From the NCBI GenBank assembly GCA_021324635.1, contig JAJPIS010000065.1:1-40349 (forward strand): 40,349 nt of DNA. Reading direction: 5' to 3'. Below are positions 1 to 40,349 of the stretch, one piece after another. The stretch comes from Gemmatimonadota bacterium (GTDB lineage Bacteria > Gemmatimonadota > Gemmatimonadetes > Gemmatimonadales > Gemmatimonadaceae). A program made the translations under genes and the position numbers. The notes under the pieces were generated by a model that was given only the letters and a program-made list of their open reading frames with translations, ran no database searches and was not told where the DNA came from. Position 1 is the stretch's first letter; every line of letters starts with the position of its first letter.

Positions 1-1
1 C

Positions 2-952
2 TACGATGATCTCGACTACGCCGGGGCGGTCGAGGGCGCACATCAGGCGCTCCGCGATGGACTCTCCGCCGCCGACCAGGCGCACGCGTACCAGGTGCTC
101 GGCTTCGCCTACGCGTCGCTCGACAGTGCGCGCCAGGCCACCGAGGCGCTCAAGCAGCTCATCCTCCTCGACCCGGAACGGGATCTCGACCCGACGCGCG
201 TCTCACCGAAGATCACGAGTCTCTACGCGCTGGCGCTGAACGAGGTGCTGGTCGTGCGACACTTCGCGGTCGATGGCGCACCATTCGTCGCCGGCACGTC
301 CGGCGCCGTGGGCTTCCAGTTCGTCGTCACCCGGCCGGCACTGGTCCGCACGCGGATCACCGGCCCGGGCGGGTCGATTGTGCTCGACTCGGCGATGCGG
401 AGCGGGCCGGTCCGCATTGGGTGGAACGGCTACGGCCGGACCGGCCGCGCCGTGCTGCCCGGCGAATACCGCCTGGTCGTCGAGGCCTGGTCCGGCCGCG
501 ACAGCTACGGCACCGCATATCCGGTGCACGTCGCCGCGAGCGCCGTGGACACGATCGCGCATCTCGACGCCCTTCCGGGGTACTCCCTGCTTCCCGAGCA
601 CGTCGTTCCGCCGCGGAGCGTCCGGCCGGCGGCGGTCGCGGCCCTCGCGGTCGCCGCGGTGGCCGCCGGGACGGTCGCGCTCCAACCATCGGCCCTCAAC
701 GGCGGGGACCGGCGGGCGCTCATCGGCGTCAGCGGGGGAACCCTGCTCGCGGGACTGCTCGGCGCACTCCGCCGGCCGGCACCCGTGCCGTCCGCCGCCA
801 ACATCCGCTACAACACCCTCGTCCACGAACAGCTCGCGCGGCAGAACGCCGAGATCGCGGCGACGAATGCCGCTCGCCGGGAGCAGGTCCGGTTGTCGGT
901 CGTCGCCGAGCCGGGTGCCGGCCCGACGGCCGCTGGCGGAGGTGGACGATGA
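2..952 (+). CDS. TPR and Ig-like domain membrane protein, 5' end missing
   Basis: Open reading frame already open at the left edge, so the start lies outside the window; 316 codons are visible. The first 60 or so residues look like TPR helices (YAGAVEGAHQALRDGL, then a second helix pair ending LLDPERDLDP). A beta-rich segment follows, ending GEYRLVVEAWSGRDSYG, which resembles the FlgD-type Ig fold. Near the C-terminus there are two hydrophobic stretches (from AAVAALAVAAVAAGTVAL and from ALIGVSGGTLLAGLLGAL) and then a charged helical tail. This suggests a periplasmic or membrane scaffolding protein; no enzyme motif is seen. Its stop codon overlaps the next gene's ATG (ATGA), so the two are probably translated together. 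Function is unknown. Confidence 0.75.
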   Translation, partial: YDDLDYAGAVEGAHQALRDGLSAADQAHAYQVLGFAYASLDSARQATEALKQLILLDPERDLDPTRVSPKITSLYALALNEVLVVRHFAVDGAPFVAGTSGAVGFQFVVTRPALVRTRITGPGGSIVLDSAMRSGPVRIGWNGYGRTGRAVLPGEYRLVVEAWSGRDSYGTAYPVHVAASAVDTIAHLDALPGYSLLPEHVVPPRSVRPAAVAALAVAAVAAGTVALQPSALNGGDRRALIGVSGGTLLAGLLGALRRPAPVPSAANIRYNTLVHEQLARQNAEIAATNAARREQVRLSVVAEPGAGPTAAGGGGR

Positions 953-1626
953 GGCTCCGCGCGCTCCGTGTCGTCGGGCTCGCGGTGCCCGCGTTCATGG
1001 TCGCGGCGGCGCCGATCGCGGCGCAGCGCGCGACGCTGAGTGCGGGATACGCGATCGGCGAATACAGCGAGCAGTCGGCGGCCTTTGCGTTCAACGGCTC
1101 GGGGCCAACCGCATCGGGTGCGCTCGGGATCGGGCGGCTCAGCCTTGTCGGCGATCTGGCGCGCCTCCAGTTCAGCCCAACGGGTCGGGACGCGGGGGCC
1201 CTGCAATCGTTCACGATGACCGACGTCGATGTCGCGCTGCGCTACCGGGTGCATCCGCTCGTGAGCCTCGAAGCGGGCGTGCGGCGGCGCTACATCGCGC
1301 CGACCGGCGCCGCCGAGGAGCTGGGCGCTGTGCACGCGGGCGCGCGGATCGAGGTGCCGCTGGCGCCGGGCGCGACGGCCGCCGCGCAACTGGGCTACGT
1401 CGGCGCGGGCGAGTTCTCGGGCGGCGGCTCGGCGCCGTTCGGCGCTGCGATCGGCCTCGGTTTCGCGTACAGCCCCGGGCTCCGGCACCTGAGCATCGTC
1501 GGCGACTACCGGTTCGAGCGCATCGACCGGCGGACGACGGGACACGCCGCGCCGCTCGCCGGGACGACCGTCGATGTCCCCCTCGGTACGAGCGTCGGCC
1601 GCCTCGGCCTGGCTGTCCGGCTGTGA
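949..1626 (+). CDS. Probable outer-membrane beta-barrel protein
   Basis: 225 residues. The ATG overlaps the upstream stop and sits five bases after a strong ribosome-binding site (GGAGGT), which fixes the start. The N-terminus is a classical signal peptide (MRLRALRVVGLAVPAFMVAA, cleavage near AAPIAAQ). The rest alternates polar and hydrophobic residues in short strands (for example DVDVALRYRVHPLVSLEAGV and HLSIVGDYRFERID) and ends in a hydrophobic strand, LGLAVRL. This is the pattern of a small eight- to ten-strand porin-like barrel. No catalytic motif is visible. It probably works with the co-translated TPR/Ig-like protein, for example as a surface partner. The barrel assignment rests on strand pattern only. 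Confidence 0.7.
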   Translation: MRLRALRVVGLAVPAFMVAAAPIAAQRATLSAGYAIGEYSEQSAAFAFNGSGPTASGALGIGRLSLVGDLARLQFSPTGRDAGALQSFTMTDVDVALRYRVHPLVSLEAGVRRRYIAPTGAAEELGAVHAGARIEVPLAPGATAAAQLGYVGAGEFSGGGSAPFGAAIGLGFAYSPGLRHLSIVGDYRFERIDRRTTGHAAPLAGTTVDVPLGTSVGRLGLAVRL

Positions 1627-1644
1627 GCGGTGTAGAACCAATGC

Positions 1645-3069
1645 ATGTCCCTTCCGAGCCCATTCGCCCGGACCCGCTCGCCGTCCGCTGGGCGCGAGGT
1701 CGGTCGGCGCGCACGCTCGTCCGTGGCAGCTCGCGCCGTCGGTGCGGTGCGCACGGTGGGGACCGCGGTCGCCTGCGGCAGTTTCGCCGTGCGTGTGATG
1801 GCGCCGGTGCCCGCACGTGCCCAGGACTCCTCGGCGACGGGGACGACGGGCCGCGCCGCGGTCGCTGACAGCGCCGCCGGGCCACCGGGCGGCGGGCGGA
1901 CGGTGGCGCGCACCAGCGCGCGCACCGGCGCGCGCACCATCGCGCGCGCGCAGGTGATCCACCGGACTGCGCCGGTCCGGGACGCGGGCCGCGATGCGGT
2001 CCGCATCTGCGCCGGCGGTGACATCACGCTCGGGACGAACCTCGATACCGCGTGGGTCCACCGGGTCACCGGGAAGGTGTCCGAACCCGGCGCCGCGCTT
2101 CGCGCCCCCGACTCGCTCGTCGCCCCGCTGCGGCCGCTCCTGGCGGATGCCGACGTCGTGCTCTTCAACCTCGAGGGCGCGCTCGGTGAGGGGGTCGCGC
2201 CGGACGCGAAGTGTCTGGATGCCCGGCCGTTCTGCTTCGCGCTGCGCTCACCGCGGGCCGCCGCGCGCGCGCTCCGCGGGATGGCCGACAGCGGATCGGC
2301 CGTGATCGCCAACGTCGCCAACAATCACACCCGCGATGCGGGGGCCGCTGGCTTCGACACGACGCTGGCGCTCCTCGAGGGCGCCGGTCTCCTCGTCGCC
2401 GGCGTCGATACGGAACCGGCCCTGGTCGTCACGCCGGGCGGCGACACGGTGGCGGTGCTCGGGTTCAGCGCCTGGTCCGCGCCGAGCGTGGCCGATACCG
2501 CCGCCGTCCGTCGGATCGTCGCGCGCGCGGCGGCCCGGTATCGCCGGGTGATCGTCACCGCGCATCTCGGTGCCGAGGGACGCACCGCGCAGCACACACC
2601 GGACTCCCTCGAGCGCTTCGCCGGCGAGCCGCGGGGGAACCCGATTGCCTTCGCCCGGACCGCGGCCGACGCCGGCGCGCGGCTCGTGATCGGCCACGGC
2701 CCGCACGTGCTCCGGGCGGTCGAGTGGTATCGGGGAGCGCTCATCTTCTATTCGCTCGGCAATCTCGTCAATTACGGTCCGTTCAAGATCGTGGAGCCGA
2801 TGAACCGCGGCGCCATCGCGTGCGCGACACTGGGTTCGGCCGGATGGGCGACGGACGCCGTGCTCCGGCCGACCTGGCAGCCCGCCCCCGGAACAGTCCG
2901 CCCGGACCGATCACGCCGGGCCCTCGCGCTCGTCGACGTCCTCAGTCGATCGGATTTTCCCCTCACCGGCGCGGCCGTCGACGGCGCATCCGGGGCCCTG
3001 CGGCGCCGGCCCGTCCGCCGTTCAGGCGGACGGGCTCGCGCGCTCAATCGGCGTCAGACCGCCCGCTGA
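1645..3069 (+). CDS. CapA/PgsA-family (PGA_cap) exported protein
   Basis: 474 residues. The N-terminus is a long basic region followed by a hydrophobic segment and a likely cleavage site (VMAPVPARAQ), so the protein is probably exported. The PGA_cap fold, a calcineurin-like metallophosphoesterase relative, begins near residue 115: ICAGGDITLG, then LFNLEGALGEG, NVANNHTRDAG, VTAHLGAE, VIGHGPHVLRAVEWY and FYSLGNLVNYG. These are the usual metal-binding Asp, Asn and His positions of the family. Family members act in poly-gamma-glutamate capsule formation, but no capB, capC or capD partner is in the window, so the substrate is open. Residues 88-103 are a low-complexity ART-type repeat encoded by 12-base units. 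The last 26 bases overlap the convergent NlpC/P60 gene. No clear ribosome-binding site precedes the chosen ATG; another ATG lies four bases upstream in another frame. Confidence 0.85.
   Translation: MSLPSPFARTRSPSAGREVGRRARSSVAARAVGAVRTVGTAVACGSFAVRVMAPVPARAQDSSATGTTGRAAVADSAAGPPGGGRTVARTSARTGARTIARAQVIHRTAPVRDAGRDAVRICAGGDITLGTNLDTAWVHRVTGKVSEPGAALRAPDSLVAPLRPLLADADVVLFNLEGALGEGVAPDAKCLDARPFCFALRSPRAAARALRGMADSGSAVIANVANNHTRDAGAAGFDTTLALLEGAGLLVAGVDTEPALVVTPGGDTVAVLGFSAWSAPSVADTAAVRRIVARAAARYRRVIVTAHLGAEGRTAQHTPDSLERFAGEPRGNPIAFARTAADAGARLVIGHGPHVLRAVEWYRGALIFYSLGNLVNYGPFKIVEPMNRGAIACATLGSAGWATDAVLRPTWQPAPGTVRPDRSRRALALVDVLSRSDFPLTGAAVDGASGALRRRPVRRSGGRARALNRRQTAR
1906..1953 (+). repeat. 12-base tandem repeat inside the capA-like gene
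   Basis: Three units of the form gcgcgcaccNNc (1906-1917, 1918-1929, 1930-1941), followed by a degenerate GC-only fourth unit to 1953. The unit is four codons long, so copy-number change keeps the frame and only alters the A-R-T-x linker between the signal peptide and the catalytic domain. Confidence 0.85.
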
Positions 3070-3778
3070 GGGACCCCGGGCTCTCGCTCACCGCGGTCGA
3101 GTCGTCACCGGGGATCAGCCGCCGCGCCCCGCGCCAGGGCTTGACCCCACGCACGAGCCGTCGGTTGAGCGGGGTCTCGATCACCCGGCCGGCCTTGCTG
3201 CTGGCCTGCACGAAATGGCCGCCGCCGACGTAGATCCCGATGTGGGAGATCCGGTGGGTCGACGAGCCGAAGGCGACCAGATCTCCCGGGCGCAGTTGCG
3301 ACGTGTCACGCGGGACCAGCGCCCCGGCGCGGGCCTGATCCCTGGCGGTCCGGGGGAGCGGAATGTGGAGCGCACCCATCACGTAGCGTACGAGCCCGCT
3401 ACAGTCGAACCCGTGGGGTGTCGTGCCCCCGAACCGGTAGCGGCGCCCGATCTGGGCCCGCGCCAGGGACACGACCGAGTCCCGGAGTGACCGGGCGGTC
3501 GCGCTGAAGGCCGCAAAGGGCTTGGGCAGATCCCGCGATGACGTCGGTTCGGGGGTGGGGGTGGCCTGGAGGGCCGGCAACGGCGGAATGGCCGCGACCG
3601 GCACCGCCGGACTGGCCTGACCCGGGGCGGTCGGGGGGTCGATCGTGCGGCTCGCGGGCTCCGTCCCCCGGATGCCCCGGAGCGCGTCGGGGAGCGGCGA
3701 CTGCGCACTGGCCCGCGACAGCGGGAGAGCGATCGCGAGCGTCACCATGCCCGCCAACCGAGCATGTCGGAGTGGCAT
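3044..3778 (-). CDS. NlpC/P60 family cell-wall hydrolase
   Basis: 244 residues from the ATG at 3778. The frame could open at a TTG at 3796, but that would overlap queD and only add residues ahead of a clean signal peptide (MPLRHARLAGMVTLAIALPL, cleavage near SRASAQ). A Pro/Thr-rich linker runs to about residue 85. The NlpC/P60 domain follows: RYRFGGTTPHGFDCSGLV with the nucleophile Cys126, RPGDLVAF, SHIGIYVG with His179, and FVQAS with Gln191 as the third residue. Family members cleave peptide bonds in peptidoglycan stems (D-Glu to diamino acid). It is the last gene of the minus-strand run, ten bases after queD. Its 3' end overlaps the capA-like gene by 26 bases. No SH3 or LysM binding domain is present. 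Confidence 0.9.
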   Translation of the reverse strand: MPLRHARLAGMVTLAIALPLSRASAQSPLPDALRGIRGTEPASRTIDPPTAPGQASPAVPVAAIPPLPALQATPTPEPTSSRDLPKPFAAFSATARSLRDSVVSLARAQIGRRYRFGGTTPHGFDCSGLVRYVMGALHIPLPRTARDQARAGALVPRDTSQLRPGDLVAFGSSTHRISHIGIYVGGGHFVQASSKAGRVIETPLNRRLVRGVKPWRGARRLIPGDDSTAVSESPGSLSGRSDAD

Positions 3779-3788
3779 TGTCAGAAAT

Positions 3789-4157
3789 CTAGACAACCGA
3801 ACCCGGCCCCCGATAGACGCAGCCTAACCCAGGCATTTCCCGGACCTCCACAGCCGACAGAGATGGAAGGGCCGGCCACAGCCGTTCCCACAGCCAGCAG
3901 GCGAGCCGCTCGCTGGTCGGATTCTCGAGGCCGTCGATCTCGTTCAGGTAGTGGTGATCGAGCCGCGCGCGGAGCGGCTCGAACGCGGTCGCGATCACAG
4001 CGAAATCGACGACCCAGCCCGTCTGTGGGTCAACCGGGCCGGCCACCGTCAGGCGCACGCCGTAGGAGTGCCCGTGCAGCTGCGCGCACATGTGCTCCGG
4101 CGGGACGTGCGGCAGCCGATGCGCGGCCTCGAAGCGGAAGTCGGCGAAGAGCTCCAT
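3789..4157 (-). CDS. queD: 6-carboxy-5,6,7,8-tetrahydropterin synthase QueD
   Basis: 122 residues, the usual length. QueD converts 7,8-dihydroneopterin triphosphate to 6-carboxytetrahydropterin, the second step of preQ0/queuosine synthesis, in the cytoplasm. The zinc ligands are His13 (FEAAH) and His28/His30 (LHGHSY). The catalytic Cys24 is in place (MCAQLHGH). The DHHYLN motif with His68/His69 and Glu83 of NPTSE complete the active site, and Glu107 near the C-terminus matches the pterin-anchoring Glu. The Cys and the CxxxHGH spacing favour QueD over a eukaryote-type PTPS. It starts six bases after the queE stop, so the two are almost certainly co-transcribed. No strong ribosome-binding site was seen. 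Confidence 0.95.
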
Positions 4158-4163
4158 CAGGCG

Positions 4164-4793
4164 TCAGCGGATTCCGAGCAGTTTGTGCGTCTGAAGGCTG
4201 AGGCGCCACTGCGGATGCGCCAGACAGTACGCGACCGCTCGCCGGGTGTTGTCGCTCAGCGCCGGCCCATCCATCGGCTGAAGGAAAAAATGGCGAAACG
4301 CCAGCTTCGCGTATCGCTCGGGCTCACCCCGCTCCTGCGGGTAGACGAGCTTGAGCTCGTCGCCGTGATCGAGGACGAGCGGCGCGTCGGCCTTGGGCGA
4401 GACGCACGTCCAATCGATCCCCGGGGGCGGGGCGAGGGTGCCGTTGGTCTCGACGGCGATCGTGAACGCGCGGGCGCGGAGTGCCGAGATGAGGGGCTCG
4501 TCCAACTGGAGGAGGGGCTCGCCCCCGGTACAGACGACGAATCGATGGCCGAGGCCGGCGGGCCACCGCCCCGCGACGGCGTCGGCCAGCGCGTCGGCCG
4601 ACGCGAAGCGGCCCCCGTCGGGGTTGGTGCCGACGAAATCGGTGTCGCAGAACCGGCAGACGGCGTCCCCTCTGTCGCTCTCGCGCCCCGTCCAGAGATT
4701 GCACCCCGCGAAGCGGAGGAACACCGCGGGTCGCCCGGCCTGCGCTCCTTCGCCCTGGAGCGTGTGAAAGATCTCCTTCACCGTATACGTCAT
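4164..4793 (-). CDS. queE: 7-carboxy-7-deazaguanine synthase QueE (radical SAM)
   Basis: 209 residues. QueE is a radical S-adenosylmethionine enzyme that contracts 6-carboxytetrahydropterin to 7-carboxy-7-deazaguanine. The N-terminus EIFHTLQGEGAQAGRPAVFL is the family signature and binds substrate. The iron-sulfur cysteines are Cys31, Cys46 and Cys49, giving a CX14CX2C spacing rather than the standard CX3CX2C. That long loop is known in a subgroup of QueE enzymes, so it is not damage. CTGGEPLLQ is the SAM-binding GGE motif, and SPKAD and THKLLGIR are also typical. It lies between queC (12-base gap) and queD (6-base gap). Confidence 0.95.
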   Translation of the reverse strand: MTYTVKEIFHTLQGEGAQAGRPAVFLRFAGCNLWTGRESDRGDAVCRFCDTDFVGTNPDGGRFASADALADAVAGRWPAGLGHRFVVCTGGEPLLQLDEPLISALRARAFTIAVETNGTLAPPPGIDWTCVSPKADAPLVLDHGDELKLVYPQERGEPERYAKLAFRHFFLQPMDGPALSDNTRRAVAYCLAHPQWRLSLQTHKLLGIR

Positions 4794-4805
4794 ACGGCCG
4801 GTGCG

Positions 4806-5543
4806 TCAGCGCGGAGTCAGTGAGGCGGGCTGATACGGCGTGGGGTCGACGATCCCGGCGTCGGCGAACCCCGCCCGCCGCAACTGGCAGGCATCGCAAT
4901 GCCCGCAGGCGGCGCCGGTGGCATCCGGATCGTAGCAGCTGGTCGTCGCCGCGAAGTCGACCCCGAGTGCCCGTCCGAGCCGGATGATCTCACGCTTGCG
5001 CATCCCGATGAGCGGGGCGCGGATGCGGAACGGCGCACCGCGCTCCACGCCGGTGCGGGTGGCCAGGTTGGCGACGCGCTCGAAGGCCGCGATGAACTCC
5101 GGCCGGCAGTCGGGATAGCCGGAGTAGTCGATGGCGTTCACACCGATGAAGATGTCATGGGCGACCAGCACTTCGGCCCAGGCGAGCGCATACGCGAGAA
5201 AGATCGTGTTGCGGGCGGGCACGTAGGTGACCGGGATGCCCGCGGCCGCGTCGGCGCGCCGATCCTTCGGCACGGCGACATCATCCGTCAGCGCCGAGCC
5301 GCCGGTCGCGCGCAGATCGATCTCGACGATGCGATGAGGGACGCCGGAGTAGCGGGCAATCCGCGCTGCCGCCTCGACCTCGTGCGCATGCCGCTGTCCG
5401 TACCGGAACGTCAGCGCCATCGGTCGGAATCCGTCCCGCAACGCGTGGGCGAGCACGACCGTCGAGTCGAGTCCGCCGCTCAGAAGCACGATCGCCGGCT
5501 GCCCCGACGACGACCGGGGCGGGTCAGGGATAGAGGGCTCCAC
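4806..5543 (-). CDS. queC: 7-cyano-7-deazaguanine synthase QueC
   Basis: 245 residues if started at the GTG at 5543. The frame stays open further upstream, but that part reads against the hydrolase gene and has no family character, so 5543 is preferred. The chosen start overlaps the upstream gene by 20 bases. QueC makes preQ0 from 7-carboxy-7-deazaguanine, ammonia and ATP. The PP-loop is [10 protein letters not shown], and [30 protein letters not shown] and [11 protein letters not shown] are family motifs. The zinc site near the C-terminus is CYDPD followed by CGHCDAC. With queE and queD it forms the preQ0 set in transcription order C-E-D. No queF or folE is in the window, so the fate of preQ0 (queuosine or a DNA deazapurine) cannot be decided here. 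Confidence 0.92.
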
Positions 5544-6735
5544 GTACAGTGGAACGTAATCCCCACCCGCGCGCGCCGTCCGACCGGAGTGCCACACCGG
5601 CGAGCGGCGGCACTGCCTGCCGCCCGCCGCGCCCGGCCACGGCGGCGACGGCGAGGTCGGCAATGTCGGCGCGTACGTCGTCGAGGATCGCGATCGGCCC
5701 GGCCGCATGCGCCGCGGTCCCACTGGCCCAGTTCGCGAGCACGATCACCGCCAGATCGTGCTCGGGATCGATCCACATCGACGTGCCCGTATACCCGGTA
5801 TGGCCGTACGCGTCCGGTCCCATGTACTGCCCGCAGCTCGCCCCGCCGGCACAGGTGTCCCATCCGAGCGCGCGCGTGCCGGCGGTGCGCGTCGTGAAGC
5901 GTGCGATCGCCGAATCGCTGACGATGCGCAGCCCATTCGCGCGTCCGCCCGCGAGCATCATCCGGGCGAAGCGCGCGAGATCGTCCGCCGATGCGAACAG
6001 CCCCGCATGGCCGGCGACTCCGCCGAGGGCGGCAGCCGCGCGGTCGTGCACGCGGCCGAGTGGGGCCTCGGTGCGGGCGACGTCGCGCAAGTCGTCCGCT
6101 CGGGGCCGGAAGCGCGTGTGTGCCATGCCGAGTGGCCCGTACACGCGGTGCGCGAGGTACGCGTCGAGCCGTTCGTGGGTGATGGACTCGATGACGAACC
6201 CCAGCACATCGGGCCCGAGATCGGAGTACAGCGATCGCGCGCCGGGTGGGTAGACGAGCGGGGTCTCGAGCACCGCCCGACGAGCGGCCGCCGGCGTCCG
6301 GGCCACACGCCAGAGCTCGAGGCCCTCCGGCAGCCCCGCGCGATGCGTGAGCAGCTCGCGCACGGTGACTCGCTCCCGTCCGCCCCCGTGCCAGCGAGGG
6401 AGGTACCGGGACACCGGCGCGTCGAGGCTCAGGCGGCCCGCGTCGTAAAGGGCCATCGCCGCCGTCGCCGTGGCCACGACCTTGGTGAGCGACGCGAGGT
6501 CGTAGAGCGTCCGCGCCGGATCCACCGCCGGCGAGCGCGGGTCCCAATCGACGTGCCCGTACCCGCGCGACAGGAGGGTCTCCCGACCGCGTGTGACCAC
6601 CACGGCCACCCCCGGGAATCCGCCAGCGGCGAGTCCGTGGAGCGCGACGCGATCGACTGCGGCCCGGAGCGCCACCGCCACGGTATCGCCGCTTCCCTGA
6701 AGCGCCAGCAACGCGAGCCCGTAGATCGCGATCAT
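5524..6735 (-). CDS. Serine hydrolase, beta-lactamase class C/esterase family
   Basis: 403 residues. The active-site serine motif is SLTK (Ser82, Lys85), the Tyr motif is YSD (Tyr170), and the KTG-equivalent is HTG in [12 protein letters not shown]. This set is typical of class C-like penicillin-recognising hydrolases and esterases rather than true resistance enzymes. The segment [20 protein letters not shown] is a strong family signature. The first 14 residues are hydrophobic ([14 protein letters not shown]), so the protein may be exported, although the basic region is missing. The likely substrate is a D-amino-acid ester or peptide of cell-wall origin. It follows the unknown secreted protein by 30 bases and overlaps queC by about 20, as part of the same run. 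Confidence 0.88.
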
Positions 6736-6765
6736 AGCGGAGCGACGATCAGGCCGTCCGCCCCG

Positions 6766-7623
6766 TCAATGCGCCGGTCGCGCTCGCGCCCGCCGTGCGG
6801 GGCGCGCCGGTGGCGTGCTGTCTGGCGGCGCGCTCAGCGCGTTCGCCCGGCGCGCGGCGCGATGCAGCGCGAGCAGAACGGCCTTTGTCTCGACCGGCGT
6901 GGCCGGTATCGTGAACCCGCGCAGATGCTCGTCGGACACGAAGAAGTGATACTCCACGCTGGGCCGAGCGCCGCGTGGCCGCTGCGGGCGCTCGATGTGG
7001 CGTGTCACCGACAGCGCCCGACCCGTCGTCCCCTCCTCCAGCACCGGCCGGTCGAGGACCTGTGTCGGCAGCCGCCTCGTCCCGAGGCGCACGATGGTCT
7101 GCGTCTCGGCGACGAACTCATCGACCGCGCTCGCCGGGACGGTCACCGTCGAGGTCGTGGTGGCAGACCCGATGCCGATGTAGACGAGCTTCCCGGTCCC
7201 GGCCTTGATCACCATCACGCCATCGCCGACCACGAGATCGGCGACCGGCTCGATGATCGGCCTGGCGGGCGCCGTCGCCGGCTGCGTCGGCGGCGGGGCC
7301 GTGTCTGCGCTCGCGCCGCGGCGGCCGGTCGGCGGGACGGCCGCGCCGGGTCGGCCGGCCGGTCGACGCGCGGCATGGTCCGCTCCCGGGTCCGTGGTCC
7401 GGGGACTCGCCTGCGCCGCCGCCGCTGTCGGCACGGCCACACCGACCGCCATGCAGACGGTGACGCCGATCATCGCCCCGAAGGCGACGCGGCATGCCGC
7501 GCCGCGGCCCGATCGGCGGGCCGCCCGCCGCGCCAGGCGGCACGTCAGGCGGCACGTCAGGCGGCACGTCAGGCGCCACGCCAGGCCGCGCAGGCGGCCG
7601 ACGCTTCCACGTGCCGGCGTCAT
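6766..7623 (-). CDS. Unknown exported or membrane-anchored protein
   Basis: 285 residues. The ATG at 7623 overlaps the agmatine deiminase stop (ATGA), which argues for translational coupling and fixes the start; the longer frame upstream only reads across aguA. A very arginine-rich N-terminus containing a threefold R-L-T-C repeat precedes a hydrophobic segment (AFGAMIGVTVCMAVGVAVPT) that looks like a signal or anchor. A Pro/Ala-rich linker follows. The folded part starts near residue 120 (IIEPVADLVVGDGVMVIKAG) and carries beta-rich sequence such as GKLVYIGIGSATTTSTVTV and PSVEYHFFVSDEHLRGF. The C-terminus is again Arg/Pro-rich. No family is recognised and no catalytic motif is evident. Confidence 0.7.
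   Translation of the reverse strand: MTPARGSVGRLRGLAWRLTCRLTCRLTCRLARRAARRSGRGAACRVAFGAMIGVTVCMAVGVAVPTAAAAQASPRTTDPGADHAARRPAGRPGAAVPPTGRRGASADTAPPPTQPATAPARPIIEPVADLVVGDGVMVIKAGTGKLVYIGIGSATTTSTVTVPASAVDEFVAETQTIVRLGTRRLPTQVLDRPVLEEGTTGRALSVTRHIERPQRPRGARPSVEYHFFVSDEHLRGFTIPATPVETKAVLLALHRAARRANALSAPPDSTPPARPARRARARPAH
7532..7586 (-). repeat. 12-base tandem repeat encoding R-L-T-C units
   Basis: On the plus strand the unit cacgtcaggcgg occurs three times in a row, flanked by degenerate copies (ccaggcgg before, cacgccaggc after). It lies in the N-terminal coding part of the unknown exported gene and is read as (R)LTCRLTCRLTCRL. The unit is a multiple of three, so gain or loss keeps the frame. 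Confidence 0.85.
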
Positions 7624-8654
7624 GCGCCGTTCGGGGTGCGGGGTTGCTGCTGCGTGAGGCAATGCAGCGTGCCATAGCCCCATACGAGATCGACCGCGTG
7701 GATGCCGACGATGCGCCGGTCCGGCATCAGCTCGGCCAACCGGGTCAGGGCAATGCGGTCCTGCGGGTCGTTGAAGGTCGGCACGAGCGCCAGGCCGTTG
7801 GCGAGATAGAAGTTCGCGTAGCTCGCCGGCAGTCGGCGACCTTCCATCGTGACGGGACGTGGGTATGGCAGGCACACGACGCGGAACGCGCCGCCGTTCC
7901 CGCCGGCGAGCTGCAGGCGCCGCAGGTTCTCCTTCGATGGCTCGTGATTGTCGTCCACGGGGTCCGGCTCGTACGCGAGGACGACCACGTCCGGCGCCAC
8001 GAATCGGGCGACATCGTCCACGTGCCCGTGCGTGTCATCCCCCGCGCAGCCAGAGCCCAGCCAGAGTGTTTGCCGGACCCCGAGGTACGTTCGGAACAGT
8101 TGCTCGTAGCCGTCACGCGTCAACCCCGGGTTGCGGAGCTGCACGTCCGAGAGCAGGCACTCCTCGGTCACCAGCGCGAGGCCGGCGCCGTTGACATCGA
8201 TCGCCCCGCCCTCGAGCACCGCCACGCCGCCGGTGTCCGGGCGCCGGGCGTCCACCAGCGGCAGCCCGGTGATCGTCGAGACCGCAGGTCCGACCTCGGC
8301 GTCCGCGGCGTAGTTGTCGTACTTGGCCCAGCCGGTGAACTGCCAGCGCACCAGCTCGACCCGGCCGCCAGCGGCGACAGCCATCGGCGCCGAGTCGCGG
8401 AGCCACGCTCGATCGGTCGGCACGATGTGCAGGCGGTAGCCGTCACGCGCCACGCCGTGCGCCGTGAGCGCGTGCCGGGCTCGCTCCTGCACGGCGTCGT
8501 CCGGGCAGAGGATCTCCACCCGCTCGTGTGGCGCCAACACGCGCACGATCTCGGCGTACACCCAGGTGACCGCGTCGAGCTTGCCCGGCCAGTCCGGCTC
8601 GTGATGCGGCCACGCGATCCACGTCGCCGCATGGGCCTCCCATTCGGCCGGCAT
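7620..8654 (-). CDS. aguA: Agmatine deiminase AguA
   Basis: 344 residues from the ATG at 8654 (MPAEWEAHAATWIAWPHH), which matches where family members begin. A GTG at 8720 would add a Gly/Arg-rich, non-conserved extension. The enzyme hydrolyses agmatine to N-carbamoylputrescine and ammonia. Features of the guanidine-modifying fold are visible: WLRDSAP (Asp87), LEGGAID (Glu149), GDDTHGHVDD (His209/His211) and the catalytic Cys332 in GYGTLHCLTQQQP. It follows aguB by 70 bases, and the two enzymes catalyse consecutive steps to putrescine. Its stop overlaps the start of the next gene. This is the plant/bacterial AguA pathway, bypassing ornithine decarboxylase. Confidence 0.95.
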   Translation of the reverse strand: MPAEWEAHAATWIAWPHHEPDWPGKLDAVTWVYAEIVRVLAPHERVEILCPDDAVQERARHALTAHGVARDGYRLHIVPTDRAWLRDSAPMAVAAGGRVELVRWQFTGWAKYDNYAADAEVGPAVSTITGLPLVDARRPDTGGVAVLEGGAIDVNGAGLALVTEECLLSDVQLRNPGLTRDGYEQLFRTYLGVRQTLWLGSGCAGDDTHGHVDDVARFVAPDVVVLAYEPDPVDDNHEPSKENLRRLQLAGGNGGAFRVVCLPYPRPVTMEGRRLPASYANFYLANGLALVPTFNDPQDRIALTRLAELMPDRRIVGIHAVDLVWGYGTLHCLTQQQPRTPNGA

Positions 8655-8724
8655 GCGGCGACCGGCGGCGCCGCCGTCCGTCGTTCGCCTGCGGCCTCCC
8701 CCGCCCGCACGCGCCGGCACGCGG

Positions 8725-9642
8725 CTACCCGAGATACCGCTGGAGGATCGGCTCGTACGCGTCGATCCTCCGATCGCGGAGGAAGGGCCAGTTGCGACGC
8801 GTATCCTCGATCACCGCCGTGTCACACCGGGCGATCAGCACCTGCGGGTCGGTCCCCGCGTCGGCGATGATCCGGCCGAAGGGGTCGCTCACGAAGGAGT
8901 GCCCGAAGAACTCGAGCCCATCCGTCCCCGGCTCCGGCTCGTGACCGACGCGGTTGGCCGCGGCGACATAGACGCCGTTGGCGATCGCGTGACTGCGCTG
9001 GATGGTGCGCCACGCCTCGACCTGGGCGGGCCCGTACTCCGCCTTCTCGGACGGATGCCAGCCGATCGCCGTCGGATAGAGGAGGATGTCGGCGCCGAGC
9101 AGGCTCGTGATGCGCGCGGCCTCGGGGTACCACTGATCCCAGCAGATCAGCACGCCGATGCGGGCGTAGCGGGTCGACCAGACCCGGAACCCGGTCGCGG
9201 CACCCGGGGTCGTCGCCCGCTCGTCCTGGGTGGCGTCGCCGGGCGTGAAGTAATACTTCTCGTAGAAGAGCGGATCGTCGGGGATGTGCATCTTGCGGTA
9301 GACGCCGAGCAGCGCGCCGTCGGCGTCGATCACGGCCGCCGAGTTGCGGTACACACCCGGCGCCTGCCGCTCGAAGAGCGGGACCACGAGCACGAGCGCC
9401 AGCTCGCGGGCGAGCGACTGCATCACGTCCGTCGTCGGCCCCGGGATCGGCTCGGCGATGTCGAACCGCTCGCCGCGCTGCGCCTTGCAGAAGTACTGCG
9501 AGTTGAAGAGCTCCTGGAGGCAGACGATCTGCGCGCCCCGCGTCGCCGCGTCGCGGATCCGGGCCACGGCGTTGCGGAGGTTGGCCGCAGCGTCGGCAGA
9601 GACGGCCGCTTGCACGAGCCCAACCGTGAACGTCCGGTGCAT
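8725..9642 (-). CDS. aguB: N-carbamoylputrescine amidase AguB
   Basis: 305 residues. A nitrilase-superfamily amidase that converts N-carbamoylputrescine to putrescine, CO2 and ammonia. The catalytic triad is visible: Glu44 in QELFNSQYF, Lys117 in YRKMHIPDDP and Cys167 in LICWDQWYPEAAR. The sequences FYEKYYFTPGD and IGWHPSEK are typical of AguB as opposed to other nitrilases. It starts three bases after the glycerate kinase stop and lies directly before aguA, so the pair forms a compact agmatine-to-putrescine module. Confidence 0.95.
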   Translation of the reverse strand: MHRTFTVGLVQAAVSADAAANLRNAVARIRDAATRGAQIVCLQELFNSQYFCKAQRGERFDIAEPIPGPTTDVMQSLARELALVLVVPLFERQAPGVYRNSAAVIDADGALLGVYRKMHIPDDPLFYEKYYFTPGDATQDERATTPGAATGFRVWSTRYARIGVLICWDQWYPEAARITSLLGADILLYPTAIGWHPSEKAEYGPAQVEAWRTIQRSHAIANGVYVAAANRVGHEPEPGTDGLEFFGHSFVSDPFGRIIADAGTDPQVLIARCDTAVIEDTRRNWPFLRDRRIDAYEPILQRYLG

Positions 9643-9645
9643 GGT

Positions 9646-10992
9646 CTACAAAAGTAGCCCGATCACGACGTCCATCACATTCGTGCCGCTCGGTCCGGTC
9701 CGCAGAAGCGCCCCTGCCGCGTCGAGGGCGTCGTAGGCGTCGTGGCACGCCAGATCGGCGGCCGGATCGCGGCCCGCGGATCCGATCGCCGACCAGGTCC
9801 AGCGATCCACGATCGCGCCGGCAGCGTCGGTCGGTCCGTCACGGCCGTCGGTGCCGGCGGCGAGCAGTACGACGCCCTCGGCGCGATCGCCGGCGTCACC
9901 GAGCGACCGCGCGGCGGCGAGCGCCAGCTCCTGATTTCGGCCGCCGCGCGGCGATCCGTCGGTCGCGGGCGGGGCGGGCCCGAGCGTCACGGTCGTCTCG
10001 CCGCCCCAGATGACGCATCGCGTGAGCTTCGGCAGGCGCTCGCGCTTGCGGAGCGCGAGCAGCTCGCTCGCCAGGCGGACGCCGCAGATCGACGCCTCGC
10101 CGATGAGCGGGGCGGTGGCGACGACCACCTCATCGATGCCGAGGGCCGAGGCGCGCGCGGCGGTGGCCGCGAGCGCCTGCGCGTTGGCGAGGATCACGCG
10201 GGTCGTGACCTGGCGGAAGGCCGGGTCGGACGGCTTGGGCGTTTCGGGCAGCTCCCCGCGCGCGGCCGCCTCGAGCGCCATGCGGGCGGCGCCCGGTATC
10301 GCGGACCACAACCCCGCCGCCTGGAGCGAGCCCACGAGGGTGGGGGCGGTGACCGGGTCCGGGCTGCACGGACCCGAGCTGATCACCGCCACGTCGTCGT
10401 GGGCGACATCGGATGCGGCGAGGCACACCAGCCGTGCGCCGGCGAGCGCCCGCGCAAGGCGTCCCGCGCCCCAGCGCGTGAGGCGCTTGCGCACGGCGTT
10501 CATCGTCGCGATGTCGGCGCCCGAGCGTAGGAGCGATCGATAGAGCGACGCGACATCCTCCTGCGTCAGCCCGGCTGCGTCATCGGGCGCGGCGGCGAGG
10601 CTCGTGCCGCCGCCGGAGATGAGGGCGAGCACCAGGTCGCCGGGCCGCACCCGGGCGACGATCTCTCCGATGGCGCGGGCGGCAGCGAGTGATCGCGCGC
10701 CGGGGACGGGGTGGTCGCCGACGATCACCTCGACCGCCGGGTGGGGCGATGGCGCCGCGGACGGAGCGACGACGACGCCGCCCGCGGGCACGATCCCGCG
10801 ATCGACGAGCGTCCGCACCGCGCCGCTCGTCATCGCGATCGACGCCTTGCCGATCGCGATGATCCAGGTCCGGGCCCCGGGCGTCGGCGCCGGGGTGAGT
10901 CGCGCGACGGCGGATCGGGCGGCCGCTTCCGGGTCCGCCCCGGCGATCGCGGCAGCGTAGAGCTCGCGGGCGAGGGCTCTGGGATCGACCAT
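9646..10992 (-). CDS. Glycerate kinase, MOFRL family (GckA/TtuD type)
   Basis: 448 residues from the ATG at 10992. The purine-rich GGGGGGAGAA just upstream can serve as a ribosome-binding site; a TTG at 11004 inside that run is less likely. The N-terminal DUF4147 domain has IAIGKAS, GDHPVPGARSLAAA and LISGGGTSL. The C-terminal MOFRL domain has WGGETTVTL, GGRNQELAL, AAGTDGRDGPTDAAGA and the terminal LLRTGPSGTNVMDVVIGL. The enzyme phosphorylates D-glycerate, usually to 2-phosphoglycerate, linking glyoxylate or serine breakdown to glycolysis. It is the first gene of the nine-gene minus-strand run; its promoter should lie in 10993-11175. Confidence 0.93.
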   Translation of the reverse strand: MVDPRALARELYAAAIAGADPEAAARSAVARLTPAPTPGARTWIIAIGKASIAMTSGAVRTLVDRGIVPAGGVVVAPSAAPSPHPAVEVIVGDHPVPGARSLAAARAIGEIVARVRPGDLVLALISGGGTSLAAAPDDAAGLTQEDVASLYRSLLRSGADIATMNAVRKRLTRWGAGRLARALAGARLVCLAASDVAHDDVAVISSGPCSPDPVTAPTLVGSLQAAGLWSAIPGAARMALEAAARGELPETPKPSDPAFRQVTTRVILANAQALAATAARASALGIDEVVVATAPLIGEASICGVRLASELLALRKRERLPKLTRCVIWGGETTVTLGPAPPATDGSPRGGRNQELALAAARSLGDAGDRAEGVVLLAAGTDGRDGPTDAAGAIVDRWTWSAIGSAGRDPAADLACHDAYDALDAAGALLRTGPSGTNVMDVVIGLLL

Positions 10993-11126
10993 TTCTCCCC
11001 CCAATTTCGCCGCCCCCGCACCCGCCTCCTATGGACCGTTCGATTTCGCGACGGCAGACCGCCACCGGCCATTCTGACCGACCGCGAGACGTGACGTCCG
11101 TGCGGATGAGGCCGTCACCCTGAGAG

Positions 11127-11142
11127 CCCCCTCATTAGGGGG
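11127..11142. other. Short GC hairpin between divergent genes
   Basis: CCCCCT (11127-11132) pairs with AGGGGG (11137-11142) around a four-base loop, in the 183-base divergent region between glycerate kinase and the Ser/Thr kinase. No T-run follows on either strand, so it is not a standard terminator. It could be an operator or a 5'-leader structure. Confidence 0.4.
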
Positions 11143-11155
11143 GCCGGCCCGCCAT

Positions 11156-11174
11156 CCCGCGACGATCGCGCGGG
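11156..11174. other. Second hairpin, adjoining the kinase start
   Basis: CCCGCG (11156-11161) pairs with CGCGGG (11169-11174) around a seven-base loop. It ends one base before the GTG taken as the outermost kinase start. In mRNA it would mask that start, which either favours a later start (11206 or 11251) or implies translational control. Confidence 0.4.
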
Positions 11175-11175
11175 A

Positions 11176-12963
11176 GTGGGCCCCGACTTCGGCCTGCGGA
11201 GACTAGTGACCGGCAGCTCTGGCAGCCCCCGCGAGTCTGTGGCCGCAGGCGTGACGACTCCCGTCGGCCTGCCGGGGGGATGCGCGCGGTGTGGTGCGAC
11301 GATCGCGCCCGGAGCCACGACGTGCGTTCGGTGCGGGGCGACCATCACCGGTGGCAACTCGGCCGAGCAGGCGGAGCGCATCCGGCTTCGGCTCCAGGAC
11401 GCGATCGGTGACGCCTATCAGCTCGTGGAGCTCCTCGGCCGCGGAGGGATGGGGATCGTCTTTCGCGCCCGCGAGATGGCCCTGGACCGCGAGGTCGCGC
11501 TCAAGGTGCTCGCCCTCGACCCGGTGCTCTCCCCCGAAGCGTACGCCCGGTTCGAGCGCGAGGCCAAGCTCGCGGCCCGGCTCGATCACCCGAACGTCGT
11601 GCCGATCTTCGCCGTCGGCCAGCGGAACACCGTCGCCTACTACACGATGCGTCTCGTGCGCGGCGGCACGCTCGAGGACATGCTCGACGGCCATCGCACG
11701 CTCGATTTTCACCACGCGCTCGAGATCCTGCGCGATGTCGCGAGCGCGCTCGACTACGCCCACGGGCAGAGTGTCGTGCACCGCGACATCAAGCCGGCCA
11801 ACGTCCTGATCGCCGAGAGCGGACACGCGATGGTGTCGGACTTCGGGATCGCCAAGGCGCTTGGTGCCGGCGACATGGGACCCGGCACGGGCGCCGTGAT
11901 CGGCTCACCCGGTTACATGTCACCCGAGCAATGGCGGGGCGAGGAGATCGACCCGCGCGCCGACCAGTATGCGCTCGGCGTGATGGCCTTCGAGATGCTC
12001 ACCGGCCGCCGCCCGTTCGAGGCCGTGCGCGTGCAGGATCTGCTCAAGCTGCACCTGTCGGCCGAGGTGCCGACGGCCTCGACGCTCGTGAACACACTGC
12101 CGCCGTTCGTCGACCTTGCGCTCAAGCGCGCGATGGCCAAGTCCGCGTCGGGACGCTTCTCCTCCGCCTCTGCCTTCGTCGAGGCCCTGGGGGGCAGTCG
12201 CCCGGTCTCGAGCGTCACGCGAACCGGCGTTCCCACCGCCGTCGCGCCGGAGCCGGCGCCGGCGGGCGCGGGACTCGGCGGCACGGTTGCCTTCCTGTCG
12301 TTGCTCGCCGGGGCGGCGGTGGCCCTGTACCTGGCCCTGGTGCTCCGTCCACCCGCCTTCGCCCATCCGGCGGCGCTGCGGCACCGCGCAGCGGCGGTCC
12401 ACGATTCGACCGGGGCCGCGGCCGCCGACTCCGCGATCGACATCGACACGACCTTCGACGTCAACACCGCCGCGCCGCGCGACGCCCGCGTGCGGCCGCC
12501 GGTCGCCGCCGACCCGGTGCTGTTCGCGGCACAGGGGGCGCCGCCCAACCCCGGCGGCGATGCGTCCGCGTACATCCGGGTCGTCTCGCACGGCGGCACG
12601 GCGCGCGTGCGCGTGGACGGGCGCACGTTCGGGTTCTCGCCGCTCGTGATCCGCATTGAGCCCGGTCCGCACGTGATCTCGCTCGAGAGCTCGGGCGATG
12701 CGTTCATGCCGTCCCAGGTGACGGTGGACGCGATCGCAAATGACACGAGCTTCGCCATCTTCACCGCGAACACCGGCCTGGGCACACCGGCCGGCGCCCC
12801 GCCGCCCAGCGCTCCGCCGCCCAGCGCTCCGCCGGCTAGCGCTCCCGACACGACCCACGTCGGCGCGCCGCCCTCTCCATCCCCCTCTCCCTCCTCCTCG
12901 GCCCCCTCGCCCGCCCACCCTGGCACGTCCCAGGCCCCGGGCGGCGGCGCTACGACCCCCTGA
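11176..12963 (+). CDS. Membrane Ser/Thr protein kinase with zinc ribbon and PEGA domain
   Basis: 595 residues from GTG 11176; in-frame GTGs at 11206 and 11251 are alternatives, and the region before the zinc ribbon is not conserved in character. Two CxxC knuckles (Cys36/39 and Cys50/53) form a zinc ribbon. A full Hanks-type kinase follows: GRGGMGIV, Lys110 in VALKVL, HRDIKPANV with Asp204, DFGIAK with Asp222, and SPGYMSPEQWRG. A single transmembrane segment lies near residues 370-390 (AFLSLLAGAAVALYLALVL). The outer part carries a PEGA-like domain (VRVDGRTFGFSPLVIRIEPGPHVISLES) and ends in a Pro/Ser-rich tail. It would phosphorylate cytoplasmic targets in response to an outer-domain signal. 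The 3' end overlaps the M20 gene by 14 bases. Confidence 0.93.
   Translation: MGPDFGLRRLVTGSSGSPRESVAAGVTTPVGLPGGCARCGATIAPGATTCVRCGATITGGNSAEQAERIRLRLQDAIGDAYQLVELLGRGGMGIVFRAREMALDREVALKVLALDPVLSPEAYARFEREAKLAARLDHPNVVPIFAVGQRNTVAYYTMRLVRGGTLEDMLDGHRTLDFHHALEILRDVASALDYAHGQSVVHRDIKPANVLIAESGHAMVSDFGIAKALGAGDMGPGTGAVIGSPGYMSPEQWRGEEIDPRADQYALGVMAFEMLTGRRPFEAVRVQDLLKLHLSAEVPTASTLVNTLPPFVDLALKRAMAKSASGRFSSASAFVEALGGSRPVSSVTRTGVPTAVAPEPAPAGAGLGGTVAFLSLLAGAAVALYLALVLRPPAFAHPAALRHRAAAVHDSTGAAAADSAIDIDTTFDVNTAAPRDARVRPPVAADPVLFAAQGAPPNPGGDASAYIRVVSHGGTARVRVDGRTFGFSPLVIRIEPGPHVISLESSGDAFMPSQVTVDAIANDTSFAIFTANTGLGTPAGAPPPSAPPPSAPPASAPDTTHVGAPPSPSPSPSSSAPSPAHPGTSQAPGGGATTP
12799..12843 (+). repeat. 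15-base tandem repeat in the kinase tail
   Basis: Two identical units ccgccgcccagcgct (12799-12813 and 12814-12828) and a third with two changes (12829-12843). Each encodes five residues of the P-P-S-A-P type in the extracytoplasmic tail. The repeat is in frame and probably length-variable between strains. Confidence 0.85.
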
Positions 12964-14008
12964 TGCCTGCGGCCGCAGCGGGCGAGGCGACTGTCGCCCG
13001 GTCCGCTGCGAGTGCACCGACCGCGAGCCGCTCGTACGCGCCGACCGCCGCCGCGAGCTCCGCGACGTCGATCCATTCGTCGTCGGTGTGCGCGACGTGA
13101 ACCGATCCCGGACCGAACAGGTACGGTGTCCCCCACCGCGACAGGCGCGGGATGTCGGTGGCGTAGGCCACGACCACCGTGTCGAATCCCGCTACCGTCC
13201 TGAGTCGTACCGGCGGGACGAGGGACTCGAGCTCGAGGGCCGCAACCGGCTCGGCCCAGGCGCGTAACCGTGGCGCGATCGCCTCGACGTCGGTGACGAG
13301 GCGCACGAGCATCCGCGCCTCGGCGAACGGCGCGACGACGTTCTCGGCAACCCCGCCGGAGACCAGGCCGACGTTGATGGTCGTGGGGCCGAGCACCGGG
13401 TCGCTCGGTAGCGGCACAGTGGGGAGTCGAGACAGCAAAGCCACCAGGTCGTCGACCGCCGAGTGGCCGAGCTCGGGGTAGGCCGAATGGGCGGCTCGCC
13501 CGGTCGTGCGCACGACGACACGGAGCGCGCCCTTGGTCCCGACGGCGAGGCGACTCTCGGTCGGCTCGCCGTTGATGAGCACGCGGCTCGTCGTCGCGAC
13601 CGGATTGGCGGCCGCGGCACCGTCGTGCACCGTCTCCTCGCCGACCACGAAGAGCAGGGCGACCGACACACCACGTGCGCGGAGCCGCTCGGCGGCACAG
13701 ATCATCGCCGCCGCGATCCCTTTGGCGTCGCACGCGCCGCGTCCGGCGATGCGCCCGCCCTCGCGACGTGGAGGGATGAACGGCGGGACGGTGTCCAGAT
13801 GCGTCGACAGTGTCACGAGCGGGCTCGCGTCGGTCGTCGCGAGGAGATCGTCTCGGCCCGGTGTCACCGGGATCCGTCGCGTCGTCCATCCGCGCCCGCG
13901 CAGGAGCGAGTCGACGGCCCCGACCACATCGGCCTCGCTGCCGCTCACCGATGGGATCCGCACCAGCTCGCACGTCAGGTCTGCGACATCCAAGGGCCGT
14001 CCCGTCAT
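12950..14008 (-). CDS. M20-family metallodeacylase (ArgE/DapE/LysK-like)
   Basis: 352 residues from the ATG at 14008, which has a good ribosome-binding site (GGAGAGGTGAG) just ahead; the longer frame upstream is rejected. Metal-site motifs of M20 enzymes are visible: STHLDTVPP (His, Asp), GRGACDAKG (bridging Asp), GEETVHDGA (catalytic Glu pair), and HVAHTDDEWIDVAEL with a C-terminal His. A dimerisation lid is present (AAHSAYPELGHSAVDDL). Family members deacylate N-acetylornithine, N-succinyl-diaminopimelate or LysW-bound amino acids. No arginine or lysine biosynthesis gene is next to it, so the substrate cannot be named. It is divergent from acnA and convergent with the kinase. Confidence 0.88.
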   Translation of the reverse strand: MTGRPLDVADLTCELVRIPSVSGSEADVVGAVDSLLRGRGWTTRRIPVTPGRDDLLATTDASPLVTLSTHLDTVPPFIPPRREGGRIAGRGACDAKGIAAAMICAAERLRARGVSVALLFVVGEETVHDGAAAANPVATTSRVLINGEPTESRLAVGTKGALRVVVRTTGRAAHSAYPELGHSAVDDLVALLSRLPTVPLPSDPVLGPTTINVGLVSGGVAENVVAPFAEARMLVRLVTDVEAIAPRLRAWAEPVAALELESLVPPVRLRTVAGFDTVVVAYATDIPRLSRWGTPYLFGPGSVHVAHTDDEWIDVAELAAAVGAYERLAVGALAADRATVASPAAAAGIRGS

Positions 14009-14064
14009 CTCACCTCTCCGCTGCCGCCGCCGGATCGGCGTCGCTCCGTTAGATTTCCTGTAGC

Positions 14065-14083
14065 CTGCGCGCCCGGCGCGCAG
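14065..14083. promoter_or_regulatory. 19-base inverted repeat between M20 gene and acnA
   Basis: CTGCGCGCC and GGCGCGCAG flank a single C. The repeat lies in the 152-base divergent region, 57 bases before the M20 start and 77 bases before the aconitase ATG. The symmetry suits a dimeric repressor site; as a hairpin it would need a five-base loop and a seven-pair stem. No matching regulator is identified, and a chance GC palindrome is possible. Confidence 0.4.
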
Positions 14084-14160
14084 TGGCTCCGTGATCCACG
14101 CCGGGCCGATCGAGCCCGATCCGGCCGGCACCGCTTGGCGCTGTAGCCAGGGACGCCCGC

Positions 14161-16938
<2,778 letters not shown>

Positions 16939-16941
16939 CCG

Positions 16942-18042
16942 TCACGCGCCTCCCCAGCCCCACTCGTCGACGCCCGCGCCGGCCTCCGACAGGGGACCCG
17001 GCCCGGACGAGTGCACGGACAGCGCGCTCGTGGGACACTGGTGGATGAAATCACCGTCCGCCGGTGACCAATGGAATCGGTCCGCCTTCGGGTACGCGTG
17101 ACCGGTGGTGTCGAGCCCCATCGTGTCCGGCGCCAGCGCCACGCACAGGCCACAGCCGGTGCACCGCGCGCGGTCGACGGCGATCCGCACGCACCGGCGA
17201 GGGAACACACCGCCGGCGGCCGCCAGGACGTCGTCCCAGGTCGCGAGCGCTTCACGGGCGGCGCGGTATCCCTCGGCGATGATCTCCTCCGTGTGCGCGA
17301 AGCTGAGCCACCCGATGTGCGCGATCCGTGGCCGGATGAGCAACATCGGCGGTCCCTCCCAGCGCGTGAGCGGCACCTGCTGGAGGGCGTGCATCATCGC
17401 GGTCGCGGCGCGCATGTAGGTGCTCGCGAAGCCCTGCTCGGCCACGTCCGCATCGTGGGTCAGATCAGTGCTCCCCACGTCGACCGCGATCAGCGCGTCC
17501 ATCCCGACCGCCGCGACCTGGACGGGGAGGTTGTCGATCGTGCCGCCGTCGATGCACAACCGCCCGTCGACGCGCCCCGGCGGAAAGAACCCGGGCAGCG
17601 CGCACGACGCGTACACGGCGTCGACGACCGAGACGTGCCGGAGGCCGGGCAACCCCCAGACGACCTGCGTGCCCCCGCGCACGTCGAAGGTGTTGACGAG
17701 GACGGGGACCGGGAGGTCCGAGAACGTGCCGCCCGGCACGTTGGCGTCGCACAGCGCCCGCAGCGGCTCCCCGGCATAGATCGACGCCGCGCGGCGGCGC
17801 TCGAGCAGCATGCCGACGTGGTTCAGGCGAAAGAGGTCGCGCCGCTGGAGCCGCAGTGCCCGCTCGGCCATGAGGTCGGTCGGCATGCCCGCGGCACTCG
17901 CCGCCGCGACGAGCGCTCCGATGCTCGTGCCCGCGTACACCGTCGGCCGGATCCCGGCCTCGTTCAGCGCCCGCAGCACGCCAATGTGCGCGAACCCCTT
18001 CAGGCCTCCGCCACCGAGCACGAATGCGACACGTGCGTTCAT
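16942..18042 (-). CDS. Patatin-like phospholipase with C-terminal 4Fe-4S ferredoxin domain
   Basis: 366 residues from the ATG at 18042; the frame is open further upstream but only crosses the Big-domain gene. The patatin domain (about 1-265) has the oxyanion loop GGGGLKG, the nucleophile Ser40 in GTSIG, and Asp165 in DGGTIDN, so the Ser-Asp dyad of lipid acyl hydrolases is complete. At residues 284-342 a small ferredoxin domain follows with CTGCGLC (Cys294, 297, 300) and CPTSAL (Cys336), enough for one 4Fe-4S cluster. No signal peptide is visible, so it is probably cytoplasmic or membrane-peripheral. It may couple lipid deacylation to redox state. It lies 32 bases after the Big-domain gene and ends three bases from acnA. 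Confidence 0.9.
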   Translation of the reverse strand: MNARVAFVLGGGGLKGFAHIGVLRALNEAGIRPTVYAGTSIGALVAAASAAGMPTDLMAERALRLQRRDLFRLNHVGMLLERRRAASIYAGEPLRALCDANVPGGTFSDLPVPVLVNTFDVRGGTQVVWGLPGLRHVSVVDAVYASCALPGFFPPGRVDGRLCIDGGTIDNLPVQVAAVGMDALIAVDVGSTDLTHDADVAEQGFASTYMRAATAMMHALQQVPLTRWEGPPMLLIRPRIAHIGWLSFAHTEEIIAEGYRAAREALATWDDVLAAAGGVFPRRCVRIAVDRARCTGCGLCVALAPDTMGLDTTGHAYPKADRFHWSPADGDFIHQCPTSALSVHSSGPGPLSEAGAGVDEWGWGGA

Positions 18043-18074
18043 GCGGGACTCACGGCCGGCGAGACCACGCCCGC

Positions 18075-19700
18075 TCACACGTGCCGGCGTCGGCTGCGGG
18101 ACGGCGCGCGCGCCGCCGGCGGGATGCCGGCAGCGGTGACGTCGACCGGTTGGACGACGCCTTCGACGCGTGCCGTCAGATGATACACCGCGGGTCGGGC
18201 CGCGATCGGCAGCGTCCAGCGTGTCCGGACGACGCCGGCCGTGTCGGTGACTGGCGCACTGTCCGGGACGGCGCCGGCGGCCGGCGCCAGCGTCACCCGC
18301 GCGCCGGGGACGGCGTTCCCCGCCGCGTCGGCGACGCGCAGCACGATCGCCTTGGGCAGGGTGGTCCCGACCGCCGCCCGCTGTCCCGCGCCGGCGACCG
18401 CACGCACACTGGCGGCCGGTCCGGGCAGGGCGGTCACGTGGAGGAGCGCCGGCTTGACCAGCCGCCCGTTGCCGACGAATACCCGCACCCGCTGCCGCCC
18501 CGCCGTCGGGCCGAGGACCCACGTCGCCTCGGCGGTCCCCGTGGAATCGGAGCGTGCCCCGGCCCCGGCGACGGTCCCGCCGTCGAGCGTCTCCCACCGC
18601 ACCGGCACGTCCACCAGGGCGCGGCCGCTCGAGTCGGTGAGCCGGATCCCGACGTGTGCCGGCACCGTGGTCGCGATCGGCGCCCGCTGCCCGTCCTCGA
18701 GCAGCGCAATGCGCGTGTTCGCGGCCACGGGCTCGGCTTCGGCCTCCGCCAGCGCCGTGCTGTCCAATCCGTCGACGCTCGCGAGCAGCCGCTGCCGCCC
18801 CGGGAACTCCCCGAGCCGCCAGGTGCGTCGTGCCTTCCCGTCACCGTCGGTCACGGCGGTGCCCAGATCGGTCGTGCCGCCCGCGTCCACCCGCCGGAAG
18901 TGCACGCTCACGCCGGGCATCGGCCGGCCGCGACGCGACGTGAGGCGGATCACGATCGGCGTCGGCAGGGGGCCGCCGGCGGCGGCATCCTGCCCGCTCC
19001 CGCTCACGACCGTGAGGGACCCGGGAACCGGCACGACGGTGATCGGCATCTGGGCCGAGACACCGGCGACCGACGCCGAGATGGTCGTCCGCCCGGCTGC
19101 CTTGCCGCTCACCCGTCCTACCGAGTCGACGGCAGCGACGAGCGTGTCACCGCTCCGCCAGACGGCTGGTGTCGCGTCGGCGCGCAGGGGGTGGCCGCGT
19201 GCGTCGGTTGCGCGGAGCGACACGGCCCGCGCGTCCCCCTCGGCGAGCGTGACCGCGCTGTCGCTCGCGAGGTGCAGGGCGGCCACGCGCGGACGCACGA
19301 CCACCATCGCCCGGGCCATCAGCTCTCCGACCGCCGCCACGACGGTCGTCGTGCCAGGAGCCCTCGCGACCACGACGCCATCGCTGACCGATGCCACCGC
19401 CGAATCCGTGGAGCTCCAGGCGATGGTGGCGCCGACGAGCGCCGTCCCGTGCCGGTCGGTGACCGTCGCGGCCAGATGCACGCTGTCCCCGATCGCGCCC
19501 GCCGTGTCGGCGGCCGGGGAGATCCCCACCCAGGCCGCCCCAAAGGTCCCGATGGTTCGGCGCGTCCCCGATCCGTCGAGCCCGACGCTATGCACGTACC
19601 CCAGAACCGTCGCGAGCGCCGCGGCCGCGGTGACGATCTTGGCCACGAGGCTGACGACACTGTGCACTCGATTGGCCTGCTCCGGCGTCGTCCGCGCCAT
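18075..19700 (-). CDS. Exported protein with repeated bacterial Ig-like (Big) domains
   Basis: 541 residues. One N-terminal hydrophobic segment (VAKIVTAAAALATVLGYVHSV) anchors or exports it. Two Big_2-type repeats follow, with the typical IAWSSTDSAVASVSDGVVVARAPGTTTVVA and VAAVDSVGRVSGKAAGRTTIS patterns. Then come three Big_1-like repeats, each opening with a G-x-G-Q motif and a PxPIVIRLT-type strand and ending in a D-x-x-G-x-A-x-x-x-W strand (TDGDGKARRTW, SDSTGTAEATW, TDTAGVVRTRW). The C-terminus is basic (SRSRRRHV). No enzyme or adhesin head is present, so it is likely a surface or periplasmic stalk. It lies 71 bases after the glycine-zipper protein and before the patatin gene. Confidence 0.82.
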   Translation of the reverse strand: MARTTPEQANRVHSVVSLVAKIVTAAAALATVLGYVHSVGLDGSGTRRTIGTFGAAWVGISPAADTAGAIGDSVHLAATVTDRHGTALVGATIAWSSTDSAVASVSDGVVVARAPGTTTVVAAVGELMARAMVVVRPRVAALHLASDSAVTLAEGDARAVSLRATDARGHPLRADATPAVWRSGDTLVAAVDSVGRVSGKAAGRTTISASVAGVSAQMPITVVPVPGSLTVVSGSGQDAAAGGPLPTPIVIRLTSRRGRPMPGVSVHFRRVDAGGTTDLGTAVTDGDGKARRTWRLGEFPGRQRLLASVDGLDSTALAEAEAEPVAANTRIALLEDGQRAPIATTVPAHVGIRLTDSSGRALVDVPVRWETLDGGTVAGAGARSDSTGTAEATWVLGPTAGRQRVRVFVGNGRLVKPALLHVTALPGPAASVRAVAGAGQRAAVGTTLPKAIVLRVADAAGNAVPGARVTLAPAAGAVPDSAPVTDTAGVVRTRWTLPIAARPAVYHLTARVEGVVQPVDVTAAGIPPAARAPSRSRRRHV

Positions 19701-19771
19701 ACATCCAGAGACGCTCGGCGAGGGGGGCGAGCAACCGGGTCGGGCGAGCCATTGACGGGAAGTGCTTGCGG

Positions 19772-20368
19772 TTATTGGAGATACAGGTATAGCCCATACA
19801 GCCCGACGGCCGCCCCACCGATCGCGATGGCCGTCCCGGCCCCGCCCCCGATGATCAGCCCCGCGATGAAGGCGGCGCCCCCGACGATCATGAGCGCGCC
19901 ATCTGTTCCCAGCCCGCCGTGGTGCGCGGCCCGCTGCGCCTGCTCGGCCGGCGTCACGGCCTCCCGGGCGATCTGCGCGTGGATGCCGGCCGTGGCGAGC
20001 GCCGCGCTCGGGCCAGCCGCCGACGATGCCAGCGACAGCGGTTCAGGGTCGTTGGAGCCGGCCGGGATGAGCGGGGTCGGCGCCAGGTCGGGATGGGCCG
20101 CGACCGACTCGCCGGCATTGCTCGCCGTCCCGTCCGCGTCCGCGACGGACGCGCTGACCGGCGTCCCCCCGTCGGCGACGCTGACCTCAGCCGGTCGGCT
20201 GGCAAAGCCGGCCGGGAGCGCCGCCGCACCGATCGCAGCGGACGCCAACTGCACCGGCCCGTCTGCGGTGGTCGTGCCACGGAGGGCTGCGCTCTGCCCT
20301 GACGCCAACTCCGGAAGCACGACCGCGACCGAGATGGCCGCAACCAGCGCGCGGGTCCGTACGAGCAT
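19772..20368 (-). CDS. Exported protein with C-terminal glycine-zipper membrane segment
   Basis: 198 residues from the ATG at 20368, which has a GAGGA ribosome-binding site eight bases upstream. The signal peptide is clear (MLVRTRALVAAISVAVVLPE, cleavage near LASGQ). The middle is low-complexity Ala/Ser/Pro/Asp. The last 40 residues are a Gly-rich hydrophobic region (MIVGGAAFIAGLIIGGGAG, continuing to GLYGLYLYLQ), long enough to cross a membrane twice as a glycine zipper. No known family is recognised. It could be a small pore or an outer-membrane-associated protein. It is the first gene of the minus-strand group leading to the Big-domain and patatin genes. Confidence 0.72.
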   Translation of the reverse strand: MLVRTRALVAAISVAVVLPELASGQSAALRGTTTADGPVQLASAAIGAAALPAGFASRPAEVSVADGGTPVSASVADADGTASNAGESVAAHPDLAPTPLIPAGSNDPEPLSLASSAAGPSAALATAGIHAQIAREAVTPAEQAQRAAHHGGLGTDGALMIVGGAAFIAGLIIGGGAGTAIAIGGAAVGLYGLYLYLQ

Positions 20369-20575
20369 CGATGGGTCCTCGAGTGAAGTGATGAAGACGC
20401 GATGGCGGGACAGCGGGCCGTCTCCGCGCCCGGCGCGGCTGGGCCCGACCGACCCACCTCGCAAGGACTACGCTACCGCCCCGTCGTCAAGTCCGATCCG
20501 GCGGCCAGGCGACCCGACCGCGAGCCGCGGATGACGACCGGGCGGCTCGTCGCCGCGCATGCTAACATAGGGCGC

Positions 20576-22276
20576 ATGCCGACGCGCTGGAACGGCTCGC
20601 GCTCGCCCGTGCTGCTGGTCGGCGTGTCGGTGGCCGCCTGTCTTGCGACCTGCCGGGCCCCCGCGGCCGCCGCGCAGTCACCGGTGCCGATCGCGCCGCC
20701 GCAACGGAGCGCGGCAATCACGACCGGTGAGATCGACGCGCATCTCCGCTTCCTCGCCTCCGACCTGCTGGAAGGGCGCGCCCCGGGGCGGCGCGGTGGA
20801 CGGCTCGCGGCCGAGTACATCGCGAGCGCACTGGAGAGCGCCGGCGTCGAGCCGGGGTGGCGCGGGTCGTACTTCCAGCCCGTTCCGATCGATGTCGTGA
20901 CCGCCAATCACGCCACGATGCGGGCCAGCGTCGAGGGACGGGCGTCGGCTACCCTTCGCGACCCGGCCGACATCGTGGTCTGGGCCGGATCCGCCACCGC
21001 GACCAGCGCGGCCCACGGGGAGCTGGTCTTCGTGGGCTACGGCGTGACCGCTCCCGAGTATCGCTGGGACGACTACAAGGGCGTCGACGTGCGCGGGAAG
21101 GTGCTCCTCATGCTCGTGAACGAGCCACCCGCGACGCCGACGGACCCCGATCTGTTCGACGGGCCGGCAATGACGTATTACGGGCGCTGGACGTACAAGT
21201 TCGAGGAGGCCGAGCGACGCGGCGCGGTCGGCGCCCTCATCATCCACACGACCGCCGACGCCGGCTATCCCTGGCACACGGTTGTCAGCTCGTGGGACGC
21301 GGAGCAGCGCCTCCTGCCGCGGGACACGGCACTGCCCCCACCACTCGGGATCCGCGGCTGGATCACCGACAGCGCGGCGACCTCACTGCTCGCCGCGGCG
21401 GGGCTCGACCTGTCCACCCTCCGCGCACGCGCATCGCTGCGCGCGTTCCGCCCGCTGCCGACCGGGATCCTGGTCGATCTCTCGTTCACCAATCGAGTCG
21501 AGCGCGTCGTGGCCGACAATGTCGTCGGTCTTGTCCGCGGCCGCGACCCTGCCGTGCGTCACGAGATGGTCGTCTTCTCGGCCCATTGGGACCACCTCGG
21601 CATCGGGCCGCCGGTCGACGGCGACTCCATCTACAACGGGGCCGAAGACAATGCGTCCGGGGTGGCGGACGTGCTGGCGATCGCCCGAGCCGCAGCGGCG
21701 TCCCCACACGCGCGGCGCTCGCTCCTCTTCCTCTTCCCGACGGCCGAGGAGTCGGGGCTCCTCGGGTCGTCGTATTTTGTCGCGCATCCGCCGGTCCCGG
21801 CGGCCGATCTCGTCGCGGATCTCAACGTCGACGGCGGCGATCTGCTGGGCCTCACCAGGGATCTCGGCGCCGTCGGAGAGCGCAAGAGCTCACTGGGCCC
21901 CGCCCTCGCCCGCTACGCCCGGGCGCACGGCATGCGGGTATCGGCCGACGACCACCCGGAGCAGGGACACTTCTATCGCTCGGATCACTTTTCTTTCGCC
22001 CGGGCCGGTGTCCCCGCGCTCTCGCTCGGTGCCGGCACCGACTTCGTCGGTCGCCCGGATGACTGGGGGAAGACACAACAGGCGGCGTACGCCGCGCACC
22101 GCTACCACCAACCGTCTGACGAGTACCGACCCGGTGTCGACCTGCGTGGCGCCGTCCGACTCTCACAGCTCGTGCTGGGGTTCGGGTGGGCCATCGCCGA
22201 CGCCCGAGCCGTGCCGACCTGGAACGCCGGCGGCGAGTTCCACCGCCCCACGAGCCGTACGGCCGCTCAGCCGTGA
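20576..22276 (+). CDS. M28-family zinc aminopeptidase with PA domain
   Basis: 566 residues from the ATG at 20576, which begins a signal peptide (hydrophobic VLLVGVSVAACLA, then AAAAQ); an ATG at 20531 in the same frame would only add a polar stretch. A helical N-terminal region (HLRFLASDLLEGRAPGRRGG) is typical of the family. A PA-type insert spans roughly residues 130-300 (ELVFVGYGVTAPEYRWDDYKG). The M28 zinc ligands follow: SAHWDHLG (His), NGAEDNASG (bridging Asp), TAEESGLLGS (catalytic and metal Glu pair), DLNVDGGD (Asp) and the final His in RYHQPSDEY. It is likely a secreted or periplasmic aminopeptidase. A TAACAT sequence at 20562-20567 may be a -10 element very close to the start. Confidence 0.92.
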   Translation: MPTRWNGSRSPVLLVGVSVAACLATCRAPAAAAQSPVPIAPPQRSAAITTGEIDAHLRFLASDLLEGRAPGRRGGRLAAEYIASALESAGVEPGWRGSYFQPVPIDVVTANHATMRASVEGRASATLRDPADIVVWAGSATATSAAHGELVFVGYGVTAPEYRWDDYKGVDVRGKVLLMLVNEPPATPTDPDLFDGPAMTYYGRWTYKFEEAERRGAVGALIIHTTADAGYPWHTVVSSWDAEQRLLPRDTALPPPLGIRGWITDSAATSLLAAAGLDLSTLRARASLRAFRPLPTGILVDLSFTNRVERVVADNVVGLVRGRDPAVRHEMVVFSAHWDHLGIGPPVDGDSIYNGAEDNASGVADVLAIARAAAASPHARRSLLFLFPTAEESGLLGSSYFVAHPPVPAADLVADLNVDGGDLLGLTRDLGAVGERKSSLGPALARYARAHGMRVSADDHPEQGHFYRSDHFSFARAGVPALSLGAGTDFVGRPDDWGKTQQAAYAAHRYHQPSDEYRPGVDLRGAVRLSQLVLGFGWAIADARAVPTWNAGGEFHRPTSRTAAQP

Positions 22277-22458
22277 GCGCCGGGGCGGGCACGCCTTCTG
22301 CCTTTCGTCCCTCCTGGACGCGGCATCTCGGGCCGTGATCCCGGACGCGGCGGCGCGTCTGTTCTTTGAGGAGGTACGACACGGGGATGCATCGACGTCC
22401 CGCGCTGCCCGCCACTGACGTGGAGGTCTCACGCCGGCCGCGATGCCGGTCATCCCGG

Positions 22459-22488
22459 TTGAACTCGGGTGCGTCCAAATGGTACAAT
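22459..22488 (+). promoter_or_regulatory. Sigma-70 type promoter for the TPR gene pair
   Basis: TTGAAC (22459-22464) and TACAAT (22483-22488) are separated by 18 bases in the 247-base region between the M28 gene and the first TPR gene. The -10 box matches consensus at five of six positions and the -35 box at four of six. Transcription would start near 22495, giving a leader of about 30 bases before the ATG at 22524. The rest of the gap (22277-22458) shows no other clear element. Confidence 0.6.
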
Positions 22489-22523
22489 AGGCAGACCCTC
22501 ATGCGATGGAGGTTCGTGGAGAT

Positions 22524-23630
22524 ATGCCAACCCCATTTCTGAGTTCCGAGGAGTACGATGAGCGCGCGCACCAGTTGTACAACGAAGGCCAGTACGACGA
22601 AGCGCTCGCTGTGCTCCGTGAGGGACTCGCGCTCTACCCCAATGCGGTAGAGCTGCACGTCGGGGTCGGCTACGCCCGGCTCGCCCGAGAGGAGTACGCG
22701 TGGGCGCGCAAGAGCTTCGAGGAGGCCCTCGTCCTCGACCCGGAGCACGAGGACGCGCTCGCGGGGCTGGGCGAGACGCTGCTCAAGTTCGGCCAGCATG
22801 CCGCGGCCCTCAAGAGCTTCCGCCGCATCCTCGAGCTCGGCTATCGCGACGATGTGGAGCTGATGCTCCAGGTCGGTCGCGCGCTCTTCCGCGAGGGCGT
22901 GATCGACGATGCGCGGGACTTCTTCGATATCGCGGTGCAACAGGTTCCCGATTCGGCCGAAGCGGTCGCCTGTGTCGGCTACGCGCAGCATCGACTCGGC
23001 GAGGACGAGAAGGCGGTCGCCACGCTCCGCCGGGCGCTCCAGCTCGACGGCGACCACAGCGAGGCCCGCATCTATCTCGGGAACATCCTCTACGATCGTG
23101 GAGAGTACGAGGCTGCGCTGTACCACCTCGATCGAACCACGCCGGACGATCACTGGGATGAGCTCGGGATCTGGCGCCTGGTCGAGCTCAAGAAGAGCGT
23201 CTATCGACTGGCCGACGACGATGCGGAGCTTCGCCCGTGGGACGCCCGGCTCGCCGAGCTGGCTGGCGAGGAGAACGACATCGACGAGATGCTGGCCGAG
23301 ATCGAGCAGCGGGCGCTCGATGACGCGCAGAACGAGGCGCGACATCAGCTGGAGCTGTTCGGCGCGCTGCTGACCGATCTCGCGGCCAAGCGCGATACGA
23401 GCTCGCACCGGGTCGTGCGCGATGGGCGCGAGTTCGAGGGGACCTGGGACGAGATCGTCTCCGAGATGCGGGACGCGGCGGACGCGGCCTCCGGGCGCTC
23501 GGTCGCCGAGTTCATGCTCACGGAGGCCCGCCGTGGACAGTCGATCACCGGCGTGACCATCCCGACCGAAGACGCCGAGAGCTTCATCCGCGGCAGCGCC
23601 GACGCGGGCTTGTTGCGCATCGTGCAGTGA
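22524..23630 (+). CDS. Tetratricopeptide repeat protein
   Basis: 368 residues from the ATG at 22524. An in-frame ATG at 22506 exists, but its own codons contain the GGAGGT and GGAG sequences that serve as ribosome-binding sites for the later ATG. At least five TPR units span residues 10-210 (for example AHQLYNEGQYDEALAVLREG, ARKSFEEALVLDPEHEDALA, ARIYLGNILYDRGEYEAALY). The C-terminal 150 residues are acidic and helical without repeats. No signal peptide is present, so it is cytoplasmic. TPR proteins act as interaction scaffolds; the partner is probably the membrane TPR protein encoded by the overlapping next gene. Confidence 0.88.
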   Translation: MPTPFLSSEEYDERAHQLYNEGQYDEALAVLREGLALYPNAVELHVGVGYARLAREEYAWARKSFEEALVLDPEHEDALAGLGETLLKFGQHAAALKSFRRILELGYRDDVELMLQVGRALFREGVIDDARDFFDIAVQQVPDSAEAVACVGYAQHRLGEDEKAVATLRRALQLDGDHSEARIYLGNILYDRGEYEAALYHLDRTTPDDHWDELGIWRLVELKKSVYRLADDDAELRPWDARLAELAGEENDIDEMLAEIEQRALDDAQNEARHQLELFGALLTDLAAKRDTSSHRVVRDGREFEGTWDEIVSEMRDAADAASGRSVAEFMLTEARRGQSITGVTIPTEDAESFIRGSADAGLLRIVQ

Positions 23631-24742
23631 CGGCGCCCGGCGGCGCTGCCGACGCGCCGCTCGCTGGCAGTACTGGCAGTACTGGCGGCGCCGGCAGCGC
23701 CGGTACCGGGGTCGCCGGTGCCGCTGCCATGGCGGGGCAGAGCGCCCTCGGGAGCGCGGGTCGGACGACCGACGCACTGGCCCGCACCGGCGCGGTGACG
23801 CGCGCGTGGGACGCGGTCGAAGCAACGCTCCAGACCGCGGTGCCCGACGCGCCGCCATCCGCGCCCGACCGGCCGGTCGGACAGGCCCTCGTCCGCGCGC
23901 TCCGGCAGCGGGACCTCATCACGCTCGATCAGGGACATGCGCTCCTCGATCTCCTCGCCCTCGCCGAGCGGGCCCGGCAGTCGGGGGTGACGCTCGCCGA
24001 AGCCGACATGACCGCGGCGCGGGACGCGCTGGCGCGGTTGGCGGGCGCCGCCGCGGTCGCTGCGGCGGCGTCGGGGCAGACGGGAGTGCCTTCGCCGGGT
24101 GCCGCGCCATCGCCGGCCCCACCGGGCCCCGGCGGCTGGTCGGCGTCCGGCTCGGCTGCATCGGCCGGACCGATCCTGGCCGGGTTGCTGGTGGCGGTGG
24201 TCGTCGTGGGCGCAATCGCGTTTGCCCTCCGTGCCGGCGCGGGCGGGGGGCTCATCAGGTCGGTGTCCCGGATCGGCTCGGCGCGGTCGCGCGGGATCGC
24301 GGCCTACGGCGCGGGCCGGCTCGATGAGGCGCGCACGGCGCTGCGACAGGCCGCCGTGGCCGACAGCACCGATCCGCTGCCGCACGCCTATCTCGGGCGC
24401 ATCGCGCGAGAGACCGGAGACCTGACCACGGCCCGGACCGAGTTGACCACCGCCGTTCGGTTGGGACCGACCGATCCCACGGCGCTCCGGGAGATGGGCG
24501 CACTTCAGCTCGCGACCGGACACCCGGAGCTCGCGCGCCGCTTCTATGTGCGGGCCGTGTCGGCGGCGCCCGACGACCGCGGCGCGCAGGGCTGGCTCGC
24601 GTGCAGCCTCACGAGAGTCGGACGGACCGCCGAGGCGGCGCGCTTCTTCCAGCGGGCGGGCCCCGGTCCCTGGACGGCCTGCGCCGGCGACTCGACCGGC
24701 TCGACGGCTCCCGGCCCCGCCGGGCCAGCCCCGGCATCGTGA
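23627..24742 (+). CDS. Single-pass membrane TPR protein
   Basis: 371 residues. The GTG start overlaps the previous stop (GTGA), so the two genes are coupled. Residues 1-40 are Gly/Ala/Ser/Thr-rich low complexity. A helical region follows (about 55-150), then a Pro/Gly linker and one transmembrane segment near residues 183-203 (AGPILAGLLVAVVVVGAIAF). The C-terminal part carries about three TPR units (YGAGRLDEARTALRQAAV, AYLGRIARETGDLTTARTEL, QLATGHPELARRFYVRA). No signal peptide and no catalytic motif are present. With the soluble TPR protein it may form a membrane-linked assembly scaffold. Confidence 0.8.
   Translation: MTAPGGAADAPLAGSTGSTGGAGSAGTGVAGAAAMAGQSALGSAGRTTDALARTGAVTRAWDAVEATLQTAVPDAPPSAPDRPVGQALVRALRQRDLITLDQGHALLDLLALAERARQSGVTLAEADMTAARDALARLAGAAAVAAAASGQTGVPSPGAAPSPAPPGPGGWSASGSAASAGPILAGLLVAVVVVGAIAFALRAGAGGGLIRSVSRIGSARSRGIAAYGAGRLDEARTALRQAAVADSTDPLPHAYLGRIARETGDLTTARTELTTAVRLGPTDPTALREMGALQLATGHPELARRFYVRAVSAAPDDRGAQGWLACSLTRVGRTAEAARFFQRAGPGPWTACAGDSTGSTAPGPAGPAPAS
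23664..23706 (+). repeat. Degenerate 9-12 base repeat, Gly/Ser/Thr coding
   Basis: The sequence ggcagtact occurs twice in tandem and is followed by related ggcggcgcc / ggcagcgcc units, encoding GSTGSTGGAGSAG-type low complexity near the N-terminus of the membrane TPR protein. It is in frame and of simple composition. Confidence 0.6.
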
Positions 24743-24838
24743 GCCCACCCCGGGACACTCCGACGGGGGCCCGATCCCACCGTCACTGCTGACGGACGCC
24801 CGGAGCACCAGGTCGATCCCCATGCGCACCAGCCGCTG

Positions 24839-27502
24839 ATGAGCGCCGCCCTCACGGCAGACCTCGCCGCCGCCGTCAACCCCCCCGAGATGACCGTGCT
24901 CCCGAACGGCCTCACGCTGCTCGCGCGGCGGGATCGTGGAGCACCGGCCGTCGCCATCGTCACTCACGTCAGGGCCGGCTACTTCGACGAGCCGGACGAC
25001 CTGGTCGGCATCGCGCACGTCCTCGAGCACATGTACTTCAAGGGTACCCCGACCCGCGGCGTCGGTGAGATCGCGCGCGAGACCAAGGCGAGTGGCGGCT
25101 ACCTCAACGCCCACACGATCTACGACCACACCAGCTACTACACGGTCGTTCCGGCGGCCCGGTTCGCCGATGCGCTCGCGATCCAGGCCGACGCCTACGC
25201 GCAGTCGTCGATCGACGCCAGCGAGCTCGCCAAGGAGATCGAGGTCATCATCCAGGAAGTGCGGCGGAAGGAGGATTCGCCGGGCGCGATCGCGACCGAG
25301 GGCCTCTACGCGCTCCTCCACGATCGCCACCGGATGCGGCGATGGCGCATGGGGCGGCCGGACGCGCTGCGCGGCTTCACCCGGGATCGGGTGACGGGCT
25401 TCCATCGCACGTTCTACCGCCCGAGCAACACGATCCTGTCGGTCGTCGGCGATGTCGATCCCGGCGACGTGCGCGCGGCCGTCGAGCGCCGCTACGGGTC
25501 ACTGCCCGACGGCGCCGTCGCGCGCGAGCCGGGCCCCGCGGAGCCCGACGCGGCACCGACGCCCCGGTATCGTGAGTGGTCGGGAGACATCGTCCAGACA
25601 CAGCTCCTGCTCGGCTGGCGCACGCCCCCGACACTGCATCCGGACACGCCGCTCCTCGATCTCGCCGCGCTCGTGCTCGGGGCCGGACGGGGATCCCGCC
25701 TGTATCGTGCGGTCCGGGAGCGTCAGCTCGCCTCGACGATCGCCGCCGCCAACTATACGCCGACCGAGGTCGGCGTATTCCTCGTCCATGCGGAGGCACC
25801 GCCGCCGCGAGCCGCCGAGGCCGCGCCGGCGATCTGGGCGCAGATCGAGGCGCTCCAGGAGGTCGGCGTCACCGACCGGGAACTGGTCCGCGCGCAGCGA
25901 CTGCTCGAGTCGCGCTGGGTGCGCCGCCTGGAGTCGATGGAAGGGCAGGCGAGCGACCTCGCCGAATGGCAGGCGCTCGGCGACTGGTCGCTCGGCGTGC
26001 GCTATCTCGAGCGTGCGCTGTCGGCGAGTCCGGAGGAGGTGTCTGGCGCGCTCCGGCGGTACCTGACGCGGGACGCGGTCGGGGTGGTTGTCTACCGGCC
26101 CTCCGGCTCGCCGGTGCTGGCCGACACCGTGCCCGGGCTGCTCGCCCCGCCCGGAGCGACCCCGCCGCCGCCGCTGGACGCGCCGGAGCCCGCCCCGGCC
26201 GCGGCCCCCGCGATCGCCCCGGCCGCCGTGCGCGGGCGCGCGCCGGCGAGGCTGGAGGCCGAGCGAGGTGACGTGCGGGTCTATCGGGCGCCGAGTGGCA
26301 TTCCGATCCTGGTGCGGCGCAAGCCGGACGCGCGGGTGACGCACGCCGGTGTGTTCGCGGTCGGCGGCGCGCGTGACGAGGGTGTCGCCCGCGGCGGCCT
26401 CACGTCGCTCACGGTGCGCGCGGCGCTCAAGGGAGCGGCCGGACGGTCGTCGGCGCAGCTCGCCGAGGCGGTCGAGATGCTGGGCGGCAGCATCGGCGCG
26501 AGCGTGAGCACCGAGTCCTTCGGATGGACCCTCTCCGTCCCGGGGCGACACACCGCCGCGGCCCTCGCCCTCCTCGGCGACGTCGTGCAGCGTCCGCTGC
26601 TGGATGCGGCGGCCGTCAACACCGAGCGGACGCTGGCGCTGGTCGAGCTCGAGAATCTGCGCGACGACATGTACCGGTACCCGGTCCGGCTCGCGACCGA
26701 GGCCGCGTACGACGCGCACCCGTACGCGCGGAGCGTGCTGGGGACCGACGCATCACTGCGGGCGATCACGGCCGACGACGTCCGCAGTTGGCACGCCGCG
26801 CGAGTGCTCGACGCGCCGACCGTGATCGGGATCGTGAGCGGCGGCGATCCGGACGACGTGGCGGCGGCTGCGGGGCGGGCGTTCGCGGAGCTTCGCCCGG
26901 CGACACTGCCGGCGCTCTCGCCGCCGATCTGGCCGCCGAGCCGGCGCCTGCGTGCGGACACGCGCGACAAGGCGCAGACCGCGCTCGCACTCGCCTTCCC
27001 GGCGCCGGGGCGGCTGGATGATGACCGCACGGTCGCGGAGCTCATCGCCGGTGTCGCGAGCGGGCTGGGTGGCCGGTTCTTCGACGAGCTGCGCGATCGC
27101 CGATCGCTCGCCTATACCGTGCACGCGTTCGCGGCCGAGCGCGCCCTCGGTGGAACGTTCATCGGCTACATCGCGACGTCGCCCGACAAGGAGGACCTGG
27201 CGCGCTCCGGTCTCCTCGGCGAGTTCGAGAAACTGGTGCACGAGGGCGTGACGGCCGACGAGCTGCGTCGCGCGCAGACGTACGCGATCGGTACCCACGC
27301 CATCAGCCGGCAGAGCGGCGCGACGCTCCTCGGCGAGATGGTCGACGCCTGGTCGTTCGGTCGCGGGCTCGAGGAGCTGGAGGAGTACGAGGCGCGCGTG
27401 CGTGCCGTGACCCTGGACGACGTGCGCCGCGTCGCCGGGCAGTACTTCGACCCCGCCCGCGTGGTCGAAGGCGTCGTGCGTGGCGCGGTGCGCGACCGGT
27501 GA
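24839..27502 (+). CDS. M16-family zinc peptidase, two-domain (pitrilysin/insulinase type)
   Basis: 887 residues. The N-terminal half has the inverted zinc motif HVLEH (His60, Glu63, His64) with the distal Glu140 in IIQEVRRKEDSPG, so it is catalytically complete. An Ala/Pro-rich linker near residues 440-470 joins a second M16 domain. The second half lacks HxxEH (the matching stretch reads LTSLTVRAALKGA) but keeps the R-S-L-A-Y motif (RDRRSLAYTVHAF) that binds substrate. This arrangement, one active and one inactive half in a single chain, is common in the family. No signal peptide is visible at the chosen ATG, so it is cytoplasmic unless the start is wrong. It lies 96 bases after the TPR gene. 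Confidence 0.93.
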   Translation: MSAALTADLAAAVNPPEMTVLPNGLTLLARRDRGAPAVAIVTHVRAGYFDEPDDLVGIAHVLEHMYFKGTPTRGVGEIARETKASGGYLNAHTIYDHTSYYTVVPAARFADALAIQADAYAQSSIDASELAKEIEVIIQEVRRKEDSPGAIATEGLYALLHDRHRMRRWRMGRPDALRGFTRDRVTGFHRTFYRPSNTILSVVGDVDPGDVRAAVERRYGSLPDGAVAREPGPAEPDAAPTPRYREWSGDIVQTQLLLGWRTPPTLHPDTPLLDLAALVLGAGRGSRLYRAVRERQLASTIAAANYTPTEVGVFLVHAEAPPPRAAEAAPAIWAQIEALQEVGVTDRELVRAQRLLESRWVRRLESMEGQASDLAEWQALGDWSLGVRYLERALSASPEEVSGALRRYLTRDAVGVVVYRPSGSPVLADTVPGLLAPPGATPPPPLDAPEPAPAAAPAIAPAAVRGRAPARLEAERGDVRVYRAPSGIPILVRRKPDARVTHAGVFAVGGARDEGVARGGLTSLTVRAALKGAAGRSSAQLAEAVEMLGGSIGASVSTESFGWTLSVPGRHTAAALALLGDVVQRPLLDAAAVNTERTLALVELENLRDDMYRYPVRLATEAAYDAHPYARSVLGTDASLRAITADDVRSWHAARVLDAPTVIGIVSGGDPDDVAAAAGRAFAELRPATLPALSPPIWPPSRRLRADTRDKAQTALALAFPAPGRLDDDRTVAELIAGVASGLGGRFFDELRDRRSLAYTVHAFAAERALGGTFIGYIATSPDKEDLARSGLLGEFEKLVHEGVTADELRRAQTYAIGTHAISRQSGATLLGEMVDAWSFGRGLEELEEYEARVRAVTLDDVRRVAGQYFDPARVVEGVVRGAVRDR

Positions 27503-27551
27503 GCGACCCCGGTGCGTGGCGCGGCGCGCGGCCCGGTGGGCGGTCGCGCGC

Positions 27552-29060
27552 CTACTCCGCCGCTTCCCGGAGCTGCCGAGTCGCGCGCGTGACCGCCGCC
27601 GCCGCCGGGCGCAACCGGCCGCTCGCCGCCCGAAGCCCGGTGATGTCGTCGTAGTCGGCGGCCTCGGCGACGATCGCCCCCTTGATGTCGCTGTGGCTCG
27701 TCGCCCATGCGAGCGTTCCCCAGATCGCCAGCGCCTGCGCCGCCTCGCCGTGGGCGGCCGGGTACCCGCCGGCCGCGAACACCCACTGTTCCTTGACCGG
27801 CGGCGCGAGCCGCCGCATCCACCGATCGGCGGCGCGCATCCGCGCGTCGAGGGTGACCGCGCCGGCAAAGGCCGGGTAGAGCGAGAATCCCACCGCATCG
27901 ATCGGCGAGCCGGGTGCGGCCGCCCAGGCGTACAGCGCGCTGTCGCGGCTGTCGAACGCGGCCGCGGCGATGCCCACTTTGACGTGCGGATCGATCGCGC
28001 GCACCGTCCGCGCCGCATCGGTGAGATACCGGATCCAGGTTCCGACCGGGAGGGACCCCAGCGCGCGCGCGCCGCGGCCGTACGGCTCGTCAGCCGGCAG
28101 GAGATAGTCGGGGTGCAAGCGCCGCACGATGCGCTGGAGGTCGGCGAGGCGCTCGGCCTCGTACGCGCTCGCCGATGCGCGGCGCCGTCGCGCGGCCTCG
28201 CGCGGGTACCCCAACGTGACCACGAGCAGCGTGCTGTCCCGGCGGAGCGGGTCGAAGACGCGCGCGATCGAGTCGAGCGCCGCGGCGTGCGCTCCGGACG
28301 GGTCGACCACGAGACTCACGAGCTCTGCCCCCGTGGTGTCGACGAGCGCGAGATCATTCCGCAGCGCCGCCGGCGGCGGTGGTGCCTCGATCGGCGGCAG
28401 GAGCCGCACGCCGACGGCGAAATCACCCGCCGGGCGCTCCTGGAGCGGGTCCGACGCGTACCGGTCGTAGCTGCGCACCGCGCTCGCAGCCGCCGGCAGC
28501 CAGGCGAGCACGCCGGCGACGGTCAGGCCGGCCGCGAGGGCGAGCACGGCCCGCCCGGCCGCGCTGACGCGCCAGCGGCCGGGCAGTGCCGGCGCGGCGA
28601 GCGGCACGAGCACCGCGTAGGGTGACGCGAGCGCAACCGGCCCGCTGGCGGCGCCGAGCGCCGTCGTGTACGCGGCCACGAGCGTCAGGGCCCAGCTCGG
28701 GGGTGTCGCGCCGCCCTCCTCGAGGTACCGCGTCACGGCCACGATGAGCAAGAGCACGTTGTAGAGCGTGACCGGCACACCCACGAGCGGACTCGCGAGC
28801 CGGCGCACGGTCGCGTACAGCGACTCGGCGGCGAAGATCGCCACCGTCAGCGGCCAGATCCATGCGACCCCGGCCACCGACCGCCCGGTCAGCTCCGATG
28901 GGATGGCGATCGCGATCAGCAGCGCGGGCGCGGCGAGCAACGCCCCCAGTCCTCCGAGCGCGGCGAGGATGCGCGGGGTCGTCCGCAACTGCGCCAGCCG
29001 GCTCGCCAGGAGGACGTCCCAGGTGAGCGCCAGGCCGGCGGCGATGGCGAGGACGAGCAT
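27552..29060 (-). CDS. Polytopic membrane protein with C-terminal glycosidase-like domain
   Basis: 502 residues. Residues 1-210 hold about six hydrophobic helices (from MLVLAIAAGLALTWDVLLA to ALAAGLTVAGVLAWLPAAA). The remaining 290 residues look like a TIM-barrel glycosidase relative facing outwards: VGVRLLPPIEAP, LLVVTLGYPREAARRR, LHPDYLLPADEPYG (an Asp-Glu-Pro at the place where GH-A clan enzymes carry the acid/base Glu), PHVKVGIAAAAFDS, DAVGFSLYP and SDIKGAIVAEAADYDD. I cannot assign a CAZy family, and the nucleophile is uncertain. It starts five bases after the SpeD-like gene, so the two are probably in one operon. It ends 50 bases from the convergent M16 gene. Confidence 0.75.
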   Translation of the reverse strand: MLVLAIAAGLALTWDVLLASRLAQLRTTPRILAALGGLGALLAAPALLIAIAIPSELTGRSVAGVAWIWPLTVAIFAAESLYATVRRLASPLVGVPVTLYNVLLLIVAVTRYLEEGGATPPSWALTLVAAYTTALGAASGPVALASPYAVLVPLAAPALPGRWRVSAAGRAVLALAAGLTVAGVLAWLPAAASAVRSYDRYASDPLQERPAGDFAVGVRLLPPIEAPPPPAALRNDLALVDTTGAELVSLVVDPSGAHAAALDSIARVFDPLRRDSTLLVVTLGYPREAARRRRASASAYEAERLADLQRIVRRLHPDYLLPADEPYGRGARALGSLPVGTWIRYLTDAARTVRAIDPHVKVGIAAAAFDSRDSALYAWAAAPGSPIDAVGFSLYPAFAGAVTLDARMRAADRWMRRLAPPVKEQWVFAAGGYPAAHGEAAQALAIWGTLAWATSHSDIKGAIVAEAADYDDITGLRAASGRLRPAAAAVTRATRQLREAAE

Positions 29061-29065
29061 GGCGG

Positions 29066-29440
29066 TCAGCCTCTCGCCCGCTGCTCCGTGCGGATCGCCG
29101 ACGCCGGCAGCCGGCGGGCGAATACGTCCAGCACGATGCGCGGGTCACTCGGCGGGCAGACGAGGATGTCGAGCAGGAGGACGCCTCGCGAGGGGATCGT
29201 GTGGACGGCGATGTGGCACCGCTCGAGGACCAGGACGGCGGCGACCCCGCCATCGGGGCGCTGCCGCACGAGCGGCGCGCCGATCGCGACCAGCCCCGCC
29301 CCACCGGCGGCAGCGATCAGCAGCCCGGTCAGCAGCGGCGCGTCGCCGAGCTGCGATTCCCGCACGCCCGCGAAGTCGGCCAGCAGGTGCACATACTCGG
29401 CGTTCGTGCTGTCGGTGGACCCCATCAGACGAGCATGCAT
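29066..29440 (-). CDS. AdoMet decarboxylase (SpeD/SpeH)-like protein with Ser-to-Cys at the processing site
   Basis: 124 residues, the normal length of class 1B prokaryotic S-adenosylmethionine decarboxylase proenzymes. The match is seen in HLLADFAGV near the N-terminus and in LERCHIAVHTIPSRGVLLLD with ILVC following. Aligned with the standard SESHISIHTWPE pattern, Cys75 replaces the serine that becomes the pyruvoyl group, and Arg74 replaces the Glu before it. His80 and Cys95 keep the +5 and +20 spacing of the processing His and proton-donor Cys. The Trp and Glu of HTWPE are Ile and Ser. It may be an altered decarboxylase or an inactive relative, and spermidine synthesis should not be assumed from it. 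The ATG at 29425 is an alternative start. Confidence 0.75.
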   Translation of the reverse strand: MHARLMGSTDSTNAEYVHLLADFAGVRESQLGDAPLLTGLLIAAAGGAGLVAIGAPLVRQRPDGGVAAVLVLERCHIAVHTIPSRGVLLLDILVCPPSDPRIVLDVFARRLPASAIRTEQRARG

Positions 29441-29460
29441 CCCGACCCCGCGACGATCGA

Positions 29461-29493
29461 AGGGCCGGCGTGCAACGAGCTGCCGCCGGCCCT
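29461..29493. terminator. Perfect 9-pair GC stem-loop downstream of the 93-residue gene
   Basis: AGGGCCGGC (29461-29469) pairs with GCCGGCCCT (29485-29493) around a 15-base loop. Read on the minus strand it lies 53 bases after the stop of the 93-residue gene and before the SpeD-like gene. No T-run follows, so it may slow or partly stop transcription, or be a leader structure for the SpeD-like gene. Confidence 0.45.
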
Positions 29494-29545
29494 CGGTGTT
29501 CCTGATCAGGAGAGCCGGATGATGCCCCGGCTCCTGTCCCGTGCG

Positions 29546-29827
29546 CTACGCGGCTGTCGCGCTGCTGCCGATCTCAGCCGCCGCCCGCTTGGGCGGCTGC
29601 ACGAAGCGTTCGCCGAGCGTCCGCAACTCGATCAGTTGCGTGGGGGTCAGCTCGGAGTAGCGGTCCGCCAGATATGCCATCGTGCCCTGAAACCACTCGT
29701 CCTGGTGCTCGGACGCCGCACCGATGACGCCGCATTGCATGATCTGCTGGAACAGCTCGTCGCGCGCCTCTTCGAACGCGGTCGGCGCGGCGACTTCGTG
29801 AAACCGACGATTCCTCTGTTTGGCCAT
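29546..29827 (-). CDS. Small helical protein of unknown function
   Basis: 93 residues. The ATG at 29827 has a good ribosome-binding site (GCGGAGTGAC) directly upstream, which supports a real gene. The sequence is basic at the N-terminus (MAKQRNRRFHEVAA), then mainly helical and amphipathic (AFEEARDELFQQIMQCGVIG, QGTMAYLADRYSELTPTQL), with an Ala/Ser tail. There is no signal peptide, transmembrane segment or metal motif. No family is recognised. The upstream region (29828 onward) contains an AT-rich patch at about 29860-29882, unusual in this window, where a promoter could lie. Confidence 0.7.
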   Translation of the reverse strand: MAKQRNRRFHEVAAPTAFEEARDELFQQIMQCGVIGAASEHQDEWFQGTMAYLADRYSELTPTQLIELRTLGERFVQPPKRAAAEIGSSATAA

Positions 29828-29900
29828 GTCACTCCGCTGGTGTGATGACGTCGTACAACCCTCGAAATGTAATCAATACGCGGGCCACGAGCGCAGTGCT

Positions 29901-29957
29901 GGACGCCTATACGGACGCCCCATACGGAGGCCCCGTACGGAGGCCCCGTACGGGGCC
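29901..29957. repeat. 13-base tandem repeat array with terminal palindrome
   Basis: Units GGACGCCTATAC (29901-29912), GGACGCCCCATAC (29913-29925), GGAGGCCCCGTAC (29926-29938) and GGAGGCCCCGTAC (29939-29951), then a partial GGGGCC. The junction of the last unit forms a perfect 16-base palindrome, GGCCCCGTACGGGGCC (29942-29957). The unit length is not a multiple of three and the array lies between divergent genes, so it is non-coding. Confidence 0.85.
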
Positions 29958-30030
29958 CCCGCTGAAGGCCCGCGCCGGCAGCTCGATCTGGCCCGGTGAC
30001 GCCAGACGCGACGCGCGTGACGGGGCGGCG

Positions 30031-30064
30031 CACCGGTGGCGCACCGACACCGGTAGCGCAACGA
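30031..30064. repeat. 17-base direct repeat upstream of the DUF2461 gene
   Basis: caccggtggcgcaccga (30031-30047) is followed directly by caccggtagcgcaacga (30048-30064), with two mismatches in 17. Each unit contains the palindrome ACCGGT. The pair lies 26 bases before the chosen ATG, where an operator or leader element could sit. Confidence 0.7.
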
Positions 30065-30089
30065 CAAGCGACACCGCAGCTTGCTGACC

Positions 30090-30818
30090 ATGGTCACCCC
30101 CGCGCCCGATTTCGCCGGTTTCCGGCCGGCGGCCCTGCGCTTCCTGCGCGGCCTCGCGCGGAACAACCGCCGCGACTGGTTCGAGCCCCGGCGCGCGATC
30201 TACGACGAGGAGCTTCGCCTCCCGATGCGCGCGCTCCTGTCGGAGGTGGATGTGCGCCTCGCCACCATCGCGCCCGAGCTCGTGGCCGACCCCAGGCGGT
30301 CGCTGTTCCGGATCCACCGTGATGTCCGCTTCTCCAGGGACAAGTCGCCGTACAAGACCAACGTGGGCTTCTGGATCAACCACCGATCGCTCGGCGGGCC
30401 GGCCGGTACCGTCGTCCACGGCGGCGCCGGTCTCTACTTCCACATCGCCCCGCCGCCGGACGGGTGCTTCGTGGCGGCCGGCATCTGGATGCCCCCACCG
30501 CCCGTGCTGGCGCGCATTCGCGAGGGGCTGACCGACGATCTCCCGGGCTTCGTCCGGGCCCTCCGGACGCTCCGGCCGCACTTCGGCGCCCTGAGCGGTG
30601 AGGCGAAGCTCACGCGCCTGCCGCGCGGGTTCGGGCCGTCGCACCCGGCGGCGCAATGGCTGCTCTACCGCTCCTTCACGGTCAGCCGCCCCGTCCCCCC
30701 GGCGCTGCTCGGCCGCGCTGATCTGCCGGACCGGCTCGCGCGGCTCTACCGTCCCGCGATCCCACTCGTGCGCTGGATCAATACGGTGCTCGGATGTCCG
30801 CCCGCAGCTCGGCGGTGA
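30090..30818 (+). CDS. DUF2461 (TIGR02453) family protein
   Basis: 242 residues from the ATG at 30090; a TTG nine bases upstream would add three residues. The family signature is clear: FLRGLARNNRRDWFEPRRAIYD at the start, the core RIHRDVRFSRDKSPYKTNVGFW, and GAGLYFHIAPPPDGCFVAAGIWMP. The family is widespread in bacteria and some fungi, and its biochemical role is not established as far as I know. No signal peptide is present. It has two blocks of tandem repeats upstream and ends six bases from a convergent alpha/beta hydrolase gene. Confidence 0.9.
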   Translation: MVTPAPDFAGFRPAALRFLRGLARNNRRDWFEPRRAIYDEELRLPMRALLSEVDVRLATIAPELVADPRRSLFRIHRDVRFSRDKSPYKTNVGFWINHRSLGGPAGTVVHGGAGLYFHIAPPPDGCFVAAGIWMPPPPVLARIREGLTDDLPGFVRALRTLRPHFGALSGEAKLTRLPRGFGPSHPAAQWLLYRSFTVSRPVPPALLGRADLPDRLARLYRPAIPLVRWINTVLGCPPAARR

Positions 30819-30823
30819 CCTCG

Positions 30824-31612
30824 TCAGGGCGCGTTCGGCACCGCTTCCGCGCCGCGTCCCTCCACGAAGTCGAGCAGCAATCCGGCGAGCTGCTCCGGCG
30901 CCTCTTCGGGGATGAGGCGCCCCGCCCCCGGCAGGCGGATCAGGCGGCCGTCGGGGATCGCGGCGCACAGCCGTTCGGCCACGCCTTCGTCGAGCCACTG
31001 GTCGGCCTCGCCGCGCACAACGAGCGTCGGCACCCGCACGTCGGAGGGCGGCGTCCCGTCGAGATCATCGGCGGTGACCGAGGCCGCGAGCATCAACAGG
31101 TGCTGGACGCCATCCCGGCCCACGTACGGCGCCAGGTAGCGCGCGACGAGTCGCCAGGGCATGTGCGTCCGGTCGGCCACACTCCCTTCGAGCACCGGTG
31201 TGAGGAGCGGGGCCGCGCCGAGGATTCCGCTGGCGACGCGAAGCGCGAATTTCGCCGTGTTTCGCTGGAGGGCGCGGACGTCGGCGGCCGGCGTGGCTTC
31301 CTGGGTCAGGCTGTTGATGAGCACGAGTCGCGACACGCGCTCCGGATGGAGCGCGGCAAACCGCAACGCGATCGCGCCGCCGAGGTCGATCCCGGCGATC
31401 GCGGCGCGACTGACGCGGAGCGCGGTGAGGGCCCGTTCGACGAAGCCGACCTGGGCCGCGATACCGAAGTCGGTATCGAGCGGCCGGTCTGATTCGCCGT
31501 AGCCGAGCAGGTCGAGCGCCAGCGCCGTGTGTCGGGCCTCGGCGATCTCGGGGGCCACGTCGCGCCAGAGGAAGCTGGATGTGCCGAAGCCGTGCAGCAG
31601 GACCACGGGCAT
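30824..31612 (-). CDS. Alpha/beta hydrolase with Asp nucleophile and substituted catalytic His
   Basis: 262 residues from the only canonical start, ATG 31612. The fold is clear: VVLLHGFGTSSFLWR (oxyanion HG), ALDLLGYGESDRP, the nucleophile elbow AGIDLGGAIA, and LVVRGEADQWLDE near the acid position. The elbow has Asp in place of Ser, as in haloalkane dehalogenases and epoxide hydrolases. The catalytic His, expected in a PGAGH motif, reads PGAGRLIPEE (codon CGC where CAC would give His). Homologous-looking sequence (RIPIGPGSIHVERYGHGG) continues upstream in frame to a stop at 31706-31708 without ATG, GTG or TTG. The real start may therefore be non-standard (a CTG lies at 31672-31670) or the gene may be decaying. 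Activity is doubtful. Confidence 0.8.
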   Translation of the reverse strand: MPVVLLHGFGTSSFLWRDVAPEIAEARHTALALDLLGYGESDRPLDTDFGIAAQVGFVERALTALRVSRAAIAGIDLGGAIALRFAALHPERVSRLVLINSLTQEATPAADVRALQRNTAKFALRVASGILGAAPLLTPVLEGSVADRTHMPWRLVARYLAPYVGRDGVQHLLMLAASVTADDLDGTPPSDVRVPTLVVRGEADQWLDEGVAERLCAAIPDGRLIRLPGAGRLIPEEAPEQLAGLLLDFVEGRGAEAVPNAP

Positions 31613-31797
31613 GCCGCCATGCCCGTACCGCTCGACGTGGATGGAGCCCGGCCCGATCGGGATCCGGAGCAGATCGGGGTCGATGACAACCTCGCGTGAG
31701 GCGCGTCACGAGGACGCTCGGAAGATGTCGCTTCGTTGCCGCGCGCCGCGCGCGGTCGTACTGTTCACAGACGCCATGCGAGCAGTGCGTGCCGCCG

Positions 31798-31821
31798 TAT
31801 AATAACCCGCTCTGGCGGGTC
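31798..31821 (+). promoter_or_regulatory. Consensus -10 box and hairpin upstream of the PBP1A gene
   Basis: TATAAT (31798-31803) is a perfect -10 sequence 38 bases before the ATG, but no good -35 box lies 16-18 bases upstream. ACCCGC and GCGGGT form a six-pair stem with a TCTG loop just after it (about 31806-31821). The same AT patch could also serve the divergent hydrolase gene. Confidence 0.45.
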
Positions 31822-31841
31822 GCCCCGGTGTCGGGACCGCG

Positions 31842-34118
31842 ATGACCGCTGGCCCCGCGTGGGACAGGGGCCGCGGGTGGAGCGCACCGCGCACGGTGGC
31901 GCTGGTCATCCTCGGCGCGCTGGGGTTCGGCGCCGGCTTCCTCGCCGCGGCCTGGACGCTCGTCTGCCGGAGCGGCCGCTGCCCGGCCGTCGAGGTGCTC
32001 GACACGTATCAGCCGCGGCAGACCTCGAAGCTCTACGCGGCCGACGGGACGTTCCTCGCCGAGCTCGGTCTCGAGCGGCGCACGCTGCTCAAGCTGGCCG
32101 ACATCCCGCGCCCGGTGCGCGATGCGTTCGTGATCACCGAGGACAAGCGCTTCTTCCACCATCATGGCATCGACTGGACGCGCGTCGCCGGGGCCGCCGT
32201 GCGCAATGTCGCGTCCCGGGGCTACGCGCAGGGGTTCTCGACGATCACGATGCAGTTGGCGCGCAACCTGTTTCCCGAGGCGATCACCCGCGAGAAGACC
32301 CTCGTCCGGAAGCTCAAGGAAGCCCGGGTCGCGCGCGAGATCGAGGCCGAGTATCCCAAGGACCGGATCCTCGAGCTGTACCTGAATCAGATCTATCTCG
32401 GAAACGGCGCGTACGGCGTCGAGACGGCGGCCCAGCAATACTTCGGGAAGTCGGCCCGAGACCTCAATCTGGCCGAGGCGGCGACGCTCGCGGCGCTGCC
32501 CAAGGGCCCGGAGCGCTACAACCCCCGCCGGTTTCCCGAGCGCGCCATCACGCGGCGCAACACGGTGATCGAGCTCATGCGGCGCGCCGGCGCCGTCAGC
32601 GACTCCGAGGCGAGCGTCGCGCGCGCCTACCCGCTCCAGCTCGCGCACAAGGGGCAGGCCGGCAGCGGCGGTGAGGCCGCGCCGTACTTCGTCGAGTGGG
32701 TCCGCCAGCAGCTCGATGCGCAATTTGGCCGACAGCTCTACGAGCAAGGGCTCAAGGTGTACACGACCCTCGACCCGGACATGCAGGGCGCGGCCGAGCG
32801 GGCGCTGGAGCAGCAGCTCCGCGCGATCGAGGGCGGCAAGTACGGCAGGTTCCCGCATCCGACGTTCGAGGAGTACCTCGCGCGCAATGCCACCGGCGGC
32901 GAGAACGGCTCGGCGATCTCCCCCTACCTCCAGGGGTGCTTCGTCGCCATCGACCCGCGGACGGGCGCGGTCCGTGCAATGGTCGGGGGCCGCGACTTCG
33001 ACGATTCCAAGTTCAATCGGGCGACGCAGGCGTTGCGACAGCCCGGCTCGACGTTCAAGCCCATCGTCTACGCGACGGCGGTACAGAACGGCCGACCGCC
33101 CTCGTACATGGTCGACGACTCGCCGTTGGAGGTCCCGCAGCCCGATGGCACGACCTGGGCACCGCAGAACTACGACCTCACGTTCCAGGGTGAGATGACG
33201 ATGCGGCGGGCCCTCTACCTCTCGCGCAACCTGGTCGCGATCCGCGTCGGCATGGAGCTGGGCCCCGAGAGCGTGATCGACGAGGCGCGCCGGTTCGGGA
33301 TCTCGACTCCCATCCATCCCTATCCATCGATCTACATCGGATCGGAATCCGTGTACCCCATCGAGTTGATCGCCGGATACACCGCCTTCGCGAACCTCGG
33401 CGTCCGCGCGACGCCGATGGCGATCACCCGCGTCGAGAATGCGCAGGGCCAGGTCCTCTGGGAGCCGGCGCCGACGCTGACGCCGGTCCTGTCACCCGAA
33501 GAGGCGTGGGAGATGGTCGACATGATGAAGGATGTCGTCCAACACGGCAGCGCCTACGGGTCGGTGTGGAGCGCCGGCTTCCATCTGCCATCGGCCGGCA
33601 AGACCGGCACGACCAATGACGGAAACGATGTGTGGTACATCGGATACACGGCCGACCTCGTGGCCGGCGTGTGGATGGGGATGGACCGCCCGGTGAAGAT
33701 CATGCACGATGCCCAGGGCGGGCGGCTGGCCGCGCCGGCCTGGACGGCGTTCATGACGGAGGTGTATCGCCGCAAGCCGGCGCCGCCCGACTGGCCACGC
33801 CCCGACGGACTGATCGCCCGGGAGATCGATCGCACGACCGGGCTCCTGCGCAACCCGTACTGCCCCGCGGCCGCGGTCATGACCGAGTGGTACATCCCCG
33901 GCACCGAGCCGGTGCAGGAGTGCGACATGCACTCGCCGCGTGACACGGCCTTGGGCGACACGCTGCACATGCAGTTGCCGGGCGGGAACCCGGCGGCGCC
34001 GCCGATGCCCACTGTCGGCGCCCCGCCGGTCGCGGCCATGGCCGTGCGCGTCCCGCCGGCGCCCCCGGCGGCCCCCGCGGCCGCTCCCACGCCGCCCCGC
34101 CCAGGCCCCCGCCCGTGA
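31842..34118 (+). CDS. Penicillin-binding protein 1A (GT51 transglycosylase plus transpeptidase)
   Basis: 758 residues. A short cytoplasmic tail and one transmembrane helix (about 18-42) anchor it. The GT51 domain has the catalytic Glu100 in ITEDKRFFHHHGID, then GFSTITMQLARNLF, VRKLKEARVAREIE and ILELYLNQIYLGNGAYGVETAAQQYFGK. The transpeptidase domain has Ser403 in GSTFKP, an SxN motif (SRN) and Lys587 in KTGTTND. All signature motifs are intact, so it should polymerise glycan strands and cross-link stem peptides in the periplasm. The last 60 residues are Pro/Ala-rich and partly Cys-containing. The stop overlaps the start of the PHP gene (GTGA). Confidence 0.96.
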   Translation: MTAGPAWDRGRGWSAPRTVALVILGALGFGAGFLAAAWTLVCRSGRCPAVEVLDTYQPRQTSKLYAADGTFLAELGLERRTLLKLADIPRPVRDAFVITEDKRFFHHHGIDWTRVAGAAVRNVASRGYAQGFSTITMQLARNLFPEAITREKTLVRKLKEARVAREIEAEYPKDRILELYLNQIYLGNGAYGVETAAQQYFGKSARDLNLAEAATLAALPKGPERYNPRRFPERAITRRNTVIELMRRAGAVSDSEASVARAYPLQLAHKGQAGSGGEAAPYFVEWVRQQLDAQFGRQLYEQGLKVYTTLDPDMQGAAERALEQQLRAIEGGKYGRFPHPTFEEYLARNATGGENGSAISPYLQGCFVAIDPRTGAVRAMVGGRDFDDSKFNRATQALRQPGSTFKPIVYATAVQNGRPPSYMVDDSPLEVPQPDGTTWAPQNYDLTFQGEMTMRRALYLSRNLVAIRVGMELGPESVIDEARRFGISTPIHPYPSIYIGSESVYPIELIAGYTAFANLGVRATPMAITRVENAQGQVLWEPAPTLTPVLSPEEAWEMVDMMKDVVQHGSAYGSVWSAGFHLPSAGKTGTTNDGNDVWYIGYTADLVAGVWMGMDRPVKIMHDAQGGRLAAPAWTAFMTEVYRRKPAPPDWPRPDGLIAREIDRTTGLLRNPYCPAAAVMTEWYIPGTEPVQECDMHSPRDTALGDTLHMQLPGGNPAAPPMPTVGAPPVAAMAVRVPPAPPAAPAAAPTPPRPGPRP

Positions 34119-34933
34119 GCGAGCCCGCCGGCTGGCGCCCGCGGGATTGCCATGCCCATACGACGTGGTCGGACGGTGATCTCGCGCCCGACGTGGTCGT
34201 GGATGCCGTGCGAGCGCGTGGCGTGCGTCCGTCGATCACCGACCACGCGACGCGCGACACGTCGCGCGGGCTCACGTCGGTCGAGGCGGTCCGGGCCTAT
34301 CTCGACGCCCTCGCCGCGCGCGGCGACGCCGACCTGGGGATCGGGGCCGAGTTCTGCTGGCACGACTCGCTCTGGCGAGATCTCCCGCCCGACGTGATGC
34401 GGCGGTTCACGCACCGGCTCGGCTCGCTGCACGCGATGCCACTCCCGGATGGGACGGTGCTCAGCATGTTCCACGGCGAGCTGCCGCCCGGGCTCACACC
34501 GGATGGGTACATGGAGATCCACGTCGCGGCTGTGGAGCGATTCGCCGCCGAGATGCCGGTCGAGATCCTTGCCCATCCCACGCTCCTCCCGATCCCGCTC
34601 CGGGCGAGGCCGCTCGAGGAGCTGTGGACGGAGCCGCGGGAGGCGCGGGCGCTCGAGGCACTCCGGCGGGCGGGTATCTGCTTCGAGATCTCGAACCGGT
34701 ATCGCCCGCACGAGCGGTTCGTGCGTCGCGCGCACGCGATGGGTGTGCGCCTCTCCCTTGGCTCCGACGGGCACACGCTCGACGCGGTCGGTGACGTCGC
34801 GTGGCCGCTCACCCTGGCCCGGGCTGCCGGCGCGCGCGACGCGGAGCTCTACGATCCCGTCGGCCATGAGTCCCCGCGCCGAGCGCCGCCCCGGCCAGGC
34901 GCGAGGACCACGTCGCGTTCCGGCACGGGATGA
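34115..34933 (+). CDS. PHP-domain phosphoesterase
   Basis: 272 residues. The GTG overlaps the PBP1A stop, indicating coupled translation. The PHP metal ligands appear in order: DCHAHTTWSDG (His13, His15, Asp20), ITDHA (Asp43, His44), GIGAEF (Glu79), a His in GSLHAM, ILAHPTL, and GSDGHTLDAVGD. The complete set suggests an active trinuclear phosphoesterase, as in histidinol-phosphate phosphatase (HisK) or nucleoside phosphate hydrolases; the substrate is unknown. The C-terminal 25 residues are Arg/Pro-rich and look disordered. It lies between cell-wall and amidohydrolase genes; no histidine genes are nearby. Confidence 0.87.
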   Translation: MSEPAGWRPRDCHAHTTWSDGDLAPDVVVDAVRARGVRPSITDHATRDTSRGLTSVEAVRAYLDALAARGDADLGIGAEFCWHDSLWRDLPPDVMRRFTHRLGSLHAMPLPDGTVLSMFHGELPPGLTPDGYMEIHVAAVERFAAEMPVEILAHPTLLPIPLRARPLEELWTEPREARALEALRRAGICFEISNRYRPHERFVRRAHAMGVRLSLGSDGHTLDAVGDVAWPLTLARAAGARDAELYDPVGHESPRRAPPRPGARTTSRSGTG

Positions 34934-34965
34934 CGGTCGAGCGCTGATTCGCCGGGCGCTCCCCC

Positions 34966-36309
34966 ATGATCAACTACCACGCCGGATGGGCGCTCCCGAT
35001 CACGAGCCCCCCGATCCGACACGCGACGGTTTCCGTCGACGGTGCCTGCATCGCCTACGTCGGCCCGCGCCTGGGCGCGCCGCCCGGCGAGGATCGTGAC
35101 CTCGGCGACGCGATCCTGCTCCCCGGTCTCGTCAACGCCCATACGCACCTGGAGCTGACGGCGATGCGCGGGCTCTTGCCCGGCATGCCGTTCGTGTCCT
35201 GGATCCGCCGGCTCACCCAGGCCCGATCCGCCGTGCTCACCGATGCATCGATGCGCGACGCGGCCGCATGGGGGATCGCCGAAGGGCTGACGGCGGGGAT
35301 CACGACGTACGGCGATACCTGTGCCTCCGGTGTCGTGGTCGAGGCGCTCCGGTCCATGGGGGTGCGCGGCATCATGTTCCAGGAGGTGTTCGGACCCGCG
35401 CCCGAGCAGCGGGAACCGGCGCTGGCGTCGCTCCGCTCGCGCATCGATGCGCTCCGGCCGCTCGAGACCGACCTCGTCCACCTCGGTGTCTCACCGCACG
35501 CCCCGTACACGGTGCACGAGGACTTGCTGGTCGACGCCGCGGCGTACGCGGTCGGTGCCGGACTGCCGGTGGCCATTCACCTCGCCGAGAGCGACGCCGA
35601 GATGGCCTTTCTCCGCGAAGGCGAGGGGCCGTTTGCGGACGGTCTCCGTGCGCGTGGGATCTCGGTCGTTCGACGCGCACACTCCCCCGTTCATCTGCTC
35701 GTGGAGCTGGGTGTCGTGCTCGCCCGGCCGTTGTTGATCCACTGCGTGCACGTCGATGAGACCGACATCGCGTTCATCGCCGAGCACGGGTGCCCGGTGG
35801 CGCACTGCCCGGCATCGAACGCGATCCTGGGACACGGTATCGCTCCGGTGCGCGAGCTGCTCGACGCCGGCGCGGTCGTCGGACTGGGATCCGATTCCAT
35901 GGCGAGCAACGACCGCATGGACCTGCTGGGCGAGGCGCGCTTCGCGACGTGGTGCCAGGCGGCCCGGCTGCACCGACCGGGGGCGCTCTCGGATACCGAG
36001 GCGCTGACGCTCGCCACGCTCGGCGGAGCGCGAGCGCTCGGGCTGGAGCGGCGCGTCGGCTCGCTCGAGCCGGGCAAGGACGCCGACCTGGCGGCCTTCG
36101 GCATCCCCGCCGCCCAGGCGACGGCGCTCGCCGACCCGTGGACGGCCGCCCTGGCGGCGGCCGGCACGCCCGCGATGCTCGTCACCGTCGCGGGCCGGGA
36201 GCGGGTCCGCGACGGCCAGGTCGTCGACCTGGATGCGGGGCTCGCCGCGCGCGTCGGCGCCTCGGCGGAGGCTCTCGCGGCGTGGCGCAGGAGCTTGGCG
36301 TCACATTAG
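34966..36309 (+). CDS. Amidohydrolase of the MTA/SAH or aminofutalosine deaminase group
   Basis: 447 residues. A metal-dependent deaminase of the cytosine-deaminase/TrzN branch. Metal ligands and active-site motifs are visible: PGLVNAHTHLE, SPHAPYTVHEDL, IHLAESDAEM, LIHCVHVDE, HCPASNAILGHG and LGSDSMASNDRMDLL. The C-terminal composite domain has GSLEPGKDADLAAF. Members deaminate 5-methylthioadenosine, S-adenosylhomocysteine, 5'-deoxyadenosine or 6-amino-6-deoxyfutalosine (menaquinone pathway), and these cannot be separated by eye. It lies 32 bases after the PHP gene and 9 before ilvE, so the plus-strand genes from PBP1A to HNH may form one transcript. Confidence 0.87.
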   Translation: MINYHAGWALPITSPPIRHATVSVDGACIAYVGPRLGAPPGEDRDLGDAILLPGLVNAHTHLELTAMRGLLPGMPFVSWIRRLTQARSAVLTDASMRDAAAWGIAEGLTAGITTYGDTCASGVVVEALRSMGVRGIMFQEVFGPAPEQREPALASLRSRIDALRPLETDLVHLGVSPHAPYTVHEDLLVDAAAYAVGAGLPVAIHLAESDAEMAFLREGEGPFADGLRARGISVVRRAHSPVHLLVELGVVLARPLLIHCVHVDETDIAFIAEHGCPVAHCPASNAILGHGIAPVRELLDAGAVVGLGSDSMASNDRMDLLGEARFATWCQAARLHRPGALSDTEALTLATLGGARALGLERRVGSLEPGKDADLAAFGIPAAQATALADPWTAALAAAGTPAMLVTVAGRERVRDGQVVDLDAGLAARVGASAEALAAWRRSLASH

Positions 36310-36318
36310 GTTACAGCA

Positions 36319-37260
36319 ATGCACACCCAGAAGATCTGGCGGGATGGACAGTTCGTCGACTGGTCCGCCGCCACCATCCACGTGATGAGTCATGTCGTTC
36401 ACTACGGATCCAGCGTGTTCGAGGGGATCCGGTGCTACAAGACGCCACAGGGTGGGGCGATCTTCCGGCTCCGCGAGCACGTCCGCCGGTTGGTCGACTC
36501 GGCCCGCATCTACCGGATCCCGCTCCGGCACTCGGCCGACGTGCTCGCCCAGGCGTGCATCGACACCGTCGCGGCCAACGATCTCGAGGAGTGCTATCTC
36601 CGCCCCGTGGTCATCCGGACGGGCGAGCGCATGGGCGTGCTGCCGGAGAACGTGGAGAGTGCCGTCGAGACGTTCGTGCTGGCGGTGAAGTGGGGACGTT
36701 ATCTCGGTGACGAGGCGCTCCAGCGGGGCGTCGATGTCTGTGTGTCCAGTTGGCGACGCCCGGCGCCGGACACGTTCCCGACGCTGGCCAAAGCGGGTGG
36801 CAATTACCTCAACGGCCAGCTCTCGCTGCTCGAGGCCCGTGGCGACGGCTACATCGAGGGCATCATGCTCGACTCCTTCGGGTACATCTCGGAGGGAACG
36901 GGGGAGAATGTCTTCGTCGTCCGCGACGGTATCGTCTACACGGCCCCGATCGGGAGCGCGATTCTGGGCGGCATCACGCGCGATTCGGTGATACGGATCC
37001 TGGGCGATCTCGGGCACGAGGTGCGCGAGCAGGCGCTGCCCCGCGAGGTGCTGTACGCGGCCGACGAGGTGTTTCTCACCGGGACCGCGGCCGAGATCAC
37101 CCCCGTGCGCTCGGTCGATCGGATCGAGGTCGGGGCAGGGAGGCCGGGGCCGATCACGCTGGCGGTCCAGGACCGGTACTTGGGGATCGCCCGTGGGCGC
37201 TACTCGGATCCGTACAGTTGGCTGACGCCGGTGCCCGAACCCGCCGTCGCGGCCAGATGA
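36319..37260 (+). CDS. ilvE: Branched-chain amino acid aminotransferase IlvE
   Basis: 313 residues, the standard length. It is a fold-type IV PLP enzyme that transfers the amino group between glutamate and leucine, isoleucine or valine. The N-terminal HVMSHVVHYGSSVFEGIRCY is nearly identical to the family signature. PLP binds Lys158 in TLAKAGGNYLNGQ, and the cofactor-phosphate loop is ISEGTGENVFVV. GGITRDSVIRI and VFLTGTAAEITPV complete the pattern, the latter favouring BCAT over D-amino-acid transaminase. It starts nine bases after the amidohydrolase stop and ends 22 bases before the HNH gene. Confidence 0.95.
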   Translation: MHTQKIWRDGQFVDWSAATIHVMSHVVHYGSSVFEGIRCYKTPQGGAIFRLREHVRRLVDSARIYRIPLRHSADVLAQACIDTVAANDLEECYLRPVVIRTGERMGVLPENVESAVETFVLAVKWGRYLGDEALQRGVDVCVSSWRRPAPDTFPTLAKAGGNYLNGQLSLLEARGDGYIEGIMLDSFGYISEGTGENVFVVRDGIVYTAPIGSAILGGITRDSVIRILGDLGHEVREQALPREVLYAADEVFLTGTAAEITPVRSVDRIEVGAGRPGPITLAVQDRYLGIARGRYSDPYSWLTPVPEPAVAAR

Positions 37261-37282
37261 GCGCTCGGCGGCCGAGGTGCGC

Positions 37283-37861
37283 ATGATCGCCGGGTGCCTG
37301 GCGCTCAACGCATCGTTCGAGCCGCTGACGATGGTCCCGATGCGGCGCGCGCTGCGCCTCGTCATCGACGGGAAAGCGGAGGTGGTCGAGTCGGACGCCG
37401 AGCGGGTCGTGCGCTCGGAGCGGCTCACGCTCCCCCGGCCGATCGTCATTCGCCTGACCAAGTTCATCCATGTGCCCCGGCGCTTCCGGCGGCAGGTCAC
37501 CAACACGTTTCTGTTCGCGCGCGACCGGTACCGCTGCCAGTACTGCGGCCGCCCGGCGGCCGACCTCAAGCCGCGCGAAGGGCTCACGCGTGACCACCTG
37601 ATCCCGCTCTCGCGCGGCGGGACGAACGACTGGACCAACGTCGTCACGGCCTGCGCGCCCTGCAACACGCGCAAGGCCAACCGGCTCCCCGAGGAGATCG
37701 GCATGCACCCGCTGGCGCCGCCGGTCGAGCCGCACTTCGTGCACCTGAGCTGGGCCGTGCGCCGGCTTACGCCGATCCAGGCGCGCTACATCCGGATGTT
37801 CTACGGCGCCGAGACGCTGCACCAGCTCGAGGAGCTGGAGCACCGAGCGGCGCGCGCCTGA
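37283..37861 (+). CDS. HNH endonuclease family protein
   Basis: 192 residues from the ATG at 37283, which has GAGGTG just before it; the GTG at 37277 is an alternative inside that ribosome-binding site. The N-terminal region (CLALNASFEPLTMVPMRRALRLVIDGKAEVV) is typical of the chromosomal, non-mobile HNH family. The zinc and HNH core reads CQYCGR, then LTRDHLIPLSRGG, then TNVVTACAPCNTRKANR, giving CxxC...CxxC with His and Asn in place. It would cut or nick DNA; the physiological role of this stand-alone family is not known. No methylase or intein is nearby, so it is probably not a restriction or homing enzyme. It is convergent with the DUF4390-like gene, 13 bases away. Confidence 0.9.
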   Translation: MIAGCLALNASFEPLTMVPMRRALRLVIDGKAEVVESDAERVVRSERLTLPRPIVIRLTKFIHVPRRFRRQVTNTFLFARDRYRCQYCGRPAADLKPREGLTRDHLIPLSRGGTNDWTNVVTACAPCNTRKANRLPEEIGMHPLAPPVEPHFVHLSWAVRRLTPIQARYIRMFYGAETLHQLEELEHRAARA

Positions 37862-37874
37862 GGCGCGACCGGCG

Positions 37875-38687
37875 CTACCCGGCCCGGAAGGGGCGGGAGC
37901 GTGCCTCGTAGTGGCGCCGCTCGGCCCCCAGCAGTCGGACGAACAGGGTCCGTAATCCCCGCCCCAGCACGCCACCCGGATTCCGCTGCCCCCGCACGGC
38001 CGGACGCAGTTCGCCCCGGAGCCAGCGCTCGACTTCGTCGAGGTCGTTGAGCGAGAGCATCTCGACATCGAGGACGGCATTGTAGTAGTAGCGGCCCCCG
38101 CGCCCCGGGGCGAGCGCGACCGGGTACGGCGCGGACACGGCCGCCGCGAGCGTCGAGAACTGGTCGAAATCGCCGATCACGGTCACGCTGTCGTCGTGAA
38201 GCCGGGCCGCGCGGAACCGCTTGTGAACGGGATCATAGCGCACGATCACGTCCCACTCCCGCCTCCCGTCGAGCGCGTTCAGGAAGCCGCCTGCGTGCCA
38301 GAGCTCGAGCCGAAAGTGGAGTCGGGCCGGGAACCCGTTCCTGAGGAGATCGCGTGTCTGCCCGTCCGTCAGGACATCCACGGCCCGGATCGTCGGCCCG
38401 CGGACGGCAGGCGGTGACGGCGGCGGGGCAGGGGCCGACAGCGCGGGGAGCCCGGCGGCGGAGGATGCGGCCGCGGCGGGGCCGGCGGCCGACGATCCCG
38501 AGCGGCCGGGCATCACGGGCGGCGAGGCGGCGGACGCGGTCACCGTCGGCGGCGGATCCGCGGGCGGGGGCAGATCGATGGCGAGGTGTGGCGTGCCCTG
38601 GGCGCCTGCCCGGCGCACGGGCGCGAGGCTCGCCGCGCTGACGACGCCGAGCATCGCACACGCTGCCATCAGGGACGCGGCCCGCAC
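37875..38687 (-). CDS. Exported DUF4390-like protein
   Basis: 270 residues from the GTG at 38687; the ATG at 38669 would lose the basic residue before the signal peptide (MRAASLMAACAMLGVVSAA, cleavage near RRAGAQ). A Pro/Ala/Ser-rich linker runs to about residue 100. The folded part holds LRNGFPARLHFRLELWHAGG, REWDVIVRYDPVHKRFRAARL and YYYNAVLDVEMLSLNDLDEVERWL, which I take as DUF4390-type. The protein is probably periplasmic and of unknown role. It starts two bases after the stop of the beta-barrel gene upstream, so both are very likely one operon, perhaps an outer-membrane protein and its periplasmic helper. Confidence 0.78.
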   Translation of the reverse strand: MRAASLMAACAMLGVVSAASLAPVRRAGAQGTPHLAIDLPPPADPPPTVTASAASPPVMPGRSGSSAAGPAAAASSAAGLPALSAPAPPPSPPAVRGPTIRAVDVLTDGQTRDLLRNGFPARLHFRLELWHAGGFLNALDGRREWDVIVRYDPVHKRFRAARLHDDSVTVIGDFDQFSTLAAAVSAPYPVALAPGRGGRYYYNAVLDVEMLSLNDLDEVERWLRGELRPAVRGQRNPGGVLGRGLRTLFVRLLGAERRHYEARSRPFRAG

Positions 38688-38689
38688 GG

Positions 38690-40213
38690 TCAGAACCGCT
38701 GCTGCAACCGAACGATGAATCGCGGTCCGCTATTGTCGGCCCACGACGAGAGCGCCTGGGCGACATAGAACCCGAACGGACCGAGCGTGATGCCGACGCC
38801 GGCATCGTTCAGAAAGGTCCCCAGCGGCGGCAGCGTGGCCGACGAGTACCGCACCCCCGGCGCCCGCCCCGGCCCCACGAGCCATCCTCGGCCGCTGTCG
38901 AGAAAGAGCACCCAGGACCCGTCGAGCGGCACACCGCGCACGAGATCCGCGAGTCCGATCCGCAAGTCGTGGCGAAACTCGATCTGGGCGAGCGCCACCC
39001 GATCGCACTGGGCCGGAATCCCCGGCGCGGCGAGCGGCGATGTCGAGCAGGTCAGGACATTCGCCCCGGGATCCGCGTCGCGGAAGTTGAAGCCGGGCAG
39101 CGTGCCCGCGCCGCCGACGGACAGGCGTTGCTCGAGCGGCAGGCGGTCGCCGCCCAGCCAGCCGCCGAGCACGAGGCGGACATTGAGCTGCTGCGCGGGG
39201 CCGATGCGGTTGTACCGCCGGCCATCGAAGAAGCCCCGCGCGTAGACGATGTTGGCGACGCCCGACGCCGGCACCGTCGGCGCGGTCCCATCGCTCCGCG
39301 GCCCGAAGTGCGTCACCGCGCCGGCGCCACGCTCGACGTCCACGGTCGCGTACCAGCCCACCCAGGGATCGAGCGCGCTGTTGCGCGTGTCGAGCGTGAA
39401 GTGCGCGCCGACGGTCTGGAAGGTGCCGTCGTCGAGCATCGGGTTGGGCCGCCAGGTCGCGGTGTTGCGGAACAGGGTGAAGGGGGTGCGGACAGGGCGC
39501 GTCGCCCAGCGCTCGTCGGCGTACGAGAGGCTCAGCGCGGCGCTGCCGCTCAGATCGAGCGACAGGTATCCGCTCGCGCCGTGTCGCCCGAAGTAGTCGC
39601 GATAGTCGCGGTGAAAGAAGAGCGTCGCGAGCCCGACCTCACCGTCCGACAGTTGCCAGCTCTCGACCGGATCGATCGAGTCGTACGCCCGAGCGCCGAC
39701 CGCGAGCGCGCGCCCGGCCCCGGTCGGAACGCTGACCTCGGCGTGGGCGCCGTAGCCGATGTGGTCCTCGTCCCACCGCAGCTTGTCGGAGATGCGCACC
39801 GTGCCGTAGGCGTCGGCGGAGACGCTGCCCCACGCAAAGCTGTGACGTGCGTACGGGCCGGCGTAGAGCGGCAGCCCGGCGACCCGGTTGTAGGTGTGGG
39901 CCGACGCGAGCGACAGCCCGATCGAGTTGGGATCGTGCGACCGCCGAAGCCACCGGAGCCACCGCGCCAACCCCTCGTCCTGCCCGGTATCCGGACGCGC
40001 GATCGGCACGGTGTCCCGGGGACCGCCCGCGCTGTCGTTCCCCGCCGCCGCCCATCCGCTGTCGGACGTCGGCACGGCTGGTCGCGGGCGCCCGGGCATC
40101 GTCGAGTCGCCCGCCTGCGCGCCGGCGCTGTCGGGCGCGAGTGCCCCCGCCGCGGCCAGACCGAGGGGTGCGGCGATGATCAACGCGAAGGCGATCCCCA
40201 GCCGCCGCATCCG
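38690..40213 (-). CDS. Outer-membrane beta-barrel protein, Omp85/surface-antigen-like, frame open upstream
   Basis: 507 residues if started at the ATG at 40213, which begins a good signal peptide (MRRLGIAFALIIAAPLGLAA, cleavage near SAGAQ). A Ser/Asp/Pro linker to about residue 70 is followed by many amphipathic strands with Tyr/Trp/Phe turns. The C-terminal third resembles the bacterial surface antigen/BamA barrel: LNVRLVLGGWLGGDRLPLEQ, SVGGAGTLPGFNFRD, LAQIEFRHDLRIGL, VLFLDSGRGW, AGVGITLGPFGFYVAQAL and the final FIVRLQQRF ending in aromatic Phe. No POTRA domains are present. The frame has no stop between this start and the window edge; the upstream codons encode a DNA-binding domain (listed separately), so the true start is uncertain. 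Confidence 0.8.
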   Translation of the reverse strand, partial: RMRRLGIAFALIIAAPLGLAAAGALAPDSAGAQAGDSTMPGRPRPAVPTSDSGWAAAGNDSAGGPRDTVPIARPDTGQDEGLARWLRWLRRSHDPNSIGLSLASAHTYNRVAGLPLYAGPYARHSFAWGSVSADAYGTVRISDKLRWDEDHIGYGAHAEVSVPTGAGRALAVGARAYDSIDPVESWQLSDGEVGLATLFFHRDYRDYFGRHGASGYLSLDLSGSAALSLSYADERWATRPVRTPFTLFRNTATWRPNPMLDDGTFQTVGAHFTLDTRNSALDPWVGWYATVDVERGAGAVTHFGPRSDGTAPTVPASGVANIVYARGFFDGRRYNRIGPAQQLNVRLVLGGWLGGDRLPLEQRLSVGGAGTLPGFNFRDADPGANVLTCSTSPLAAPGIPAQCDRVALAQIEFRHDLRIGLADLVRGVPLDGSWVLFLDSGRGWLVGPGRAPGVRYSSATLPPLGTFLNDAGVGITLGPFGFYVAQALSSWADNSGPRFIVRLQQRF

Positions 40214-40349
40214 CCGATACAGGTTGGGCCGATCGGTCTGGAGACGCCGTGCCGCTTCGGTCACGTTCCCGTCCGATTGGGCGAGCGCGCCCTGGATGAG
40301 CGTCCGCTCGTAGCTGTCCAGCGCATCGGCGAGCGGCGTCTCCGGGGCC
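40196..40349 (-). CDS. Fis-type HTH end of an NtrC-family regulator, reading in frame into the barrel gene
   Basis: Partial, entering from beyond the window. The visible 51 codons read PLADALDSYERTLIQGALAQ, then SDGNVTEAARRLQTDRPNLY and RRMRRLGI, the classical C-terminal HTH_8 (Fis) domain that ends sigma-54 activators such as NtrC. Such proteins normally stop one to a few residues after L-G-I/L. Here no stop follows: the frame runs straight on into the signal peptide and barrel. It is either a real fusion, a lost stop codon, an in-frame overlap with internal initiation at 40213, or a sequence error. The receiver and AAA+ domains would lie outside the window. Confidence 0.75.

Follow-up and report, generated by a model that had tools for sequence, protein, structure and literature searches.

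Members of the NtrYX family have been linked to the cell envelope in Rhodobacter (PMC7240162) and, as PlrSR, in Bordetella (PMC13001219). In Bordetella, a DUF4390 protein was identified by genetic evidence as a third component of the NtrYX system (PlrS/PlrR/PlrP), and DUF4390 was mapped within the Proteobacteria (PMC13001219). The QseE/QseG/QseF system of E. coli is a sigma-54-dependent NtrC-type system for envelope homeostasis, with the gene of an outer-membrane protein in its operon (PMC6075780). Transmembrane transcription regulators such as ToxR and CadC also exist in response-regulator versions (PMC10269533; the main text of this article mentions neither NtrC nor HTH_8), and the Omp85 superfamily includes a ‘noNterm’ type (PMC4104836).

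The window analyzed here (the whole stretch of DNA under study, 40,349 nucleotides from a Gemmatimonadota genome) contains a gene that is best explained as a genuine fusion in which an NtrX-like sigma-54 response regulator has been joined to a POTRA-less Omp85-type barrel, its operon neighbor elsewhere in the family. The system resembles NtrYX with DUF4390 in comprising an NtrC-type regulator, a membrane kinase and a neighboring secreted DUF4390-like protein, but the barrel gene is located between the regulator and the DUF4390-like gene and is fused to the former, and the equivalog scores remain below cut-off. E. coli QseG, unlike the fused gene, is a separate lipoprotein and neither a barrel nor fused. 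By analogy, an envelope-related role of the kinase-regulator-barrel-DUF4390 operon is likely. The fused protein would share with ToxR and CadC a cytoplasmic DNA-binding part, a single hydrophobic segment and a C-terminal part outside the cytoplasm; it differs in that the segment looks cleavable and abuts the recognition helix without a linker, and in that an outer-membrane barrel forms the outside part. The barrel has the 16-strand fold of Sam50, BamA and TamA and, as in the noNterm type, no recognizable POTRA; it differs in having a transcription factor at its N-terminus instead of POTRA or nothing. A polyprotein processed by signal peptidase is represented by FbcH (cytochrome b/c1) of Bradyrhizobium, in which one gene yields two proteins, the cut falling at an internal signal sequence. 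FbcH gives rise to two respiratory proteins of the membrane, while one of the products here would be a regulator. To our knowledge, no protein has been described in which a sigma-54 response regulator and an outer-membrane barrel are joined, and a limited search of the open-access literature found no precedent for fusions between response regulators and outer-membrane proteins.

The open frame runs on the minus strand from 40348 to 38690 and comprises 552 codons with zero stops in the window sequence. In the first-pass annotation, an HTH domain was described as continuing, with no intervening stop, into a signal peptide followed by a BamA-like (Omp85) barrel; the open frame as well as the profile and fold matches bear this out. 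The window represents an entire contig (C33 of genome G000), and its right end truncates the gene. The upstream half of the regulator, with receiver and sigma-54 AAA+ motifs in one frame, is located at the end of another contig of the same genome (C101:116-1387) and is 75% identical to the regulator of the congener G002. Homology with G002 suggests that C101 and C33 abut. The break sits in a GC-rich, repetitive linker (the end of C101 has 83% GC), and the nature of this linker would explain it; the contig of the congener G001 (C104) ends at nearly the same linker position. In the window genome, the linker between the AAA+ and HTH domains contains GC-rich tandem repeats (DARDARDARD, GGPHPGGPHP), and the assembly breaks there in two species (G000:C101, locus L073; G001:C104, locus L078).

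The complete gene is found in G002 (locus L046), where a fused frame of 962 codons on a single 177-kb contig encodes, in this order, a receiver, a sigma-54 AAA+ domain, a Fis-type HTH, a signal peptide and a 16-strand Omp85-type barrel. The expected receiver and AAA+ domains upstream in the same frame are thus present both on C101 and in the whole frame of G002. Further full-length fused frames measure 1074 (G032), 909 (G031 and G055) and 910 codons (G128), and in G009 the fusion is contained in an open frame of 1384 codons. The regulator halves of the two truncated fused genes (window and G001) were matched on C101 and C104, respectively. Among the fused species, contiguity of the assembly is highest in G032 and genus g30. 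The whole junction is open in eight species, the frame extends far beyond chance expectation, and a search for a junction stop in the related fused genomes found none. The regulator–signal peptide–barrel frame is confirmed as genuine rather than the product of a lost stop.

The regulator half begins in the window with the end of the AAA-HTH linker (40313-40348, minus strand), followed by the Fis-type HTH of an NtrC/NtrX-like sigma-54 activator (40199-40312, minus strand). This domain, recognized by profile match and conservation, matches PF02954 with an E-value of 1.2e-8 over residues 13-49 of the partial frame and ends with the recognition helix NLYRRMRRLG. In G002, PF00072 (2.9e-27), PF00158 (8.4e-69) and PF02954 (2.4e-9) are all found on one chain, and the AAA+ domain carries its lid; a receiver, a Sigma54_activat AAA+ domain and an HTH_8 domain on one chain place the protein in the NtrC-type class. 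Since the NtrX equivalog NF051870 scores 391.9 bits against a curated cut-off of 600 and the NtrC equivalog 436.6 bits against 558.6, we call the regulator NtrX-like and not NtrX. An rpoN gene is present in the window genome (Sigma54_DBD, 1.2e-63).

The receiver, Walker A, G[AS]FTGA and HTH motifs are intact in the fused regulators, with either GAFTGA or GSFTGA in every complete one. In the fused genes, dN/dS amounts to 0-0.25 for the HTH, 0.03 for the receiver plus AAA+ part and 0.10-0.33 for the barrel, and is mostly higher, up to about 1, for the signal peptide and linker, as would be predicted for a signal that is cleaved off. In the comparison of G031 with G055, the receiver plus AAA+ part shows a dN/dS of 0.03 and the HTH is unchanged in amino-acid sequence; within the window clade, the values are 0.06-0.25 for the HTH and 0.2-1.0 for the signal peptide and linker. 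The HTH of the fused regulators is under strong purifying selection, and its identity to the consensus of split genes (regulator and barrel encoded separately) falls within the range of the split genes themselves. Given the intact motifs, the low HTH dN/dS and this split-like identity, DNA binding appears to have been retained after the fusion.

Sequence, hydrophobicity and comparison with relatives place a predicted internal signal peptide at 40118-40210 (minus strand). Its n-region MRRLG is common to the HTH, and its h-region (IAFALIIAAPLGLAAAGALA) spans 40136-40195. It was proposed earlier that the same codons serve both domains, and RRMRRLG is indeed the end of the recognition helix as well as the sole basic n-region of the signal peptide. 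A probable signal peptidase I site, read by eye, lies between AGA and Q after position 40118. In the AlphaFold2 model, residues 29-69 form a single helix that extends across HTH and signal peptide, to which we give no weight as the confidence is only about 60. A linker rich in Pro, Ala and Asp follows (39947-40117, minus strand), modeled with low confidence.

The barrel (38690-39946, minus strand) ends with QQRF and a TGA stop codon (38692-38690). It matches PF01103 with an E-value of 0.0012 and 18.9 bits, which does not reach the cut-off of 24 bits, and the barrels of its relatives also remain below it (18.8-20.7 bits); it is therefore filed as Omp85-type by fold only. The AlphaFold2 model has 16 strands with a pLDDT mostly above 90 in the barrel. 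The best Foldseek matches are to BamA (1e-9), and VIA gives a Z-score of 22.2 to Sam50 and about 20-22 across the Sam50, BamA and TamA barrels, which are the nearest solved folds. Pfam finds no POTRA domain, and the stretch that connects the signal peptide to the barrel is short and of low confidence in the model, which is consistent with the noNterm type. In some proteins of the barrel family (L048, 2441-4303, minus strand; L053, 3150-4898, minus strand), the signal peptide is separated from the barrel by a bactofilin-like beta-repeat domain (PF04519, E-values of 5e-4 and 2e-3, both below cut-off), which is absent from the window clade and from genus g30. It would be unusual to find a bactofilin-like fold in an extracytoplasmic position.

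A family survey places this gene among its relatives. A match to the fused query was found in 172 of 179 family genomes, and the regulator is located directly upstream of the barrel in all 110 unique loci in which both genes are readable (window excluded). Seven of these are fused and 103 split; with the window, eight of 111 loci are fused, representing eight species of soil bacteria in four genera. These counts are family-wide, and the order-wide total is at least eight fused species. Long open barrel frames also occur in G104, G047, G160, G194, G108, G019, G200 and G056, which were rejected as fused since their regulator stop lies in another frame.

The join is identical in all fused genes, with NLYRRM(R/K)RLG, more precisely RLG[IVM], followed immediately by the h-region. 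Split regulators have a short polar tail beyond the RLG point (median 6 aa, 24% charged), and split barrels begin with a start and signal peptide of their own, which often overlap the regulator stop or lie close behind it; the fused genes have neither the polar tail nor the barrel's own start. By eye, the fused segments show an n-region, an h-region and a cleavage site of small residues and Gln. The segment is more hydrophobic in fused than in split genes (19-residue mean; medians of 2.18 versus 1.59, p = 7e-5), a comparison in which the p-value counts species, the independent events being only three, and to which the LGI residues of the HTH contribute automatically on the fused side. The fused segment thus seems longer and more signal-anchor-like than the split signal peptides, as would be expected if it must be recognized behind a domain of 470 residues.

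In the regulator and barrel trees, the fused species occupy three positions, namely the window genus with G009, G032 beside Roseisolibacter, and genus g30. The tree requires three changes, which are forced by well-supported branches. A single fused clade is rejected by the AU test (p = 2.9e-7), as is a common group of the window clade and g30 (p = 0.009), both on a quick tree and with a tested group that was named once the first tree had been seen. At least three independent origins of the fusion, all at the same codon, account best for this distribution. One gain and two losses could in principle also give three changes; three gains are the simplest reading, as many split lineages lie between the fused groups. 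The fusion has been kept across deep divergence (window and G001 are 71% identical over the alignment). The same-codon join in three groups represents a natural experiment in which a cytoplasmic DNA-binder and an outer-membrane protein, which should end in different cell compartments, are placed on one chain.

The fused gene is presumably translated as one chain, and with no stop in between the barrel would be carried on the chain of the regulator. We consider it an evenly balanced proposition that this chain is a polyprotein that enters the membrane N-in/C-out and is processed by signal peptidase. On leaving the ribosome, the hydrophobic segment would insert with RRMRRLG as positive flank, and the regulator would remain cytoplasmic as the barrel passes through SecYEG. 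Cleavage by signal peptidase I at the small-residue/Gln site and assembly of the barrel in the outer membrane by BAM would follow, so that each translation event would yield a single regulator and a single barrel. The signal peptide, once cut, would stay on the regulator as a membrane tail at its C-terminus. Since the final turn of the recognition helix, placed as in Fis, is where this tail starts, the regulator would need clipping or non-insertion for normal DNA binding. Such a tail is awkward for a DNA-binding protein and speaks for another route to free regulator.

The main rival is internal initiation, which we regard as rather unlikely. Here, a second ribosome start at the ATG within the HTH (40210; MRRLGIAFALIIAAPLGLAAAGAL...) would make an ordinary barrel preprotein, with the full-length fusion as a minor product or as regulator only. 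The codon in question, Met47 of the partial frame, occupies 40210-40208 on the minus strand, and not 40213 as first annotated. It is rightly placed in all eight fused species, and MRRLG with the h-region and the small-residue/Gln site reads as an orthodox signal peptide; moreover, g30 has a second ATG right at the join, and the split barrels that start a few bases from the regulator stop suggest translational coupling. However, the same Met occurs in 99 of 102 split genes and is hence not there for a barrel start, and this reading leaves a regulator without barrel unexplained, as no stop exists. No Shine-Dalgarno sequence was found at this ATG in fused or split genes, and RNA folding and GC content do not differ between them, with no accessible RNA structure at the codon, so that the earlier proposal of a start at this codon gains no positive support and the polyprotein is favored. 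In a GC-rich phylum such as this one, the Shine-Dalgarno result does not exclude initiation. A programmed frameshift that would end the regulator gains no support, as the out-of-frame stops behind the HTH lie at very different distances among species and show no shared pattern.

The fusion may also reflect neutral operon compaction, in which the regulator stop was deleted where the genes overlapped or nearly did so and the product is tolerated with no regulatory consequence. The adjacent, often overlapping or nearly touching genes of split relatives and the low number of fused loci (8/111) fit this account, which nevertheless seems improbable in view of three groups with an identical join, the persistence shown by the identity between window and G001, and the intact HTH; it accounts for the origin and not for how the product works. 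An assembly or sequencing artefact (a lost stop or a frameshift) has a negligible chance of being correct. It is true that the window breaks off inside the gene and that metagenome assemblies make up most of the relatives, but eight genomes from separate assemblies, with contigs up to 1.4 Mb, show no stop or frame change, and codon-level purifying selection acts on both sides of the join, which refutes an artefact for the relatives. The lost stop codon considered in the first-pass annotation is contradicted by the eight species and three origins.

The fusion may plausibly couple regulator and barrel output. The last residues of the recognition helix double as the first of the signal peptide, so that membrane insertion of the latter would mask the DNA-binding helix, and the regulator might be active only in the absence of barrel export, as upon saturation of Sec or BAM, or after clipping of its tail. 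Under this export-gated model, which strikes us as distinctly improbable, a single chain would report the state of outer-membrane protein export. A transcription factor gated by export of its own C-terminus would be new if true, and it is directly testable, as are the use and cleavage of internal signal sequences behind large folded domains in bacteria and the role in the cell envelope of the family-wide kinase-regulator-Omp85-DUF4390 operon in Gemmatimonadota.

The conserved gene order of this operon is kinase, regulator, barrel and DUF4390-like gene. The kinase is found upstream in G001, G002, G009, G032 and g30, and the DUF4390-like gene downstream in the fused loci. In the window, the latter is the next gene (37875-38687, minus strand), separated by a 2-nt gap and encoding a predicted secreted protein; it follows the barrel family-wide. 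Its orthologue in G002 matches PF14334 (DUF4390) with an E-value of 0.035, below cut-off, and a Gemmatimonadota DUF4390-like protein with an NtrX-like system may extend the range of DUF4390. The kinase immediately precedes the regulator in G001, G002 and G009, unlike in the window genome, in which a LysR-type gene (by eye) is located upstream of the regulator instead (G000:C101, L073, about 1450-2400). A kinase orthologue with 72% identity to the G002 kinase is encoded on another contig of the window genome (L225, G000:C82 1624-2934), adjoining type II secretion-like genes (by eye). The record CALQGY020000016.1 (L139) bears the title Candidatus Kuenenia stuttgartiensis, but its regulator-barrel pair is typical of Gemmatimonadaceae and falls with Gemmatimonas in the tree; it is probably a mislabelled or mixed bin.
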